Assembly: GCF_002009425.1 (NCBI RefSeq)
Contig: NZ_CP019936.1
Location: 729,001 to 793,000 of the forward strand
From: Thiosocius teredinicola
GTDB lineage: Bacteria; Pseudomonadota; Gammaproteobacteria; Chromatiales; Chromatiaceae
DNA: 64,000 nucleotides
Reading direction: 5' to 3'
Below are positions 1-64,000 of this stretch, piece after piece; the stretch's first letter is position 1, and the number at the start of each line of letters is the position of its first letter. Below the pieces are notes generated by a model that did not search any database, had not been told where the DNA came from, and saw only the letters and a program-made list of their open reading frames with translations. Both the position numbers and the translations under genes were made by a program.

Positions 1-1
1 T

Positions 2-997
2 GTCGTCGTCGACGAACGCCAACGCTGGGCAGATTGGAAGACACTGGTCGGCGCCTGCACCCGCAATCGCCCGGAAGCGCTGATTGTGTTGTTGTCGTCT
101 GTCGCCCACATCGAACACGGGGAGGCGAGCGTGCCGCACGGCGTCGCTGCCGTTTACCCGAAGAGCAGTGCGGGTATCATTGCCTTATCCCGCCTTTCGT
201 CTAATATCGCCACGCAGAACATAAACAGTGAATGGCGCCACCATTCGTCGATCGTAGCGGCGCACGACGCGGGATCCGAAGAGGAAAGACGGTCTTTGGT
301 CTACGCGGTCTCGCACGACCTGCAAGACCCGCTGCAGCTTGCAAAACGCTATGCGGACATCCTCAGCACCGATTTCGAAGGCCAGCTAGACAAATCCGGT
401 ATCGATGTACTCGAACACCTGCAGTTCAACCTGGCGCGGACGCAAGAGATGCTCGATGAGTTGCTGGACTACTCGCGCATCGAAAACGCAACGCCGGACA
501 AGACGCCGGTGGATCTCAATGAATTGCTGGACGAGGTCCTCGGTCTGTACCGTTTGACGCTCGAGGAGATAGGCGCCAAGGTCAATGTCGGTCATGATTT
601 GCCGACCTTGCACGTCGATAGACGCCACTTTCACCGCGTGTTTCAGAACCTGATCGGCAATGCCATCAAGTTCCGCAGTGATCAACCGCTACGCATCACC
701 GTACGTGCAAAACGTGTCGGCGATGCCTGGCGGATCGGGGTAAAAGACAACGGCATCGGTATCGATGAGAAAGATGCCAAGCGCGTGTTCGGCATGTTCG
801 AACGTACCGCCGAAGCGGCGGATTATCCAGGGACCGGTATGGGGCTGGCGATTTGCAAACGCATCGTCCGCAACCACGGGGGCAGAATCTGGGTGCGCTC
901 GACGCCGGATAGCGGCAGCGCCTTCATTTTTTCGTTGCCGGTCGAAGACCACATTGATTCGACACAGGCGTACGACAATACGGCAGGTGTTCAATAG
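2..997 (+). CDS. Sensor histidine kinase, 5' end outside window
   Basis: The reading frame is open from the left edge, so the N-terminus is missing. The first ~70 visible residues (ending around PHGVAAVYPKSSAG) resemble the tail of a receiver-like domain, which is inference. After it come a dimerisation/H-box region with phospho-acceptor histidine in VSHDLQDPL, an N box (NLIGNAIKFR), a G1 box (DNGIGID), an F box (VFGMFER) and a G2 box (GTGMGLAIC). This makes it a complete HisKA/HATPase core that should autophosphorylate and pass phosphate to a receiver. No membrane helix is visible in the part present. The stop codon is immediately followed by the TTG start of the REC-GGDEF-EAL gene, so the two are surely co-transcribed and probably form one signalling pair. 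A GTG at 86 could be an internal start, but the open frame upstream argues against it. Confidence 0.9.
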   Translation, partial: VVVDERQRWADWKTLVGACTRNRPEALIVLLSSVAHIEHGEASVPHGVAAVYPKSSAGIIALSRLSSNIATQNINSEWRHHSSIVAAHDAGSEEERRSLVYAVSHDLQDPLQLAKRYADILSTDFEGQLDKSGIDVLEHLQFNLARTQEMLDELLDYSRIENATPDKTPVDLNELLDEVLGLYRLTLEEIGAKVNVGHDLPTLHVDRRHFHRVFQNLIGNAIKFRSDQPLRITVRAKRVGDAWRIGVKDNGIGIDEKDAKRVFGMFERTAEAADYPGTGMGLAICKRIVRNHGGRIWVRSTPDSGSAFIFSLPVEDHIDSTQAYDNTAGVQ

Positions 998-3112
998 TTG
1001 ACAACCAACGGCGAAGTCATCGATGTATTGCTAGTCGAAGACAACCCGCAAGAAGCGGACATCGTCCGCCTTTATCTCGCCAAACGGCATGCGCATATCT
1101 ACCGCCTCACCCATGTCCGCAGCATCGATCAGGCATTGACGGCGATCGCCGGCGAGAGGTCGCCCGGTGTGATTCTCCTCGATCTTCATCTTCCGGGTGC
1201 GCGCGGGCTTGAGGGGTTCGAGCGATTGGCCGCCGAGGTTCGCGGCGTGCCGATCATCATTCTGACGAACTGCGATGAAGAACGCATCGCCGCGCAAGCG
1301 GTGCGCGGTGGTGCACAAGACTACCTGGTGAAGCGCGAAGTCAATGCCGCGTTGCTGCATCGCGCCATTGTCTACGCCATTGAGCGGCAGCGCGCCGAGC
1401 GCGATCTCATCAAGGTCAAAGAGCGCTATGCCTTGGCGGTCGAGGGAGCCAACGATTGCATCTGGGATTGGGATGCGGTCAGTGGGCAGGCCTACTTTTC
1501 GCCACGCTGGAACGAGCTCGTCGGCCTCGAGAATGAGACGACGGTCGGCGATCTCGACGACTGGTTCAAACGCGTCCACCCAAAAGATATCGCTGAACTC
1601 AAAGGTTTGATGATCCCGCCGGTCAGCGGCGACCGCAATCACTTCGAACACGAGCACCGCTTGCGGCATGAGAATGGCGACTACATCTGGGTCTATGCGC
1701 GCGGTGTGGTATTGACCGACGGCGGGGATTCGGCGGTGCGTATGGCCGGTTCCATCAGCAGTATCACCAAGCGCAAGCAGACCGAGCGGCAGCTGATGCA
1801 CCGTGCGCTGCACGATGCGCTGACGGGGCTGCCCAACCGCGTGTTGTTCATCGACCGCCTGATGCAGGCGCTGCGCCGCTACAAGCGCAACCCTGCGTTG
1901 CAGTTTGCGGTGCTGTATTTCGACCTCGATGGCTTCAAGATCGTCAATGACAGCCTCGGCCATTCGGCGGGCGACAGTCTCCTGGTGTCGATAGCCCGTC
2001 GTCTGAAGAGCGTTATCAGGCCGGGCGACACGGTGGCACGTATGGGCGGCGACGAGTTTGCCGTGCTGGTGGCCGATATTGAAGACGAGCAGGACATTGC
2101 CCAGGTTTCCGAGCGGATTCACCATCTGTTCGAGCGTGAGTTTTCGGTCGCCGGTCGCGGTATGTATTCGAGCGCGAGCATCGGTATTGCCGTGATAACC
2201 GAACAATACAATTCGCCGGAAGAACTGCTGCGCGACGCCGATCTCGCGATGTACCGGGCAAAACGCTCCGACACCGAAGGCACCGTGATCTTCGACCAGA
2301 CCATGCACCAGGCTGCCGTATCCCGCCTCAATCTCGAGACCGATCTGCGGCGGGCCTTGGCGCAGGGTGAATTCGCCGTTTTCTACCAGCCGATCGTTAC
2401 CCTTGCCGAGCGCCGAATCGTGGCGTTCGAAGCCCTGCTGCGCTGGCGGCACCCCACCAAGGGTGTGCTCTCACCGTCGAGTTTTCTCGCCGTTGTCGAA
2501 GACAGCGGCATGCTGTCGGCGCTGAGCTGGTGGGTGCTTGAGGAGGCCTGCCGTCAGGCGCATTCCTGGCGCAACCTATTTCCCGATGGTGAGACGCTGG
2601 GGGTCAGTGTGAACGTATCGGCCAATATGTTCCGCGAGGTTCAGTCCGTACAGCGGGTTAAAGACATCGTGCGGCAGTCGGGTATCCGGCCCAAAGACCT
2701 CTCGCTGGAGATCACCGAGCGCGATTGCATGGATCATGGTGATGCGATCAAGGTGGCACTGCGCTCGCTGCGCGAACACGGCATCAAACTGCACATGGAT
2801 GATTTCGGTACCGGCTATTCATCGCTGTCGTATCTGCAGCGTTGTACCTATGATTCGTTGAAGATCGATAGGTCGTTCGTGCAGACGATACACAGCGAAA
2901 CGCACAGCGTATCGGTGGTGAAGACGATCGTCGGGCTCGGTCGCATGTTGAACATGAATGTGGTCGCCGAAGGCGTCGAATCACAGGATCAGCTCGATAC
3001 CCTGCTGTCGCTCGATTGCCCGGAGGCGCAAGGGTACTGGTTTTCCGAGCCGGTACCGCCCACCCAGATCGGGCGCCTCATCCGCGAGGCCTGGTGTCTG
3101 CCGCAGCTATGA
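998..3112 (+). CDS. Response regulator with REC-PAS-GGDEF-EAL domains
   Basis: This 704-residue protein links a phosphorelay to cyclic di-GMP turnover. Domains in order: receiver (about 8-125; acidic residues E14/D15, phospho-acceptor D62, switch K112), a PAS_3-type fold (about 140-262), GGDEF (about 268-430) with an intact MGGDEF motif near 350, and EAL (about 445-695) with FEALLRW near 477, DDFGTG near 602, LKIDRSF and VVAEGVES. Both catalytic signatures look intact, so it could make or degrade c-di-GMP; which activity dominates cannot be read from sequence. No membrane segment is visible, so it is cytoplasmic. The start is TTG, directly after the TAG of the upstream histidine kinase, which is the obvious partner for D62. 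Confidence 0.92.
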   Translation: MTTNGEVIDVLLVEDNPQEADIVRLYLAKRHAHIYRLTHVRSIDQALTAIAGERSPGVILLDLHLPGARGLEGFERLAAEVRGVPIIILTNCDEERIAAQAVRGGAQDYLVKREVNAALLHRAIVYAIERQRAERDLIKVKERYALAVEGANDCIWDWDAVSGQAYFSPRWNELVGLENETTVGDLDDWFKRVHPKDIAELKGLMIPPVSGDRNHFEHEHRLRHENGDYIWVYARGVVLTDGGDSAVRMAGSISSITKRKQTERQLMHRALHDALTGLPNRVLFIDRLMQALRRYKRNPALQFAVLYFDLDGFKIVNDSLGHSAGDSLLVSIARRLKSVIRPGDTVARMGGDEFAVLVADIEDEQDIAQVSERIHHLFEREFSVAGRGMYSSASIGIAVITEQYNSPEELLRDADLAMYRAKRSDTEGTVIFDQTMHQAAVSRLNLETDLRRALAQGEFAVFYQPIVTLAERRIVAFEALLRWRHPTKGVLSPSSFLAVVEDSGMLSALSWWVLEEACRQAHSWRNLFPDGETLGVSVNVSANMFREVQSVQRVKDIVRQSGIRPKDLSLEITERDCMDHGDAIKVALRSLREHGIKLHMDDFGTGYSSLSYLQRCTYDSLKIDRSFVQTIHSETHSVSVVKTIVGLGRMLNMNVVAEGVESQDQLDTLLSLDCPEAQGYWFSEPVPPTQIGRLIREAWCLPQL

Positions 3113-3217
3113 CGCTGATCGCGTACGGCGCGAATCGCGGACGCGCACTGCCGGTTTACTTAAACAATGTTGGGACAGGCCCACGGCGAATGTGCCAGAA
3201 TCCATAAATCACATCTG

Positions 3218-3237
3218 TCCGATGTCTTTACATCGGA
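3218..3237. other. Perfect 8-bp hairpin downstream of the REC-GGDEF-EAL gene
   Basis: Arms TCCGATGT and ACATCGGA flank a CTTT loop. The hairpin lies about 105 nt after the stop codon and 165 nt before the next gene. There is no T tract, so it is a poor intrinsic terminator. It may be a transcript end, an mRNA-stability element or a dyad operator. The rest of the 289-nt gap shows nothing I can name. Confidence 0.35.
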
Positions 3238-3401
3238 TGGCAGCGTGTCATATCGGCAAGGCGTAGCCCGGTTGCCAAGCAGTTGACGGAGCCGAGGATC
3301 TGTTGGTTGGTTGAGCGGACGGATTTGAACCTCACACCATGTAACAACGAGCCGCCGGCCTGCCGGTTTCGACGTTTCAGTTTGTGGGATACGATTGATC
3401 G

Positions 3402-3983
3402 ATGGCCGACGACCAGAAAGAGCCGAGAACAAGCAACGACGACGTCATTCTGCAGCAGCAGTACCTGAGGGCGCTGAGTTCCTTCGAAGGTATCGTTCTG
3501 AGCCAGATCGACGTCAAGAACAAACTCGGCGACCGGCTCAACTACAGCATCCGGGCCGGCCTGATCATTCTGTTTCTTATTGCATTTTCCATCCTGATCC
3601 TGCTGCTTACGTTGAGCTCGCAGATCACGCGTATCTCAGACGTCGTCGGAGAAATGAATAACCATTTCACTGCGGTATCCGACCGTATGGACGACATTAC
3701 CAAGGACTTGATCTCGATGGAGCAGCAGGTCGCCAACCTGAAAGAGATACAGGAAAACACCGCAGTGCTCGAAGTCGAATTCAAGGCGATTGCGGTCAGT
3801 ACCGGCAATATTGAGGACAGCGTATTGACCATCGCCCAGGCGATGGGCGGCACCCGGCTCAACGTCGAGAACATCGCCTTCACGATGAATGCGATGAATC
3901 ACGAAGTGCAGGTTATGAGTGCCGAGATGCACCGCATGGCGAAACCGGCCCGAACACTGAACAAGATGTTCCCGTTCCCATGA
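3402..3983 (+). CDS. Single-pass membrane coiled-coil protein, twin 1
   Basis: I do not recognise a named family. The 193-residue protein has a ~50-residue polar N-terminus, one strong membrane helix (about 52-73, IILFLIAFSILILLLTL), then ~110 residues rich in Met, Asn, Glu, Asp and Ile that read as a long alpha-helical coiled coil, and a short C-terminus ending MFPFP. With the N-terminus inside, the coiled coil would be periplasmic. There is no cleavable signal, enzyme motif or metal site. The next gene has the same architecture, and minCDE follow on the same strand. A role at the envelope or division site is a guess from context. No clear ribosome site precedes the ATG, so the start is less certain than the frame. 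Confidence 0.72.
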   Translation: MADDQKEPRTSNDDVILQQQYLRALSSFEGIVLSQIDVKNKLGDRLNYSIRAGLIILFLIAFSILILLLTLSSQITRISDVVGEMNNHFTAVSDRMDDITKDLISMEQQVANLKEIQENTAVLEVEFKAIAVSTGNIEDSVLTIAQAMGGTRLNVENIAFTMNAMNHEVQVMSAEMHRMAKPARTLNKMFPFP

Positions 3984-4038
3984 CAGCCGTGCGCCGACCA
4001 GAAGGACGGCGCAAACACCTTACAGCGAGGATGCGAGA

Positions 4039-4581
4039 ATGAGTGTCGATCCACGTGCGCCGATCGTTCAGGTCATGGCCCGTCTTGGGCGCGAGACGCA
4101 GTTGCATCTTGACGAGCGTCATCGTCACTTCAAGATCACCGACAAGGTGATCCTCGTCATTTCGATCCTGCTGGCCGTGTTGGCCTTCGTCAACGTGTAC
4201 TACGTAACGGTGCTGTATCAGGACATGAACGGCATCGTCAGCAACATGGATTCGATGTACAAAAACCTGTCGCGCGTCGACAAGGACATGGAACTGATCG
4301 CCGACCGTGTGAATCGCTTCGACGATCACATTCAGCATATGTCGCCGATCACGACGAACATGGCGCAGATCACCTCTATCATGCCGCGCCTGCGTGAGAG
4401 TATGCAGGCGATGGATGCCGAAATGGCGGCCATCGACGCCGATATGCTGCACGTGACCTCGGCAATGGCAGGCATCGGCGAGCAGATGAATCACATCACC
4501 GGGGGCATGGCCGTGATGCGCCAGAATGTCCATCAGATCTCCGGCCCGATGGGTGCGATCAATCCGATTCTGCCGAATTGA
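4039..4581 (+). CDS. Single-pass membrane coiled-coil protein, twin 2
   Basis: This 180-residue protein has the layout of its upstream neighbour: a polar N-terminus, one membrane helix (about 36-58, VILVISILLAVLAFVNVYYV), and a Met-rich helical segment (about 62-165) with repeated patterns such as MAQITSIMPRL, MDAEMAAIDADM and MAGIGEQM. The C-terminus ends in INPILPN, echoing the proline-containing end of twin 1. The pair look like diverged tandem duplicates. A GAGG ribosome site lies 8 nt before the ATG. It is 55 nt downstream of twin 1 and 142 nt upstream of minC on the same strand. Function is unknown; the regularly spaced methionines and absence of charged catalytic clusters suggest a scaffold or oligomerising protein. 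Confidence 0.75.
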   Translation: MSVDPRAPIVQVMARLGRETQLHLDERHRHFKITDKVILVISILLAVLAFVNVYYVTVLYQDMNGIVSNMDSMYKNLSRVDKDMELIADRVNRFDDHIQHMSPITTNMAQITSIMPRLRESMQAMDAEMAAIDADMLHVTSAMAGIGEQMNHITGGMAVMRQNVHQISGPMGAINPILPN

Positions 4582-4723
4582 CGCCGAAATCCGGCGATGC
4601 ACCGGATGGCCCGATTCGAGCGGGATAATTTGTGAAGCAAACGCTACCTGGCAGGGCGATTTCGGATAGACTCTGAGCCCGAAATCAACAAACAAGCCGA
4701 TTGCCGGAGAGTAGTGACCAGGC

Positions 4724-5440
4724 ATGTCCGAGGTGTCTCCACGTACCGATCAAGCGCCCGCTGCTTTCGATATGAAAGCGGGCCAATACACGCTGCCGAC
4801 CCTGGTATTGCGTGATCTTGACGTGAACGCGCTCGACGCGTTTCTCGCCCGGCAAGTCGCCCGCTTGCCGTCGTTTTTTGAGCAGGCGCCGGTCGCAATC
4901 GACATCTCTGCCCTGCCGGACACCGACCTGCTCACCGATTTCCCGATGATCGTCGGTATGTTGCGTGGACACGGCATGATCCCGGTGGGTATCCGCGGTG
5001 CGTCGCCGGAACAGCGTGAACAGGCCGTTGCGTTGGAAATGGCTATCATCCCGGCGGGTCGCAAAGCGACAGTCAATCGCCCGCAGCCGGTGCGTAGCGC
5101 CGCAAAGCCGGCCGTGCCGACCTTGATCGTCGACAAGCCGGTGCGCTCGGGCCAGCGAATCTTCGCCGACAATGGCGACCTGGTGCTGCTGGCCGGCGTC
5201 AGTTCGGGGGCGGAGGTGATGGCGGAGGGCCATATCCATGCCTATGGGCCGCTGCGCGGCAGGGCGTTGGCGGGCGTGTCCGGCAATACCGAAGCGCGCA
5301 TATTCTGTCGCAGCCTCGGTGCCGATCTGGTTTCGATCGCCGGTCGTTATCGGGTCAGCGAGAACCTTGAGAATCGTTATCTAGGACGGGCCGTGCAGAT
5401 TTCCCTTGTGGAAGATGCGCTGAAATTCGAGCTGCTGTGA
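4724..5440 (+). CDS. minC: Septum site-determining protein MinC
   Basis: MinC inhibits FtsZ polymerisation and is brought to the membrane by MinD so that division is blocked near the poles. The 238-residue length is normal. The N-terminal FtsZ-inhibiting domain spans about 1-105. A variable linker follows, and then the C-terminal beta-helix dimerisation/MinD-binding domain (about 125-238) with the typical stretch GHIHAYGPLRGRALAG. The gene heads a minC-minD-minE run on the plus strand, with 57 nt to minD. Two membrane coiled-coil genes lie upstream on the same strand and could share its promoter, although the 142-nt gap leaves room for a separate one. Confidence 0.96.
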   Translation: MSEVSPRTDQAPAAFDMKAGQYTLPTLVLRDLDVNALDAFLARQVARLPSFFEQAPVAIDISALPDTDLLTDFPMIVGMLRGHGMIPVGIRGASPEQREQAVALEMAIIPAGRKATVNRPQPVRSAAKPAVPTLIVDKPVRSGQRIFADNGDLVLLAGVSSGAEVMAEGHIHAYGPLRGRALAGVSGNTEARIFCRSLGADLVSIAGRYRVSENLENRYLGRAVQISLVEDALKFELL

Positions 5441-5497
5441 AGCGTGGCCCGTCCTCACACCATCTAGCGTGGACCAGGCGTCCATAGGAGCGATCAG

Positions 5498-6307
5498 TTG
5501 CCTCGAATCATCGTCGTAACCTCCGGTAAGGGAGGAGTGGGCAAGACCACGACCAGTGCGGCATTCGCAATGGGTCTGGCCGAGCGCGGTTTCAAGACCG
5601 TGGTCATCGATTTCGACGTAGGTCTGCGCAACCTGGATCTGATCATGGGTTGCGAGCGCCGCGTGGTTTACGACTTCGTTAATGTGATTCAGGGCGACGC
5701 CAACGTCGGGCAGGCGCTGATCAAAGACAAGCGCAATCCCAACCTGTTCATCCTGCCCGCATCGCAGACGCGCGACAAAGAGGCGTTGTCGATAGAGGGC
5801 GTGGGGAAAGTGCTCGAGGACTTGAGCCGCGAGTTCGATTACATCGTGTGCGATTCGCCGGCCGGAATCGAGAAGGGCGCGACGCTGGCGATGTACTACG
5901 CCGATGACGCGATCGTGGTCACCAACCCGGAAGTGTCGTCGGTGCGCGACTCGGACCGCATGATCGGCATCCTGTCGAGCAAGTCGCGGCGCGCCGAGCA
6001 GAATCTCGAGGGGATACGCGAGTTCCTGCTGGTTACCCGCTATTCGCCGGAGCGCGTTCAGCGCGGTGAAATGCTGTCGCTGGAAGATGTCCAGGAGATC
6101 CTGTCGCTCGACCTGATCGGTGTGATCCCGGAATCGATGTCGGTGCTGAACGCATCCAACGCGGGCGTCCCTGTGATCATGGATCGTGAGAGCAGTGCGG
6201 GCCAGGCTTATGGCGATATGGTGTCACGGTACCTGGGTGACGACCTGCCGCACCGTTTCCTGAATGTCGAGAAAAAAGGCCTTCTGGGCCGCTTGTTCGG
6301 GGGCTGA
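5498..6307 (+). CDS. minD: Septum site-determining ATPase MinD
   Basis: This ParA/MinD-family ATPase dimerises on the membrane with ATP, recruits MinC, and is released by MinE, giving pole-to-pole oscillation. The deviant Walker A motif (GKGGVGKTT) is at the N-terminus, followed by switch regions [10 protein letters not shown] and [10 protein letters not shown]. The C-terminal amphipathic membrane-targeting helix ([11 protein letters not shown]) is present. Its 269 residues match the family. The start is TTG, supported by an AGGAG ribosome site ending 7 nt upstream and by alignment of the N-terminus with other MinD proteins. The stop TGA lies one base before the minE ATG, implying tight coupling of the two. 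Confidence 0.97.
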
Positions 6308-6308
6308 T

Positions 6309-6557
6309 ATGGCGTTACTCGATTTCTTTCGACAGCGGAAGGCCAGCGGTTCGGCGGCGATCGCCAAAGAGCGGCTGCAGATCCTGGTCGCGCACGACCG
6401 CCGCGGTGGCGGCCCGTCGTATCTGCCCCAGTTGCAGAAAGATTTGCTCAAGGTGATCCGCAAGTATGTTGCGGTCGACAACGATGCCGTCTCGGTCAAT
6501 GTGGAACACGATCAGGGTCACGAGATACTCGAACTGAACATCGTGTTGCCTGACTGA
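6309..6557 (+). CDS. minE: Cell division topological specificity factor MinE
   Basis: MinE stimulates the MinD ATPase and confines MinC/MinD to the poles. The 82-residue protein has the N-terminal membrane-binding segment ([11 protein letters not shown]), the MinD-contact region ([14 protein letters not shown]) and the C-terminal topological-specificity domain. I start it at the ATG one base after the minD stop rather than at an upstream in-frame ATG inside minD, because this gives the canonical MinE N-terminus. A strong intrinsic terminator follows about 40 nt after the stop, so minE ends the operon. Confidence 0.97.
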
Positions 6558-6598
6558 AGGCGTTTTCGGCGCGCCTTTCGCGTCGTTTTTTCAGACAC

Positions 6599-6628
6599 AA
6601 AAAAGCCCGGCCAAGCCGGGCTTTTTTT
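6599..6628. terminator. Bidirectional intrinsic terminator between minE and the PEP-CTERM gene
   Basis: A perfect stem (GCCCGGC / GCCGGGC, loop CAA) is flanked by six A on the left and seven T on the right. It can terminate minCDE on the plus strand and the convergent PEP-CTERM gene on the minus strand. Confidence 0.93.
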
Positions 6629-6645
6629 GCGCTGAGCGACTTGCG

Positions 6646-7551
6646 TCAGCTCGCTTTGCGGCCCCAGCGACGGCGGGTCGCAAGTGCGCCGATGCCGAGC
6701 AGTGCCAGGGTGCCGGGAACCGGTACACCCGGATCGCCACCGCCTTCGCTCGGCTCACAGTGTGCCGGGTCGCAGCTGACCGTCAGGCCGCTGATGCGGA
6801 AGGCGTCGTTGTTGTGTTTCTTATTCGCGCCGGCGATCAAAACGAAGTAACGCGATGCTACCGGGCTGTTGATCGACACCGTGCGGTCGCTGGAGTCGCC
6901 ATAGTTCTGGGTGATCAGGGTCCAGTCGCCATTACCCGCCCAGGTGTCGTAGTCCGGAATCTGGCCAGGACCGGCGAGGTTGTTGATCTCAAGTTCGGCG
7001 CCGCTGTAGGCCCACAGCTCGAAATCGGTGTCGGCGCCATTGTAGGCCTTTAGCAGGCTGATCTCTTCAACCGATACCACGCACGATTCGAAGTCGAACA
7101 GTACGGCGTCACGCAGGTACTGCGACTGCCCGCTGTTCTTGATGTTGTCGATCTTGCTGCCCCAGTGGGTGCTTTCGCCCGGCGAGTGAACGCCGATGCC
7201 GTAGCGAGGGACGGTTCCATCGGTCGTGTACGAGGTCGCACCGTCACCGATTTGGCCGCTGTAACCGAGCGTGTTGCCGTTGTTGTCCTTGTGGCGGCCG
7301 ACAGTGAAGCCCTGCAACACCAAGCTATAAGAACCACCGGCGGTCGAGGTGCCGGTATAGGTCAGGGGATCGCCATTGACGTTGCTGCCGCTGGTGAAAT
7401 CCCAGGTCACGACGCATTCGGGGGTGGGGTCGCCACCGCCGTTGTTGCCTCCGCCACAGTGGTTACCACCACCTTTGTGGGAGAACGTGGCCAAAGCAGT
7501 GCTGGAAGCGCCGGCCAGAATGGCGAGCGCTGCGAATTTTAGAATATTCAT
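6646..7551 (-). CDS. Exported protein with C-terminal PEP-CTERM sorting signal
   Basis: This is a 301-residue secreted protein. It has an N-terminal signal peptide (about 1-22, ending STALA), a Gly/His/Asn-rich low-complexity stretch (about 25-42), a large beta-type domain with several cysteines, and a C-terminal tripartite sorting signal at 276-301: VPVPG, a hydrophobic helix, then RRRWGRK. This is the PEP-CTERM pattern recognised by exosortase, which would process the protein for export to the surface or matrix. No catalytic motif is visible in the body. The next gene on the same strand is PrsT, a standard companion of the exosortase system. The exosortase itself is not in this window. The Gly/His-rich segment might bind metal, which is speculation. 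Confidence 0.85.
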   Translation of the reverse strand: MNILKFAALAILAGASSTALATFSHKGGGNHCGGGNNGGGDPTPECVVTWDFTSGSNVNGDPLTYTGTSTAGGSYSLVLQGFTVGRHKDNNGNTLGYSGQIGDGATSYTTDGTVPRYGIGVHSPGESTHWGSKIDNIKNSGQSQYLRDAVLFDFESCVVSVEEISLLKAYNGADTDFELWAYSGAELEINNLAGPGQIPDYDTWAGNGDWTLITQNYGDSSDRTVSINSPVASRYFVLIAGANKKHNNDAFRISGLTVSCDPAHCEPSEGGGDPGVPVPGTLALLGIGALATRRRWGRKAS

Positions 7552-7625
7552 TTCCCGGCCTGTGATCGTTGAAACAGTGAGTTGTTTGGGTTCTTTGTTA
7601 TTTCGCTAGCAGAAAATATGCCTAG

Positions 7626-7686
7626 ATCGTTGTTATCTTTACGCCTTTAAATCATTAGTTGCGAACTATATCGCAAAAACAACGAT
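7626..7686. promoter_or_regulatory. Nested inverted repeats upstream of the PEP-CTERM gene
   Basis: A pair of 9-bp arms, ATCGTTGTT (7626-7634) and AACAACGAT (7678-7686), encloses a shorter perfect dyad TAGTT-GCG-AACTA (7656-7668). The segment is clearly more AT-rich than its surroundings and lies 75-135 nt upstream of the PEP-CTERM start. It is a plausible operator/promoter region for that gene. I could not fit a sigma-54 promoter to it. Confidence 0.4.
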
Positions 7687-7797
7687 TTACCGCAGCAGCC
7701 CAATTGGGAAGAAAATTCGTTAGCCCGTGGGCCGCGTGGTGGACCAAGCAGGAATTTCCCAGATGTAAAGAAACTCGACAGCACTGCGCCGTGCCGG

Positions 7798-10638
7798 TCA
7801 CTTCGTCGCTTGCAGTGCGTTCAGTCGTGCCTCTGCCTCGGCGCGCTCGGGAAAATCATCCGACATCCGCAAGGCGTTCTCGTATTCGCGCCTGGCAGCC
7901 GACGCGTTGCCGTATTCCTGCAACGCCACGGCGAGGTGGTAGCGAATGGTGGGGGAGCGGCCATTGCGTGCCAACGCGTCCCGCAGGTGGGCAAGGCCAC
8001 GTTCGAGTTCGCCCAGTTGGGTCAGGGTCCAGCCCAGTGTGTCGAGCACGGCCGGGTTGTCGGGCGCCAGTTCATAGGCCTTGGTGGCTGCTTTCAAGGC
8101 CCGTTCGGTGTCGTAGGTCGACAAGGCGTCCGCCAGGCTGCTCCAGGCGATCGGGTCATCCGGAGTCAAATCGACGAGTTCCTCGTGCAGCGCAAGAGCT
8201 GCCTTCTGGTCTCCTCGCAACATCTGGTGCCGCGCGAGCACGCGAACCACTGCGGCTACGCCGGGATGCTGTGCGTTCCAATCGCTCAGCACCTTGAGGG
8301 CGTCCGATTCTTTGCCGGAGCGGATCAAGCCGCGATGCTGGCTGATGACCAATTGCGGCGAGTCCTGAATCTCACGCGCTTTCTTATAGTAGCCAACGGC
8401 TTCCGCCGGCTTCTGCTGCGCCAGACGAATGTCGCCGAGCAGCGCCATGGCATGGGCGTTCTTCGCGTCGCGCTGCAGCACGGCCTGTGCTTCAGCTTCC
8501 GCGTCGGCCAGTTTTCTCTGGCGGAAATACACGGTGGCCAGCTCGTTGCGTGCGAAGTGTGCATCGGGGTCGACCGCCAAGACTTTCGACAGTACCCAGG
8601 CAGCGGCATCGGCATCGTCGGCCACGATGAACAGGCGCGCGGTATGCATCAGGCGCTCGACGTCTTCGCCTGCGAAACGGGCGACGTCGCCCAGGGTGAT
8701 CGTCGCCCCGGTCTTGTCGTCTTCGGCGAGCTGGACCCGGGCAAGGGTCTCGGTGACCAGGTAATCGTTGGGCACGGCGCGATTGAGTGCCGCTGCCTTG
8801 GTCGCGGCCGATGCGGTGTCGCCTACGGCGAGGTAGGTATTGATCAACTCGATGTTGCCGAGGACGTTGTTGGGTTCGAGTTCGTGCAGCTTTTCCAGGT
8901 GTTGGATCGCCAGCCTGGCGTTGTTCTGCTTGAGTGCGAAGCGCGCAGCCTCGAGCAGCGCGCGCGTGTCGTTGGGGTCGGTAGCGAGCAGCTCGGCGAA
9001 CGCCGCACCGGCCTGTTGCGTGCGCCCCTCGGCGACATCGAGCTTGATCAGGTTGTAGCGTGCCGGGCGAAACGTCGGGTCTTTCGCCAGAATGCTCTCG
9101 AGGATCGAGCGGCCTTGCGCGCTGTCGCCGCGAGCGACCGCAACCAGCGCTTGCAGGTTGCGCGCCGTCAGGTTGTCGGGCGATTCCTTCACCAGCCGGT
9201 CGGCGACACCGCCGGCTTCATTGAAGCGGTTCTCGCTGTAGTACAGCATGCCGAGCAACAGCGATGAATCCGCTTTGGCCGCGCCGCTGGTCTGTTCGAC
9301 CAACGATTCGAGCGTCTGCAGAGCTTGATCACGCTGTCCGCTGTAGAACTGCGTCATGCCCAGGCGTCGCACCAGTGCCGGTCCGCCGTTGTAGTTTTCC
9401 AGGGCGTCGCGGTAATAGCGCTCGGCGGCGACTTCATCGCCCGATTGCATATGCGCATCGCCCAGCAATGCCAACGCCTCGGCGTCGGCCTGATTGTTGG
9501 CGGAAAGGCGCAGCAAGACGCGTTGTGCATCGTTGGGTTTGCCCATCGCCAGCAGGATGCGCCCGAGCAATTTGCGACCTTGGGCGTCGCCGGAGTGCCC
9601 GTCGACATAGGCCGACAAGAATTGGTACGCGGTTTCGAGCTGCCCACCCTCGAACGCGATGGTGCCGTACAGCAACAGGTCTGCGCCTCGATTCGACACA
9701 TCCGCCGACGAGTAGGCGCTGATCAGGCTGGATGCCTTGGCGCGCGCGGCGTCGGCGTCTGCTGTCCGGTTGAGCGCCTTGAGTGCCTCCGAGCGCAGAT
9801 ACGGAATCGTGGCGACGGCCGGAAACTTCCGTTCAAGCGGTTCCAGCAACGCCACTGCGCGCGCCGCGTCGCCCGATTCGAGGATTGCCGTTGCTTCGCC
9901 GAGCGCGGCCTGTTGGTGATTCGGGTCGAGCGAGTGGGCGCGGTTGTAGGCCTTGCTCGCTTCATCGAACTGGCCCAGCGCGTGTGTAGCGGAGCCTTTG
10001 ACGAACCATGCTTCCGCATTGTCCGGTGCGACCGACAGAATATCGTCGACCAGGCGCGAGGTTTCGGCAAACTTCTTTTGTTTGAGCGGAATCTTGGCCA
10101 GGCCCAGCTTGGCGCCGACATGTGTCGGATCGATCTGCAGTGCTTCCTGGAACGCAATGGTGGCCCCTGCGGGATCGTCGGTTTCAAGCCGCGCGATGCC
10201 TAGCTGCTCCCACAGGTCCGGTTGCTGGCTGCGTGGAAAACGGGTGGGAATGATCGACTCGAGATTGAGTTCGTACTTGCCCAGGGCGTTACGCGCCTTT
10301 GCCAGCGGCCCTGCAACCAGCAGTGGGTCGGCGCCCAGTTTTTGCGCCTGCACCAGTTCCTCTTCGGCCGCGACCGGATCGTCCAGCGTCAGGTGCACGC
10401 GTCCCAGCAGGATCTTTGCGGACAATTGCCCGGGATCGCGTTGCAAGGCGTTTTTCAACTGAATCAAAGCGCCTTTGGGGTCGTCGTTGTTGAAGCGCGC
10501 AACGGCGTCTTCGTAATAGCGGGTGGCCAGGGGGTCGGCGGCCTGCGCGGCGCCAATGGCGGTCATCGCCGTGGCCAACAGCAGTGCGCGCCAACGGCGC
10601 CGGCTTGAACCTGTTTTTGAGTCGTTATTACTGTTCAT
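7798..10638 (-). CDS. prsT: PEP-CTERM system TPR-repeat protein PrsT
   Basis: This 946-residue exported protein is made almost wholly of tetratricopeptide repeats (typical repeats read as A-x-A-L-G-D and P-x-N-x-x-A). Length and repeat layout match PrsT of exosortase/PEP-CTERM systems, thought to support export or assembly of surface polysaccharide and sorted proteins. The N-terminal signal ends AAQA before ADPL near residue 33. Unlike most of the family, which are lipoproteins, there is no cysteine at the cleavage site, so this copy should be periplasmic and soluble or held by partners. The PEP-CTERM substrate gene follows it on the same strand after about 250 nt. No other prs/eps genes are in the window. 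Confidence 0.87.
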   Translation of the reverse strand: MNSNNDSKTGSSRRRWRALLLATAMTAIGAAQAADPLATRYYEDAVARFNNDDPKGALIQLKNALQRDPGQLSAKILLGRVHLTLDDPVAAEEELVQAQKLGADPLLVAGPLAKARNALGKYELNLESIIPTRFPRSQQPDLWEQLGIARLETDDPAGATIAFQEALQIDPTHVGAKLGLAKIPLKQKKFAETSRLVDDILSVAPDNAEAWFVKGSATHALGQFDEASKAYNRAHSLDPNHQQAALGEATAILESGDAARAVALLEPLERKFPAVATIPYLRSEALKALNRTADADAARAKASSLISAYSSADVSNRGADLLLYGTIAFEGGQLETAYQFLSAYVDGHSGDAQGRKLLGRILLAMGKPNDAQRVLLRLSANNQADAEALALLGDAHMQSGDEVAAERYYRDALENYNGGPALVRRLGMTQFYSGQRDQALQTLESLVEQTSGAAKADSSLLLGMLYYSENRFNEAGGVADRLVKESPDNLTARNLQALVAVARGDSAQGRSILESILAKDPTFRPARYNLIKLDVAEGRTQQAGAAFAELLATDPNDTRALLEAARFALKQNNARLAIQHLEKLHELEPNNVLGNIELINTYLAVGDTASAATKAAALNRAVPNDYLVTETLARVQLAEDDKTGATITLGDVARFAGEDVERLMHTARLFIVADDADAAAWVLSKVLAVDPDAHFARNELATVYFRQRKLADAEAEAQAVLQRDAKNAHAMALLGDIRLAQQKPAEAVGYYKKAREIQDSPQLVISQHRGLIRSGKESDALKVLSDWNAQHPGVAAVVRVLARHQMLRGDQKAALALHEELVDLTPDDPIAWSSLADALSTYDTERALKAATKAYELAPDNPAVLDTLGWTLTQLGELERGLAHLRDALARNGRSPTIRYHLAVALQEYGNASAARREYENALRMSDDFPERAEAEARLNALQATK

Positions 10639-10713
10639 GCTGATCGGGTCGATCTGTCGATTCGTTGAGGCTGCGCCGTTTCGTGCTGTAAGACGACGCG
10701 ATGATATGACGTG

Positions 10714-11028
10714 TCAACAGCGTCCTTTCTTCGCTTGTCCGGGCGGGCAATGGTAGTAGGGCTGTGCTGGACGCGCCCGCGGGTGGGGAGCTGAGTGCGT
10801 TTGTGGCGCAACGGCCTCGCCTGCTTTGTCGGTTGCTACAGCCGCTCCGGTAGCGCCACCGATGGCGCCGCCAATAATGGCTCCCTCGCGCCCGCCGACC
10901 TCGTTGCCGATTGCCGCGCCGGTTGCACCGCCGATTCCGCCTCCGATCGCAGCATCGAGCGTTGAATTGTCGGCATGGACGTTTGCCGCAAGCAGCGCGG
11001 CTATTGCCGCAATGGCTGGGAATCTCAT
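10714..11028 (-). CDS. Exported glycine-zipper protein
   Basis: This small protein of about 104 residues has a signal peptide (MRFPAIAAIAALLAANVHA) and a glycine-zipper region with repeated GGxxG/GAAIG spacing over about 45 residues. The C-terminus is proline- and histidine-rich with two cysteines (YYHCPPGQ and KKGRC). Glycine zippers of this YMGG type usually pack in or near the outer membrane. I use the ATG that gives a proper signal peptide and has AGGAG 9 nt upstream, rather than a longer start 18 codons earlier. Function is unknown. It lies between PrsT and a patatin-like gene on the same strand, with gaps too large to claim an operon. Confidence 0.75.
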   Translation of the reverse strand: MRFPAIAAIAALLAANVHADNSTLDAAIGGGIGGATGAAIGNEVGGREGAIIGGAIGGATGAAVATDKAGEAVAPQTHSAPHPRARPAQPYYHCPPGQAKKGRC

Positions 11029-11130
11029 GACTCGGAACTCCTGGGTTTTCTTTTCAAGGAGGATTATCGGCGTCGAGCGCATGCGCTTGAAAGACCGAAT
11101 CGTAACGGTTATTCGCTCAGCGCGTGGGTT

Positions 11131-11985
11131 TCACGACTCAGCGACGGGCATGTCCGGCAGCGAAACGCCGTTCAGTTTCAACGGCAATACGGAACGTGTC
11201 GTTTCGAAGCCACGCTCAAAGAGGTCCAGTTTTTGTTCCGCCGTCATGGCGAATTCAATCGGCGAGACGTTGCTGGTTTCTATCACGACGGTGTTGCGCC
11301 AGAAGCGGTCATGGATGTACTCGCGCGAAATGCTGGTCATAAAGGTTCTGATCAGCATCGTGACGTAGTCCGGCAATGGAAAGACTCGGGATTCTTCGAT
11401 CGGCACGTTTTCCTTGGCCGAGCGCAGGCGGAAATAGACCACTGGCGTATCGTCGTCTGTCCATGACCGGTACAAGGCGTCCTCGGCAAGTATGCTGCCG
11501 TCGACCATCAGGTGATTGCGATATTTCTCGAACGTGAACAACAGCGGTATGCCCATGGAAAACCGAACCGCGCGCGAAACGGTGAAGTCCGGTGTGTGTT
11601 CGCGGTCAAAGATGACCGGCTCGCCGGAACGCACGTCGGTTGCGACAACGTGCAAGTCGCGTTCGAGGTCGGCAAAGGTTGCGCCATGAAGCTGGTTGTC
11701 CAGCCAGTTCTCGAAGCAGGATCCGTCCGACAGTCCGCCACAGCGCATCAGGCGCTTGATTGAGAATCCGCGGAACTGGCGAAAGTCGACGTCGAACGCC
11801 AGCTTTTTAAGGTGCGCGGTGGAATGGCCGTAAGCGAACAGCGACGCGACGATGCTGCCGCCGGATACGCCCACCAGTTGGTCAACCTGGTAGTCCAGCT
11901 GCTCGAGCGCACTGAGGATGCCGACGTGCGCCGGCAGGCGTGTGCCGCCGCCAGCGAGTACGGGAATCATTTTCTTGACCGTCAT
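11131..11985 (-). CDS. Patatin-like phospholipase family protein
   Basis: This 284-residue serine hydrolase carries the patatin hallmarks. The glycine-rich oxyanion loop near the N-terminus reads LAGGGTR, the nucleophile elbow reads GVSGGS (GxSxG), and the catalytic aspartate motif is VDGSI. The Ser-Asp dyad would cleave acyl esters of lipids. There is no clear signal peptide, and MTVKKMIPVLAGGG runs straight into the fold, so a cytoplasmic or inner-face location is likely. Substrate is unknown. It is downstream of the alanine racemase gene on the same strand with a 59-nt gap, so co-transcription is possible, but no functional link is evident. Confidence 0.88.
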   Translation of the reverse strand: MTVKKMIPVLAGGGTRLPAHVGILSALEQLDYQVDQLVGVSGGSIVASLFAYGHSTAHLKKLAFDVDFRQFRGFSIKRLMRCGGLSDGSCFENWLDNQLHGATFADLERDLHVVATDVRSGEPVIFDREHTPDFTVSRAVRFSMGIPLLFTFEKYRNHLMVDGSILAEDALYRSWTDDDTPVVYFRLRSAKENVPIEESRVFPLPDYVTMLIRTFMTSISREYIHDRFWRNTVVIETSNVSPIEFAMTAEQKLDLFERGFETTRSVLPLKLNGVSLPDMPVAES

Positions 11986-12044
11986 GCTTGGTTATCGGCG
12001 TGGCGATTCCAGTCTTTATAGAGGCGACTTCGCCGTCGAGGGGT

Positions 12045-13142
12045 TCAGCGATAGCGGAAATGAACGCGCCGGGTGACCTTGGTAAACAATTCGTAAGAGA
12101 TGGTCTGGCTGCAGGCGGCAACCTCGTTGGCGCTGACCAGGTCGCCCCACAACTGAACGTGATCGCCTACCTGCGCATGCGGCTGGTCGCTGAGATCGAC
12201 CGTGAGCATATCCATCGAGACGCGCCCGATCAGTCGGGTGCGCTGCCCGTTGACCGCTACCGGGGTGCCGTCGACTGCATGCCGCGGATAACCGTCGGCA
12301 TACCCCATGGCGACCACACCGACCCGCGTCTCGCGCTCACAGGTATAGCGGGCGCCATAGCCGATGCTCTCGCCGGCCGCGAGCTGGTGGACCGCGATCA
12401 GGCGTGACTCCAGGTGCATGACCGGCAGCAGCGGTGAAGGCGTGTCGGACGGATCGGCTATCGGCGAACTGCCGTACAGCATGATTCCGGGGCGAATCCA
12501 ATCACGGTGCGCGCCGGGCCAGGCGATGATGCCCGCCGAGTTGGCCACGCTACATGCCAGAGTCTGCCCGGCCACGGCGCGATCGAACAACGCCAGTTGG
12601 CGCTCGGTTGCATCGCTGGCCGTCTCGTCGGCGCGGGCAAAATGCGACATCAGCACGATGTCGGCAACATGTGGAATCGCCTTGATTCTCGATAGCACGC
12701 TCGACAGTTCATCGGGCGCGAAGCCGAGCCGGTGCATGCCGGTGTCGATCTTTATCCATACGTTCAGCTGCTGCGATGGTTTGGCGCGTTCGAGCCATTC
12801 CACCTGATGCAAGGCATGTATAACGATGCCGAAGGCGCATAACGCGGCATTGTCGATTTCCTGTGGCTCGAACACACCTTCAAGCAGGACGATCGGCTGC
12901 CGAATGCCCGACTCGCGCAGTTCCATAGCCTCTTCGGTACAGGCGACGGCAAACGCGTCGGCCTCGTCGCCCAGGCACCGGGCGAGGCGAACAGCGCCGT
13001 GTCCATAGCCGTTCGCCTTGATCACGGCCAGTGCCCGCGCGCGCGGCGCCAAAGACTTCGCGTAGCGATAGTTCGCGACGAAGGCTGATGTATCGACGAC
13101 GGCGATCGCAGATCTGGTCATGCGCGGTTCAAACAGTGCCAT
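12045..13142 (-). CDS. alr: Alanine racemase
   Basis: This PLP enzyme interconverts L- and D-alanine, supplying D-Ala for peptidoglycan. Of its 365 residues, the N-terminal TIM barrel holds the PLP-lysine motif AVIKANGYGHG. The C-terminal beta domain holds the tyrosine-bearing GYGARYTCERE and MGYADGYPR segments typical of Alr. Length is normal. The annotated ATG (MALFEP) and one six codons later (MTRSAI) are both possible, and neither has a clear ribosome site. Isolated housekeeping gene; terC diverges from it across a 181-nt gap with no feature I can name. Confidence 0.95.
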   Translation of the reverse strand: MALFEPRMTRSAIAVVDTSAFVANYRYAKSLAPRARALAVIKANGYGHGAVRLARCLGDEADAFAVACTEEAMELRESGIRQPIVLLEGVFEPQEIDNAALCAFGIVIHALHQVEWLERAKPSQQLNVWIKIDTGMHRLGFAPDELSSVLSRIKAIPHVADIVLMSHFARADETASDATERQLALFDRAVAGQTLACSVANSAGIIAWPGAHRDWIRPGIMLYGSSPIADPSDTPSPLLPVMHLESRLIAVHQLAAGESIGYGARYTCERETRVGVVAMGYADGYPRHAVDGTPVAVNGQRTRLIGRVSMDMLTVDLSDQPHAQVGDHVQLWGDLVSANEVAACSQTISYELFTKVTRRVHFRYR

Positions 13143-13323
13143 GCTGAGTTCGCATCAGTGTCTTGCAGCCGGCAGGCAATGTCCAGGCAGCGACGAGCGA
13201 AACCGTGAACTGTCGGCGACACCCGGTGTTCCGTAGGAGCAATGCGCCAATGGGAGTGGGATTGTCGAAAACAAACACGCACAATGCGCTGCTACACGAG
13301 GGTGTCGGAGCATTGGCAGCATC

Positions 13324-14094
13324 ATGATCGAGCTATTCACAGACCCGGGTGCCTGGGCGGCGTTCGTCACGCTGACCGCGCTGGAAGTCGTTCTGGGCAT
13401 CGACAACATCATCTTCATCACGATACTGGCCAACCGGCTGCCGGAAGCGCAGCGTGCGGCCGCGCGTCGTTTCGGCCTGATGCTGGCCATGGGTACCCGC
13501 ATCCTGTTGCTGCTGTCGTTGGCCTGGGTAATGCGGCTGACGACGCCGCTGTTCGAGCTGCTGGGGCACGCGGTATCGGGTCGCGACCTGATTCTGTTTT
13601 TCGGCGGCCTGTTTCTGATCGCCAAGAGCACGATGGAGATCCATTCGTCGCTCGAAGGCCCAGAGGAACACAGCGTCGGCAAACAGGTTGCCGCCAGTTT
13701 CATCGGCGTCGTGGTTCAGATCGGCATCCTCGACATCATCTTCTCACTCGATTCCGTCATCACCGCGGTCGGTTTGGTCGATCGCGTGCCGGTCATGGTT
13801 GCAGCGATCGTTGCCGCCGTGTTGATCATGATGTGGGCCGCCGGCCCCGTCGGGCAGTTCGTCGAGCGCCATCCGACGATCAAGATGCTGGCGCTGTCAT
13901 TCCTGATATTGATCGGCGTGGCATTGGTCGGCGAGGGTGCCGGGTTCCACATACCGAAGGGCTATATCTATTTCGCGATGGCATTCTCGCTGGCGGTGGA
14001 GATGCTCAACATGCGGCTGCGCAAGACGGTCGTGGTCGAACCGGTCCACCTGCACAATCAGCCGGCAATCGAATCCGAAGAGCGTCCTGACTAG
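13324..14094 (+). CDS. TerC family integral membrane protein
   Basis: This 256-residue protein has about seven hydrophobic helices and the family signatures LEVVLGIDNIIFITILANRL near the N-terminus and FSLDSVITAVGLV in the middle, both carrying membrane-embedded acidic residues. TerC-family proteins are linked to tellurite resistance and, in recent work, to metal (manganese) export loaded onto secreted proteins. The exact role of this short YoaE/YgdQ-like type is not established. The C-terminus is a short polar tail. It is convergent with the neighbouring reductase gene, 15 nt apart. A weak GGAG precedes the ATG by about 13 nt. Confidence 0.9.
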   Translation: MIELFTDPGAWAAFVTLTALEVVLGIDNIIFITILANRLPEAQRAAARRFGLMLAMGTRILLLLSLAWVMRLTTPLFELLGHAVSGRDLILFFGGLFLIAKSTMEIHSSLEGPEEHSVGKQVAASFIGVVVQIGILDIIFSLDSVITAVGLVDRVPVMVAAIVAAVLIMMWAAGPVGQFVERHPTIKMLALSFLILIGVALVGEGAGFHIPKGYIYFAMAFSLAVEMLNMRLRKTVVVEPVHLHNQPAIESEERPD

Positions 14095-14109
14095 CCTGAA
14101 ACCGGCTTG

Positions 14110-15102
14110 CTAGGCATTGACGTCGACGATGACCCGTCCCTTGATCTTGCCGCAGGTGATCTGTTCGGCGAGGTCGGGGAGCTGTTCAAGTGAGGCCGTT
14201 GTCTCGATGTCGTCGAACAAAGCCGACGGCAGGTCGGCTGCCAGTCGCTGCCATGCCGCCTTGCGACGTTCTACCGGACATTGCACCGAGTCGACGCCGC
14301 GCAGGCTGACGTTGCGCAGGATGAACGGCATCACGGTGGTCGGCAGATCGGCGCCGCCGGCCAGACCGCACGCGGTGACGCATCCGTTGTACTGGGTTTC
14401 GGCGAGGACGCGGGCGAGCATTGTGCTGCCGACGGTATCGACTGCCCCTGCCCAGCGTTGGCCTTCGAGTGGACGCGCCGCTTGCGACATCTCGTCGCGC
14501 GTGAGGATCTCGGTGGCGCCCAGTTTCTTTAAGAACGGCTCGGCATCGGCCTTGCCGCTGACTGCGGCTACGCTGTAACCGAGCTTGGCCAAGACAGCGA
14601 CCGCGATGCTGCCGACGCCGCCCGAGGCGCCGGTAACCACGACCGTACCCTTGTCCGGGGTGACGCCGGCTTCCTCGAGGGTCATGACACACAACATTGC
14701 GGTCAGCCCGGCTGTGCCGATCACCATGGCCGAGCGCGCGGTCAGGTTCGATGGCAATGCGACCAGCCACTGTGAGCGTACTCGTTGGCGTTGACTGTAG
14801 CCGCCCCAGTATTTCTCTCCGACACCCCAGCCGGTCAATATCACCTCATCGCCCGATTTGAAGTCGTCGCTGTGCGATTCGCGAACCGTGCCGGCCAGAT
14901 CGATACCCGGCACCAATGGCCAGCTTCGAACGATCTTGCCCTTGCCTGTGATGGCCAGGCCGTCTTTGTAGTTGAGGCTCGAGTAGCTCACGTCGAGCAA
15001 CACGTCGCCGTCGGGCAGATCGTCGTTGCTCAGTTCGCGGATTGTGCTGACGGTCTTGCCGTCCTGTTGATCGAGAACGAGGGCTTTGAAGGTATCGGTC
15101 AT
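14110..15102 (-). CDS. acuI: Acrylyl-CoA reductase (NADPH)/YhdH-type quinone oxidoreductase
   Basis: This 330-residue zinc-free medium-chain dehydrogenase has the N-terminal GroES-like domain with SSLNYKDGLAITGKG and VPGIDLAGTV, a Rossmann site (GASGGVGSIAVAVL), and the AcuI/YhdH C-terminal pattern with LRGVDSVQCP. AcuI enzymes reduce toxic acryloyl-CoA to propionyl-CoA with NADPH, for example in DMSP or 3-hydroxypropionate metabolism. Many genomes carry it as a stand-alone detoxification gene, as appears here. Substrate specificity is inferred from family similarity. No operon partners; the upstream gap leads to the oppositely oriented DsrC-like gene. Confidence 0.88.
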   Translation of the reverse strand: MTDTFKALVLDQQDGKTVSTIRELSNDDLPDGDVLLDVSYSSLNYKDGLAITGKGKIVRSWPLVPGIDLAGTVRESHSDDFKSGDEVILTGWGVGEKYWGGYSQRQRVRSQWLVALPSNLTARSAMVIGTAGLTAMLCVMTLEEAGVTPDKGTVVVTGASGGVGSIAVAVLAKLGYSVAAVSGKADAEPFLKKLGATEILTRDEMSQAARPLEGQRWAGAVDTVGSTMLARVLAETQYNGCVTACGLAGGADLPTTVMPFILRNVSLRGVDSVQCPVERRKAAWQRLAADLPSALFDDIETTASLEQLPDLAEQITCGKIKGRVIVDVNA

Positions 15103-15361
15103 AGCGAGGGCTCGCGCAGTTCGGTTCGGGCTCGGTTAATGTCGCAGAAATAACATGTCTCGGCCGTCAATGGAAACCGGGTTATATAAGCTGATTCTGA
15201 TTCGAGATGCGTCTATGTGAACTGTCGACAATGTCGATGACGCAAAGCCTTTATAGGCCTTGTGCGCGGTCTATAGTTCTTTCCATAAACCCCGTCCGCC
15301 GGTCGCTGCGGCGGGAGCCCTGATGGCAGTGGTACTCAAGGATACAACGGAGGATGACGTC

Positions 15362-15718
15362 ATGATGGCAAACCTGATCCGCGACTACGGCAAGACCGCC
15401 GAAGCGGCTTATCGCTTCGCTCCCCAGGATTGGAGCGAACACTATGCCGAACGGCTCGCGCATGAGCAGGGGCTGGCGTTGAATGCCGACCATTTCGAGG
15501 CGATGTGTGCCTTGCAGGAATATTTTGCGAAGCACGATAAACCGGACGTGCGTATTCGTGAGCTGCACGATGCGCTGGACGAGCGCTTTCACGGGCGCGG
15601 CGGCATGCGTTATCTGTACACCTTGTTTCCCGGCGGTCCGGTGGCGCAGGGCTGTCAGTTGGCCGGACTACCGATACCCGCGGGGGCGCTGAGCCTGTCT
15701 TTCGGAAGCGTGCAGTAA
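15362..15718 (+). CDS. DsrC/TusE-family protein lacking the C-terminal cysteine
   Basis: This 118-residue protein carries the DsrC/TusE/DsvC fold signature near its end: RYLYTLFPGGPVAQGCQLAG followed by LPIPAG. In DsrC, two cysteines of the C-terminal arm carry a trisulfide: CysB in the GPAxQAC segment and CysA in the terminal GCV. Here CysB is present (C98), but the CysA position is alanine (A109), and the arm continues as ten extra residues ending FGSVQ. It therefore cannot form the DsrC trisulfide nor act as a TusE CysA carrier. It is likely a regulatory or specialised paralogue of the kind seen in sulfur oxidisers. I chose the ATG at 15362 because GGAGG lies 8 nt upstream; longer in-frame starts lack this. 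It is convergent with a SulP permease gene, 13 nt away. Confidence 0.85.
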   Translation: MMANLIRDYGKTAEAAYRFAPQDWSEHYAERLAHEQGLALNADHFEAMCALQEYFAKHDKPDVRIRELHDALDERFHGRGGMRYLYTLFPGGPVAQGCQLAGLPIPAGALSLSFGSVQ

Positions 15719-15731
15719 CCGATTCGCGACG

Positions 15732-17288
15732 CTACGCCAGACGGTCGTCGGCAACCCGGTATTTCGGGTCTTCCACCATGTTGACCTCGACCAGATCGCC
15801 CGCCTGCTCGAGCAGGTTGCGGCACTCCTGGCTGAGGTGTTTGAGGTGCAGCGTTTTCCCGATGCGCTTGTAGCGTTCCGCCAAGGTGTCGATCGCCTCG
15901 AGCCCCGAGTGATCGGCGACGCGTGAGTCGTAGAAGTCCACGACCACGTTGCTTGGATCGTTCTTCGGATCGAACAGTTCGTGAAACGCATGTATCGAGC
16001 CGAAGAACAGCGGGCCACGCAGCTCGTACACCTTGGTGCCGGATTCGTCGATGAAGGTTTTTGCGCCCATCTGCTTGGCGTGTTCCCAGGCGAACACCAG
16101 CGCAGAAACGATCACGCCAACGACGACCGCAATGGCCAGGTCGGCGATCACGGTGACGACCGCCACCAGGACGGAGATCAGCGTATCCGAAAGCGGCACC
16201 TTGCCGAACATGCGGAACGTGGCCCACTCGAACGTGCCGAGCACGACCATGAACATCACGCCGACCAGAGCTGCCACCGGGATCATCTCGATCAGGTCGG
16301 ACGCGAACAGAATGAAGATCAACAGGAAGACCGCGGCCGTGATGCCCGACAGGCGGCCGCGCCCGCCGGAATTGATGTTGATCAGCGACTGGCCGATCAT
16401 CGCGCAGCCCCCCATGCCGCCGAACAGGCCGTTGACCGAGTTGGCCACGCCCTGGCCGACGCACTCCTTGTTGCCGCGTCCCCGTGTCTCGGTGATCTCG
16501 TCGATCAGGTTGAGCGTCAGCAGTGACTCGATCAGTCCCACGCCGGCGAGGATCACGCTGTACGGCAGAATGATGTTGAAGGTTTCCCAGGTCAGCGGAA
16601 CGCTCGGCAGACTGAAACTCGGCAGTCCGCCGGCGATCGTCGCGGCGGGGTCGCCGGTCATGTCGCGCAGCACATCCTGAACGGTGCGCGCGTCGAGATC
16701 CAGGCCGATCGCCAGCAGGCTGACCGACAGGATGGCGGCGAGCGAGGCCGGGACTGCAACCGTGAGCTTCGGCAGCCAATGGATGATGGCCATGGTCAAC
16801 GCGACCAGCCCGAGCATCACCCACAATGCTGTGCCACCCAGCCATTCGCTCGTGCCGCCGGCTCCGGGTACCTCGAATTGCTTCAGTTGTGCCAGGAAGA
16901 TCACGATCGCCAGGCCATTAACGAAACCCAGCATCACCGGGTACGGCACCAGGCGGATGAACTTACCCAGGCGCAGCAGGCCCGCCGTAATTTGGATCGC
17001 ACCGGTAAGCAGCAGCGCGGCGAACAGGTAGTTGACACCATGCTCCATGACCAGCGACACCATGACCACCGCCATGGCGCCGGTAGCGCCCGAGATCATG
17101 CCTGGACGTCCGCCGATCAGCGCGGTGATCAGACCCATCATGAAGGCGCCGTAGAGGCCGACGATCGGTTCGACACCGGCGACGAAGGCAAAAGCAACCG
17201 CTTCCGGAACCAGCGCGAGTGCGACGGTCAGACCCGACAATACGTCGTTCTTGATACATTTCTTGCCGGGACAGGTGAGGGGGAACAT
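15732..17288 (-). CDS. SulP family inorganic anion transporter with STAS domain
   Basis: This 518-residue permease has an N-terminal SulP membrane core (about 1-390, many hydrophobic helices; [20 protein letters not shown] and [20 protein letters not shown] are family signatures) and a C-terminal STAS domain (about 400-500). SulP proteins import sulfate, bicarbonate or related anions, often sodium- or proton-coupled. Which anion is used here cannot be read from sequence. In a sulfur-oxidising autotroph, both sulfate and bicarbonate are plausible. It is transcribed toward the DsrC-like gene. A recognisable promoter with an internal dyad lies about 55-85 nt upstream of the start. Confidence 0.93.
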
Positions 17289-17342
17289 CGGGGAGGCCTT
17301 ACGCGGTGCTGCTTGTCGAAAGGCATGGCAGTGTAGTGAATA

Positions 17343-17372
17343 AAATTAGAGAAATCTAATACTTAAATTCAA
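17343..17372 (-). promoter_or_regulatory. Promoter of the SulP gene with an overlapping dyad
   Basis: On the minus strand, TTGAAT (17367-17372) and TAATTT (17343-17348) are 18 bp apart, a fair sigma-70 match in an AT-rich island. A perfect dyad ATTAGA-N4-TCTAAT (17345-17360) overlaps the -10 box and spacer, a position expected for a repressor. The regulator is unknown. Confidence 0.5.
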
Positions 17373-17438
17373 TCGTGACTATGCCGTTAGGGGGGCACCG
17401 AGGGTGATTTGGTTGCATTCGACGCCTGCCGGCCGTTG

Positions 17439-19112
17439 TTATGCGGGCTGACCTAGCTCTTTGTCGATACGATCGCCGAACTCCTCGGCGACATGCTCGG
17501 CGAAACTCTCGCCCGCACTTGCGTAGAAGTTGAACACTGCATTGACGCCGGCACTGCGCAGCGCCTCTTCGTGGTCGGGATAGTGGGCGACGGATGCCAG
17601 TTCGAGTTCGAAGCCTTGCTCTTTCAGCAGGCGCGCCACCGCCATGTTCGACTCGTGGTCGGAGAACGCCAGCAAGGCCAGCTTGACCCGTCCGCTGCGT
17701 TCCGCACGTGCCCAGAAATCGGCATCGGTTGCGTCGCCGAGTACGACATTGCGTCCTTTCGCGCTGTGGCGATCCACATAATCGGCGTTGATGTCGATGC
17801 CCAGTACCACGTCGCCCCAGATCGAACGCAGATAGTCGTATGCACCGGTGCCGACCCTGCCCATGCCGAACACGACGACCTGTGCCTTGCCGGGACGGAT
17901 CATATCGTCGCCCGGCAGGCGCGTGCGTGTCTCGAAGCGGTGCAACGGATGACGCCAGCGGGCGTACAGGCGTTTCGACATCGCGTTGAGCGGTGAAGCG
18001 AGTAGGAAGCTCAGTGCAAGGGCAACCGCCAGCACCGACAGCCAGCTGCCGTCCAGCCAACCGTTGGTGACGCCGATCGCACCGACGATCAAGCCGAACT
18101 CGCTGAAGTTGGTCAACGCGGCCGATGCCAGCGTCGCGCTGCGCGCGCGCATGTGCTGACGCGTCATCAGCAGGAAATACAACAGGGCCTTGAGCGGCAG
18201 CAGCAGAAGCACCAGGAGCAATGCGGCACCGAGCACCGCCCAACTGAGTTCGCCGGACAGGCCGATCGACAGGAAAAAGCCGATCAGGAACAGGTCCTTG
18301 AAGCTCAACAACGACTTGGCCAGCTCGTTGGTCTTGGCGTGACCGGCGAGCAGGATACCCAACACCAATGCGCCGAGGTCGGCCTTGATGCCGACCAGTT
18401 CGAACAGCCCGGCGCCCACCAGCGGCAACAACCAGCCCATCAATACCAGCAGTTCCCCATGGCCGACGGCCTCAAGCAGCCGGAAGAACAGGGGGCGCAA
18501 CGGGATCAGGGCAAACAATAAGAATGCCCAGACACTCGGCACCTTGCCCGCCGAGATGGCGATGAAGACCACCGCGAAGATGTCTTGCACGATCAGCAGG
18601 CCGATCGCGATCCGGCCGTGGATAGCGCTCATCTCGGCGCGCCCTTCGAATACCTTGACCGCGAATACGGTGCTCGAAAAACTCAAGGCGAAACCGATCA
18701 GCAACGCCGTGTTCGTATCGAAGGCGGAAAAGAAACTCAGGCCGGTAAGTGCGAGCGCGCTGAGCAACAGGGCCACGACAACTGTCGTGATCAGCATGTG
18801 CACGCTGGCCGTGAGCCAGACGACGGGGGCGGCCAGGTCTTTGACGTGCAGTTTCAGTCCGATGGTGAACAGCAGCAAGGTCACGCCGAGGTCGGCGATC
18901 TCCTCCAGCATCGGCGTGTCGTGCATGCCCAAGGCGCCGAGAATGAAACCTGCGGCGAGGAATCCCATCAACGGTGGCAGGTTTGCCGCCTTGGCGACAA
19001 GGCCGAGCAGAAACGCCACACCGAGCGGCACCACGTGCATCACATCGATCGCGGCCAGATTCAGGGGAGCGAGGTCTTGCATGGTCGGCGTCTTTGAAAC
19101 TACAGCCCGCAT
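17439..19112 (-). CDS. CPA2-family cation:proton antiporter with RCK domain (KefB/YbaL-like)
   Basis: This 557-residue membrane protein has an N-terminal Na+/H+ exchanger-like membrane region (about 1-385; LGVTLLLFTIGLKLH and FALSFSSTVFAVKV are typical) and a cytoplasmic TrkA-N/RCK nucleotide-binding domain starting VVFGMGRVGTGAYDYL (about 405-530). KefB/KefC/YbaL-type proteins exchange K+ or Na+ for protons and are gated through the RCK domain. There is no dedicated C-terminal TrkA-C domain. The start could be the ATG at 19112 or one ten codons later; neither has a clear ribosome site. The upstream large PAS-GGDEF-EAL gene ends 69 nt before it on the same strand. Confidence 0.9.
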   Translation of the reverse strand: MRAVVSKTPTMQDLAPLNLAAIDVMHVVPLGVAFLLGLVAKAANLPPLMGFLAAGFILGALGMHDTPMLEEIADLGVTLLLFTIGLKLHVKDLAAPVVWLTASVHMLITTVVVALLLSALALTGLSFFSAFDTNTALLIGFALSFSSTVFAVKVFEGRAEMSAIHGRIAIGLLIVQDIFAVVFIAISAGKVPSVWAFLLFALIPLRPLFFRLLEAVGHGELLVLMGWLLPLVGAGLFELVGIKADLGALVLGILLAGHAKTNELAKSLLSFKDLFLIGFFLSIGLSGELSWAVLGAALLLVLLLLPLKALLYFLLMTRQHMRARSATLASAALTNFSEFGLIVGAIGVTNGWLDGSWLSVLAVALALSFLLASPLNAMSKRLYARWRHPLHRFETRTRLPGDDMIRPGKAQVVVFGMGRVGTGAYDYLRSIWGDVVLGIDINADYVDRHSAKGRNVVLGDATDADFWARAERSGRVKLALLAFSDHESNMAVARLLKEQGFELELASVAHYPDHEEALRSAGVNAVFNFYASAGESFAEHVAEEFGDRIDKELGQPA

Positions 19113-19180
19113 GATCGCACGAAAGCGGCATGCGGGTACGTCGCGTATTTACGCCTGGAATGCGCGGTTGCGTTGTTGGA

Positions 19181-22100
19181 TTAACCTGCCTGGCTGGACT
19201 GACGGTGCGGCAGCCAAAGCAACTCGACGGTCTCGGCCGGCAGGGGGCGCGAAAACAAAAAGCCCTGGAAGTGGTCACAGCCTTCCTGGCTGAGAAACGC
19301 CTTCTGCGCTTCGGTTTCCACACCCTCGGCGACGGTGTCCAGGTTCAGCTGTTGGCCCATGGCGAGGACGGCGCGCGTGATCGCGACATCGTCCGGATCC
19401 TCGGGCAAGTCACAGACGAACGCACGATCGATCTTCAGGGTATCCGCGGGCAGGCGCTTCAGGCTGGCCAACGAAGAATGCCCGGTGCCGAAATCGTCGA
19501 TCGCGATACGCACGCCCAGGTCGCGCAGATGTGACAGCACGCCAACGGATTGCGCTACGTGATCCATGACGAAGGTCTCGGTAACCTCGAGCTCGAGATA
19601 CTTGGGGTCAAGCCCGGTCTGCTGCAGCACGTCGGACACGGTCGCGACGATATCGCCTCGCGTGATCTGCGGCCCGGCGACATTGACCGAGATGCGCATC
19701 TCGGGCGCACCTTCGTTCTGCCAGCGTCGCATCTGCTCGCAGGCCGTCCGCAGAACCCATTCCCCGATGCCGATGATCAAGCCGTTCTCTTCGGCCAGTG
19801 GTATGAAGCGTCCCGGTGGCACCAGTCCGAGCACCGGGTCTTGCCAGCGTACCAGGGCCTCGACACCGATGATTTGGCCGCCACGATCGAACTGCGGCTG
19901 GTAGTGCAAGATGAACTCTTCGTTCTGCACGGCGCGGTGCATACGCTCTTCCATCGCCACTTTTTCGTTGCTGAACGACGACATCTTGGCCGAATAGAAC
20001 TGCACATTATTGCGCCCGGCCGCTTTTGCCTGGTACATCGCAGCATCGGCGTTCTTCACCAGGGTAGCCGCGTCTTCGCCATCGTTCGGGAACTGGCTGA
20101 TGCCGACACTGGTGCCGATATGCAGGCGGTGGCCGTCGATGTCGAAGGGTTGCGACAGCGCACCGATCAGTTTGACCGCCACGCGTTCGACCGCTTCGCG
20201 TTCGCTGATCGATTCGAGCAGCACCGTGAATTCATCGCCACCGAGGCGGGCAATCGTGTCCTCACTGCGCACCAGCCCCTGCAGCCTGGTCGCTACGGCT
20301 TTCAGCAGGCGGTCGCCTACCGGGTGGCCGAGACCGTCGTTGACGTTCTTGAAACGGTCGAGATCGAGGAACAGCAGGCTGATGCCGCCGCCCTGGCGCG
20401 ATGCACGCTGGATCGCATGGGTGAAGCGATCGAAAAACAGCTCGCGGTTCGGCAGGCCGGTGAGATTGTCGAAATACGCCAAGCGATGGATACGCTGTTC
20501 GCTGCGCCGCTGCTCGGTGATGTCGCGGGTTACCGCAACGAACTGTTTCACCTTGTTGCGCGAGTCCTTGATGGCGACGATTGTCTGCCATGTCGGGAAC
20601 AGTTCGCCGTTCTTGCGGCGGTTCCAGATCTCGCCTTCCCAAACGCCATCGGATTCCAGTGCGTCCCACAACTGCTGGTAAAACACCGGCGGGTGTTCGC
20701 CGGAATAGTAGGGAGGGCGTTTCTCGCCGATCAGCTCGCTGGCGTCGTAACCGACCATCTCGCATTGCGCGCGATTGACCCGCAGCACGACGCCCGACTG
20801 GTCGGCAATCACCACACCTTCGGTGATGTGTTTGAACACGTTCTCCGCCAGCATCAGATATTTCTCGGCGAGTTTGCGTTCGCTGATGTCGCTGAATACG
20901 ACGACCGAGCCGCGCTTTATGCCATCGGATATCAAGGGAGCACGGGTAAACTCGGCTTCGAAGCCGCTGCCGTCGTGACGCGTCAGCAGTGTCTCGCCGG
21001 CGGTACCCATGGTGCCGTCGCCTCTGCCCTTGTGCGTCAGCGTGCTGTCGTCCGCGCACAGTGCCGGACCGCCCGCTGCCGCGCTGGTCAGGGTGCGGCC
21101 CAGCAGTTCGCCCGGTCCATAGCCCAGCAACTGCTCGCCGGCCGGGTTCATGAAGGTGATGCAATCCTGGTTGTCGAGCCCGAAGATGCCTTCGCCGGCG
21201 GCGTCGAGCAACAGGCGTTGGCGGGTTTCCAACGTCTCGCGCCGCCGCATCTCGTCGCGCATGTTCTGTTCGACTTTCTTGTAGTCGCTGATATCGCGCG
21301 CAATCACGATGCGGATCTCGCCCTCGGCGGTGTCGGCGATACTGACCGAGAGCTGCAGCGGCACCAGTTCGCCGCTCGGGCGCCGCCCTTTGATCTCGAA
21401 ATGCAGTGACGTCGTGCCGTCGTCGAACTGCGGCAAAGGCTCGGCGAACAGGTTGTTGATGCGTTGTCCCAGCACGCTGGATTTATCGCGGCCGAACACG
21501 ACTTCGGCGTGCAGGCTGAAGTCGCTGATGGCGCCTTTGTTGTCGGTCGTGATCATCGCCAAAGGTGCACAGTCGAACAGCGCATGCAGCTTCTGTTTCT
21601 CTGAGTTGATTTCGGCGGTCTCGATGGCCACGTGGTGCGAGGTGTTGGCAGCCTGGTCGCGGACCAGGCGGATGATCGCCAACAGCAGGGCGGCGGCGAG
21701 TACGAAGAACGCGAACAAGGCGGTGTGGATCAGCGTCAGGCCATGGAAGGCTTCGTGTTTGCTTTCTTCGACCGCAATGGCGAACTGCTGCTGCGGCAGC
21801 CATCGCCAGGCGCCGACCACCTGCGTACCCAGGTAGTTGGGATAGCTCGCGGTATCCACGCCATCGATGCCGTTTACCGCATCGGTGGCCATTCTGGTCA
21901 AGCCGGCGCCATCCGGCGTCGTCAGCTTGAGGTTGCCGACCGCGTTCTGCCCCGCGCCGATCAAGCCCTTGTCGAGGATCCGCTGCGCGAAGCGCGGTTC
22001 AGAGAGCAGCACACCGCGCCGATCGAAGATGTATGCCTCGCCGCTTTCGCCGCTCCTACCGCTGCGCAGTGTCCGCAACACAGAGGGTTCTGCGTCGACG

Positions 22101-22684
22101 TACAAGGCGAGTACGGCAACCGTTGCCGCGTTGCGATCGCGTATCGGTGCGGCCACCGCAATCAGCCAATCGTCGCCCATCAACTGCGGTACGCCGGCAG
22201 CTGCCCGACCTGACCAGGCTGCGGCGAGCTGGTTCGGCGAGCGACGTAGCGGGTCGTCCAGGCTCAATTGCTGGTTGGCGGTGGCGGCAACCGTCTGGCC
22301 GTCGGCGCTGACTATTGCCAGACCGCGAACATCCTGCGCGTCGGTGAGACCGCTCAGGTGCGTGATCAAGCGTGGATGCAGCGCCGCTCGCGTTGCTGCG
22401 TCGACCCCGCCGCGTGGAGCGGAGAGCGCTTGCGCGATGTTGACGATTGCCGGGTGCGCTGCATGTAGCTGGGCGCGGGTCGCGAGGTTGTCATACACGG
22501 CCACGAGGCTTTCTGCGGCCACATCCAAACGCGTGTTCAGGTTGGCTGCGACCTGGCGGTGCCAGAACAGCTCGGCCTGGTAGGCGATCAGCAAGGCGAA
22601 CGCGACCATCGGACCGATTGCCAGCCCGGCTTTCAAGAGAGCGGAGAATGACCCGCGGTGCTCGTGTTTTGGGGTTCCGTCCAC
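19181..22684 (-). CDS. Membrane-bound sensor with three PAS, GGDEF and EAL domains
   Basis: This 1167-residue sensor is presumed to control c-di-GMP. It has a membrane helix at about 18-37, an extracytoplasmic Cache-like sensing region to about 310, and a second helix at about 315-340. Three PAS domains follow (about 365-480, 490-610, 620-735), the last two ending in ISERKLAEK and [10 protein letters not shown] linkers. Then come GGDEF (about 740-900, motif LGGDEF near 813) and EAL (about 915-1155, GVEALVRW near 941, [25 protein letters not shown]). Both active-site motifs look intact. The start is GTG. It is upstream of the KefB-like gene with a 69-nt gap. It is the second GGDEF-EAL protein of the window. 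The signal it senses is unknown. Confidence 0.92.
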
Positions 22685-22785
22685 GCCTGTCGGTCCCGGC
22701 CGGCGAAGGCCTTAACTTCTTCAAGCGTGTAGCGGCACGGTGCCGGGCTCCTTGATCACCCGCAGGTGCGGAATGTGACGGACCT

Positions 22786-23058
22786 TCAACCCAGCGGAGA
22801 CTGTCCCGGTCGGTCGCCTTCGGCGGGCGGCAGCCAGCGCGGGGAGAAGTCGGAAACGCAGTGGCAGCGACCCTCGGGGCCGAAACGTTCCGCGCGGGCC
22901 TGCTCGCAGGCGTCGACCGTCGCGTACGGGCCGATGATGTTGACCGGGCGCTCCGGTGTCGAGCCCGGCGGATGGATATGGCAGGTAACGCCTTCTGTGG
23001 CTGCCAGGGGAGGTGCTGCCGCCAGCCAGACGGCCATGCACAAGGCCCGGTTACTCAT
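22786..23058 (-). CDS. Small exported cysteine-containing protein
   Basis: This 90-residue protein has a short signal peptide (MSNRALCMAVWLAAAPPLAA) and a mature part of about 70 residues with four cysteines (TCHIHPPG, DACEQAR and RCHCVSDF) and a proline-rich end. The family is not recognised. Translation is coupled to the DUF3299 lipoprotein gene: its ATG overlaps that gene's stop by 8 nt (ATGAGTAA). This supports it as real, and supports this start over a longer one 17 codons upstream. Spacing of the cysteines suggests disulfides or a metal/haem site in the periplasm, but no CxxCH motif is present. An overlapping reading frame in the same region looks like a shadow. Confidence 0.68.
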   Translation of the reverse strand: MSNRALCMAVWLAAAPPLAATEGVTCHIHPPGSTPERPVNIIGPYATVDACEQARAERFGPEGRCHCVSDFSPRWLPPAEGDRPGQSPLG

Positions 23059-23734
23059 AGGGCGCGATATCGCTCGCGTACAGGGTGTAGCCGGCTTCGG
23101 CCACGTCATTGTCGATACGCTGCACGCTCATCGTGCCGCTTACCCAGATCACGTCGAACAGGTTCGGTTTGGTGCCCTTGCCGGCTTCGGTAACGACGTA
23201 GATGGTCTGATTGGCCGGCGGCGGGGGCACGTGCACACAGGCGCCGTAGTAGGGGACGAGCAGGAATCCGGTGGTTTCTTTCTCGTCGCCTTCGACCGGG
23301 ACGACGAACCCGGGAATCTTCACCGCTTGTCCGTCAAGTTCCTGGCGAACCGGTGCCTTGTCCCATAACTCCTTGAGTTTGATCATGAATTCTTCTGCAC
23401 GCGGGTCGTCATCGGAGATCTCGTCGAGGTTGAACTCCTCCATCAGCTTCTCTGGCTGAAAGTCGTCGGGGATCAGATTGTCCCACTCGATCTCCTTGGT
23501 TCCCCCTGTGGCTGGCGTTTCGGGCGCTGCTTCAGTCTTGGCCGCAGCCGGCTCGCTTTGCTCCGCGGCGGCTTGCGCGGCGGCGGCCGGGTTGTTGGAC
23601 TGGCGCAGGTCGGTCACCGCCGGCGGTGCCGGGGCATCGGTCTGCGCAGCGGCATTTTCGGGGGGCTCGGATTGCGAGCACGCAGCAAGCGATAAGACGG
23701 CCAGCAAAAGCGGCAACATGCGTATTGAAGTCAT
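23051..23734 (-). CDS. DUF3299-containing lipoprotein
   Basis: This 227-residue protein has a lipoprotein signal (LLAVLSLAACSQ, with the lipidated cysteine in LAAC), then a long Ala/Pro/Glu-rich linker (about 25-85), and a C-terminal DUF3299 domain marked by VPYYGACVHVPPPPANQ and GFVVPVEGD. DUF3299 proteins are common in Gram-negative bacteria and of unknown function, frequently next to metal or ABC-type export genes. I use the ATG giving the lipobox rather than a start 70 codons upstream that would run into the divergent feoA region. It is co-transcribed with the small Cys protein downstream and diverges from feoABC across about 200 nt. Confidence 0.85.
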   Translation of the reverse strand: MTSIRMLPLLLAVLSLAACSQSEPPENAAAQTDAPAPPAVTDLRQSNNPAAAAQAAAEQSEPAAAKTEAAPETPATGGTKEIEWDNLIPDDFQPEKLMEEFNLDEISDDDPRAEEFMIKLKELWDKAPVRQELDGQAVKIPGFVVPVEGDEKETTGFLLVPYYGACVHVPPPPANQTIYVVTEAGKGTKPNLFDVIWVSGTMSVQRIDNDVAEAGYTLYASDIAPYE

Positions 23735-23934
23735 AGGGTTTCCGTTGCGTTTCCAAACATCGATCAAGGTCGGTACGGGCGGCCGGGTAACGGCGCGAAG
23801 CCTACCGGAAGCACAGACCATCGGCACGCCGATTCGTTCGGTACCGCCCGCCGGTACGCCGCTGCTTAATTTAGCATCCTCTGATATTCTATCGATGGCC
23901 GAATCATCGGCGAAATGACCGGGATAGGGTACAG

Positions 23935-24177
23935 GTGGACGCATTGTCGCAACTCAAACGCCTTAGCGATCTGGCAGTGGGCCAGCGTCTGCGCCTGGTA
24001 CGCGTCGACGGCGGCATGCGACTCAAGCGCCGGTTGCTGGCCCTGGGTTTGAGCATCGGCGGCGAGGCCGAAGTCGTGCAACGGCGCGGCGGTGGGGTCG
24101 TGCTGGCGCGCGGCGGCAATCGCGTCGCCCTGGGCGAAGGTGTTGCACAGAAGCTGTTTGCCGAGGTGCTCGACTGA
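23935..24177 (+). CDS. feoA: Ferrous iron transport protein FeoA
   Basis: FeoA is a small cytoplasmic SH3-fold partner of the ferrous-iron permease FeoB. The 80-residue protein shows the pattern of family members, with RLLALGLSIGGEAEVVQR and VALGEGVAQKLF. The start is GTG. Its TGA overlaps the feoB ATG by one base (TGATG), the tight coupling expected for these subunits. First gene of feoABC. The promoter should lie in the 200-nt gap shared with the DUF3299 gene, but I see no clear Fur box there. Confidence 0.92.
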   Translation: MDALSQLKRLSDLAVGQRLRLVRVDGGMRLKRRLLALGLSIGGEAEVVQRRGGGVVLARGGNRVALGEGVAQKLFAEVLD

Positions 24178-26528
24178 TGGCCGGTTGCTGTCCGCCGAAC
24201 AGCGTCGCGGATGGAGCCGGGAGTGCGGCGCGTGCCGCGGGTTCGTTAACGATCGCCGTCGCCGGCAATCCCAACTGTGGCAAGTCGGCTTTGTTCAACG
24301 CCCTGACCGGTATCCGGCAGAAGACGGGCAACTGGCCCGGCGTGACGGTCGAACGCAAGGAAGGCCGCTGCCGAATCGATGCGCACGATGTCGTGGTTGT
24401 CGACTTGCCGGGCATCTACTCCTTCGATGCCGCTTCGCTCGATGAACAAGTCACCCGGGACTACCTGCTGTCGCGCGATGCCGATCTGGTCGTCAACGTG
24501 ATCGATGCGGCCAATCTCGAACGTAATCTGTATTTCTCCGTGCAATTGCTCGAGATGGGTGTGCCGTTGGTGGTCGCGCTGAACATGATGGATGTCGCGC
24601 GCAAGCGGGGCATCGATATCGATGCAGGCGAGCTGGCGCGTCGCCTGGGCTGTCCGGTAGTGCCGATTGTCGCGACGACGGGCGAAGGGCTGAGCGAGCT
24701 CAAGGCCAGGATGCTGGCGGTCGCCGACGAACGCGCCGCGCCTGGCTTTCCGTTGGCGCTCGACGAAGCGGTAGAGCAGGCGCTGCTCAAACTCGAACCG
24801 CTGCTCGACGACGCTGCGCCGAGCAACCGTCGCTGGCTTGCGCTGAAGCTGCTCGAAGGCGAACAAGTCGGTGTCTTGTCAGACGACATGCAACAGCAGG
24901 TAGATGATATCCGCGCCTGGGTTGCTGAGCGTTATGGCAAAGATGTTGGACTGGCCATCGCCGACACGCGCTTCACCCATGCACATACGCTGGCGCGCGA
25001 AGTCTCCCGCCATGCCCAACCGGTGTCGCGCACCTTCAGCGACCGGATTGACAAACTGGTGCTCGGACGCTGGACCGGCATCCCGCTGTTCCTCGCCGTG
25101 ATGTACCTGATGTTTCTGTTCACGATCAATGTCGGCGGCGCCTTTATCGATTTCTTTGACGGTGTCGCCGGCGCGCTGTTCGTCGACGGTCTGGGCGAAC
25201 TCATAACGGCGAGCGGTGGCCCCGACTGGCTGCGCGTGCTGCTTGCCGACGGCGCCGGTGCCGGACTGCAGGTGGTGGCGACATTCATCCCGATCATTGC
25301 TGCGCTGTATCTGTTTCTCTCGGTACTCGAAGACTCCGGTTACATGGCGCGCGCGGCCTTCGTGATGGACCGCTCGATGCGCGCGATTGGTCTGCCGGGC
25401 AAGGCATTCGTGCCGTTGATTGTCGGTTTCGGCTGCAACGTGCCGGCGATCATGGCGACCCGTACGCTGGAAAACGAACGCGAACGCAAGCTGACGATCC
25501 TGATGAATCCATTCATGTCGTGCGGTGCGCGCCTGCCGGTGTATGCCTTGTTCGCGGCGGCATTTTTCCCGACATCGGGGCAGAACGTGGTGTTCGCACT
25601 GTACCTTACCGGCATCGTGGTCGCGATTCTGACCGGGCTGATGATGAAGAAGTCGCTGCTGCCCGGTAACAGCACCGGCTTCATGATGGAGCTGCCGCCG
25701 TATCACCTGCCGACGCTCAAAGGCGTGATGTTGCGCGCCTGGGATCGGGTGCGGCTGTTCGTCAAAGAGGCGGGGCAGGTGATTGTTGTCATGGTCGTCG
25801 TGCTCAACCTGCTCAATTCGCTCGGTACCGATGGCTCGTTCGGCAACGAAGACAGCGAACACTCGGTGCTCAGTGAAACGGCACGGGTCGTCACACCGCT
25901 GTTCGCACCGATGGGAATCCGCGAAGACAACTGGCCGGCAGTGGTCGGTATCTTCTCCGGCGTGTTGGCCAAGGAGGTGGTCGTCGGCACGCTCGACAAT
26001 CTCTACACCTCGCTAGGGCGCTCGGGCAACGCGGCCGATCAAGGCGCATTCGAGCTGTGGCCGGCTTTGCAAGCAGCCGCCGCTACCGTCCCGGCGAACC
26101 TGGCCGAACTCTCCGGTGCCATCCTCGACCCCTTGGGTTTGAATGTCGTCGAAGCGCACGATGCGACTGCGCACGGGGTAGACGATGCGGTGTTCGGTGC
26201 GATGCACGCCCGCTTCGACGGGCAGGCCGGAGCCTTCGCCTATCTGTTGTTCGTGCTGCTGTATTTTCCCTGCGTCGCGACCATCGGTGTCATACGCCGT
26301 GAGACGGGGGCAGCCTGGGCGGCGTTTGTCGCCACCTGGTCGACTGGCGTGGCCTATTTCACTGCGACCGTGTTCTATCAACTGGCTACCTACAGTGCAC
26401 ACCCGCAGCGCTCGCTGGTGTGGACTGTCGGCCTGTTGAGCGTGCTTGGGTTGGTCGTGTTCGGCCTGCGGTTGTGGGCGCGGCGTGGCGGACGCCAGCC
26501 GGACGCCTTTGATTGGGCCGAGCGATGA
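24177..26528 (+). CDS. feoB: Ferrous iron permease FeoB
   Basis: FeoB imports Fe2+ across the inner membrane using an N-terminal G domain. The 783 residues contain G1 (GNPNCGKS), G3 (DLPG), G4 (NMMD), the GDI/spacer region, and the two Gate segments of the membrane core (MDRSMRAIGLPGKAFVPL and NPFMSCGARLPVYALF, the latter with the conserved cysteine). Length is normal. Before G1 is an unusual ~23-residue extension containing adjacent cysteines (MAGCCPPNS), but the start is fixed by the one-base overlap with feoA. The stop overlaps the feoC ATG (ATGA). Confidence 0.96.
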   Translation: MAGCCPPNSVADGAGSAARAAGSLTIAVAGNPNCGKSALFNALTGIRQKTGNWPGVTVERKEGRCRIDAHDVVVVDLPGIYSFDAASLDEQVTRDYLLSRDADLVVNVIDAANLERNLYFSVQLLEMGVPLVVALNMMDVARKRGIDIDAGELARRLGCPVVPIVATTGEGLSELKARMLAVADERAAPGFPLALDEAVEQALLKLEPLLDDAAPSNRRWLALKLLEGEQVGVLSDDMQQQVDDIRAWVAERYGKDVGLAIADTRFTHAHTLAREVSRHAQPVSRTFSDRIDKLVLGRWTGIPLFLAVMYLMFLFTINVGGAFIDFFDGVAGALFVDGLGELITASGGPDWLRVLLADGAGAGLQVVATFIPIIAALYLFLSVLEDSGYMARAAFVMDRSMRAIGLPGKAFVPLIVGFGCNVPAIMATRTLENERERKLTILMNPFMSCGARLPVYALFAAAFFPTSGQNVVFALYLTGIVVAILTGLMMKKSLLPGNSTGFMMELPPYHLPTLKGVMLRAWDRVRLFVKEAGQVIVVMVVVLNLLNSLGTDGSFGNEDSEHSVLSETARVVTPLFAPMGIREDNWPAVVGIFSGVLAKEVVVGTLDNLYTSLGRSGNAADQGAFELWPALQAAAATVPANLAELSGAILDPLGLNVVEAHDATAHGVDDAVFGAMHARFDGQAGAFAYLLFVLLYFPCVATIGVIRRETGAAWAAFVATWSTGVAYFTATVFYQLATYSAHPQRSLVWTVGLLSVLGLVVFGLRLWARRGGRQPDAFDWAER

Positions 26529-26815
26529 TTCTGTCCAAAGTGCTTGGGCTGCTCGAGCGGCGCGGCGGTGCGACGCTCGCCGAAATCGCCGCTGCGGTGG
26601 ATGCCCCACTGGACGCGGTCGAGCTGATGCTCGAGACGCTGCAGCGCCGCGGCCTCGTTCGCCGTGAAACGCCGTCAGCCGGTTGTGGTTCGAGTTGCAC
26701 GCAGTGTGCGCAGAAGCCGACGGCGATCTACCTGCCGGCGCAGGCCGCGCCTGAAGCCACCGACGTCAAGGAATGCGTGATTGCCGTACCGGTTCGTCGC
26801 GAGGGGCGACGCTAG
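26525..26815 (+). CDS. feoC: FeoC-like iron-sulfur regulatory protein
   Basis: This 96-residue protein has an N-terminal winged-helix (ILSKVLGLLERRGGATLAEI) followed by a cysteine cluster CGSSCTQC (C-x3-C-x2-C) near 53-60, the place where FeoC proteins hold a redox-sensitive Fe-S cluster. FeoC stabilises FeoB and may sense oxygen or iron. Its ATG overlaps the feoB stop by 4 nt, completing an overlapping feoABC operon. A further cysteine (KECVIAVP) lies near the C-terminus and could be the fourth ligand. Confidence 0.86.
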   Translation: MILSKVLGLLERRGGATLAEIAAAVDAPLDAVELMLETLQRRGLVRRETPSAGCGSSCTQCAQKPTAIYLPAQAAPEATDVKECVIAVPVRREGRR

Positions 26816-26832
26816 GACGCGTTCGATCCGGC

Positions 26833-26863
26833 ACAAAACAAAACCCCCCAGCGAACCGGGGGG
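26833..26863 (-). terminator. Probable terminator of the M1-peptidase gene
   Basis: A C6/G6 stem (26844-26849 with 26858-26863) is followed, on the minus strand, by TTTTGTTTTG. It lies about 185 nt beyond the peptidase stop, and about 30 nt beyond feoC on the other strand, where it lacks a T tract. The remaining ~185 nt to the peptidase stop holds nothing I can name. Confidence 0.55.
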
Positions 26864-27048
26864 CAAATCAGGCGACCCGACCCTGGGGAGGGCGTCGAAA
26901 ACCGGGTGCACCTGCGTCGGAACACCGATCAACGATCAAATCTGCGTCCAACTGCTCCATCAGACACCTTTCAGCCTGCGGATGTTCCGCTTACTCGCGG
27001 CGCAACGACGAAGCTGCGCGCGCCTTCGCAGTTCAGTAGCGATCAGGT

Positions 27049-29160
27049 TCACGGAGAGGTCGGGTTATCCCCCAGCACCGCGCGCGGGGCGGTCAGCAGC
27101 GGCACTGCTGCATCGGTAAGTTGCCGGCTCAAGGTCGAATGACTCGACGTCAGTGCATCGCGCACCTGGTTTTGACTGGTTTGCGCATCGAACACCAGGC
27201 GCCCGAAGCTGCCGTAGTGGGTGAGCTTGCGGGCCAATGCCGCGACTGCGGTCGGGTTGGATGCGCCGATGAAACCGGTCGTCACGCCGTGCGCATCGGT
27301 GCTGACGAGCACGACACTGTGATCGTCAGCGCGATAGGTCGTGTTACCGATTTGCAGTCCGTTCCTGGTCAGGGTCTGTGTATCGCGCTCGAACAAGGCG
27401 GTTGCCGACGCCAACAGGCGATTGTCCCACCCGAGCAACAGGCGATTGTCTTCCGCATCGATCGAGGTCGAGTCGGTCGTTACCCGCAGGCCGGGGAATG
27501 TCTGCTGCCAATGGCGCGCCAGATCGTGCCAGGCTTCGAGCATTGCGTCCGAGGCATCGTTCGGCAGGATCAGCCAGCTGTTGCCGCCGAAAAGGCGGTT
27601 GAGTGCTGGCGGCTGTTCGGTGGCATCCAGATAGCGCAGCAGGTCGTATTGCGGGTCGATATCGATTCGCAGGGGCGCTGCGGGCAAGGTGATCTCGAAC
27701 GGTGTGGCGTCACCGGACATGTGGTGAGTGAACCAGCGGGCTTCAGACTCTCCGTGCAGGGTGATCGCGATCGGCAGGTCGAAACTGAAGGCGGTGTTGC
27801 CGCGTTGGTGGATCTGCGCGAGCACGTGGAATCCGCTACCGCGTTGTTCGACGTCGACCGTTCCGAGACCGATGTGCGGTGCGCCGGGTCGCATAAGCCA
27901 GGGTGCGAATTGCTGCTGCATGGCTTTGTCGTCACCGATGACCGTGTTCACGGCGTCGACGAAACCGATGCGGGTGAACTTGTGCTGGCTCCACAGCCTT
28001 TTGAGTCCGGCGGCGAAGGCGTCATCGCCGAGCGCACGCCGCAGCATGTGGAAGACCATCAGCGACTTGCTGTAGCCGATCGACTGGCTGGCTTCGTTGT
28101 GCCGGCTGACGAAGCGCGTCAGCGGTTGGTCGTGGTTCTCTGCGGCGTAGTTGCTGTAACGCTGCAACGCCTTCAAGCGATACTGATCGCTCTTGCCCTG
28201 GCGTTCCTGCATCCAGTGATCGGCCAGGTAGGCTGTCAGCCCCTCGCTCCAGTTACCGTTGTCGTAGTCGATCCAGACTCCGTTGCCCCACCAGTTGTGC
28301 AGGATCTCGTGCGGCAGCGAGGTATAGGGAATGAACGGCAGCCGCATCACCTGCGAGCCGAGCAGGGTGAACGACGGCATACCGTAGCCGGTCTGCCAGT
28401 GGTTCTCGACGACGGCGAACTTCTCGAACGGGTAGGCACCGATCAGGCGGCTGTAGTGATCGATGTAGTCGCCCATGATGCCGAGGTAGCGATCAGCCAG
28501 CTCCGGATCGTCATTGAGCAACCAGACCGACAGCGTGACATCGCCGTGCTGGCGTGCGTGCCGCACGAAGCGACCGGCAAGCAGGTAGATATCGTCGAGC
28601 GGCGCATTTGATGTCCAGGTCACGGCGGCCTCGCCGGCATCGCGCCGGCCCATACTGAGGCTCTGCCAACCGTCGGGCAGGCTAATCTCGATCAAGGTTT
28701 GCGTGATGGCGGCATCGAACACGGGATACCACGCCGACGCGCCATCGAGATATACCGCCTGCTGCGACACGACACCTTGCGGCATATCACCGTGGCCGCG
28801 TTGCTCGGAAAACACGGGGCGGCCATGGTAATGCAACTTTAGTCGCTTGCCTGGCGTCTTTAATGTGACACGATAGGCGGTGCGCAGCCCGTCGGACGAA
28901 GTCGATACGGTTTCGAGGCGGCCGGATGCGGTGGTGAGCGATAGGCCGCTGTTGAGAACGAACTCGAATCTATCGCTCGCCCGATCGACGCTGATCTCGT
29001 CGGTCACGCGCATTTCGCCGGCCGCGGGGATGAGTTCGACCGACATCGAATGCGCCACACCGGCACCGATTGCATCAAGAGGAAGATAAATGCTGAAAAG
29101 AAAGACGATGAAACGCGCTGTGTGCGCCAACGCGTTAACAGGGTTTATCGGTGTTTTCAT
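27049..29160 (-). CDS. M1-family-like zinc metallopeptidase, exported
   Basis: This protein of about 703 residues has an N-terminal hydrophobic export segment (FIVFLFSIYLPLDAIGAGVA), a beta-rich region, and a gluzincin active site near residue 285: HEILHNWWGNGVW, then WSEGLTAYLADHW, i.e. HExxH followed about 17-18 residues later by the third zinc ligand Glu. This is the M1 aminopeptidase arrangement. The usual GAMEN exopeptidase motif is not obvious, so it may be a divergent member. The chosen ATG has AGGA 8 nt upstream and gives a complete signal. It lies inside the divergently transcribed ChaN-like gene, so the two 5' ends overlap by 71 bp. A start further out is possible but has less support. 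Confidence 0.85.
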   Translation of the reverse strand: MKTPINPVNALAHTARFIVFLFSIYLPLDAIGAGVAHSMSVELIPAAGEMRVTDEISVDRASDRFEFVLNSGLSLTTASGRLETVSTSSDGLRTAYRVTLKTPGKRLKLHYHGRPVFSEQRGHGDMPQGVVSQQAVYLDGASAWYPVFDAAITQTLIEISLPDGWQSLSMGRRDAGEAAVTWTSNAPLDDIYLLAGRFVRHARQHGDVTLSVWLLNDDPELADRYLGIMGDYIDHYSRLIGAYPFEKFAVVENHWQTGYGMPSFTLLGSQVMRLPFIPYTSLPHEILHNWWGNGVWIDYDNGNWSEGLTAYLADHWMQERQGKSDQYRLKALQRYSNYAAENHDQPLTRFVSRHNEASQSIGYSKSLMVFHMLRRALGDDAFAAGLKRLWSQHKFTRIGFVDAVNTVIGDDKAMQQQFAPWLMRPGAPHIGLGTVDVEQRGSGFHVLAQIHQRGNTAFSFDLPIAITLHGESEARWFTHHMSGDATPFEITLPAAPLRIDIDPQYDLLRYLDATEQPPALNRLFGGNSWLILPNDASDAMLEAWHDLARHWQQTFPGLRVTTDSTSIDAEDNRLLLGWDNRLLASATALFERDTQTLTRNGLQIGNTTYRADDHSVVLVSTDAHGVTTGFIGASNPTAVAALARKLTHYGSFGRLVFDAQTSQNQVRDALTSSHSTLSRQLTDAAVPLLTAPRAVLGDNPTSP

Positions 29161-30274
29161 GAGTGCAATCCTGATCTCCGCCGTGGCGGCTTCCGAAACA
29201 ACGACAGGCCAGACTCCGATTGTTGTCGAGACGGCAAAAAGCGCAACCCTGCCAGAAGTCATGTCGCGTCTCAAAGGTGAGCGCGTGGTTTATGTCGGCG
29301 AGACACACACGGCATATGCCGACCATCTGCTGCAGCTCGACGTACTCAAGGCCATGGCGGCAGACTCCGCGCCGTTGGCTGTCGGGGTTGAATGGTTTCA
29401 GGCGCGCTTTCAACCTGTCCTCGACGACTACAGCGCCGGGCGCATCGATGAAGCCGAGCTGCTGCGCCGCACCGAATACTACGACCGCTGGCGATTCGAC
29501 TACCGGTTATACCGACCGATACTGCAGTTTGCCAAAGACAACGGCATTCCGCTGGTCGCGTTGAACGCGTCGCGCGAACTGACCAACGAGATCCGCCGGG
29601 TCGGCATCGACGGTCTGTCGCAGGAATTCAAACAGGATCTGCCGGACGGCTACGATTTTGCCGACAAGGCCTATGCCGACCGGTTGCGCGAGATGTTCAA
29701 GCAGCACCCGGCAGGCGATGCGCAATTCGATCGATTCCTCGAAGTGCAGCTCACCTGGGACGAGATGATGGCGCAACGTGCCGCGGATTATCTCAAGGCC
29801 AATCCGGATGCGCGCATGCTGGTATTGGCGGGCAAGGGGCATATCGGTGGACGTAGCGGCATCCCCAATCGCGTGGCGCGGCGTACCGGCATTGATGGCA
29901 CGGTCATCGGCAGCTTCAACCCGGCGACAGCCATGTTCGGTGAGGCGGACTTCCTGGTGCTGATCAACGATCAGCCCCTACCGCCGCCGGGCCTTATGCA
30001 GATCATGCTCGATGAACGCGACGAAGGTGTGTTCGTCAAAGATTTTTCCGACGGCAGTCCTGCGGAGAAGGCGGGCGTCGAAAAGAAAGACCGGATCGTC
30101 AAGATCAACGATATACCGATCGATCACTATGCCGATGTGAAGATCGCCATGATCGACGAGCTGCCGGGCAACGAGGTCAGCGTGACCGTCGAGCGTGACA
30201 GCCTGTTTCGTGGCAAGAAGACCTTGTCGCTGAGTTTCAAGCTCGGCGGCGAAGTCATGATGTCGCCGCACTGA
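29090..30274 (+). CDS. ChaN-family haem-binding-like protein with C-terminal PDZ domain
   Basis: This 394-residue exported protein has a signal peptide (hydrophobic core about 16-33), a ChaN/DUF399 domain (about 45-270) with VVYVGETHTAYADHLLQL, GVEWFQARFQP and the conserved YDRWRFDYRLYRPIL, and a PDZ domain at about 300-390 (DGSPAEKAGVEKKDRIVKIN). ChaN of Campylobacter binds two haems and is tied to iron uptake; PDZ fusions of this domain occur in many proteobacteria. No lipobox is visible. AGAGGA lies about 6 nt before the ATG. Proximity to feoABC fits an iron role, but this is inference. Its 5' end overlaps the divergent peptidase gene by 71 bp. Confidence 0.88.
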   Translation: MLKRKTMKRAVCANALTGFIGVFMSAILISAVAASETTTGQTPIVVETAKSATLPEVMSRLKGERVVYVGETHTAYADHLLQLDVLKAMAADSAPLAVGVEWFQARFQPVLDDYSAGRIDEAELLRRTEYYDRWRFDYRLYRPILQFAKDNGIPLVALNASRELTNEIRRVGIDGLSQEFKQDLPDGYDFADKAYADRLREMFKQHPAGDAQFDRFLEVQLTWDEMMAQRAADYLKANPDARMLVLAGKGHIGGRSGIPNRVARRTGIDGTVIGSFNPATAMFGEADFLVLINDQPLPPPGLMQIMLDERDEGVFVKDFSDGSPAEKAGVEKKDRIVKINDIPIDHYADVKIAMIDELPGNEVSVTVERDSLFRGKKTLSLSFKLGGEVMMSPH

Positions 30275-30282
30275 CCGGCTTT

Positions 30283-30308
30283 ACGGACGGGATCGTGATC
30301 CCGTCCGT
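30283..30308. terminator. 12-bp perfect hairpin between the convergent ChaN and glgP genes
   Basis: Arms ACGGACGGGATC and GATCCCGTCCGT leave only a 2-nt loop on paper. It sits in the 54-nt gap between two converging genes, where a shared terminator is expected. There is no T tract on either side. Confidence 0.6.
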
Positions 30309-30328
30309 CGATTCGTGCCGCACACGCC

Positions 30329-32812
30329 TTACGACAGCGCTTTCAGCTTCCAGATATCGTCGTTGTATTCGCTGATCGTGCGGTCGGTCGAAAAGCCGCC
30401 GCTGGAAGCACAGTTGCGAATACTCATGCGCACCCACTGATCCTGGTCGCGCCATGCCGCTTCGGCGCTGGCCTGTGCATCGATATAGCTGCGGAAGTCG
30501 GCCAGTGTCATCCACGGATCGTGCGGGCTCTTGATGCTGTCGATGATGCCGCGGAACAGGCAGGGCTCGATAGCGCTGAAGTGATCGCTCTCGAGCAGGT
30601 CGATAACGGCCGCCAGGTCCGGGTCGCTGTCGATATAGCTTTGCGGGTTGTAGCGACCGCGCAGGCCGGCAACCTCTTCCGCTTTCAGCCCGAACAGGAA
30701 GAAGTTTTCTTCGCCGACGGCATCCATGATCTCGATGTTCGCACCGTCGTAGGTGCCGATCGTAATCGAGCCGTTCATCATGAACTTCATGTTGCCGGTG
30801 CCCGACGCTTCCTTGCCGGCGGTCGATATCTGCTCCGACAGGTCGGCCGCGGGACAGATGTACATCATCTTAGTCACGCCGTAGTTCGGCAGAAACACCA
30901 CTTTCAAGCGATCGCCGACCGCCGGGTCGCCATTGATCACCGAGGCAACGTTGTTGATCAGCTTGATGATCTCTTTGGCGCGCTGATAACCCGGGGCGGC
31001 CTTGCCGCCGATCAGCACGCAGCGATTTACCCAGTTTTCGGTATCGCCGCTGCGGATGCGGTTGTACAGGTGGATCACGTGCAACACGTTCAGCAGTTGC
31101 CGCTTGTATTCGTGGATACGCTTCACCTGGATGTCGAACAGCGACGATGGATCGAAGCGCACCCCGGTCAAGGCCAGCACCATATCGGCCAAGCGCCGCT
31201 TGTTGTGCAGTCTGATCTCCTGCCAACGCTTCATGAAGTTCTTGTCACCGTCGTCGGCCCACGGCTTGAGCTTTTCGAGTCGGCCCAGGTCGGCCTGCCA
31301 GCCGTCGCCGATGGTCTCGGTCAACAATTCGGCGAGCTGCGGGTTCGACATCGCCAGCCAGCGTCGTGGGGTGACGCCGTTGGTCTTGTTGTTGAACTTC
31401 TCGGGCCACAGTTCGTAGAAATCCTTGAACAGACCTTTGGTCAACAGGTCGGAATGCAGTGCGGCGACGCCGTTGACCGAGAAGCTGCCAACGATTGCCA
31501 GGTAGGCCATGCGCACTTGCGGGTCCGGTCCTTCTTCGATCAAAGACATCCTGCGCACGCGGTCGGTGTCGCCGGGCCAGCGCTGACGCACGTCGGCCAG
31601 GAAGCGCGCATTGATCTCGTAGATGATCTCCAGCAGGCGCGGCAGTAACTGCGCGAACAGTCTGACCGGCCAGCGTTCGAGCGCCTCGGGCAGCAGCGTA
31701 TGGTTGGTATAGGCCATACAGTTGCGCGTGATCTCCCAGGCGTCGTTCCATTCCAAGCGCTTGTCGGGATCGTCGAGCAGCAGGCGCATCAGTTCTGCTA
31801 CCGCGATGCTGGGGTGGGTATCGTTGAGCTGGAATACGTTGCATTCGGCAAACTGGGTCAACGGTTGGTCGCCCCATTGACGGAACACGTCCTGCAGACT
31901 GGCCGACGTCAGGAAATACTGTTGGCGCAGGCGCAGTTCCTTGCCGTTTTCGTTGGCGTCGTTCGGATACAACACCATCGTGATGTTTTCCGCTTCGTTC
32001 TTGCTTGCCACCGAGTCGGCGTAGTCGCCCGCGTTGAATTCGTGCAGGTTGAACGCATCGGTTGCCGAAGCCGACCACAATCGCAAGGTGTTGACGATGT
32101 TGTTGCGGTAACCGGATACCGGCACATCGTAGGGCACGGCCAGCACGTCTTCGGTGTCGATCCAGCGTGCGCGCGGGCGGCCCTGCAGGTCGGTAAAGTG
32201 TTCAGTGCGGCCACCGAACTTGATGAACTGCGTGTACTCGGGGCGCTCAACTTCCCACGGGTGGCCATCGCGCAGCCAGTGGTCGGGGTCTTCGACCTGG
32301 TAGCCGTTCTCGATGTGCTGGTGAAACATGCCGTACTCGTAGCGCAGGCCGTAGCCGGTAACCGGCAGGCCGAGCGTGGCACAGCTATCGAGGAAGCAGG
32401 CTGCCAGACGCCCGAGACCCCCGTTGCCCAGGCCGGCATCCGGTTCGGTATCTTCGATTTCTTCGAGCGCGATGGCGAAATCCTTGACCGCCTTGTCGAC
32501 CGGTTCTTCGAGATCGAGGTTGAGCAGGTGGTTGCCCAGCGAGCGGCCGATCAGGTATTCGAGCGACAGGTAGTGCGAGCGGCGTACGCCGTCGCGCTTG
32601 TACATGCACCAGGTGTTGCGCCACTCGCTCATGATGCGATCGCGCACGGTGTAGGCGAGTGCCTCGTACAGGTAGAAACGGTCACAACCGAGGAAGCGTC
32701 CGAGGTGGTATTCGAGGTACCGCCGGATATCCTCGCTCAGGTCATTCGAACCGGAGGGCAGGGCCGGCATGTTGGGCAAAATGCACGCGTCAGTCGTATC
32801 TTGTTCGGCCAC
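30329..32812 (-). CDS. glgP: Glycogen phosphorylase
   Basis: GlgP releases glucose-1-phosphate from glycogen or maltodextrin using inorganic phosphate and PLP. The 827-residue length is standard. Visible signatures are RSHYLSLEYLIGRSLGNHLL, GNGGLGRLAACFLDS and the PLP-lysine segment ASGTGNMKFMMNGSITIGT (about 670-690). The start is GTG, supported by GGAGG 8 nt upstream. It is the last gene of the minus-strand glycogen run, 19 nt after glgA, and is convergent with the ChaN gene. Product glucose-1-P can be reused by GlgC or enter glycolysis and the pentose phosphate route through genes of the same block; I see no phosphoglucomutase in the window. Confidence 0.96.
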   Translation of the reverse strand: MAEQDTTDACILPNMPALPSGSNDLSEDIRRYLEYHLGRFLGCDRFYLYEALAYTVRDRIMSEWRNTWCMYKRDGVRRSHYLSLEYLIGRSLGNHLLNLDLEEPVDKAVKDFAIALEEIEDTEPDAGLGNGGLGRLAACFLDSCATLGLPVTGYGLRYEYGMFHQHIENGYQVEDPDHWLRDGHPWEVERPEYTQFIKFGGRTEHFTDLQGRPRARWIDTEDVLAVPYDVPVSGYRNNIVNTLRLWSASATDAFNLHEFNAGDYADSVASKNEAENITMVLYPNDANENGKELRLRQQYFLTSASLQDVFRQWGDQPLTQFAECNVFQLNDTHPSIAVAELMRLLLDDPDKRLEWNDAWEITRNCMAYTNHTLLPEALERWPVRLFAQLLPRLLEIIYEINARFLADVRQRWPGDTDRVRRMSLIEEGPDPQVRMAYLAIVGSFSVNGVAALHSDLLTKGLFKDFYELWPEKFNNKTNGVTPRRWLAMSNPQLAELLTETIGDGWQADLGRLEKLKPWADDGDKNFMKRWQEIRLHNKRRLADMVLALTGVRFDPSSLFDIQVKRIHEYKRQLLNVLHVIHLYNRIRSGDTENWVNRCVLIGGKAAPGYQRAKEIIKLINNVASVINGDPAVGDRLKVVFLPNYGVTKMMYICPAADLSEQISTAGKEASGTGNMKFMMNGSITIGTYDGANIEIMDAVGEENFFLFGLKAEEVAGLRGRYNPQSYIDSDPDLAAVIDLLESDHFSAIEPCLFRGIIDSIKSPHDPWMTLADFRSYIDAQASAEAAWRDQDQWVRMSIRNCASSGGFSTDRTISEYNDDIWKLKALS

Positions 32813-32831
32813 GAGAGTTACCTCCTACTCG

Positions 32832-34286
32832 TCAATCCGCACCGTACACGTCCAGGTAGGCCTGTGCGCTCTGCTTCCAGCCGTACTCTGCACGCATCCC
32901 GGTCTTGATCAGTTTCATCCACTGCTTGGGTTGTTCGAACAGTTCGAGCGCCCGCTCAATTGCCGCCTGCAGGGCATGCGTGGTCGGTTCGGTGAACACG
33001 AAACCGTTGGCTTCGCCGCGGGCGATACTGCGTGGTGTTGCATCGACGACCGTGTCCGCCAGTCCGCCGGTCTCGCGAACGACCGGTGGCGTGCCGTAGC
33101 ACAGGCTGTACATCTGATTCAGCCCGCAAGGTTCGTACCGAGATGGCATTGCGAAGATGTCGCAACCGGCTTCGAGCTGATGTGCCAGTGTTTCAGAATA
33201 GCCCAAATGGCTGAACACGCGGTCGGGGTGGGTCTTGCTGAGCGCTTCAAGTTGGTGCATCAGCTTGGCTTCGCCGGTACCGATCAGCACAAACTTGGCG
33301 TTGGTTCGCTCGAGCAGGGGCGGAATGGCGTCGAGCAACAGGTCGATACCCTTTTGATAGACCAGACGGCCGACCGAGCCGATCAGCGGCACCGGTTGTT
33401 GGATGACCTCTTCGCTGGCGCCCATTGCCGTCAGCAATGCCTGGCGGTTGGCGCGCTTACCGGCGCGCACCTTGCCGCCGGCCTGGTAGTGCGCCACCAG
33501 GTGCTTGTCGGTGCGCGGGTTCCAGGTGATGTCATCGATGCCGTTGAGGATGCCGACAAGTTTGTCGCTGACGGCACTGAGGATCGGCGCATAACCGTAA
33601 CCGTACTCCGGCGTGCGGATCTCGTCGGCGTAACGCGGGCTGACGGTCGTCAACACGTCACTGAACATCAGGCCGGCCTTGAGCATCGAGAAACGACCAT
33701 AGAACTCGCCCAGTTCCATCGACCACCAATGTGCCGGCAGGTGAAGCGACTGGAAGGTGCCGAAGTCGAACTGGCAGTCGTAGGCGATGTTGTGCACGGT
33801 GAACACGGTACGCGGCGGCTGTGTCTCAACCGACAGGTAGGCCGGCAGCAGGCCTGTCTGCCAATCGTTGGCATGTACCGCGTCTGCCTGCCATCCCAGG
33901 CTCAGCCCGTCCATCGCAAGGCTGGCCGCGGCTTCGCTCAACAGCGCAAAGCGCGTGGGGTTGTCCGGCCAGTCCTGCTGGTTGGCTCCGGTATAGGGAT
34001 CGCCGACGCGATCGAATGCCGTCGGTGCATCGACCAGCCACAACGGCATCTTCATTTCCGGATGCATCGCTTCGAGTATGCGCACCTCGGTGCCCGCCGA
34101 CAGCTTGAGCCAGCCGAGCACGCGCATCTGGGTAAGGCGGTCGAGCACGGTGCGATAGGCGGGAATCACGACGCGCACATCGACGCCCAGTTCGGCGAGC
34201 GCATTGGGCAGGCTGTGGGCGACATCGGCGAGCCCACCGGTTTTGATCAGCGGGAACATTTCGCTGGCGGCGAAGAGCAACTTCAT
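32832..34286 (-). CDS. glgA: Glycogen synthase (ADP-glucose)
   Basis: This GT5 enzyme extends alpha-1,4-glucan from ADP-glucose. The 484 residues carry the N-terminal ADP-glucose site KTGGLADVAHSLPNAL (Lys15 region), HNIAYDCQF, GILNGIDDITWNP and the C-terminal EPCGLNQMYSLCYGTPPVV motif with the catalytic glutamate. Length is normal. It is preceded by glgB (139-nt gap, the largest inside the run) and followed by glgP. The gap may carry an internal promoter, though I see no clear boxes. No strong ribosome site precedes the ATG. Confidence 0.96.
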   Translation of the reverse strand: MKLLFAASEMFPLIKTGGLADVAHSLPNALAELGVDVRVVIPAYRTVLDRLTQMRVLGWLKLSAGTEVRILEAMHPEMKMPLWLVDAPTAFDRVGDPYTGANQQDWPDNPTRFALLSEAAASLAMDGLSLGWQADAVHANDWQTGLLPAYLSVETQPPRTVFTVHNIAYDCQFDFGTFQSLHLPAHWWSMELGEFYGRFSMLKAGLMFSDVLTTVSPRYADEIRTPEYGYGYAPILSAVSDKLVGILNGIDDITWNPRTDKHLVAHYQAGGKVRAGKRANRQALLTAMGASEEVIQQPVPLIGSVGRLVYQKGIDLLLDAIPPLLERTNAKFVLIGTGEAKLMHQLEALSKTHPDRVFSHLGYSETLAHQLEAGCDIFAMPSRYEPCGLNQMYSLCYGTPPVVRETGGLADTVVDATPRSIARGEANGFVFTEPTTHALQAAIERALELFEQPKQWMKLIKTGMRAEYGWKQSAQAYLDVYGAD

Positions 34287-34425
34287 GGCGATTGGTGATG
34301 CGGTTAGCGAGCGTGACAGTTCGATACTGCCAGAGTTATCCGCATCGTTGCGACCGCCAAGTGACGACCTACTATTGTCGTGTGCTGTCTGCCTGCTTGT
34401 TGCCCAGCCATAGACTCAACCCTTT

Positions 34426-36603
34426 TCATTCTTGTCGTTGTAAGAACACGGCGCCGAGCGGGGGGAGATCCACCGCTGCCGAACACTCGAAATTGCGCCA
34501 TGCGTCCGCGGTAGCGACGACCTGGCCGCTGTTGCCGACGTCGCTGCCGCCATAGACGTTCGCGTCCGTGTTGAGAATCTCTCGGTACACGCCGCCGTGG
34601 TGCAAGCCGATGCGGTAGGCCTTGCGTGGCACCGGCGTGAAATTGAACAGGCATACCACAGACTGGCCCGCCCCATGTCGAATCAGGCTCAGCACCGATT
34701 GGTCGCTGTCGTGACATTCGATCCACTCGAATCCCTGGCTTTCGAAGTCGTGGCGGTGCAACGCCGGCTGTTCGCGATACAGGTGATTGAGATCGCGGAT
34801 CAGGTTCTGCAGGCCGCGATGCGTATTGTGTTCGAGCAGCGGCCAGTCGATGGCTTCACCGTCGCGCCACTCGTGCCATTGGCCGAATTCGCCACCCATA
34901 AACAGCAGCTTCTTGCCGGGGTGGGCGTATTGCCACGCAAACAGCAGACGCAGGTTGGCGAACTTCTGCCACAGGTCGTTGGGCATCTTGTCCAGCAGGC
35001 TGCGCTTCATATGCACCACTTCGTCGTGCGACAGCGGCAACACGAAGTTTTCGGTGTAAGTGTACATCTGGCTGAACGTCAGGTTGTCGTGGTGGTAGCG
35101 ACGGTGTACCGGGTCGAGTTCCATGTAGGCCAGGGTGTCGTTCATCCAGCCCATGTTCCATTTCATGCTGAAACCCAGGCCGCCCATCCAGTTCGGTCGC
35201 GACACCATCGGCCAGGCGGTGGATTCCTCGGCGATCGTCAGGGCGCCGGGGAAGCGGGCGTGCAGCACACCGTTGACGTGGCGCAGAAACTCGATGGCAT
35301 CGAGGTTTTCGCGCCCGCCGTATTGATTGGGCAGCCAGTCGCCGTCGTTGCGCGAATAGTCGAGATACAGCATCGATGCCACCGCATCGACACGCAGTCC
35401 ATCGACGTGAAACTCCTCTATCCAGTAGACCGCATTGGCCAACAGGAAGTTGGCGACCTCACGCCGTCCATAGTCGAAGATCAGTGTGCCCCAGTCGCGA
35501 TGCTCGCCGCGCCGCGGGTCGGCGTGTTCATAGACCGCTTCGCCGGTGAAACGCGCCAGCGCGAAATCGTCTTTGGGGAAGTGACCGGGTACCCAGTCGA
35601 GGATTACGCCGATGTTGTGAAGATGACACTGGTCGACGAAGTAGCGGAAGTCGTCCGGGTCGCCGAAGCGTGCCGTCGGCGCGAAGTAGCCGGATACCTG
35701 GTAACCCCAGGATTGATCGAGCGGGTGCTCCATGACCGGCATCAATTCGATATGCGTGTAGCCCAGGTCGTTGACGTAGGGAATCAGCTCATCGGCCAGC
35801 TCGCGGTAGTTCAGGAAGCGGCCATCCGCATGCCGCCGCCATGATCCCGGGTGCACCTCGTAGATCGACATGGGCCGTTCCATCCAGGCCCACTGCTCGC
35901 GGCTGGACAGCCATTCGCCGTCCTGCCAGTGGTATTGGGTCGGCACGGTGACCTTGGAAGCCGTATCGGGCCGCAACGTCATCTGCTGGCCGTAAGGATC
36001 GGCCTTGAGCAGGCAGTCGCCGTGCTTGCTGATGAATTCGAATTTGTACAGATCGCCCGGGGTCAGGCCTGGGATGAACAGCTCCCAGACACCGGAACCG
36101 CCGCGGTTGCGCATCGGGTGGCGCAGGCCGTTCCAACCGTTGAAATCGCCGACCACGCTCGCGCGTTTGACGGCCGGGGCCCATACCGCGAAGCGGCAGC
36201 CGCTGATGCCGTCGATCACCAGGTAATGAGCGCCGAGGATGCGGTAGATATGGTGGTGCCGACCTTCGTTGAACAGATGCAGGTCGAGGTCGGAAATCAG
36301 GGGTTCGAAACTGTACGGAGAAATTCCCGAATGGCGATTGCCGTCGCCCTTCTCAACCCAGGTGAGACTGTGGTGTTTGGGCAGCGCCGCGGCCTGTTCT
36401 GGCGTCAGGGCGATCTCGAAAATATCGCTGTTTGGAATGCGCTGCATCGCACCGACATTGTCGAGCTCGACGCTTTCGGCGTTCGGCATGAAGGCGCGTA
36501 CCACGGTGCACCCGCCTTCGGGCTGACAGCCCAGGATACTGAACGGGTCATGCGATTCGCCACGCTGCAGCATGGCCAAGGGATAGGGCAGTTTAACCGG
36601 CAT
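34426..36603 (-). CDS. glgB: 1,4-alpha-glucan branching enzyme
   Basis: GlgB (GH13) creates alpha-1,6 branches. The 725-residue protein has an extra N-terminal domain (about 1-110), a CBM48 module (about 115-215), and the catalytic barrel with ELMPVMEHPLDQSWGYQ, nucleophile DGLRVDAVASMLY, acid/base IAEESTAWP and LSHDEVVH, followed by the C-terminal beta domain. All catalytic positions are present. Its ATG overlaps the malQ stop by 11 nt, so translation is coupled. Confidence 0.96.
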   Translation of the reverse strand: MPVKLPYPLAMLQRGESHDPFSILGCQPEGGCTVVRAFMPNAESVELDNVGAMQRIPNSDIFEIALTPEQAAALPKHHSLTWVEKGDGNRHSGISPYSFEPLISDLDLHLFNEGRHHHIYRILGAHYLVIDGISGCRFAVWAPAVKRASVVGDFNGWNGLRHPMRNRGGSGVWELFIPGLTPGDLYKFEFISKHGDCLLKADPYGQQMTLRPDTASKVTVPTQYHWQDGEWLSSREQWAWMERPMSIYEVHPGSWRRHADGRFLNYRELADELIPYVNDLGYTHIELMPVMEHPLDQSWGYQVSGYFAPTARFGDPDDFRYFVDQCHLHNIGVILDWVPGHFPKDDFALARFTGEAVYEHADPRRGEHRDWGTLIFDYGRREVANFLLANAVYWIEEFHVDGLRVDAVASMLYLDYSRNDGDWLPNQYGGRENLDAIEFLRHVNGVLHARFPGALTIAEESTAWPMVSRPNWMGGLGFSMKWNMGWMNDTLAYMELDPVHRRYHHDNLTFSQMYTYTENFVLPLSHDEVVHMKRSLLDKMPNDLWQKFANLRLLFAWQYAHPGKKLLFMGGEFGQWHEWRDGEAIDWPLLEHNTHRGLQNLIRDLNHLYREQPALHRHDFESQGFEWIECHDSDQSVLSLIRHGAGQSVVCLFNFTPVPRKAYRIGLHHGGVYREILNTDANVYGGSDVGNSGQVVATADAWRNFECSAAVDLPPLGAVFLQRQE

Positions 36604-37981
36604 GTATCCGCCTTCCGCCTTCGACCAACGATCTGATGTAGGTGGACAAGGCCGGAGTCAAGGCATCCCAGGAACACTGCCAACGCCAGTTGTTCTCGGT
36701 CGAGCCAGGTGTATTCATGCGTGCCTCACTGCCCAGGCCGAGATAGTCCTGTAGCGGAACGATCGCGATCGAGGCGTTGCTGTGCATTGCCGTCTCGATC
36801 AGCAGCCGCGCGATGTCGTCGGTGGGTTCCTTGTGCAGTATCTGAAACACGAAAGCCTGCTCATGTGGTTGCAGTTTGTAAAACCAGCCTACGGTGGTGT
36901 CGTTGTCGTGCGTTCCGGTGTAGACGATGTTGTCTGGCGTGATGTTGGCCGGCTTGTGGGGGTTGTCTTCGAACTGGTCGAATGCGAACTGTAACACCGA
37001 CATGCCGGGCAGACCGTATTTGTGCCTTAGGTCGCGTACCTCGTCGGTGATGACGCCCAGGTCTTCGGCAACGATCGAAAGCTTCGGAAAGCGATGCTGC
37101 AACGTGGCGAGTAGCGCATCGCCGGGTGTTTCCTGCCAATAGCCGTCGACCGCCGTTTCGCAATCGGCCGCGATCATCCACACGGCGACCAGGCCGCGAA
37201 AGTGATCGATCCGGACGATATCGAACAGATCGAACTGACGCTGCATGCGTGATATCCACCAGGCGAAGCCATCGGTCTGCATACGATCCCACCGATAGTG
37301 CGGATTGCCCCAGCGCTGCCCGAACTCGGCGAAATAGTCGGGCGGTACGCCGGTGACATATGTGGGTTGGCCGTCGCCATCGAGCAGGAAGTCTTCCGGT
37401 CGCGCCCAGGTGTCGGCGCTGTCGTGGGCGATGAAGATCGGGATATCGCCAAACAGTTCGATATTGCGCGCGTTGGCATGCTCGCGAATGCGGTGCCAGG
37501 CGCGATCCAGCTGGAACTGCTGCTGCTTGATCTGCCTGATTTCATCACCGGCTTCTTGCGCGAGTTTGCGCAGCGCCTGTTCGTCGCGGTGCCGGTAGAC
37601 ATCGGGCCAGCTAACCCAGGCGTTCTGGTCGTGGCGTCCTTTCAGAACCTGGAACAGCGCAAAGTCATCCAGCCAGTAATCTTCGCGCGCGCAGAACGTC
37701 TCGAAGTCGGACTCGTTGACGTCCGGCGGGCTGCTCGGCAACAGCTCTGGGTTCATCGCGAAGGCACTACGGCTCTGGTACGGAGAGTGCGTTGCATCAG
37801 GAATCACCAGCGGGAGAATCTGCCACACACTGAGCCCGGATTCGGCCATGAAGTCGACCCATCGCAGCGCGTCGTCATCCAGCTTGCCGGACGGCAACGA
37901 CGTGACGTGCAGCAGCGCACCGGCCTTGCGGTTCAGGGCTTCACCCATGGCCGCGCCGCATCGTGCCGCTGTTTTCTGCAT
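36593..37981 (-). CDS. malQ: 4-alpha-glucanotransferase (amylomaltase)
   Basis: MalQ (GH77) disproportionates maltodextrins left by GlgP, releasing glucose and longer chains. The protein has 462 residues with RKAGALLHVTSLPSG at the N-terminus, nucleophile DIVRIDHFRGL, acid/base VAEDLG and the HDND motif. I start it at the ATG at 37981 because GGAGG lies 5 nt upstream; this overlaps the end of the GH57 gene by 41 nt. A start 11 codons later (MGEAL) would overlap by 8 nt and is the alternative. Upstream residues in frame are a shadow of the GH57 gene. Free glucose made here is the likely substrate of the glk product in the same operon. Confidence 0.92.
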   Translation of the reverse strand: MQKTAARCGAAMGEALNRKAGALLHVTSLPSGKLDDDALRWVDFMAESGLSVWQILPLVIPDATHSPYQSRSAFAMNPELLPSSPPDVNESDFETFCAREDYWLDDFALFQVLKGRHDQNAWVSWPDVYRHRDEQALRKLAQEAGDEIRQIKQQQFQLDRAWHRIREHANARNIELFGDIPIFIAHDSADTWARPEDFLLDGDGQPTYVTGVPPDYFAEFGQRWGNPHYRWDRMQTDGFAWWISRMQRQFDLFDIVRIDHFRGLVAVWMIAADCETAVDGYWQETPGDALLATLQHRFPKLSIVAEDLGVITDEVRDLRHKYGLPGMSVLQFAFDQFEDNPHKPANITPDNIVYTGTHDNDTTVGWFYKLQPHEQAFVFQILHKEPTDDIARLLIETAMHSNASIAIVPLQDYLGLGSEARMNTPGSTENNWRWQCSWDALTPALSTYIRSLVEGGRRIHAG

Positions 37982-39665
37982 CGCCGCCTCCAGCCGATAT
38001 CGGCTGGTCGAGTTCCGGCGGTATCGGTTCGCCGAGCATCTCGTACAGGTGGCGAAGTTGCTGACGATACAGTCGATCGAAGTCGTTGACGCTGTCGGAC
38101 GGGTTGTAATCGCCGAACCACCAGAACCAGTCGGAGCCTTCGCAGATCGCCAGTTGGCGCTCCAGTCTTTCGACACCGGCGGCATCGAAACGACCTTTGC
38201 GCATGACGTCGTCATAGGTCTGCTTTGCGCGGATCAACAGATCCCAGGCGTGGTTCTTGTCGGCATCGCCGACCCAGGTCGAGAAAGAGCCGTATACCCA
38301 GCTTCCCGGGCATAGCGACGGCAGCTTGTGCGGCGTGCACAGCTCGATGGCCTCGCTGAACGTCACCGTGTTGACGAGGTCGCTGTCGGCCAGGCGTTCG
38401 TACAATGCGCCGAGGAAGTGGTAGGCGTTGTCCGGGTAATACTCCCAGGCGTTCTCGCCGTCGAGGATCACGCTGACCACGGATTGCTCACATTCGTCGT
38501 CGAGATAGTGAGCGATGTTGTGCAGATGCTGGTGGAAATCCGCAGCGGCATCGTTCGCGTCCCAGCTCTGATAGTCGAAACCGATCATGTCCGACAGGCC
38601 GTCGTCGCGGAAGAACATCAAGGTGTCGAGTTCGCCGACCTGGTGGGCGCAGAACAGACTGCGGCGGGCTTCCTCGCCCTGCGATTCGAGTCCCGACAGG
38701 AAGCGGCTGTTGCCCCACACGCCTTCGCCGGAGGCGCTCCACTTGATGTCGAACTCGCCCAACAATTGCAGCGCAGGGTCACTCACGCCGCCTTCGGAGA
38801 GCCACACGCCGGTTGGGCGGCAGCCAAGGTAGTGTTCGAAGATGCGTATACCTTCGCGCATGTGCCAGCGGGCCCGTTCAAGGCCGTCGGGGTATTGCTG
38901 CAGGTCGGGGCCCTGTGCCTCGGGCATGGCGCAATGCATGGCTTCCATATCGATCAGCAACGGCACGATCGGATGACCATAGGGGGTCATCGACAGTTCT
39001 ATCTGACCCTTCTTCGCCAGTTTGCGGTAGCGTTCCAGCAGGTTGTCGAAGGTATCGGACATAACCGCCAACAGTTCGTGCCGTGCCTCCCGGTCGAATA
39101 CCTCGGTGCGTTTCAGCAAGGCTTGGACGTGCGGCAGCTGCTTCAGTGAGTGGCCGAGCCAGGCGATGTGATACCAACTCAGCAGGTCGAGGAAATACTG
39201 GCTGCTCATATAGGCCAGCAGGCGTTCGTCGATATCCTTGCCGTCGCTGGTCTCGACCATGCCGAGCAATTCACGGAACATCGGGTAGACGTCGATCATC
39301 ATCGGCGCATTGGCGCGCTTGCAGGCACGCACGATGTCGGCGCGCTGCTCGATGTCATCGGGGATCGGTTCGACACCCGCCAGCAGGTTCAGCAGGGGCT
39401 CGCTGAAGCGGTGTCCATCGGCCAGGTGGCGGCGGAACTGGACGCCGTAGTCATCCAATTGTTCCAGCAGCACCGGTGTGAAGTTGACCACACAGCGCAT
39501 CTGCGGATGGGCCTCGAGGTGCGCGGCCATATCTGAATAGTCTTTGAGCGCGTGCAGGTACACCCACGGCAGGTGGTAGTCGCCTTCCTGGCTCTCGCGG
39601 TACCACGGCTGATGCATATGCCAGCACAATACGAGATTGAGCGGCATGGTTTTGTCGGCTGGCAT
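37941..39665 (-). CDS. Glycoside hydrolase family 57 protein
   Basis: This 574-residue protein starts with the GH57 signature NLVLCWHMHQPWYRES, carries GVWLSEGGVSDPALQLL and WSASGEGVWGNSRF in the core, and ends with the family's SDWFWWFGDYNPSDSV segment. GH57 enzymes include alpha-amylases, glucanotransferases and branching enzymes. This large form commonly sits in proteobacterial glg operons, and exact activity is uncertain. The start at 39665 is 2 nt after the glgC stop; an ATG six codons later is also possible. It lies between glgC and malQ, so a role in alpha-glucan trimming or rearrangement is likely. Confidence 0.9.
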   Translation of the reverse strand: MPADKTMPLNLVLCWHMHQPWYRESQEGDYHLPWVYLHALKDYSDMAAHLEAHPQMRCVVNFTPVLLEQLDDYGVQFRRHLADGHRFSEPLLNLLAGVEPIPDDIEQRADIVRACKRANAPMMIDVYPMFRELLGMVETSDGKDIDERLLAYMSSQYFLDLLSWYHIAWLGHSLKQLPHVQALLKRTEVFDREARHELLAVMSDTFDNLLERYRKLAKKGQIELSMTPYGHPIVPLLIDMEAMHCAMPEAQGPDLQQYPDGLERARWHMREGIRIFEHYLGCRPTGVWLSEGGVSDPALQLLGEFDIKWSASGEGVWGNSRFLSGLESQGEEARRSLFCAHQVGELDTLMFFRDDGLSDMIGFDYQSWDANDAAADFHQHLHNIAHYLDDECEQSVVSVILDGENAWEYYPDNAYHFLGALYERLADSDLVNTVTFSEAIELCTPHKLPSLCPGSWVYGSFSTWVGDADKNHAWDLLIRAKQTYDDVMRKGRFDAAGVERLERQLAICEGSDWFWWFGDYNPSDSVNDFDRLYRQQLRHLYEMLGEPIPPELDQPISAGGGDAENSGTMRRGHG

Positions 39666-39667
39666 GT

Positions 39668-40966
39668 TCAATCGCGCTCGTAGTGCAGGCGCTGATTCAT
39701 CATGCCGGGGGTGACCAGTACGATCCCGTCGTCGGTGACCATGAAGCGCTTGCGATCCTCTTTGTGATCGACGCCGATCTGCGTGCCGTCGGGGATCACC
39801 GTGCCCTTGTCGACGATGCAACGTTGCAGCAGGCAGTTCTTGCCGATGCGTACCTTGGGCAGAATGATGCTTTCCTTGACGTAAGAACCTGTCTCTACCT
39901 GGGTGTTGAAGAAGATCACCGAACGCTTGATCTTGGCGCCGGAGATGATGCAACCACCGGCGACCAGTGAATCGATTGCCTGTCCGCGACGGCCTTCGTC
40001 ATCGAATGCGAACTTGGCCGGCGGGCTTTGCGTCTGGTATGTCCAGATCGGCCAGTCGCGTTCGTACAGGTTGAGTTCGGGCTCGATATCGCACAGCTCG
40101 ATGTTGGCTTTCCAATATGAATAGAGTGAGCCGACATCGCGCCAATAGGCGGGTTCGCCTTTGTTGTTTAGATACGGATAGGCAACCGATTTTGCGTGCT
40201 TGATGGCTTCGGGCACGATGTTTTTGCCGAAGTCATGCTGCGATGTTTCGTCTTCCGCGTCGCGGATCAACGCCTTGGTGAGGTATTCCATCGAGAAGAT
40301 GTAGATCCCCATCGAGGCCAGCGCGAGGTCGGGCTTGCCGGGGATCGGCTCCGGTTCAGCCGGCTTCTCGGAGAAGCGGGTGATCCGGTATTCCTCATCG
40401 ACCGACATCACGCCGAAGGCCTTGGCATCTTCCAGCGGTACCTCGATGCAGCCGATCGTCAGTTCGGCATTCGACTGCACGTGCGCGGCGAGCATCTTGG
40501 CGTAGTTCATCGTGTAGATGTGGTCGCCGCCAAGAATCAACACGTAGTCCGGTTCGTGGCGGTACACGATGTCGAGGTTCTGATAGATCGCATCGGCGGT
40601 GCCTTGATACCACTCGGGGCGCAGACGTTGTTGCGCAGGAATGATCTCGACGAACTCACCGATCTCCGGGCGCATAAAGCCCCACGCGCGCTGCAGGTGG
40701 CGGATCAGCGAATGCGATTTGTACTGGGTCAGCACGCCGATGCGACGCAGGCCGGAGTTGATGCAATTCGACAAGGCGAAGTCGATGATGCGGTACTTGC
40801 CGCCGAACGGCACGGCCGGTTTGGCGCGCCACTTGGTGAGATTCTTCAGTCGTGAACCCTCACCGCCTGCAAGCACCAAAACCAGCGTGCGGCGGGTCAG
40901 ATCGCTGACCGCCTGCGGTTCGACATAGTACTTGTAAAGGTGATGCTGCTCTTCACTGGTTGTCAT
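39668..40966 (-). CDS. glgC: Glucose-1-phosphate adenylyltransferase
   Basis: GlgC makes ADP-glucose from glucose-1-P and ATP, the committed and allosterically controlled step of glycogen synthesis. The 432-residue protein shows VLAGGEGSRLKNLTKWRAKP, PFGGKYRIIDFALSNC, YQGTADAIYQN and RFSEKPAEP, plus a C-terminal left-handed beta-helix. The start (MTTSEEQ) is set by the 4-nt ATGA overlap with glk; a longer frame upstream is a shadow of glk. Regulation by a fructose-1,6-bisphosphate-type activator is typical of this class but not proven by sequence. Confidence 0.96.
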   Translation of the reverse strand: MTTSEEQHHLYKYYVEPQAVSDLTRRTLVLVLAGGEGSRLKNLTKWRAKPAVPFGGKYRIIDFALSNCINSGLRRIGVLTQYKSHSLIRHLQRAWGFMRPEIGEFVEIIPAQQRLRPEWYQGTADAIYQNLDIVYRHEPDYVLILGGDHIYTMNYAKMLAAHVQSNAELTIGCIEVPLEDAKAFGVMSVDEEYRITRFSEKPAEPEPIPGKPDLALASMGIYIFSMEYLTKALIRDAEDETSQHDFGKNIVPEAIKHAKSVAYPYLNNKGEPAYWRDVGSLYSYWKANIELCDIEPELNLYERDWPIWTYQTQSPPAKFAFDDEGRRGQAIDSLVAGGCIISGAKIKRSVIFFNTQVETGSYVKESIILPKVRIGKNCLLQRCIVDKGTVIPDGTQIGVDHKEDRKRFMVTDDGIVLVTPGMMNQRLHYERD

Positions 40967-41913
40967 GTGTCTGCCCTGTAGATTTCTTGTGCAATGCGTC
41001 TGGCCCCGGCCAAACCCGTATCCGGCCGGGTCACCAGGTAGATCGGTATGCGGCGTACGACATCTGCCATACGTCCTTTGGCCGTCAGCGCGTCCACGAA
41101 GATGGCCGGCGTGAACCACTTGGCCAAATGCGCCGTCAGTCCACCGCAGAGGTAGATACCCCCTGTCGGATTGAACGCGAGGGCGAGATTGCCCGCGTAA
41201 GCCGCAAATATCCTGACGAACGTGGTTATCGATTGCGTGGCCGCCGAGTCGTTTTGTTTTGCCAGCGCAACGATCTGCGCCGGTGACTCGTCGGCGCCCT
41301 CATCGCCGCTGACGAATCGATAGGTGTTTTGCAGGCCGCTGCCACTCAGAATACGTTCGTAAGAGACATGGCCGAATTGTGCCGCCAACCAGCGGTAGAA
41401 TTCGACCTCTTTTGCGGCATTGGGTGCAAAATCTATGTGTCCGCCCTCGGTAGCCCGGGGTAGTCCCGGCGCTTCGCTGTCGGCGAACCATGCCATGCCC
41501 AGGCCGGTGCCGGCTCCGGTGACCACCAGCGGGCCGCGTGCGTGGCTGCCGCTGTTCAACGTCGTCATGTCGTCCGGTGAGGCACTGATTGCGCCCATGG
41601 CGGCGGCCTGAAAGTCGTTGACGATGGTCAGCCGCTCGGTAGCGTAATGCGCCTTCAGGCTCGCACGACTGATCGACCAATTGATGTTGGTGAGCTCTAC
41701 CGGATCACGATGTACCGGGCCGGGCACGGCCAACACCATGTTGTCGATCGCGTGGTCGCTGCCGTAGCGTTTCAATCCCTCGTCGATCACGCCTTCCAGC
41801 GTGTCGAAATCGCTGTTGTCGAACGTCTGCTCGACGACATCGGCGTGCGGGCCGGTCTCAGACCAGGCGAGCCGACTGTAGGTGCCGCCGATGTCGGCCG
41901 CGAGAGATATCAT
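40963..41913 (-). CDS. glk: Glucokinase
   Basis: This ATP-dependent hexokinase of the bacterial Glk family has 316 residues. LAADIGGTYSRLAW is the phosphate-binding loop, TIVNDFQAAAMG holds the catalytic aspartate, and VVTGAGTGLGMAW and TEGGHIDFAP are family motifs. It phosphorylates glucose freed by MalQ or GH57 action, linking glycogen breakdown to zwf and pgi next door. Both junctions, with pgl upstream and glgC downstream, are 4-nt ATGA overlaps. Confidence 0.93.
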   Translation of the reverse strand: MISLAADIGGTYSRLAWSETGPHADVVEQTFDNSDFDTLEGVIDEGLKRYGSDHAIDNMVLAVPGPVHRDPVELTNINWSISRASLKAHYATERLTIVNDFQAAAMGAISASPDDMTTLNSGSHARGPLVVTGAGTGLGMAWFADSEAPGLPRATEGGHIDFAPNAAKEVEFYRWLAAQFGHVSYERILSGSGLQNTYRFVSGDEGADESPAQIVALAKQNDSAATQSITTFVRIFAAYAGNLALAFNPTGGIYLCGGLTAHLAKWFTPAIFVDALTAKGRMADVVRRIPIYLVTRPDTGLAGARRIAQEIYRADT

Positions 41914-42620
41914 TTCGGTGACTCTACTGCCTCTTCATCCTGCGGCGCTTGATTACCGGCAAACTCCAGACATTTTTTTTCCACCAGCACCATCGCGTGG
42001 CCGACGCTGCTGACGCGGGCGACCGGAAGGTCGGCGCCGGCACGCCACTGGCGGACGGCCTCGATCTTACTCTCGCCGGTTACCAATACCAGCATCGAGT
42101 GACAGTTCTGCAGTGCGGATACGCCGAGCGTTACGCGTTCGGCGGGCGGCTTCGGTGAGTCTTTGACGGCGAATACCGGTTTGTCCGGCCAGTCTTGCCC
42201 GGGAAACAGGCTGGCGGTATGGCCGTCTTCGCCCATGCCGAGAATTACCATGTCGAACGGCGTCGCGCGTTTTACACGGGTGCGGTAGTCGGCTGCGGCC
42301 TCTTTCGCACCGAGCTCGGTCGCGATCGGGTAGTGCTTGGCGGCGCGCAGTGTGAGCCCGGTCGTTCGCACCATCTGGCTGTTGCGTTCGGGGTGCTCCG
42401 GCGGCAGGCAGCGTTCGTCGCCGTAGTAAAGCGACCAGCGCTTCCAGTCCTGGCCGCTTGCGGCGAGTCGTTCGTACGTTGCCATCGGGGTGCTGCCGCC
42501 GGCCAGCACCAACCGGAACTTGCCGTGATCGGCGATCGCATTGCGTGCCGCCATGCCGATCAAGCGGCAGGCCGCATCCGCCACGGCCGCAGCATCCACT
42601 TCAGTCTGCCATTCTGCCAT
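41910..42620 (-). CDS. pgl: 6-phosphogluconolactonase
   Basis: This 236-residue DevB/Pgl-type enzyme hydrolyses 6-phosphogluconolactone made by Zwf. Visible motifs are RLVLAGGSTPMATYE, YGDERCLPPEHPERNSQMV and ILGMGEDGHTASLFPG, all standard. The start ATG shares one base with the zwf stop, and the stop overlaps glk by 4 nt. Together with zwf it provides NADPH through the oxidative pentose phosphate pathway. No gnd, edd or eda lies in the window, so the fate of 6-phosphogluconate is open. Confidence 0.94.
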   Translation of the reverse strand: MAEWQTEVDAAAVADAACRLIGMAARNAIADHGKFRLVLAGGSTPMATYERLAASGQDWKRWSLYYGDERCLPPEHPERNSQMVRTTGLTLRAAKHYPIATELGAKEAAADYRTRVKRATPFDMVILGMGEDGHTASLFPGQDWPDKPVFAVKDSPKPPAERVTLGVSALQNCHSMLVLVTGESKIEAVRQWRAGADLPVARVSSVGHAMVLVEKKCLEFAGNQAPQDEEAVESPK

Positions 42621-44095
42621 TACTCAGGATCCAATAGATGTCGCCAATGATGATGTGCTTTGTCGAAGATCCGGCTGACTTCGTCGGGCTCCCACTGGCC
42701 CGCCGAATACTTCGGCACGAAGTCGCGTTCGCTGGCCCACACGCCGAGTACCGGGTCGACGATGCGCCATGCCCACTCGACCTCGTCGTAACGCAGGAAC
42801 AGCGAACGGTCGCCCTCGATCACATCGAGCAGCAGTCCCTCGTAGGCATCGGTCTGCGCATGGTGCTCGCAGCGGAACGGCGCATCGAGGCTGATCTGCC
42901 GGGTCTTCATCTCGAGCCCCGGTTCTTTGACCGAGATCTCGAGGCGTAGCGACTCTTCCGGCGTGATGCTCATGATCAGCCAGTTCGGCGGCGGCCGGTC
43001 GATGTGCGCGCTGCGGAAAAAATGCTTCGGCGGCTGTTTGAAACAGATCGCCACCATGGTGCGCGCTTCGGGCATGCGTTTGCCGGTGCGCAGGTAGAAC
43101 GGCACGTCGCGCCAACGCCAGTTGTCGATATACAGGCGTAGCGCGGCGTAGGTCTCGGTCACGCTTTGCCCATCGACATCGGGTTCGTCGAGATAGGCGG
43201 GCACGTTCTGCCCGTCGATATGCCCGCTGGAATACTGCGCCCGATAGGCGTGCGAATGCACCGCCGAGGGATGAATGGGGCGGACCGATTTGAGCACCTT
43301 GACCTTTTCGTCGCGCAGATCGTCGGCGTCCATCGATACCGGCGGCTCCATGGCCACCAGCGACATGAGTTGCATCAGGTGGCTCTGCAACATATCGCGC
43401 AAGGCGCCGGTGCCCTCGTAGAAGCCGGCCCGGTCGCCGACGCCAAGGGTTTCGGTGCGCGTGATCTGCACGTGGTCGATGTAATCGCGCGACCACAGGG
43501 GTTCGAGCATGAGGTTGGCGAAACGCGAAACCAGCACGTTCTGCACCATCGCCTTGCCCATGTAGTGGTCGATCCGATAGGTCTGGTCTTCGCGCAGGTG
43601 CCGGCTGATCTTGCGCTGCAGATTCTGCGCGCTCTCCAGGCTGTAACCGAAGGGTTTTTCGATCACCACCCGTCGCCACGCACCGTTTTCGGCGAGCATG
43701 TTGTGGCGGTCGAGCATCTCGATAGTCCCGCCATAGTTAGCCGGTGGTAGCGATACATAAAATACATGGTTGTCCGGAAACTCGGGCGCCTTGAGCAGTG
43801 CAGACAGGCGTTCGAAGGTGGCCGCATCGGCCAGATCGCCACGGAAGTAGTCCATGCGCTGACAGAAGGTCTCGCAGATCTCCGGCACGATCGGGTCGTG
43901 TGCCTGTTGTTCGAGGATCTCGAGCACATGCTCGCGCCAGGCCTCCTGGCTGTATTCGCGGCGCCCCGAGCAAACGATGCGGATCGGTGGAGCCAGCAGG
44001 CCGGCGGATTCGAGGTGATACAACGCCGGAAACAGCTTCAACTGGGCCAGGTTACCGGTCGCGCCGAAGATGATCAGGGTGCAGGATTCAGTCAA
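42620..44095 (-). CDS. zwf: Glucose-6-phosphate dehydrogenase
   Basis: This 491-residue enzyme oxidises glucose-6-P, generating NAD(P)H. FGATGNLAQLKLFPALYHL is the coenzyme-binding N-terminus, and RIDHYMGKAMVQNVL holds the substrate-binding lysine and active-site region. Position 2 of the usual GASGDLA-type motif is slightly altered (GATGNLA). The start is TTG, with GAGG 9 nt upstream, and gives the expected N-terminus. First gene of the long minus-strand storage operon, divergent from pgi across 512 nt. Confidence 0.95.
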   Translation of the reverse strand: MTESCTLIIFGATGNLAQLKLFPALYHLESAGLLAPPIRIVCSGRREYSQEAWREHVLEILEQQAHDPIVPEICETFCQRMDYFRGDLADAATFERLSALLKAPEFPDNHVFYVSLPPANYGGTIEMLDRHNMLAENGAWRRVVIEKPFGYSLESAQNLQRKISRHLREDQTYRIDHYMGKAMVQNVLVSRFANLMLEPLWSRDYIDHVQITRTETLGVGDRAGFYEGTGALRDMLQSHLMQLMSLVAMEPPVSMDADDLRDEKVKVLKSVRPIHPSAVHSHAYRAQYSSGHIDGQNVPAYLDEPDVDGQSVTETYAALRLYIDNWRWRDVPFYLRTGKRMPEARTMVAICFKQPPKHFFRSAHIDRPPPNWLIMSITPEESLRLEISVKEPGLEMKTRQISLDAPFRCEHHAQTDAYEGLLLDVIEGDRSLFLRYDEVEWAWRIVDPVLGVWASERDFVPKYSAGQWEPDEVSRIFDKAHHHWRHLLDPE

Positions 44096-44607
44096 CGGTA
44101 ACTACCTCTAATACAGCGCCGGCCCGGTATCGCCCATCGATGCAATCTCCGGAAGGTGCAGAGCAACATACACGGCCAGCAGCTTTGGGGGCTGACCTGC
44201 AAAAAGCGTGCGCGCCATCGCGCCAGCGCACCAAGCCGGTGATTGTATCGAGCGAGGTGAACCGGCAACGCACGTTTCGATCGTCCCTGTAAGCCGGTTA
44301 AACGCGGCGAACCGACCGGTGGGTTTACTTAGGTTAAGCATTCGGTGGATGTAAAAAAGACCGGGCAGCGGTTCAATCGGTAAATGGCGTTGGCGCGAAG
44401 ATGACGTTTCATAAACGGACGAGAGATAATACAGGGCAGAATCAAACAACCGTGCACAACTTTGGCACATCCAATGTTAATTTGTTACGAAACTTTGCGT
44501 TGATTGGGTGCACATAGCACCGGGATTCCAACCCTGTCGCCGGCAAGCTTATTGCTAACACCCGTGTATCGCCTTATTTACCGGCCTACCTCAATCAAGG
44601 ACCCCTT
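44096..44607. other. 512-nt divergent control region between zwf and pgi
   Basis: No convincing gene on either strand. The pgi-proximal half is AT-richer (around 44400-44510) and must carry the pgi promoter; the zwf-proximal part should carry the promoter of the nine-gene storage operon. I see weak -35-like TTGAAC and TTGTTA elements, but no pair good enough to call. The length is unusual for this compact region. Confidence 0.5.
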
Positions 44608-46263
44608 ATGACCCGACCGACCGATCTGCCGCAGTGGAAAGCCCTGGAGGCACATTTCGACGCGGTGAAAGATCTGCACATGCGTGACCAGTTCGCCGCA
44701 GAACCGGATCGTTTCGAGAAATATTCATTGCAGCTCAACGATATCCTGTTCGACTTCTCGAAAAACCGGATTACCGACGAGACGATGCAGTTGCTGCTGG
44801 ACCTGGCGAGGGTCTGCGATGTGGAACAGTGGCGCGACCGCATGTTCGCCGGAGAGACCATCAACCACACCGAAGGGCGGTCGGTTCTGCACACCGCTCT
44901 GCGTAACCTCAGCGATCGGCCGATGTCTGCCGCCGGCACCGACGTGATGCCCGAAGTGCGCAGCGAGCTGCGTCGCGTCAAAGACCTGGCCGAGGCAGTC
45001 AGAACGCGGCAGTGGCGCGGGGCCAGCAACCAACCGATTACCGATGTGGTCAGCATCGGCATCGGCGGTTCGCATCTCGGGCCCTTGATGGCCACCGAGG
45101 CACTGCGGCCCTACGCCATCCACGATCTCAAGATCCACTACGTGTCGAACATCGATGAGAACCACATCAACAACACGCTGGAGGTTCTGAACCCCGAGAC
45201 CACGCTGTTCATCATCGCGTCGAAGAGTTTTACGACGCAGGACACGATGGTGAACGCCGAGACGGCCAAGGCATGGCTGTTGCGCAAGATCGACAACGAA
45301 GCCGATCTGACGCGCCATATGGTGGCGGTAACCGCCAACGTGGCGGCGGCGACCGCGTTCGGCATTGCGCCCGAGAACATCTTCAAGATGTGGGATTGGG
45401 TAGGCGGACGTTATTCGATGTGGTCCGCCATTGGTCTACCGATCGTGATATCGATCGGTTCGGAAAACTTCGATGCCTTGCTGGCCGGCGCCTACGCGGC
45501 CGACGAACACTTCCGTTCGGCGCCGTTGGCGCAGAACATCCCGGTGATCATGGCGATGCTCGGTATCTGGTACAACAACTTCTTCGGTGCCGAATCGATC
45601 GCGGTATTGCCTTACGATCAGAACATGCACCGTTTTCCGGCCTATCTGCAGCAGGCCGATATGGAGAGCAACGGCAAGTGCGTCGATCGCGCCGGCGGTG
45701 CGGTCAATTACGAAACTGGCCCGATCCTGTTCGGTGAGATCGGCATCGCCAGCCAGCATGCTTTTTACCAGCTGCTGCATCAGGGGACGAAACTGGTCCC
45801 GGCCGACATGCTGGCGCCGGTCTCCAACTTCCGCTGCATCGCGCGACACCACAGGGCATTGATGTCGAATATCTTCGCCCAGGCCGAGGCCTTGATGCGC
45901 GGCAAGGATGAAGTCGAGGCGCGGGCTGAACTGCAGAAGTCCGGTATGTCGGCGGAGGCGATCGACAAGCTGCTGCCGTACAAGGTGTTTCCGGGCAACC
46001 GGCCGACCAATATCTTCTTGTTCTACACGCTCAATCCGCAAACGTTGGGCAGCCTGATCGCGTTGTACGAACACAAGATCTTCGTTCAGGGCATCATCTG
46101 GAATCTGAACTCATTCGACCAATGGGGTGTCGAGCTTGGCAAGCAACTGGCCAACCATATTCTGGATGAGCTCAATCGAGGCACGCCGGTCGATAATCAC
46201 GATGCGTCGACCAACGGCCTGATTAACTACTATCTCAGAATGCGACCGCGCCGCATTGGTTGA
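44608..46263 (+). CDS. pgi: Glucose-6-phosphate isomerase
   Basis: Pgi interconverts glucose-6-P and fructose-6-P. The 551 residues include GIGGSHLGPLMATEALR, the phosphate-binding ASKSFTTQDT, WVGGRYSMWSAIGLP and HQGTKLVPADMLAPV. Length matches E. coli Pgi. AAGGA lies 6 nt before the ATG. The gene diverges from zwf, so gluconeogenic fructose-6-P can be channelled to glycogen (via GlgC) or to the pentose phosphate pathway by products of the adjacent operon. It is convergent with the glycosyltransferase gene. Confidence 0.96.
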   Translation: MTRPTDLPQWKALEAHFDAVKDLHMRDQFAAEPDRFEKYSLQLNDILFDFSKNRITDETMQLLLDLARVCDVEQWRDRMFAGETINHTEGRSVLHTALRNLSDRPMSAAGTDVMPEVRSELRRVKDLAEAVRTRQWRGASNQPITDVVSIGIGGSHLGPLMATEALRPYAIHDLKIHYVSNIDENHINNTLEVLNPETTLFIIASKSFTTQDTMVNAETAKAWLLRKIDNEADLTRHMVAVTANVAAATAFGIAPENIFKMWDWVGGRYSMWSAIGLPIVISIGSENFDALLAGAYAADEHFRSAPLAQNIPVIMAMLGIWYNNFFGAESIAVLPYDQNMHRFPAYLQQADMESNGKCVDRAGGAVNYETGPILFGEIGIASQHAFYQLLHQGTKLVPADMLAPVSNFRCIARHHRALMSNIFAQAEALMRGKDEVEARAELQKSGMSAEAIDKLLPYKVFPGNRPTNIFLFYTLNPQTLGSLIALYEHKIFVQGIIWNLNSFDQWGVELGKQLANHILDELNRGTPVDNHDASTNGLINYYLRMRPRRIG

Positions 46264-46319
46264 TCAACAACTTCGGAAAACGAGGTAAGCGCACACAAGG
46301 ATGTGCCGTCGCACTACGG

Positions 46320-47486
46320 CTACGCGATGACGACGTCGCCGATCTCGGCACTATTGTCGACCCGGTCAGGCGGTGAATCCAACGCCGCGTCGACCATGCC
46401 CATCACGGCAGACACGTCGACCGTGAAACTGGCGTTGAAATGCTGTCTGTCGCCGTTCCACCACTGATAACGGTGCCCGAGCGATGCACTCATGTAGTAG
46501 AAGTAGGGTACGACCAAGGTGCCGGCGTGCAGTTCGATAACATCGATGGCCTCGGCGAACAGTAGATTGGCGAGTCCGGCGCCGTGGGCCGCTACGACCA
46601 TTTCGGCGTCGTAGAACAACGCAATCTGCTCGTCGAAAGACAGATCTTCCAGGGCGTAGCGCTCGAAGCCCTTGGTACGCAATGCCTGCCAGAGCTGCTC
46701 GTCGTTTTCTATCAGGCGCACATGACCCAAAGGCCCCGGGCGGCGGGTGATATAGATGCGACGGCGTTTGTTGCGCGCGCGCTGCGGCAGCAGGCGTGGC
46801 AGCAGGTCGTCGACGAATGCCTGTGGCAGATAGGTAACGCTTTGCCGTGTCAGAAACGACGGCAGGATGAGTTCGTCCGGCTCGATGATCTGATCGCGCC
46901 CGACGACATCGATCTCGATGTTGTCCGGCAGGTAGCGGTCGAGGAGGTATTGCTCGAGCGCGGTCGGCTCGGACGGGAACAGCATCTTGATGGTGCCCAT
47001 CTCCCGGTAGACCGGTTGGCGCAGCAGGAACACACGCGACAGGTCTTCGATCAGCGTGTGGTAGAAGTTGCCGTCGACGGATCGGAAGATCGTACACAGT
47101 CCCTCTATCCGGCGGCTTGGCGTACGAAACCTTCGTTGCCAGGCCTGTAGTGTCAACGGCAAGAAGGTGCTGCTGGAATCGATCAGGGCTGCGCCCGATT
47201 GTGTGGTGACCAGGTTGAATAACGGGTCGTACTTGGCGCCGCGCAAGCGCAGTGAAAAGTATTCCGGCGTTACATAGCGGGCGCGCGCCGCAGACTTGGC
47301 TGCGGGCCACACGTCGAGTTCAGCTGCCTGCGGTGTGTCGACCTCACGCGATGGAAAGGCGACGTCCACAACCACGTCGGCCGTGCGCCGACGCAGGTCG
47401 TGCAAGGTCAAGGCGTCCGGGTACAGAACCCGACGCAACAGGGCGGGAAGCCGTCGACGGTATCGACGGTTTCGCAACGTTCTCAC
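46320..47486 (-). CDS. GT61/DUF563-type glycosyltransferase
   Basis: This 388-residue protein's C-terminal half matches the DUF563/GT61 pattern: RRRIYITRRP, RLIENDEQLWQALRTKGF, LSFDEQIALFYDAEMVVAAH and HGAGLANLLFAEAIDVIELH. These enzymes transfer sugars to polysaccharides or glycoproteins. The N-terminus is strongly basic (MRTLRNRRYRRRLPALLRR), with no signal peptide. The start is GTG, with GGAGG 4 nt upstream. It is a single gene with no other polysaccharide genes beside it; the PEP-CTERM/PrsT module elsewhere in the window hints that the cell makes such a polysaccharide. Confidence 0.85.
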   Translation of the reverse strand: MRTLRNRRYRRRLPALLRRVLYPDALTLHDLRRRTADVVVDVAFPSREVDTPQAAELDVWPAAKSAARARYVTPEYFSLRLRGAKYDPLFNLVTTQSGAALIDSSSTFLPLTLQAWQRRFRTPSRRIEGLCTIFRSVDGNFYHTLIEDLSRVFLLRQPVYREMGTIKMLFPSEPTALEQYLLDRYLPDNIEIDVVGRDQIIEPDELILPSFLTRQSVTYLPQAFVDDLLPRLLPQRARNKRRRIYITRRPGPLGHVRLIENDEQLWQALRTKGFERYALEDLSFDEQIALFYDAEMVVAAHGAGLANLLFAEAIDVIELHAGTLVVPYFYYMSASLGHRYQWWNGDRQHFNASFTVDVSAVMGMVDAALDSPPDRVDNSAEIGDVVIA

Positions 47487-47998
47487 GGCACCTCCGTTGA
47501 CCGACGACGACGTCGTTCGGCAACGCTCGTTTTGTATGTTTTATTCGCATTCCGTCGCGTTGCGTCGCCCCGGAGATCCGTTCAGCAATAACGACGGGAT
47601 TGACCGACGTCTTCGCGGATCATCGTGGGGTGGCGAGTGCCGCGCGCCGTTCGCTCGGCAACGGCATAGGCCGGTGGTCGAGCGCGGCATCCATGGCAGT
47701 CATGCTCGAAGCAGAAACCGTGCCCGCACATTATTTGTAAAAATTTCAATTGATTAGGTTAATAGTGTGCGGTTCATGTAAAAAACGGTGACGGTTTTTA
47801 CAACCCGCAGTCCTGATCGGTACAGCCGTTCCGTCTCGCGCTGCGAGCTAACTGGGTGTGATCTGTAACGCCGTCGAGCGGGTATACGGCCGTCTGTGGC
47901 CGGCGTGCATACGCACCTTTTGCAAGGCGCACAGGCAGGCGGTTAGGAGTGGTTGGCGAAGAAGGCGGCAACCGTCGCCGGCTGCCGCCACCTCGGCG
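47487..47998. other. 512-nt gap between the glycosyltransferase and nhaD, with a palindrome and terminator-like stem
   Basis: No credible gene. At 47778-47801 is a near-perfect palindrome with arms GTAAAAA and TTTTTAC around ACGGTGACGG, inside an AT-rich patch (about 47730-47800); it could be an operator, or an old terminator. At 47964-47989, just past the nhaD stop, is a GGCGGCA/TGCCGCC stem followed on the minus strand by TTCTTC, a likely nhaD terminator. Basal composition elsewhere is unremarkable. Confidence 0.45.
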
Positions 47999-49450
47999 TC
48001 AGTTGAAGCTTCCGGCGTTGACCCAGAAGTGCACGGCAATACTGGCTGCATAGCCGGCGGCGATTGCCGGCGTCCATTTGAGATGACCGAAGAAGGTGTA
48101 GTGGCCGCGCGCCTGGCCCATCAATGCCACGCCGGCGGCTGAACCGATGGACAGCAGCGATCCACCCACGCCGGCGGTCAGGGTCACCAATAGCCATTGG
48201 CCCAGCGGCATGTTCGGCTCCATCGACAGCACGGCGAACATAACCGGGATGTTGTCGACAATGGCGGATAGCAGGCCGACCGTGATGTTCGCGTTGGTGG
48301 CTCCCCATTGGTTGTACATAACCTCGGAGGTCAGGGCGAGATAGCCCATGAAGCCCAGTCCGCCGACACAGGCGACCACGCCGTAGAAGAAGAACAGGGT
48401 GTCCCATTCGGCACGCGCCACGGGTCGGAAGATATCGAATGCCACCAGGTCGCCGATCTCCGAACCGTTAGTGGCCGAGCGCGCGTGCGTCTTTTTAAGG
48501 TAGAAACCGAACAGGCCGAGGTAGCCCATGCCGGTCAGCATGCCGATGACCGGAGGCAGGTGGAGCACGATGTGGAACGCGACGGCGGTAGCGATCGTCA
48601 GCAGGAACAACAGGATGATGCGCCGGGCGCCACGCTGCAGCGTGATCTGCTCGCGGATCGGGTGTGGTTTTTCATCGGGCACTGCAAAGTGCATCAATAC
48701 CGCCGGCACGGCGAAATTCACGACCGCCGGAATAAACAGGGCAAAGAAGCTCCAGAATTCCACCATGCCTTTCTGCCAGACCATCAGCGTCGTGATATCG
48801 CCAAATGGGCTGAAGGCGCCGCCGGCATTGGCTGCAACCACGATGTTCACGCAGGCCAATCCGACAAACTTCGGATTGTCGCCACCGACCGCCATGACGA
48901 CGGCGCACATCAACAGGGCGGTGGTCAGGTTGTCTGCGATGGGGGAAATCAGGAATGACAGGATGCCGGTGATCCAGAACAAGGCACGAAAGCCGAAGCC
49001 GCGGCTCACCAGCCATGAACGCAACGCATCGAATACCCGCAGTTCCTGCATCGAGTTGATATAGGTCATCGCGACCAACAGGAACAACATCAGTTCGGCG
49101 TATTCCTCGAGGTTTTCGCGAATCGCCGCTTCGGCTTCGTGCGTGTAGCCGTGCGATTGGTAAACCCAGGCGACCGCTGCCCAGATCACGCCAGCGGCGA
49201 TGATGACCGGTTTCGACTTTCGAAGATGCGTGAACTCCTCGGCCATCACAAACAGATAGGCAAGAATAAACACGCCGATTCCGAAATAGCCGACCGAGTG
49301 CTGAGTGAGATCGAGCGGTCGGTGTTCGTTGGTGGTGACGCCGAGCGCAGCGCCACTCAATGTCAGTAATAGCGCTACCGGTACGGCGCTACGCAGCAGC
49401 GAGAATCCCGAACGCGCGAATGCGCGAGACCAGACAGATACAACAGACAT
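47999..49450 (-). CDS. nhaD: NhaD-family sodium:proton antiporter
   Basis: This 483-residue membrane protein starts with a hydrophobic signal-like segment. Its ion-transporter core matches NhaD: HSVGYFGIGVFILAYLFVM, EEFTHLRKSKPVIIAAG, FLISPIADNLTTALLMCAVV and ANAGGAFSPFGDITTLMVW. NhaD exchanges Na+ (or Li+) for H+, mainly in marine and haloalkaliphilic bacteria and sulfur oxidisers. I use the ATG preceded by AGGAG at 5 nt rather than one nine codons upstream. It follows the SLC13 permease gene on the same strand with a 78-nt gap that contains a strong hairpin. A Na+ extruder downstream of a Na+-coupled importer makes sense for sodium cycling. Confidence 0.92.
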   Translation of the reverse strand: MSVVSVWSRAFARSGFSLLRSAVPVALLLTLSGAALGVTTNEHRPLDLTQHSVGYFGIGVFILAYLFVMAEEFTHLRKSKPVIIAAGVIWAAVAWVYQSHGYTHEAEAAIRENLEEYAELMLFLLVAMTYINSMQELRVFDALRSWLVSRGFGFRALFWITGILSFLISPIADNLTTALLMCAVVMAVGGDNPKFVGLACVNIVVAANAGGAFSPFGDITTLMVWQKGMVEFWSFFALFIPAVVNFAVPAVLMHFAVPDEKPHPIREQITLQRGARRIILLFLLTIATAVAFHIVLHLPPVIGMLTGMGYLGLFGFYLKKTHARSATNGSEIGDLVAFDIFRPVARAEWDTLFFFYGVVACVGGLGFMGYLALTSEVMYNQWGATNANITVGLLSAIVDNIPVMFAVLSMEPNMPLGQWLLVTLTAGVGGSLLSIGSAAGVALMGQARGHYTFFGHLKWTPAIAAGYAASIAVHFWVNAGSFN

Positions 49451-49486
49451 GGAGGCTCCTACACTGGCGAGCGGCACAACGAAAGA

Positions 49487-49517
49487 CCGGCAACTCCCTG
49501 GACCAGGGAGTTGCCGG
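49487..49517 (-). terminator. 14-bp perfect hairpin between the SLC13 permease gene and nhaD
   Basis: Arms CCGGCAACTCCCTG and CAGGGAGTTGCCGG enclose a GAC loop; on the minus strand TCTTTCGTT follows. It may partly terminate the upstream gene or protect its 3' end while letting some transcription reach nhaD. Confidence 0.7.
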
Positions 49518-49528
49518 CGCTGACCCGA

Positions 49529-51562
49529 TCAGAAGATCAGGTTCATCATCAGCATCATAACGACCAGGAACAGAATCGTCATGATCCCACCCGCACGCAT
49601 GAAGTCCGGGACACGATAGCCGGCCGGACCCATGATCAACGCATTCACCTGGTGCGTCGGGATCAGGAACGAGTTGGACGTCGCAATGGCCACCGTCAGG
49701 GCGAACACGGCGGGGTTGGCGCCGGCACCGATCGCGATGTTGACCGCCAGCGGCACCAGCAGCACGGTTGCACCGACGTTCGACATCACCAGCGTGAAGA
49801 ACGTGGCGAGGATGGCCACCGACGCCTGGATGACCCAGGTCGGCATGCCGCCGACGATGTTCAACGTCTGCTCGGCAATCCACTTGGCGGTGCCCGATGT
49901 CTCGACTGCCAGGCCGAGTGGTATCAGCGATGCCAACAGGAAGACTGTCTTCCAACTGACTGCGGTGTAGGCCTCGTCGATCTTGAGTACGCCCGACAGG
50001 ATCATACCCATCGCACCGGTCAGCAACGCGACCGACAGCCGCAGATCGGTGAACAGCACCAGGCCGAGGGCGATGGCGAAGAAGACGCCGGCATGCAGCA
50101 GCTTGGTCGGGCGCAGTTCTTCGTGCGGGAATTCGGTCGTGATAACGACGAAGTTGCGGTCCTTCTGCAGACGGGCGAGGGCATCCCACTGGGTGTGTAC
50201 CACCAGTGTATCGCCGCCCTGCAGCGGCATGCTGCGGATGTCGTCACCCTCGCGCAGCGTTTCGCCGTCGCGATGCAAGGCGACCATCGCGATGCCGTAG
50301 CTCTTACGCATCCAGACGTCGCGCGCGCTCTTGCCGACCAGGTTGGAACTCGGCGGAATAACCACCTCGGCCACGCCGGACTTGGTCGCCGCGAAGATTT
50401 CGCCGAGGGCGACAATGCTGCTGTGCAGGTCGAGTCCGTATTTGTCGACAAAATCGAGCAGGTGCTTGGGTGATGCGATGATGCCGAGCACCGCGCCGGC
50501 GGCGATCCCGGTGTCGCGTGCGATGGTGCCGGGGCCGACCTTCATCTGGCCGCCGCTGGCCGAGGCGATGACGCGCACTTTGTCTTCGTGCTCGATGTCG
50601 TCGAGTGTCTTGCCGACCAGCTCGCTGTCTTCCGGCACCTCGACCTCGAACAGTTCATAGTCGAGTCCGTAGGTGTTGCGGAAATAGGTCATTGCATCGT
50701 CTTTGCTCTTCGTGTCGCGGCTGGATGGCAACACGAAACGCCCGGCAAGCACGAAGTAGATGATGCCGGTGGCTACCAAGGCCAGGCCAATCGGTGTGAC
50801 CGAGAACAGGCTCCAGGTCTCCATCTGCTGCTCGGCCGGCAGTGCCTTGTTGGAGGTCAGGATGAGGTCGTTGAGCAGAATCAGCGGGCTCGACCCGACC
50901 ATGGTGACGGTACCGCCGAGGATGGCGCAGAAGCCCATCGGCATCAGCAGTCGCGACATCGGCAGCCCGGAGCGCGCCGAGATACGTGATACCACGGGGA
51001 GGAACAGCGCAGCGGCACCGACGTTCTGCATGAACGACGAGATCACCCCAACGGTGCTCGAGATGATCGGGATGATGCGGCTCTCGGTGGTGCCGCCGAC
51101 GCGCAGGATGAACGCGGCGACCTTGGTCATGATGCCGGTCTTGTCCAGGCCCGCGCCGATGATCATGACCGCGATAATCGATATCACCGCGTTCGACGCG
51201 AAGCCGTCGAACAGGTGCGTATTGTCGACCAGCCCGGCCTGCAGACCCATGTAGGGCGCCAGTAGCGTGGTCAACCCGAGCAGCACCATGATCGATGCCG
51301 CGGCGACGTCGACGCCGACGACCTCGAAGGCGAACAGGTAGATGGTCAACAGCAGGATGGCGGTCACCCAGGCGATTTCGATCGTCGGTACGACCGTCGA
51401 CAGGTAAAAGGCCAGGCCGGCGAACAACACACCGGCAATAATCTGTTTGAGGTTGATGCTCATGCGGCGCGGCGTCTGCGTTGCTTGTTGTGGTTGGGGC
51501 TCGGGGGCGGACGTGGTGTCGGCAATCGGCGCAGATGCGGCCTGTTCAGATCCGTTGCTCAT
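49529..51562 (-). CDS. SLC13-family permease with two TrkA-C domains
   Basis: This 677-residue transporter has a Pro/Gln/Ala-rich N-terminus (1-33), two SLC13/CitMHS-like membrane halves (about 38-270 and 490-675), and a central cytoplasmic insert with two TrkA-C (RCK_C) modules (about 300-480; EVPEDSELVGKTLDDIEHED and VIPPSSNLVGKSARDVW). SLC13 relatives carry sulfate, thiosulfate, di- or tricarboxylates, usually with Na+. The substrate is not fixed by sequence. GAGG lies 7 nt before the ATG. It diverges from a LysR gene, and its upstream region holds an ATTCC-N5-GGAA dyad, so LysR control by the transported substrate is likely. Confidence 0.9.
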   Translation of the reverse strand: MSNGSEQAASAPIADTTSAPEPQPQQATQTPRRMSINLKQIIAGVLFAGLAFYLSTVVPTIEIAWVTAILLLTIYLFAFEVVGVDVAAASIMVLLGLTTLLAPYMGLQAGLVDNTHLFDGFASNAVISIIAVMIIGAGLDKTGIMTKVAAFILRVGGTTESRIIPIISSTVGVISSFMQNVGAAALFLPVVSRISARSGLPMSRLLMPMGFCAILGGTVTMVGSSPLILLNDLILTSNKALPAEQQMETWSLFSVTPIGLALVATGIIYFVLAGRFVLPSSRDTKSKDDAMTYFRNTYGLDYELFEVEVPEDSELVGKTLDDIEHEDKVRVIASASGGQMKVGPGTIARDTGIAAGAVLGIIASPKHLLDFVDKYGLDLHSSIVALGEIFAATKSGVAEVVIPPSSNLVGKSARDVWMRKSYGIAMVALHRDGETLREGDDIRSMPLQGGDTLVVHTQWDALARLQKDRNFVVITTEFPHEELRPTKLLHAGVFFAIALGLVLFTDLRLSVALLTGAMGMILSGVLKIDEAYTAVSWKTVFLLASLIPLGLAVETSGTAKWIAEQTLNIVGGMPTWVIQASVAILATFFTLVMSNVGATVLLVPLAVNIAIGAGANPAVFALTVAIATSNSFLIPTHQVNALIMGPAGYRVPDFMRAGGIMTILFLVVMMLMMNLIF

Positions 51563-51700
51563 TCGGTTTCCTCGTCAACTCGCTGTGTTTCTGCCAGATG
51601 GGCTCAAGCGGCTGACGACCGTTGCTGCTAAAAACAGCAACAGAATCAGGGGCATTGGCGTTCCCGCCACCGAATAAGACTGCTTAAGGCAGGTATTAAG

Positions 51701-51715
51701 ATTCCGAATTGGAAA
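51701..51715. promoter_or_regulatory. Candidate LysR operator 1 (ATTCC-N5-GGAAA)
   Basis: A dyad with the LysR T-N11-A pattern, about 140 nt upstream of the SLC13 start. It shares its half-sites with the element at 51834-51848 overlapping the LysR start. Confidence 0.5.
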
Positions 51716-51833
51716 TCGACGTTTAGCCAGCCGAAACGTGAATTTGCACGTTATATGGCCGTCAGCACCGCATAAGTGGGCAGTATTTTGCGGTAATGTA
51801 CTGACTATTGCTAATGAATCCTAAAAAGCTAAC

Positions 51834-51848
51834 ATTCCAATATGGAAT
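51834..51848. promoter_or_regulatory. Candidate LysR operator 2 (ATTCC-N5-GGAAT)
   Basis: A perfect dyad with T-N11-A spacing that covers the LysR ATG. It matches operator 1 in half-sites and spacer length; binding here would allow autorepression. Centres of the two sites are 133 bp apart. Confidence 0.5.
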
Positions 51849-52747
51849 ATAAAAAGCTCCCAGACCTCAAAGCACTGGCGACACTCCGTGAGATCGTCGA
51901 GCGCGGTGGAGTGGCCGAGGCGGGTCGCGCGCTCAACATCGGCCAGCCTGCTGTCACCAAGCGCCTGCGGGCACTCGAGCGCTGTTTCGACATCGAATTG
52001 ATGGTGCGCGAGGCGGGCCGGCTGCGTCTGACCAGCGCCGGCGAGCGCGTGTATGCCTTTTCACGCCTGGTCATGGACCACCAGGTGGAACTGCTGGGTG
52101 ACCTGAAACAGCTCAAGGCCGGGCGCGATCGACTGCGCCTCGCGGTCACCCAGTCGATCGGTGAACATCTGCTGCCGGATCTGCTCCTGGCGTTCGCCGA
52201 CGCCTACCCGGACTATCGTATCGACAGCCGGGTCGGCTACAGCCGCAGCATCCACACGCGCCTGGCCACCGGCCTGGCCGACCTGGCGTTGACCGAGATC
52301 CAGCCCGATCACCCGGACGTACTGGTGCAGAAATGGCTGGACGACGAACTGGTGTTGGTGTGCTCGCCCAAACACCCGCTGGCCAACCGTGACATGTTGT
52401 TGGTCGCGGAGATTCCCGAACAGACCTATGTGCTGCGTGAGCGCGAGTCATCGATGCGGATTACGCTTGACGATGCGCTCTCGGATATCGGCGTCGATGA
52501 TCTGCCGATCGCGATGGAGGTTGGCTCGACCGATACGATCGTCGAAATGCTGGAGCGGGCGCGGCACGTAAGCTTTCTGCCGCTGTTTGCCGTTGAGAGC
52601 GCGATCAGCGAAGGGGAACTGCACCAAGTGCGCATCGAGGGGCTGCGCATTCGCAGAACCCTGTGGATCGCCAGAACGCGCGCCAACCTGGATAACCCGG
52701 TCGCAGAGGCATTCATCAAGCTGATACGTGAGCGCGTGCCCGATTGA
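51842..52747 (+). CDS. LysR-family transcriptional regulator
   Basis: This 301-residue regulator has an N-terminal winged helix-turn-helix (LATLREIVERGGVAEAGRAL, then QPAVTKRLRALERCF) and a LysR-type effector-binding domain (about 90-298). It diverges from the SLC13 permease/nhaD pair and most likely regulates it. No ribosome site is visible before the ATG, and a dyad covers the start codon, so translation start or leaderless initiation should be regarded as uncertain; the N-terminal residues up to the helix-turn-helix fit the family length. Effector unknown. Confidence 0.93.
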   Translation: MEYKKLPDLKALATLREIVERGGVAEAGRALNIGQPAVTKRLRALERCFDIELMVREAGRLRLTSAGERVYAFSRLVMDHQVELLGDLKQLKAGRDRLRLAVTQSIGEHLLPDLLLAFADAYPDYRIDSRVGYSRSIHTRLATGLADLALTEIQPDHPDVLVQKWLDDELVLVCSPKHPLANRDMLLVAEIPEQTYVLRERESSMRITLDDALSDIGVDDLPIAMEVGSTDTIVEMLERARHVSFLPLFAVESAISEGELHQVRIEGLRIRRTLWIARTRANLDNPVAEAFIKLIRERVPD

Positions 52748-53097
52748 TCAGGCCGGCTGGTCAGCGGGTGTGGTCAGTTGCCGATCGCCGGGGCGTGTTG
52801 GGTGACCAGCCAGGCATTGAACAGCAGGATCACGCCCGCCAGGTAAAGCAGGGCGAATAGTGTCTGACGGTGGTGGCTGGTGGCCGCTTTGGACTTTGGG
52901 TTTACGGTTTCGCATAACGATTCCGGACTGAGTTCAGCGATGGATGCGCCTTACGTTACGCAATCTCCATGCCGTGGGAAAACCGCCGGATTCTGGGGAT
53001 TTTTGCACCGATTGAGGGCGATGCCCAATAGGCGTGCTTCGCCATTGGGCAGGGCTGCCCGGTGTGCGGCCCCGTTCTGGCCACCCTGAACGGGGCG
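52748..53097. other. 350-nt gap after LysR with a startless membrane-helix frame and two hairpins
   Basis: On the minus strand, a frame ending in TGA at 52774-52776 encodes a clear membrane helix (TLFALLYLAGVILLFNAW, then LVTQHAPAIGN) after a polar stretch. It is open back to about 52937 but shows no ATG, GTG or TTG at a sensible place, so it may be a decayed or non-canonical small gene. Next to argA are two hairpins: 53023-53050 (GCCCAAT-A-GGCG / CGCC-ATTGGGC) and 53069-53096 (GCCCCGTTC / GAACGGGGC). The second lies right after the argA stop and probably ends its transcript. Confidence 0.45.
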
Positions 53098-54417
53098 CTA
53101 GATCGGCTTGATGAACACCTTCGAGCCACGGCGCCAGTTATAAAGGTCGCGACGGCGCTGCGGCAGGCGTTCCACCGGGGCGTTGACGAAACCGCGCTCG
53201 CGAAACCAATGGGTTGTGCGGGTCGAAAGCACGAACAACTCAGTGACACCTGCGTCGCGGGCTTTTTCCTCGATGTAACGCAGCAGGGTATCCCCGCGGC
53301 CGGCAGCCCGGTAGTCCGGGTGAACGGCAACGCAGGCCAGTTCGGCGAGACCTTCATCGACGAACGGGTAACAGGCGGCGCAGGCGATGATGGCCCCGTC
53401 ACGCTCGATGACGCTGAACTGGTCGATCTCCTGCTCCAGCAATTCGCGAGAACGTTTCACCAGGATGCCGGCGGCCTCCATCGGTTCGATCAGTTCGAGG
53501 ATGCCGCCGACGTCGTCGATACGCGCCGCGCGGGTGACTTCGTAGGGTTCGGCTGTCACCAGCGTGCCCGCACCGTCGCGTGTGAACAACTCAGACAGCA
53601 GGATGCCGTCCTGGTGGCGGTTGAGCAGGTGAACGCGGTATACGCCGCCACGGCATGCGGCGGCCGAGTTATGCAGTACGCGCACGGTTTCTTCGGCCAA
53701 GCGCTTGCGCCGCGCGATCAGATTGTCGACCTCGCGCGGCACCATGCTGCTGATCACACGGCCCTTGCCGTCGGCGATCTTGTTCTCCGACAAGAAGATG
53801 AGCTTGTCGGCGCCGATGGCCGTGGCGACCGCGCCGGCGACGTCCGCAGCACTGAGATTGAAGACCTCGCCGGTCGGTGAATAACCCAGCGCCGGAACCA
53901 GGGCGATGCTGCCGCTGTTGACCAGGTTGAGCAGCGCGTCCGCGTCGACCCGCCTCACCTCGCCGGTGTGGCGGTAGTCGACTCCGTCGATGATGCCGAT
54001 CGGTTTGGCGGTAACGAAGTTGCCGGACGCAACACGTATGCGCACGCCCGCCATGGGCGAGTTGGCCAGGCCCATCGACAACAACGCCTCGATCTCGACA
54101 CGCACCATGCCGTTGGCCTCTTTGACGCAGGCCAGTGCGTCGTCGTCGGTTACGCGCAGTCCGTTGACGACCTGCAGCTTGGCACCACGCGCATTCAACT
54201 GCCGCTCGATCTGCGGGCGCGCGCCGGGAACCAGCACAAGGCGAATGCCCAGGCCCTTCAACAGGGCAATGTCGTGTACCAGGTTGGCGAAGCTTTCATC
54301 ATCCAGCGCCTCGCCGCCGAAGCTCAGCACGAACACCTTGCCGCGGTGGGCATGGATGTAAGGCGAGGAACGGCGGAAAGAGTCGACGAAGCCGCGGTGG
54401 TTGTTGTGTTTGCTCAC
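53098..54417 (-). CDS. argA: Amino-acid N-acetyltransferase (N-acetylglutamate synthase)
   Basis: ArgA makes N-acetylglutamate, the first step of arginine synthesis, and is feedback-inhibited by arginine. The 439-residue protein has an amino-acid-kinase-like domain (about 20-285, LVLVPGARPQIERQLNARG) and a C-terminal GNAT acetyltransferase domain (about 295-435, VAVHPDYRAAGRGDTLLRYI). This two-domain form is typical of gammaproteobacteria. The start is GTG with no clear ribosome site. argE is immediately upstream on the same strand (94-nt gap), so the pair may be co-regulated. Confidence 0.95.
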   Translation of the reverse strand: MSKHNNHRGFVDSFRRSSPYIHAHRGKVFVLSFGGEALDDESFANLVHDIALLKGLGIRLVLVPGARPQIERQLNARGAKLQVVNGLRVTDDDALACVKEANGMVRVEIEALLSMGLANSPMAGVRIRVASGNFVTAKPIGIIDGVDYRHTGEVRRVDADALLNLVNSGSIALVPALGYSPTGEVFNLSAADVAGAVATAIGADKLIFLSENKIADGKGRVISSMVPREVDNLIARRKRLAEETVRVLHNSAAACRGGVYRVHLLNRHQDGILLSELFTRDGAGTLVTAEPYEVTRAARIDDVGGILELIEPMEAAGILVKRSRELLEQEIDQFSVIERDGAIIACAACYPFVDEGLAELACVAVHPDYRAAGRGDTLLRYIEEKARDAGVTELFVLSTRTTHWFRERGFVNAPVERLPQRRRDLYNWRRGSKVFIKPI

Positions 54418-54511
54418 GTAAGCGTCTTGTTCAAAGCATTTAACGTTTCAGAATAATCGGGCTCCGGCTCCAATGGAAGCCGATGCCCGCCGAAGAGGTG
54501 ACGGAGCGGGC

Positions 54512-55660
54512 TCAGTCGATACAGAAACGTCTGACCAGTTCGCCGATTACGCGTTTGGCGGGCAGCAGTTGATCGAGCGCGAGAAACTCGTCCGGTTGAT
54601 GCGCCTGCTCGATGCTGCCGGGCCCCATGATCACGGTTTCAAGACCCATCTGGTTGAAGTAAGGCCCTTCTGTACCGAACGCCACTGCGCCCGCCGAATA
54701 GCCGGTAAGCGCCTCGGCTGCACGCACGATCGGCGAATCGGCAGCGGTATCCATGGCGGGAATGCCTTCGAACAGCGCGATGCGTTCATAGCGCAATCCG
54801 GTTTGCGCCAGGGTCTCACCCATGCGTCGATCGATTTCGTCGCGCAAGGTATCGAGGTCCATGCCTGGCAGTGGCCGGATATCGAAGTGCAGCTCGCATT
54901 GCGCACAGATCCGATTGGGGTTGTCGCCGCCATGAATGTGGCCAAGATTGACGGTCGGTACGTCGACCGCAAACAAGGGGTTGCGATAGCGCTGCTGCAA
55001 TTCACTGCGCCATGTCAGCAATTCGCTCAGCACCAGGTGCATGCCGTCCAAGGCATTGACGCCGAGTGCCGGGTCGCTCGAGTGACCCGAACGGCCATGC
55101 AGGCGGATGGCTTCCATAGCGATGCCCTTGTGCAAGCGGATCGGCTTGAGCCCGGTCGGCTCGCCGATCACCGCGTGTCGGCCGAGTTTCTGGTGGGTTT
55201 CGACCAGGGCCTTGGCGCCGCACATGCTGCTCTCTTCGTCGGCGGTCGCGATCAGGATCAACGGGTGTTTGAGCTTGCCGAGATCGATGTCTTGCAGGGC
55301 GTCGAGCACCACCGCAAAGAAACCTTTCATGTCGCAGGTGCCGAGCCCGTACCAGCGATCGTCTCGCTCGACGAGTTTGAATGGATCGGTCTGCCAGCGG
55401 CTGTCGTCGTACGGCACCGTATCGGTGTGGCCCGACAGTACCAGACCATCAGGGCCGCTGCCGATGCTGGCAACCAAGTTGAACTTTCCCGGGTAGCCTT
55501 CGATCGGCAGGTGTTCAACCTTGAAGCCCGCGGACTCACACCACTCGGCGAGATGGTCGATAACGCGCGCATTCGACTGGTCCCATTCCGGGCTGACACT
55601 GCTGACCGATGGCGCGCCGATCAGGCGTTCCATCATGTGGTGAAGAGAGGGTTGTTTCAT
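54512..55660 (-). CDS. argE: Acetylornithine deacetylase
   Basis: This M20-family di-zinc hydrolase of about 382 residues removes the acetyl group from N-acetylornithine. Metal and catalytic segments are LSGHTDTVPYDDSRW, CDMKGFFA, TADEESSMCGAKAL and HGRSGHSSDP. The N-terminus MKQPSLHHMMERLIGAPSVS aligns with other ArgE proteins; longer in-frame starts run into the divergent gene and are unlikely. Another start six codons upstream is possible. It pairs with argA downstream. The opposite strand is also open through most of this gene, which is a composition effect, not a second gene. Confidence 0.93.
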   Translation of the reverse strand: MKQPSLHHMMERLIGAPSVSSVSPEWDQSNARVIDHLAEWCESAGFKVEHLPIEGYPGKFNLVASIGSGPDGLVLSGHTDTVPYDDSRWQTDPFKLVERDDRWYGLGTCDMKGFFAVVLDALQDIDLGKLKHPLILIATADEESSMCGAKALVETHQKLGRHAVIGEPTGLKPIRLHKGIAMEAIRLHGRSGHSSDPALGVNALDGMHLVLSELLTWRSELQQRYRNPLFAVDVPTVNLGHIHGGDNPNRICAQCELHFDIRPLPGMDLDTLRDEIDRRMGETLAQTGLRYERIALFEGIPAMDTAADSPIVRAAEALTGYSAGAVAFGTEGPYFNQMGLETVIMGPGSIEQAHQPDEFLALDQLLPAKRVIGELVRRFCID

Positions 55661-55789
55661 GGCATTAGAGTGAACCATGGTTGGGGCGTCGTCCAGTATC
55701 ATGGGTTGTGCAGAATGCGCTGCCGAAGTTGCTTTGGCTGGACCGACCAGCGCTTCATTTACAACCTGTTTTGCTGCACGGGAACACAG

Positions 55790-56527
55790 ATGAGCGCGAA
55801 ACGCCGATTCGTCATACGCGACTGGAAACAGGCGGACGCCTATGTATCCGTGCAGCACCTAAACGGTGCCCAGTGGGCGTGGGAGTTTCTGCGGCGCAAC
55901 CCCGTCTACCAGCTGGAGTGGTCGGCGTTCAACGACGTGTGGCAGCAATTGGAGGCGGCCTATGGCCGGCCTCCCAACCGCGACTTCTGTGCATGGAAGG
56001 CCGATCCGCGGGCATGGGTTCCGGCCGATAGCTGCACCGAAGGCGACTGTCGGATCGATGGCGACAAGGTGCTGATCGAGTGTGCGCTCGGCGCGCGCTG
56101 GGGTTTCTACAAGTTTCCGCCCGACCCCAGGGATGACGATCCGGTCGGCGATCAACGTTTGACCTGGCGTGAGGTCCAGCAGCCGGTCAAGACGGTGGTT
56201 GCCGCGGATGTTGATTGGTTTGCTGAACCCTCCCATTTCGCATTGGGCTTCGACCTGTCTGTTCCACTGCGAGACCAGATCGAACAGGCCAAGCGCACCT
56301 TGCAGGCAGAACAGCGCCGGCGCCTGCGTGCCGAGCTGATTCGCTCGCCGTCGGCCGCACAGCGTGCCGATGAGTATCGGGTCATGCTGCGCCTGCTCGA
56401 CGCCGAGACGGTGTCGGCGTCGGCTGATGAGTTGGCATCAATATCGCAACGTTGGGAACATATGCTGGAACATGCGCGGGGCTTGCGGGACGCAGGGTAT
56501 CGACAACTCTCGTTACTGCAAGACTGA
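55790..56527 (+). CDS. Protein with DUF6499-like (transcriptional-regulator-type) N-terminal domain
   Basis: This 245-residue protein's N-terminus (about 10-60) reads DWKQADAYVSVQHLNGAQWA then WEFLRRNPVY. This matches the regulator-like domain found at the start of DUF2285-type proteins of integrative and conjugative elements. A later WGFYKFPPDPRDDDP segment (104-118) and a helical, Arg/Glu-rich C-terminus (about 158-235, likely coiled coil) also fit those proteins, but the DUF2285 helix-turn-helix core seems absent. It lies alone between argE and a transglutaminase gene, with no conjugation or integrase genes near. Function unknown. The ATG is preceded by only a weak GGAA. A longer upstream frame is an antisense artefact over argE. 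Confidence 0.72.
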   Translation: MSAKRRFVIRDWKQADAYVSVQHLNGAQWAWEFLRRNPVYQLEWSAFNDVWQQLEAAYGRPPNRDFCAWKADPRAWVPADSCTEGDCRIDGDKVLIECALGARWGFYKFPPDPRDDDPVGDQRLTWREVQQPVKTVVAADVDWFAEPSHFALGFDLSVPLRDQIEQAKRTLQAEQRRRLRAELIRSPSAAQRADEYRVMLRLLDAETVSASADELASISQRWEHMLEHARGLRDAGYRQLSLLQD

Positions 56528-56673
56528 ACAAGGTTTTTGCTTCGATCTGCGTGGTTTCCGCGCCCTCGTCCAGCGAAGGTTATCCATCGGCGCTGCTGCA
56601 ATTCGACCGCATGGACCGGTTCGAGTGGCGCAGTTCCGCCACGTGTGTCGTACACACGCAAGAGGTTTAGGAA

Positions 56674-57543
56674 ATGAAACGCATAGAGATCAGGCATTCC
56701 ACACGCTATGGTTTTGCCGCCCCGGTCACCTTGGGTGCCCACACGCTGTTGTTGCGACCGCGCGAAGGTCACGACCTGCGCATCGCCTCGTCGTCGCTGG
56801 ATATCTCGCCGGAAGCGAATGTCACCTGGCGGCGTGACTTCTACGACAATGTGCTGGCTGTTGCGAACTTTGCGGACGGTACGGTCACAGAGGTCTCGTT
56901 CGAGAGTAGGCTCGAAGTCGAACTCTATGAGATCACGCCATTGGATTTCGTTGTGGACCCCCATGCCGTGCAGTTTCCGATCGACTACAGCAAAGAAGAA
57001 CAGACGGCGCTTCGGCCGTTTCTGGAGACGGTATATGACCGGCATGACTTGACTGACGAATGGATCGCGCCTTACACGCAGATGAACAAGGGCACAGAGA
57101 CTTTTTTCGTGCTCGATCAGATGAACCACCGTATCAATGAAGAGATCGTCTACGAAGAACGTGACGAGCCGGGTGTGCTGGCACCCGAAACACTGCTCGA
57201 GATACGCAAGGGATCATGCCGTGATATGGCGGCCTTGTTTGTCGAGGCGTGTCGGCGGTTGAACATCGCAGCACGCTTTGTCAGCGGCTATGTGCATGGT
57301 CCGGCGACCGAAGCGGGCGGTGCCTCGTCGCATGCCTGGGCCGAGGTCTATCTGCCAGGCGCCGGTTGGAAGGGATTCGATCCGACCAACATTGCGGTCG
57401 TCGGGCCGGACCATATTCCGGTTGCGGTGCACCGCCATCCGGAAAAAGTACCCCCGGTGGCCGGTTCGTTCACCGGTCCCAACGACTTGGTGCCGACCCT
57501 GACTGTAGACGTGCAGATCCACGAGATACTCGAGCCTGTCTAG
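56674..57543 (+). CDS. Transglutaminase-like cysteine peptidase family protein
   Basis: This 289-residue protein has an N-terminal Bact_transglu_N region (about 1-85) and a transglutaminase core with the Cys-His-Asp triad in GSCRDMAALFVEACRRLN (C near 182), SSHAWAEVYLPGAGW (H near 219) and GFDPTN (D near 234). Such proteins may cleave or cross-link peptides; many sit in gene sets with A-type ATP-grasp and circularly permuted partners, none of which is here. No signal peptide, so cytoplasmic. AGG lies a few nt before the ATG. It is convergent with the LysE-type gene, 14 nt apart. Confidence 0.9.
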   Translation: MKRIEIRHSTRYGFAAPVTLGAHTLLLRPREGHDLRIASSSLDISPEANVTWRRDFYDNVLAVANFADGTVTEVSFESRLEVELYEITPLDFVVDPHAVQFPIDYSKEEQTALRPFLETVYDRHDLTDEWIAPYTQMNKGTETFFVLDQMNHRINEEIVYEERDEPGVLAPETLLEIRKGSCRDMAALFVEACRRLNIAARFVSGYVHGPATEAGGASSHAWAEVYLPGAGWKGFDPTNIAVVGPDHIPVAVHRHPEKVPPVAGSFTGPNDLVPTLTVDVQIHEILEPV

Positions 57544-57557
57544 CCGGTCTTATACGT

Positions 57558-58163
57558 TCACTGGCGCTGATGACTCAGCGCCAACAGCGCACTCGCACCG
57601 ATATAAAAGCCACCCGCGACGCGCCGCGCGCCTCGGGTAAAGGCCGGTCTTCTCAAGCGCTGTTGGATCGCCGACGCAAACAGCGCGTAGCCGCTATCCA
57701 GCACCACTGCAAGTAGCCAGAAGATCAACGACAGCAGCGCGATTGCGTAGCCGTAATTCGTGGCATCGGACACGAACTGTGGCAGAAAGGCGCTGAAGAA
57801 CAGGATCGTTTTAGGGTTGGTCAGCGACACCCAAAAGCCGCGGCTGAACGAACCCGCTGCAGATAACGCATTGGTCGTTTCGGGGGCTGCCGCATCGGTC
57901 AGGTGACGTATGCCGAGGTAGAAGAGGTACGCCACACCGCACCACTTCAGCCATTCGAGCGCCACGCCGGCGAGCTGCAGCAGGCTTTGCGTGGCGACAC
58001 CGGCAATCAAGAGCTGCAGAATCATCGCCGTGCTCGTGCCGGCGACCGTCTGCAGGCCCCGCCATCGGCCGTGCACCAGGCTGGTCGACACGATGACCAG
58101 TACGTTCGGTCCGGGTATCAGGATTACGAACAGTGCGGCGACGACGAATGCGGTGAGCTCCAT
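57558..58163 (-). CDS. LysE/RhtB-family amino-acid exporter
   Basis: This 201-residue membrane protein has about six hydrophobic helices and family marks VILIPGPNVLVIVSTSL near the N-terminus and GFWVSLTNPKTILFFSAFLP in the middle. LysE/RhtB proteins export amino acids such as threonine, homoserine or lysine; specificity unknown. It lies 9 nt downstream of the O-methyltransferase gene on the same strand, so the two are probably co-transcribed. Its last codons contain a hairpin that could also end the convergent transglutaminase transcript. Confidence 0.92.
   Translation of the reverse strand: MELTAFVVAALFVILIPGPNVLVIVSTSLVHGRWRGLQTVAGTSTAMILQLLIAGVATQSLLQLAGVALEWLKWCGVAYLFYLGIRHLTDAAAPETTNALSAAGSFSRGFWVSLTNPKTILFFSAFLPQFVSDATNYGYAIALLSLIFWLLAVVLDSGYALFASAIQQRLRRPAFTRGARRVAGGFYIGASALLALSHQRQ
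57562..57583 (+). terminator. 9-bp hairpin inside the last codons of the LysE gene
   Basis: TGGCGCTGA and TCAGCGCCA flank a TGAC loop, 18 nt after the stop of the transglutaminase gene. It could terminate that transcript while being coding on the other strand. No T tract. Confidence 0.35.
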
Positions 58164-58172
58164 GACGTCTGC

Positions 58173-58763
58173 TCAGTCGCTGTGTGCGCGTTTATGTTTG
58201 CACGCCACGTACTCGCCTTTGCCGACTGTCAGTGTCGCCGTGGTGAACTCGCCGGTCTGTTCCACGTAGGCGATGAAGGGTGCGATTTCGTCGGCATGCG
58301 ACAAGGCGTTGTCGCACACCAGCAGGCCGCCGGGTACAACGGCATCGATTACCGCATCGGCGAAGCTCATGTAGTCGGTACGCTCGGCGTCGAGAAACAC
58401 CAGGTCGAACCGGCGGTTCAGGGCGCCGAGATAGTCGGCAGCGTCGCCGACAAACTGTTCGATCTTTGCCGCCAGGCCGGATGCCTCGAAGTTCGCGCGA
58501 GCCATTTCGATCTTGTGCGGCAGCTTTTCAACCGTGACCACCTTGCCGTCGTCAGGCAAGGCGTTGGCCAGCCACAGTGTCGAATAGCCGTTCGACGTCC
58601 CGACCTCCAGTACATTGCGCGCCTTGTTGGCCTTGATCAGCAACGCAAGCAACTCGCCGGTATCGCGCGTGATGTTCAACAGCTTGTGCGGCCGGTCGGT
58701 AGTCGCGGCGTCGTTCTCCTCGCCTTGTCGTTCCAGCTCGGTCAGTAGTTGATCCAGTGACAT
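58173..58763 (-). CDS. O-methyltransferase, SAM-dependent, family 3
   Basis: This 196-residue class I methyltransferase has motif I VLEVGTSNGYSTLWLANALP, motif II VVTVEKLPHKIEMARANFEA and LVFLDAERTDYMSF, where the aspartate would bind a divalent cation, as in catechol O-methyltransferase-like enzymes. Substrate unknown. It is downstream of the TetR regulator and upstream of the exporter gene, all on the minus strand, suggesting a small regulated unit that modifies and exports a metabolite; this is inference from position. Confidence 0.88.
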   Translation of the reverse strand: MSLDQLLTELERQGEENDAATTDRPHKLLNITRDTGELLALLIKANKARNVLEVGTSNGYSTLWLANALPDDGKVVTVEKLPHKIEMARANFEASGLAAKIEQFVGDAADYLGALNRRFDLVFLDAERTDYMSFADAVIDAVVPGGLLVCDNALSHADEIAPFIAYVEQTGEFTTATLTVGKGEYVACKHKRAHSD

Positions 58764-58837
58764 CTTTGGCTTCCGCTGTGTTCAGTCGCCCAAGGGGTGG
58801 GGGAGCGCAAGGTCGAAACGGCCTGCGGGGGCGTGGA

Positions 58838-59428
58838 TCAGGCGCATTCGTCTTTGCCTTCGGCCAACTGATCGAGCCATGCGGCCAGGCGCTCTTTCTC
58901 GCGGCGCAGAAATCCCGGGTCGTTGTGCACATGCGCCATCACGCTGATCCCTTGGCCCTGCGACATCAGGCGCAAGGCAAGTTCATGCGCGCGACCGGCA
59001 TAGCCGAGCTCGGCGAATTGGTCGGTCAGCCAGCTCTCGAAGACCTTGAACAGGTTTTCCGCCTGCTCTTGCAGCTCGCCCTGATCTTTGCCCAGTTCGG
59101 TATTCAGGGTGCCCATCGGGCAGCCGTAGCGCATGATGGCATCGGCGCTGTTGGTCAGGATGTCGAGAAACCGGTGCAGGCGCTGAATCGGCGTGCGGTA
59201 GCTGCCCGACCAGTTCTCGAGCATCTGCGAGATGCGCTCGGTGCGATAGTGGATCGCCGCTTCGAGGATCTCGTCCTTGGTCTTGAAGTAGTAGTAGATG
59301 TTGCCGCGCGGCACGCCGGCGGCCTCGACCACGTCGCTGAACGACGTCTGGTTGTAACCCTTGTGGTAGAAGAGGCGGTTGGCGGCCTCGACCACGCGTT
59401 GGCGGGTTCTTTCGCTCTTTTTCGGCAT
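58838..59428 (-). CDS. TetR-family transcriptional regulator
   Basis: This 196-residue protein has an N-terminal helix-turn-helix (TRQRVVEAANRLFYHKGYNQ; GVPRGNIYYYFKTKDE) and a variable ligand-binding C-terminal domain with LDILTNSADAIMRYGCPMGT, a pattern of the AcrR/NemR-like group that senses reactive or aromatic compounds. I start it at MPKKSERTRQ; a start 30 codons earlier would read through the promoter/operator region. It is followed by the O-methyltransferase and LysE genes and divergent from ilvD. A palindrome sits in its own promoter. Confidence 0.92.
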   Translation of the reverse strand: MPKKSERTRQRVVEAANRLFYHKGYNQTSFSDVVEAAGVPRGNIYYYFKTKDEILEAAIHYRTERISQMLENWSGSYRTPIQRLHRFLDILTNSADAIMRYGCPMGTLNTELGKDQGELQEQAENLFKVFESWLTDQFAELGYAGRAHELALRLMSQGQGISVMAHVHNDPGFLRREKERLAAWLDQLAEGKDECA

Positions 59429-59474
59429 CGCTTTCAAAGTCAGACGGACGTACGAAATAATTGTTATGCGTCTA

Positions 59475-59504
59475 ATTATAGTCGATGCCGGACGTCCGTA
59501 TGAA
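59475..59504 (-). promoter_or_regulatory. tetR promoter with palindromic operator
   Basis: On the minus strand, TTCATA (59499-59504), an 18-bp spacer and a perfect TATAAT (59475-59480) form a promoter for the TetR gene. The 10-bp palindrome CGGACGTCCG (59489-59498) fills the spacer next to the -35. A related half-match CGGACGTACG lies 44 bp away at 59445-59454. Autorepression is likely. Confidence 0.6.
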
Positions 59505-59587
59505 ATACCTTGTGGCACGTGGTTCCGTCGTCGACCCGGAACAGTGATAATGCGTGATTGAACGACGAAAACAGTCCGGAGATTTCG

Positions 59588-61441
59588 ATGCCCCAGTATC
59601 GCTCACGCACGACCACCCACGGCCGCAACATGGCGGGTGCCCGCGCCTTGTGGCGCGCCACCGGGATGAAGGATGGCGATTTCGACAAGCCGATCATTGC
59701 GATCGCCAACTCCTTCACCCAGTTCGTGCCCGGCCATGTCCACCTTAAAGACCTCGGCCAACTGGTGGCGCGCGAGATCGAAAAGGCGGGTGGTGTGGCC
59801 AAGGAGTTCAACACCATCGCGGTCGACGACGGCATCGCCATGGGTCACGGCGGCATGCTGTACTCGCTGCCGTCGCGCGACCTGATCGCCGACAGTGTCG
59901 AGTACATGGTGAACGCGCACTGCGCCGATGCCCTGGTGTGTATCTCCAATTGCGACAAGATCACCCCCGGGATGCTCAACGCGGCGCTGCGCCTGAATAT
60001 CCCGACGGTGTTCGTTTCCGGTGGCCCGATGGAAGCCGGTAAGGTCAGTCTGGCCAACAAGGGCGAACTCAAGCTCGACCTGGTCGACGCTATGGTGTCG
60101 GCGGCCGATCCGAACGAGACCGACGATAACGTCGCGTCGATCGAGCGTTCGGCCTGTCCGACCTGCGGTTCGTGCTCGGGCATGTTCACCGCCAACTCGA
60201 TGAACTGCCTGACCGAGGCCCTGGGGCTGTCGTTGCCGGGCAATGGCTCGCTGCTGGCGACCCACGCCGAGCGAAAAAACTTGTTCCTCGAGGCCGGTCG
60301 CCTGGTGGTCGAGATCGCACGGCGCTACTACGAACAGGACGACGCCAGCGTGCTGCCACGCAATATCGCCACCTTCGATGCCTTTGAAAATGCGATCGCC
60401 CTGGATATCGCCATGGGTGGCTCGACCAACACGGTGCTGCACCTGCTGGCGGCGGCACATGAGGGCGGCGTCGATTTCACGATGGCCGACATCGATCGCA
60501 TGAGCCGCAAGGTGCCGAACCTGTGCAAGGTGGCACCGGCCACGCAGCAGTACCACATGGAAGACGTGCACCGCGCCGGTGGCGTGATCGGCATCCTGGC
60601 GGAACTCGACCGTGGTGGCCTGATCCACCGCGAGTGCCACACGGTGCACAGTGCGTCGATGGGCGCGGCGATCGACGGATGGGACGTGATTCGTGGTGAA
60701 GAAGAACAGGCGCGCGTGCGCTACCTTGCCGGCCCCGGCGGCATTCCCACGCAGGTCGCCTTCAGCCAGGACAGTCAATGGCCCGACCTGGATCTCGATC
60801 GTGAAGGTGGGTGCATCCGCGATATCGCGCACGCCTATTCGAAAGACGGCGGACTCGCGGTGCTATATGGCAACCTCGCTGCGCAGGGCTGTATCGTCAA
60901 GACCGCTGGGGTGGACGAATCGATCTTGAAATTCTCCGGTCCGGCGCGAATCTTTGAAAGCCAGGACGCAGCCGTCGAAGGCATCCTGAACGACAAGATC
61001 GTCGCCGGCGACGTGGTATTGATCCGGTACGAAGGACCAAAGGGCGGCCCGGGTATGCAGGAGATGCTGTATCCGACCAGCTATCTCAAGTCGAAAGGCC
61101 TGGGCAAGGCCTGCGCGTTGATCACCGACGGGCGCTTCAGCGGTGGCACGTCCGGTTTGTCGATCGGTCATTGTTCACCCGAAGCCGCCGAGGGTGGCAA
61201 CATCGGCTTGGTCGAAGAGGGTGACTTGATCGAGATCGATATCCCGAATCGTACGATCGACGTTGCAGTCGACGATGCGGTGCTCGACCAACGTCGTCAG
61301 GCCATGCAGGCGCGTGGCGACAAGGCGTGGCAACCGGTCGATCGCGATCGTTACGTATCGCAGGCGCTGCGTGCCTATGCGGCACTGACTACGTCGGCGG
61401 CGCGCGGTGCGGTTCGCGATCTCTCACAGCTCGAAAAGTAA
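59588..61441 (+). CDS. ilvD: Dihydroxy-acid dehydratase
   Basis: IlvD removes water from 2,3-dihydroxy acids in isoleucine, valine and pantothenate synthesis, using an Fe-S cluster. The 617-residue protein starts [20 protein letters not shown], as in other IlvD proteins. Cluster cysteines are in [13 protein letters not shown] and [19 protein letters not shown] and [17 protein letters not shown] are also typical. I use the ATG with CGGAG 6 nt upstream, not a TTG ten codons earlier. A strong terminator follows the stop. No other ilv genes are nearby. Confidence 0.97.
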
Positions 61442-61470
61442 CACCCGCAAGCGCATAGCTTGCTAGAGCA

Positions 61471-61502
61471 AAGCCGGCGCCTGTACAGGTGCTGGCTTTT
61501 TT
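61471..61502 (+). terminator. Intrinsic terminator of ilvD
   Basis: The AAGCCGGCGCCT / AGGTGCTGGCTT stem (two G-U pairs) with a GTAC loop is followed by six T. It lies 30 nt after the ilvD stop. Confidence 0.9.
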
Positions 61503-61924
61503 GTGCGCCTTAAGATTCGCTTAAGAATTCACGACCCGCATTACTCAATCAGCCTTGTTGCGACGATGAGCGCATGGGTTTTCCGCTTCTTGTCACGTCT
61601 ACATGTCCGACCCGCCGACAAGGCGCTGTTCTCGACTACGTCCATTTTTCAGTATCCGGTCACAAAGTGAGTGCTGATGCTCGATGGTGCGGATTAAACC
61701 CGGTTCGGCCGTCGTTTCAATAACGCACGACGTTCCATGCAAGTCAGTGCCCGAGTGAATGTTGGTATGACCGGCACTCGTATGCATTGCTCAATTGGCG
61801 GAGGCTTTCGCACCGAAAGCACCCGTCAGGTTCGCGTGTTGCACGCTGAAACGTGCACAACCAATACGGCCGTGTCACGACGGACGACTCAGTGACAGGG
61901 TCTGACAAAAAAGGAACAGGAGCT
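61503..61924. other. 422-nt leader region of fccAB with hairpins
   Basis: No convincing gene. Just after the ilvD terminator are CTTAAGATTCGCTTAAGAATTC-like repeats (about 61509-61530). Near fccA are two compact hairpins: GCTTTCG-CAC-CGAAAGC (61804-61820) and GTTG-CACG / CGTG-CA-CAAC (about 61838-61861, loop CTGAAA). These may be part of a structured 5' leader of fccA. I do not recognise a known riboswitch, and I cannot place the promoter with confidence. Confidence 0.45.
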
Positions 61925-62371
61925 ATGACGACAAACTTTTTGAAGGCCATGTGTTTGGGCTTTGTCGCAGCGGGGGTCTGTCAAACGGCATGGTCTGAAG
62001 ACGCAACGATCAATCGACTGCTTGCCTCGCAATGTGCCCAGTGTCACGGGTCCAACGGCAGGGCGGTCGGCGACATGGATAGTCTCGCCGGAGAGAGTGC
62101 CGACGAGATCTATGAAGAGCTGATGGAGATGCGTTCGGAAGACACGCCGGAAGACATCATGGAGCACCAGGCTATGGGTTATACGGAGGATCAGATCCGC
62201 CGTATAGCCGCGTACTACGGGTCGATAGGGGGCGGCAGTTCGGGTTCAGGTTCGGGTGGCAGTGGTTCCGGCGATCATGAATCGGATGAAGACGAACATG
62301 AACGTTCGCGCGACTCCGGCAAGGAATACGAGCGCGAACGGCGCAAGAGACGTGATCGGGACGACGACTGA
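61925..62371 (+). CDS. fccA: Monohaem cytochrome c subunit of flavocytochrome c sulfide dehydrogenase, with a charged tail
   Basis: FccA takes electrons from the FAD subunit during sulfide oxidation in the periplasm. The 148-residue protein has a signal peptide (about 1-24), one haem site CAQCH (37-41) and likely axial Met84 in HQAMGYTEDQIRRIAAYY. From residue 102 it departs from the family: a Gly/Ser linker, then about 30 residues almost entirely Asp, Glu, Arg, Lys and His (DHESDEDEHERSRD and on to the end). I start it at the ATG with AAGGA about 9 nt upstream. fccB follows after 52 nt. The tail is discussed as a finding. Confidence 0.88.
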   Translation: MTTNFLKAMCLGFVAAGVCQTAWSEDATINRLLASQCAQCHGSNGRAVGDMDSLAGESADEIYEELMEMRSEDTPEDIMEHQAMGYTEDQIRRIAAYYGSIGGGSSGSGSGGSGSGDHESDEDEHERSRDSGKEYERERRKRRDRDDD

Positions 62372-62423
62372 TGCGTTGTTCAACGACTACGACCCTTGAT
62401 CACCTTTTGCGGAGAACATATCC

Positions 62424-63692
62424 ATGACTTTCAATCGTAGACAGTTTCTGAAAACACTCGGTGCGGCGAGCGCGGCAATGACGCTGCCGACGACTGTGAA
62501 GGCCGCGGCGACGCCCCGCGTTGTCGTGCTCGGCGGTGGTTTTGCCGGCGCATCCGTCGCCAAGTATCTGCGTGCGTGGAGCGACAAGACCATCGAGGTG
62601 GTGATGGTTGATCCGAACGCGGCACACACCTCCTGCGTACTGAGCAACCTGGTACTCAACAACCGTATTTCACTCAACGAGCTGACGATTTCGTACTCCA
62701 GCTTGTCGTCGTTCTACGGTGTCAACGTCATGCGCGATCGCGCGGCGGAGATTGACGGCACCGGGAAGCGTGTCCGTCTGAACGATGCAGGCTGGATCGA
62801 CTACGATCACCTTGTGATCGCGACCGGCATCGACTTTGTCGACATCCCGGGCCTCGACTTCAATCTGACGCCACATGCCTGGGTTGCCGGTCCGCAAACC
62901 CAGTTGCTGGCATCGCAGGTCAGTTCACTTGGGCCGAGTTCGACCTTCATCATGACGATACCGCCGTCGCCCTATCGGTGCCCTCCAGGGCCCTACGAGC
63001 GCGCCTGCGTGGTGGCCGACATACTCAAGCGCAAGGGCTACAACAACGGCGACGCACGTGTTGTCGTGCTCGATGCCAATCCGTCGATCCAGGCAGAACG
63101 GCACACCTTCGAGCAGGTGTATAGCCAGCTGTACCGCAACATCATCGACTATGTTCCCAATGCCACGCTGAACGCCGTCGATTCGCAACAGCGCATTGTC
63201 GATACCAGCGCAGGCGAGTATCGGGGCGACGTCGTCAATGTGATCGCGCCGCAACAGGCGATGGGTTTCGTGCGTGAATCCGGGCTTACCGGAAGCGGGC
63301 TCTGGGCAGGCGTCGATCCGCTGAGCTATGCATCGACGCAATCCGGTTTCGATGGGGTCCATATCATCGGTGATACCCAGGCGACCGGTCAGCCGAAGTC
63401 TGCGCATATGGCCAATTCGCAGGCCAAGGTGTGTGCCGATGCCATCATCAGGATCATCAACGGCATTTCGGTGACCGCCCCCGAGCGTGTCGCAAATATC
63501 ACGACCAACTCGGCCTGCTATAGCCCGGTCAGTTACGATCAGGCGTCGTGGCTAACTGCCAATTTCTCGTACGATGAAACGAGTCGCCAGATGATGCTGA
63601 AGCATCTTGGTGAGGCGGAACGATGGAGCAAGGACAACTATGAGGAGATGTTCGCCTGGGCGAGCAATCTCTTCACCGACTCCTTCCATTGA
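62424..63692 (+). CDS. fccB: Flavoprotein subunit of flavocytochrome c sulfide dehydrogenase
   Basis: This subunit oxidises sulfide to polysulfide/sulfur with covalently bound FAD and passes electrons to FccA. The 422 residues include a Tat-type signal (NRRQFLKTLGAAS), FAD-binding VVVLGGGFAGASVAKYL, the FAD-attachment cysteine in HTSCVLSN (Cys71, or about 42 after signal removal), and the two redox cysteines in PYRCPPGPYERAC (Cys186) and NSACYSPVSYDQA (Cys365), all as in the Allochromatium enzyme. The second nucleotide-type domain and C-terminal fold are complete. A perfect terminator hairpin follows the stop. This makes FccAB a two-gene operon. Confidence 0.95.
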   Translation: MTFNRRQFLKTLGAASAAMTLPTTVKAAATPRVVVLGGGFAGASVAKYLRAWSDKTIEVVMVDPNAAHTSCVLSNLVLNNRISLNELTISYSSLSSFYGVNVMRDRAAEIDGTGKRVRLNDAGWIDYDHLVIATGIDFVDIPGLDFNLTPHAWVAGPQTQLLASQVSSLGPSSTFIMTIPPSPYRCPPGPYERACVVADILKRKGYNNGDARVVVLDANPSIQAERHTFEQVYSQLYRNIIDYVPNATLNAVDSQQRIVDTSAGEYRGDVVNVIAPQQAMGFVRESGLTGSGLWAGVDPLSYASTQSGFDGVHIIGDTQATGQPKSAHMANSQAKVCADAIIRIINGISVTAPERVANITTNSACYSPVSYDQASWLTANFSYDETSRQMMLKHLGEAERWSKDNYEEMFAWASNLFTDSFH

Positions 63693-63704
63693 TAAGGTAG
63701 GCAG

Positions 63705-63737
63705 GCAGACTGCGCAAGGCGTGCGCAGTCTGCTTTA
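63705..63737 (+). terminator. Terminator of fccAB, shared with the convergent gene
   Basis: A perfect 12-bp stem (GCAGACTGCGCA / TGCGCAGTCTGC, loop AGGCG) with a short TTTAT tail, 12 nt after the fccB stop and 12 nt from the stop of the oppositely oriented gene. Confidence 0.75.
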
Positions 63738-63748
63738 TAGCGAGAAGG

Positions 63749-64000
63749 TTACAGCGAACCCCAGGAGCTCTTGCGGCGACGTACGCGCAGGTGAGGCAGG
63801 ATCAGCCCGAGCAGTATGCCGCCGACGACGACACCGCCACCGATCAGGAACCAGTTCTGCGCGGTCTTGTTCTCGAGTTCGCGGTTCTGCTGTTTGATGT
63901 CTTCGACCTCGCGTGTCAGCGAGGCGACTTGTTTGCGCAGTTCATTGCGTTCGTTGGCAATCCGTACGGCGTTGCTCGAGGTGCGCTGCAGCGCAGTGAA
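63749..64000 (-). CDS. TIGR04211-type SH3 domain protein, C-terminal part only
   Basis: The frame reads in from the right edge, so only the last 83 residues are visible: a coiled-coil segment (NERNELRKQVASLTREVEDI), then a membrane anchor (NWFLIGGGVVVGGILLGLIL) and a basic end PHLRVRRRKSSWGSL. This end matches TIGR04211 proteins of gammaproteobacteria, which have an N-terminal bacterial SH3 domain in the periplasm, a coiled coil and a C-terminal anchor. The SH3 part lies outside the window, so the assignment rests on the C-terminus. Confidence 0.8.
   Translation of the reverse strand, partial: FTALQRTSSNAVRIANERNELRKQVASLTREVEDIKQQNRELENKTAQNWFLIGGGVVVGGILLGLILPHLRVRRRKSSWGSL

Follow-up and report, generated by a model that had tools for sequence, protein, structure and literature searches.

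A conserved tandem pair of predicted periplasmic coiled-coil proteins upstream of minCDE in Thiosocius teredinicola, with relatives in RND exporter operons

The tandem genes before minC and their architecture

Within a 64,000-nt stretch of the Thiosocius teredinicola genome (hereafter the window), two small genes of the same design, designated P1 and P2, are located in tandem before minC on the same strand (Table 1), and the open reading frames, membrane helices, coils and proline-containing tips described in an earlier note on this DNA were all recovered. Because orthologues with 41–76% identity were found in 38 loci of the genome collection, always both and with the order kept, P1 and P2 are genuine genes at this place and not chance open reading frames; gene starts were assigned by a simple rule.

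Table 1. Features of the window around the P1–P2 pair.
Feature	Position	Strand	Remarks
Response regulator with GGDEF-EAL	998..3112	+	upstream of P1; retained before minC in a pair-less congener
Promoter-like element GAATGTGCCAGAAT	3186..3202	+	after the GGDEF-EAL gene, upstream of P1; from alignment only
P1	3402..3983	+	193 aa; short cytoplasmic head, single TM, periplasmic heptad coil, tip NKMFPFP (predicted); 'first' clade
P1 TM helix	3555..3614	+	residues 52–71; K/R richer before than after, predicting N-in, coil out
P1 coil and tip	3615..3980	+	122 residues, about 18 nm if helical throughout
P2	4039..4581	+	180 aa; design as P1; tip MGAINPILPN; 'second' clade
P2 cytoplasmic motif ETQLHLDER	4093..4119	+	from orthologue alignment
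P2 TM helix	4147..4206	+	residues 37–56; predicted N-in, coil out
P2 coil and tip	4207..4578	+	124 residues
Promoter-like element TTGTGA ... GATAGACT	4630..4675	+	before minC; from alignment only
minCDE	4724..6557	+	minC 4724–5440, minD 5498–6307 (start codon apparently TTG), minE 6309–6557; adjoins the pair only in the window's genus
Secreted protein with PEP-CTERM-like end	6646..7551	-	downstream of minE; from sequence reading
Large TPR-repeat protein	7798..10638	-	downstream of minE

Each protein has one strong hydrophobic segment, which follows a head of about 36–51 aa and precedes a coil of 122–124 residues with heptad periodicity (peak at 3.48 residues). The methionine richness reported in the earlier note was borne out as well, with Met making up 11% and 14% of the post-TM part across the P1 and P2 orthologues, respectively, while the copies in the window contain 5.7% (P1) and 10% (P2) versus 2–3% in minC, minD and the GGDEF-EAL protein. 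Topology was called from charge bias, which predicts a cytoplasmic head and a periplasmic coil in 38 of 39 P1, 38 of 39 P2 and 69 of 71 wider family members. The rod length is near constant over the family, i.e. 122.5 (sd 2.1) and 122.8 (sd 4.5) residues for the two genes, and AlphaFold single-chain models rendered P1 and P2 each as one long unbroken straight helix (pTM about 0.3). The first eight residues of the P2 head motif, ETQLHLDE, are invariant in all 39 P2 orthologues and are not retained in the divergent relatives that were read.

A sigma-70 consensus scan of the region yielded no promoter, and the promoter-like elements in Table 1 are defined by cross-species conservation alone. By alignment, the GAATGTGCCAGAAT element before P1 is shared between the window and six related loci, and the TTGTGA ... 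GATAGACT element is conserved in congeners including one without P1–P2, the latter probably being the minC promoter. With a conserved promoter-like element before each of P1 and minC, the possibility that the two genes are hitchhikers with their own promoter, raised as an alternative in the earlier note, gains support.

Scans of Pfam and NCBIfam returned no model above cut-off for P1 or P2, in keeping with the initial impression that no known family fits. The best Pfam match of P1 was DUF948 (PF06103), which likewise has an N-terminal TM followed by a coil; its scores of 23.6 bits for P1 and 18.6 bits for P2 fall below the gathering cut-off of 37.2, and it matched 10 of 41 family members at E 1e-3. 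DUF1664 (PF07889) scored 18.7 bits for P2 and 15.9 bits for P1 against a gathering cut-off of 34.6 and matched 22 of 41 members at the same E-value, consistent with a generic coiled-coil signal. Neither library showed in P1 or P2 the cytoplasmic signalling domain of methyl-accepting chemotaxis receptors, and the coil is predicted to lie outside. The PDB profile matches, comprising de novo coiled coils, chemoreceptor coils and viral coils, were dismissed as noise, and the literature on Ca. Thiosymbion and on minC-linked or Met-rich coiled-coil proteins contained nothing on the pair. Thus, the P1/P2 family is covered by none of the libraries searched.

An anciently duplicated pair and its relation to minCDE

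P1 lies immediately upstream of P2 in all 38 P2-encoding loci of a species-level genome collection, with a gap of -1 to 71 nt (mostly 6–71 nt) and a single case of 278 nt; in 9 further distinct loci from whole genomes P1 again directly precedes P2, giving about 47 in total. Against the window's genome, the P2 profile scored 56.5 bits for P1 and 29 bits for a third family member, versus 12 bits for the best other match, and hhalign aligned the P1 and P2 profiles with 97.8% probability over 124 columns without gap. In a tree of 64 proteins from 32 pairs, nearly all pairs divided into a 'first' and a 'second' clade, and a 71-member tree covering many families and another class displayed a single deep first/second branch with 97/97 support, the order being reversed in one lineage only (L081, L090). 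Based on the P2-profile scores, the gap-free profile alignment and the tree, the likeness between P1 and P2 reflects homology beyond shared coiled-coil character, in agreement with the duplication and subsequent divergence proposed at the outset. The distance matrices of P1 and P2 correlated at r = 0.93, although common descent alone could give such a correlation. Divergent tandem pairs are spread through the order and also turned up in other Gammaproteobacteria and at least one further class, so that the family spans more than one class of Pseudomonadota. Judged from these comparisons, P1/P2 is an ancient duplication that has been maintained as a heteropair, also outside Gammaproteobacteria. 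A mobile plasmid origin was rejected, as a plasmid collection gave no match to P2.

Two other settings of divergent pairs were observed. In eight loci (L073, L074, L076, L078, L082, L086, L088 and L091), a dCache protein is encoded directly 5′ of the pair, apparently in one operon, and another pair type follows an RsbW-like HATPase gene (L075, L077, L079, L081 and L090).

Co-occurrence was surveyed in 195 genomes of the order, 65 of which encode a full-length P2, with pair-bearing counts taken from the matches listed. Among these matches, MinC was present in 28 of the 65 pair-bearing genomes and absent from 37, the MinE distribution broadly agreed with that of MinC, and several of the pair-bearing genomes without MinC are single contigs with 98–100% completeness; so the pair is not restricted to Min-bearing genomes. 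Same-strand adjacency to minC, found in all 8 pair-bearing genomes of the window's genus, is the point in favour of a Min or division-site membrane scaffold, the role suggested in the earlier note, but those are the only 8 of 65 in which minC adjoins the pair, so that linkage to minCDE does not extend across genera and conservation next to minC, on which that suggestion had been made to depend, fails beyond the genus. Elsewhere the pair neighbours ABC-F, UvrD, RecQ, GpsA, PqiA, Rho, LonB and other genes. Conversely, a congener (G123; locus L121, 4671–4844) retains the order kinase–GGDEF-EAL–minCDE with the pair missing, and no P1/P2 family member was found in its genome (94% complete). The same genome also lacks the RND exporter X2 and the third paralogue described below. 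The Min proteins are cytoplasmic, whereas the P1/P2 coil is predicted to face the periplasm; moreover, minC is preceded by its own conserved promoter-like element. By distribution, neighbourhood, predicted topology and the pair-less congener, the scaffold was rejected and is considered very improbable, and the place of the pair before minC is probably a genus-level neighbourhood without functional meaning.

Relatives in RND exporter operons

Of 13 pair loci fetched from another class, 10 are arranged as MFP-RND-first-second with genes abutting or closely spaced, and a TolC-like gene lies upstream in most of them. Gammaproteobacterial examples include one MFP-RND-pair locus (L127) and one pair-MFP-RND locus (L169), and a single family relative precedes MFP-RND in three more (L084, L085 and L170). 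Relatives of P1/P2 are thus members of RND operons in these 10 other-class loci plus L127 and L169, whereas in the fetched orthologous loci of the window's own subfamily no RND gene flanks the pair, i.e. the linkage was not found in its own lineage. The RNDs linked to a pair or a single relative form one clade (X1) with about 60–77% identity, versus about 25% with the remaining RNDs of the window's genome. That genome encodes both an X1 member, 61% identical to a pair-linked RND, and a member of the sister clade X2; the pair at 0.732 Mb is unlinked to X2 at 1.329 Mb and X1 at 4.436 Mb.

The X2 of the window's genome is linked to the third family member and not to P1/P2. X2 regions are generally organized as MFP-X2-(proline-rich proteins)-ParA-like, and a single family member follows on the same strand in 14 of 19 complete regions. 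In the window's genome (L156, 5034–13065; C1 about 1329033–1337064) and in L175–L194, the order comprises MFP, X2, one to three proline-rich proteins, a ParA/MinD-like ATPase and a single P1/P2 relative, and the X2 proteins of these loci carry a long Lys/Ala/Pro-rich tail in an ORF of about 1110–1490 aa.

Across the 195 genomes, X2 and any family member were both present in 175 and both absent in 14, agreeing in 189 (Fisher 5e-16, kinship ignored), a correlation owed mainly to the third paralogue, which is physically linked to X2. When P1/P2 were considered by themselves, the association with X2 was weak (64/65 versus 114/130, p = 0.013, kinship ignored). X1 was missing in about 17 of the 65 pair-bearing genomes, and P1/P2 as a fixed partner of X1 was rejected because presence over the 195 genomes does not track. 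Given the weak X2 association and the non-tracking X1, the RND link of the window's pair is therefore drawn from its relatives. Since those relatives sit in export-pump operons, P1/P2 are likelier to be envelope or transport parts than division-site scaffolds.

Possible function and comparison with known systems

We tentatively propose, at somewhat less than even confidence, that P1 and P2 are two subunits of one inner-membrane hetero-coiled-coil rod accessory to RND-type exporters. The two proteins would assemble in register as a parallel rod of about 18 nm that may extend to the peptidoglycan or outer membrane zone, where the conserved proline-containing tip would dock on a periplasmic or outer-membrane partner. 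Envelope-spanning RND-type exporters of one clade (X1/X2) could then use the rod as an accessory that stabilizes or lengthens their periplasmic path; in the lineage of the window, its action would be in trans, on an RND pump encoded at another locus. A bolder version, rather unlikely in our estimate, holds that ancient, obligately heteromeric rods are the fourth and fifth components of a distinct RND clade, doing the job of the MmpL5 tube by separate proteins, and that they were freed from the pump operon in Chromatiales and landed before minC in this genus.

RND genes are not the sole recurrent neighbours: the dCache proteins encoded immediately before eight divergent pairs also make a less specific role conceivable, as a general envelope spacer or tether, which we rank second and regard as doubtful. 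Such a hetero-coiled-coil rod would have no fixed partner and would space the inner membrane from, or link it to, the peptidoglycan or outer membrane, RND operons being one place where it was kept. It would accommodate both the almost constant rod length and the solitary position of the pair beside unrelated genes in the window's lineage (ABC-F, UvrD, RecQ, GpsA, Rho and LonB), but recurrent linkage to one RND clade in differing gene orders is not expected from it, and the Pfam scan showed no peptidoglycan-binding domain in P1 or P2.

Alternatively, an envelope complex might be positioned through a ParA/MinD-family ATPase that the cytoplasmic heads recruit or stimulate, with the coil serving only as an anchor. 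At most X2 loci, that of the window's genome among them, and also in another class, a ParA/MinD-like gene does lie before the single relative, the P2 head holds its invariant motif, and the pair adjoins minCDE in the window's genus; this reading is nonetheless improbable, for outside the genus no ParA/MinD gene stands beside the pair, apart from one at about 4.6 kb on the other strand in a single locus, and the motif is absent from the divergent relatives read. There is a still slimmer chance that the pair relays signals together with periplasmic sensor proteins, as could be read from the eight dCache-preceded divergent loci, one of them with an above-cut-off guanylate cyclase domain, and from the kinase and GGDEF-EAL regulator preceding the pair in the window's genus; P1 and P2 themselves contain no signalling domain in Pfam or NCBIfam, and the dCache link is limited to a few genera. 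Least probable of all is a Met-rich periplasmic buffer for metals or oxidants: the 11–14% Met of the post-TM part would suit it, but Met seems to replace other hydrophobics in the heptad pattern, which packing explains, and P1 of the window has just 5.7%.

With the accessory rod as the preferred reading, what appeared as a curiosity beside minC in one genus becomes a defined and testable two-subunit family with a recurrent genetic partner. Should the RND link hold true, rod-like accessory subunits would join the picture of tripartite efflux in Gram-negative bacteria. The position before minCDE is misleading here, which bears on the annotation of pair-carrying Chromatiales and sulfur symbionts.

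Among known systems, the locus of the third paralogue, rather than that of P1/P2, recalls the SgpD locus of Allochromatium vinosum, in which the gene of a proline-rich periplasmic protein adjoins a hydrophobic/amphiphilic exporter (PMC10386293). With proline-rich proteins following the RND X2 in the window's genome, this is a resemblance of setting, and SgpD is reported almost only from Chromatiaceae. The pair itself is closest in its relatives' gene order to tripartite RND efflux systems of the AcrAB-TolC type, as MFP, RND and TolC-like genes directly precede it there. Canonical systems of this type need no P1/P2-like pair, and the pair-linked RND falls far short of the cut-offs of the curated AcrB, MdtC and CusA models. 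MmpL5, the RND exporter of MmpS5L5, has a periplasmic coiled-coil tube of about 18 nm that reaches the peptidoglycan layer (PMC12501195). The predicted length of the P1/P2 coil would be comparable, a similarity of kind only, with the PDB sequence match at coiled-coil noise level; and whereas the MmpL5 coil is an antiparallel hairpin inside the RND protein, P1 and P2 are two separate, predictedly bitopic proteins.

Follow-up and report, generated by a model that had tools for sequence, protein, structure and literature searches.

Variable charged C-terminal tails on the haem subunit of a branch of predicted flavocytochrome c sulfide dehydrogenases that includes Thiosocius teredinicola

The fccA gene of Thiosocius teredinicola lies at positions 61925 to 62371 on the forward strand of the 64,000-nucleotide stretch of DNA that we analyzed (the window), and encodes a monohaem cytochrome c subunit of 148 residues with a C-terminal tail. 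The product matches PF00034 at 24.8 bits (cut-off 21.3) and its closest match in a PDB sequence search was 5n1t_B (E = 2.9e-14); matches to scFv and fusion constructs were discarded because they are due to the Gly/Ser linker region, leaving only haem-domain relatives as credible. A putative Sec-type signal peptide, identified by eye, covers approximately residues 1 to 24 (61925 to 61996), and is followed by the haem-binding motif CAQCH at residues 37 to 41 (62033 to 62047) and by Met79 (62159 to 62161), the likely sixth ligand, which is invariant across an alignment of 34 sequences. The tail comprises the 47 residues from 102 to 148 (62228 to 62368) and begins with the Gly/Ser linker GGGSSGSGSGGSGSG (residues 102 to 116, 15 residues, 62228 to 62272). 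The tail DNA holds a weak 6-base tandem repeat at 62238 to 62257. A 32-residue charged segment follows the linker (residues 117 to 148, 62273 to 62368). Of its residues 25 are charged, namely 8 D, 7 E, 8 R, and 2 K, and another 2 are H; it ends in RDDD, with the terminal Asp-Asp-Asp at 62360 to 62368.

The translation agrees with the preliminary description, made from the sequence alone, of a Gly/Ser linker and a charged stretch ending in RDDD. Among 43 comparison open reading frames (ORFs) picked mechanically within the window (nonoverlapping, at least 120 amino acids), fccA is the only one with at least 50% charged residues in its last 47 positions, and the hydrophobic fraction of those positions, 0.02, is the lowest of all, the next being 0.30. 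The additional claim that acidic residues come first and basic ones later holds for this tail, in which mean relative positions are 0.63 and 0.76, respectively, but fails for the group, in which basic residues lie further C-terminal in 12 of the 25 long tails that hold both kinds. AF2 modeling with 34 relatives (alignment A1) gave a mostly confident FccA core, with block means up to 92, and low pLDDT values of 47 to 55 for the linker blocks (residues 101 to 130). Residues 128 to 145, within the charged segment (62306 to 62359), were modeled as a charged helix with a pLDDT of about 82, and the tail may therefore not be wholly disordered. Neither a lipobox nor a C-terminus of the Gly-rich, hydrophobic, and Arg type was seen by eye in this FccA, and an NCBIfam scan gave no such model.

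Downstream, fccB (62424 to 63692, forward strand) begins 52 bases past fccA and encodes a flavoprotein of 422 residues with a TAT signal and matches to PF10518 and to PF21706, the FCSD central domain (108.3 bits, cut-off 27). Its PDB match is 5n1t_A (E = 3.4e-67), which we take to be the flavocytochrome c of Thioalkalivibrio paradoxus (5N1T), just as we take 3VRD to be the FccAB of Thermochromatium tepidum. The C-terminal flavin-binding domain PF09242 scored 19.2 bits over residues 362 to 421 (E = 0.0017), below the cut-off of 26. FccB retains Cys71, Cys186, and Cys365, each aligned with a conserved cysteine of relatives, so the claim that fccB keeps its catalytic cysteines stands; presumably Cys71 is the FAD link, while Cys186 and Cys365 form the redox disulfide. 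Counted over 57 FccBs of the branch defined below and 5 ordinary FccBs, Cys186 and Cys365 occur in all 57 branch members and Cys71 in 41, with Pro, Asn, or Ser at residue 71 in the remaining 16, in which the covalent flavin link may consequently be lost. Two additional cysteines are conserved in the branch, Cys195 (56 of 57, against 2 of 5 ordinary proteins) and Cys337 (57 of 57, against 2 of 5), and possibly form a second disulfide.

A hairpin with a T-run 3' of ilvD (61470 to 61499, forward strand) and a perfect 12-bp inverted repeat 3' of fccB (63705 to 63733, forward strand) mark the upstream and downstream limits of the fccAB unit; a consensus scan called neither of them as a terminator, and returned no sigma-70-type promoter. 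The T. teredinicola genome, a single contig, encodes a second fccAB (C1:3076959-3078584) whose FccA is of the ordinary dihaem kind, with a core charge of 0 and no tail, and this pair is an internal control for the tail. The genome also contains dsrA (643 bits), which fits a sulfur-oxidizing life, and two Prc-family matches above cut-off.

FccAB commonly serves as a marker enzyme for the oxidation of sulfide. Structures are known from Allochromatium vinosum (1FCD), Thermochromatium tepidum, and Thioalkalivibrio paradoxus, and passages of the same account describe FccA as tightly bound to FccB (PMC12010331). The T. teredinicola locus resembles these systems in its two-gene fccA-fccB unit, its CxxCH haem domain, its FCSD central domain, and its conserved catalytic cysteines, but departs from them in that FccB belongs to a separate branch, the FccA core is acidic, a 47-residue tail is present, and PF09242 stays below cut-off. 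We predict an active flavocytochrome c sulfide dehydrogenase of a distinct branch. The enzyme itself is known; what is new is a pattern that extends across the branch rather than a single tail.

From 84,980 species genomes we recovered 58 loci by a pattern scan, of which 57 were used, and an fccB match adjoins fccA in 56 of the 57. These loci and members found through FccB make up a branch set of 65 FccAs. Excluded before counting were a partial match (L072), repeats (L073 to L075, and L078, L079, L084, and L085, which repeat L032, L058, L020, and L063), L091 (G014), and L082, from which no FccA was parsed. In a maximum-likelihood tree built from 68 FccB rows (without L015 and L068, which lack a full fccB, L061 with masked bases, L035 with a broken ORF, and L065 with a disrupted ORF), 8 ordinary rows were separated from the remainder with a split support of 100/100. 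The T. teredinicola enzyme falls on the branch side of this split and its FccA carries the branch motif [LIV]A[AS][QN]C[AF]QCH. Within its own order, 8 of 210 genomes (T. teredinicola included) match at an E value of 1e-72 or better, and two of these eight, G409 and G535, have an ordinary, tail-less FccA; all eight remaining genomes of the genus miss this threshold. The patchy spread of the branch suggests horizontal transfer or repeated loss.

For controls we used the regions upstream of ordinary fccB genes from class, family, and order searches, which gave a parsed FccA at 47 of 49 loci (32 monohaem and 15 dihaem; L131 and L082 gave none). None of the 32 monohaem controls reaches a tail of 14 residues or extends more than 8 residues past the haem domain, and this bears out, as does the organism's own dihaem FccA, the earlier statement that the normal subunit has no such tail. 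In the branch, tails of at least 14 residues occur in 29 of 65 FccAs, including that of T. teredinicola, and the other 36 fall short of 14 residues, in a set that is not a random sample, because most of it was collected with six search patterns, two of which were tail peptides. A tail-independent, FccB-anchored search of the class recovered six branch members with tails of 34 (G344), 12 (G107), 13 (G297), 17 (G221), 2 (G355), and 18 (G043) residues. The tail is thus a trait of the branch and not a peculiarity of one genome. The preliminary description had allowed that it might prove common in the subfamily, and this is borne out by the 29 but not by the 36; the latter, being almost tail-less, indicate that the enzyme does not need the tail. 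The branch also differs in the charge of the FccA core, with a median net charge of -5, compared with 0 for the control proteins (p = 1.2e-11 by the Mann-Whitney test, kinship not corrected), and a value of -11 in T. teredinicola.

Branch tails range from 0 to 128 residues. Taken together, the long tails contain much D, E, G, and S, and hydrophobic residues are scarce in most. By net charge, 22 of the 29 are negative and 7 are positive. On the FccB tree the long-tail state requires 10 changes, at least 9 of them forced by well-supported branches. Turnover is also visible at short range: among 12 pairs compared, the seven close ones with long tails share 81 to 99% core identity, but the tails diverge and shift in length, as in L036/L037 (core 97%, tail 57%) and L016/L017 (core 84%, tail 30%). 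With sequence, length, and sign of charge all varying, neither tail sequence nor charge sign is conserved.

Extensions are found at the other end as well. Long N-terminal extensions, scored by eye, occur in 12 of 65 branch FccAs, mostly with lipobox-like starts and Asp-rich spacers, and require 6 changes on the FccB tree, 5 of them forced; two members, L086 and L088, carry beta-type repeats in theirs (PF13629, 39.9 bits on L088). Thiomicrorhabdus chilensis has two fccAB pairs near each other (L046:1093-5497), and in one of them FccA resembles a lipoprotein and is extended at its N-terminus. GlyGly-CTERM/rhombosortase and lipoprotein anchors are known anchoring systems, and some branch relatives resemble them, in their lipobox-like N-termini or in the C-terminus of L019, whereas T. 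teredinicola FccA does not. L019 (L019:3914-4462) is a Thalassotalea FccA that groups with T. teredinicola on the FccB tree (99/80). Its C-terminus consists of a stretch rich in Gly followed by a hydrophobic helix and RRMRK, and its genome encodes a rhombosortase (183.6 bits, cut-off 84). The GlyGly-CTERM model did not match L019, however, NCBIfam giving no sorting-signal match for this C-terminus.

Amid this variation, the last residue is comparatively constant. Asp occupies this position in 46 of 65 branch FccAs, compared with 3 of 47 ordinary FccAs and with 14 of the 251 mechanically chosen flanking ORFs that have 180 or more amino acids (fccB included). Of the 29 long tails, 22 have Asp at the end, where the composition of these tails predicts 5.5, and the excess persists in Asp-poor long tails (10 of 13, against 0.9 expected) and after thinning to 70% core identity, when Asp ends 15 of 24 representatives and 3 of 39 controls (p = 5e-6, Fisher test). 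A different residue ends 19 of the 65, including all four that have no tail at all. Terminal Asp is encoded by GAT in 25 cases and by GAC in 21. We considered whether the last Gly and Asp codons might reflect a Shine-Dalgarno sequence (GGxGAx close to the start of fccB) and rejected this, because in the junctions inspected a ribosome-site-like stretch usually lies 3' of the fccA stop and because the two codons are about equally used. The unrelated DUF5666 proteins mostly end in acidic residues too (36 ORFs by a crude rule, from 40 regions), and an acidic end may hence be common among exported proteins generally.

We tentatively interpret the tail as a flexible charged arm that would keep the haem domain loosely engaged with its partner and whose end would resist tail-specific proteolysis. 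This is the likeliest of the readings considered, but we give it somewhat less than even confidence. The haem subunit of the branch would carry a fast-evolving, mostly disordered charged appendage, in which the Gly/Ser linker and charged arm tether the haem domain flexibly and permit a loose, mobile encounter with FccB, the next electron carrier, or both, the arm taking the place of a fixed docking surface. Simple mutual attraction between the subunits is not expected, since the FccA core (-11) and T. teredinicola FccB (net charge -10) are both acidic, and the seven net-positive long tails mean that no single electrostatic partner fits. The acidic C-terminus may in addition cap an exposed end against periplasmic tail-specific proteases (Prc/Tsp). 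In passages of one source Prc is described as binding nonpolar C-termini, with polar C-termini in some of its substrates (PMC7481392); as the protease favors nonpolar ends, an acidic end would be protective.

By analogy, the nearest measured precedent for such an arm would be CytC552 of Thioalkalivibrio paradoxus, the acceptor of thiocyanate dehydrogenase, whose disordered extensions have been proposed to give mobility in the intermediate complex with that enzyme (PMC9456337). Like the FccA considered here, in which part of the tail is putatively disordered, CytC552 is a monohaem periplasmic cytochrome of a sulfur oxidizer, and its terminal extensions, lying beyond a conserved core, are disordered; unlike in that FccA, they are rich in histidine, occur at both ends, and serve a different partner, thiocyanate dehydrogenase, and the two are likened by description and not by sequence. 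A passage of the same paper states that CytC552 differs from all other cytochromes c in its disordered terminal extensions enriched in histidine (PMC9456337), a claim of uniqueness on which the branch tails bear. The literature on flavocytochrome c with disorder, tails, or lipoproteins, covered mostly at the level of titles and abstracts, yielded no description of a tailed FccA. An acidic haem subunit and fast-changing charged arms across the branch suggest a different, looser mode of docking, and the branch offers, in its tail-less, short-tailed, long-tailed, N-terminally extended, and anchored-looking members, natural material for the study of disordered tails in periplasmic electron transfer.

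Several other explanations must be weighed against a flexible arm. The functional element could instead be the extreme C-terminus itself (Asp, often as HDD, GDD, or RRD), acting as a signal for recognition or protease evasion that was kept across at least nine gains or losses of a tail serving only as a variable linker; we regard this as conceivable if rather doubtful. Somewhat improbable, too, is a low-complexity extension under almost no constraint, lengthened and shortened by replication slippage, tolerated because it is soluble and selected for solubility only. The wide range of tail lengths, the highly variable composition (including GT-dipeptide and KA-type repeats), the loss of tail identity between close pairs, and the weak tandem repeat in the T. 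teredinicola tail favor slippage, but tails are restricted to one flavocytochrome c branch and absent from all monohaem controls, most have few hydrophobic residues, and terminal Asp is far above composition. An outright artefact of frameshift or annotation is scarcely credible and already contradicted: third-position GC is indeed lower in the tail (0.55) than in the core (0.70), but the other two frames give no cytochrome-like ending, in-frame tails of at least 14 residues occur in 28 other branch members, and the genome is in a single contig. The frameshift that the preliminary description had named as a possible refutation thus falls away.

That description had also proposed a tether to a polyanionic or polycationic surface, a sulfur globule envelope, or the membrane. 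One specific charged surface is not supported by tails of either sign that share no sequence, and nothing connects the tail to sulfur globules. Anchoring in general keeps some standing because relatives carry lipoprotein-type N-termini (by eye) or the L019-type C-terminus, and we therefore considered the appendages as tethers or spacers at the membrane or cell surface, realized in each lineage by lipidated N-termini with spacers, C-terminal anchors, or charged tails. The repeated changes in N-terminal extension, several of the extensions being lipobox-like with Asp-rich spacers, and the grouping of L019 with T. teredinicola are in keeping with this, but the T. teredinicola tail lacks a hydrophobic or lipid-anchor element, NCBIfam gave no sorting signal in L019, and the sign of tail charge is not conserved, so that we consider a surface tether unlikely. 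Very unlikely, in our estimation, is that the Asp-, Glu-, and His-rich appendages bind metal ions (Ca, Cu, or Zn), either to buffer them or to form a structural site close to the enzyme. H-D or H-E is abundant in the tails of L021, L023, L039, and L076, the N-terminal spacers resemble DxDxDG repeats by eye, and, by the title of a cited reference, the T. paradoxus flavocytochrome c structure was solved together with the copper protein CopC; against this, the T. teredinicola tail holds only two His, the K/E-, Thr-, and GT-rich tails of relatives are without ligands, and the Pfam calcium-repeat domain was not found in the extended relatives scanned.

We also considered neighboring genes as candidate partners of the tail. 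Genes for a DUF6502 and a DUF5666 protein both lie beside fccAB at 11 of the 57 contig loci (L016, L017, L020, L036, L037, L039, L040, L041, L051, L060, and L069), and each gene taken alone is found in 12 of 57, L042 and L050 having one of the two; the association is also noted at G107:C22:15366-16124. Pfam confirmed the domains on two DUF6502 and three DUF5666 members. In the class sample DUF6502 occurs in 5 of 6 genomes with a branch FccB against 94 of 363 others (Fisher p = 0.006), and in 99 of 369 class genomes overall, but it is absent from the T. teredinicola genome. A role of the pair as tail partner was rejected on this ground and because the acidic ends of DUF5666 proteins are independent; these proteins being mostly acidic-ended by themselves, the shared acidic end is no link to FccA. 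The neighboring DUF5666 gene encodes GxGGTG-type repeats and a low-complexity tail of its own.
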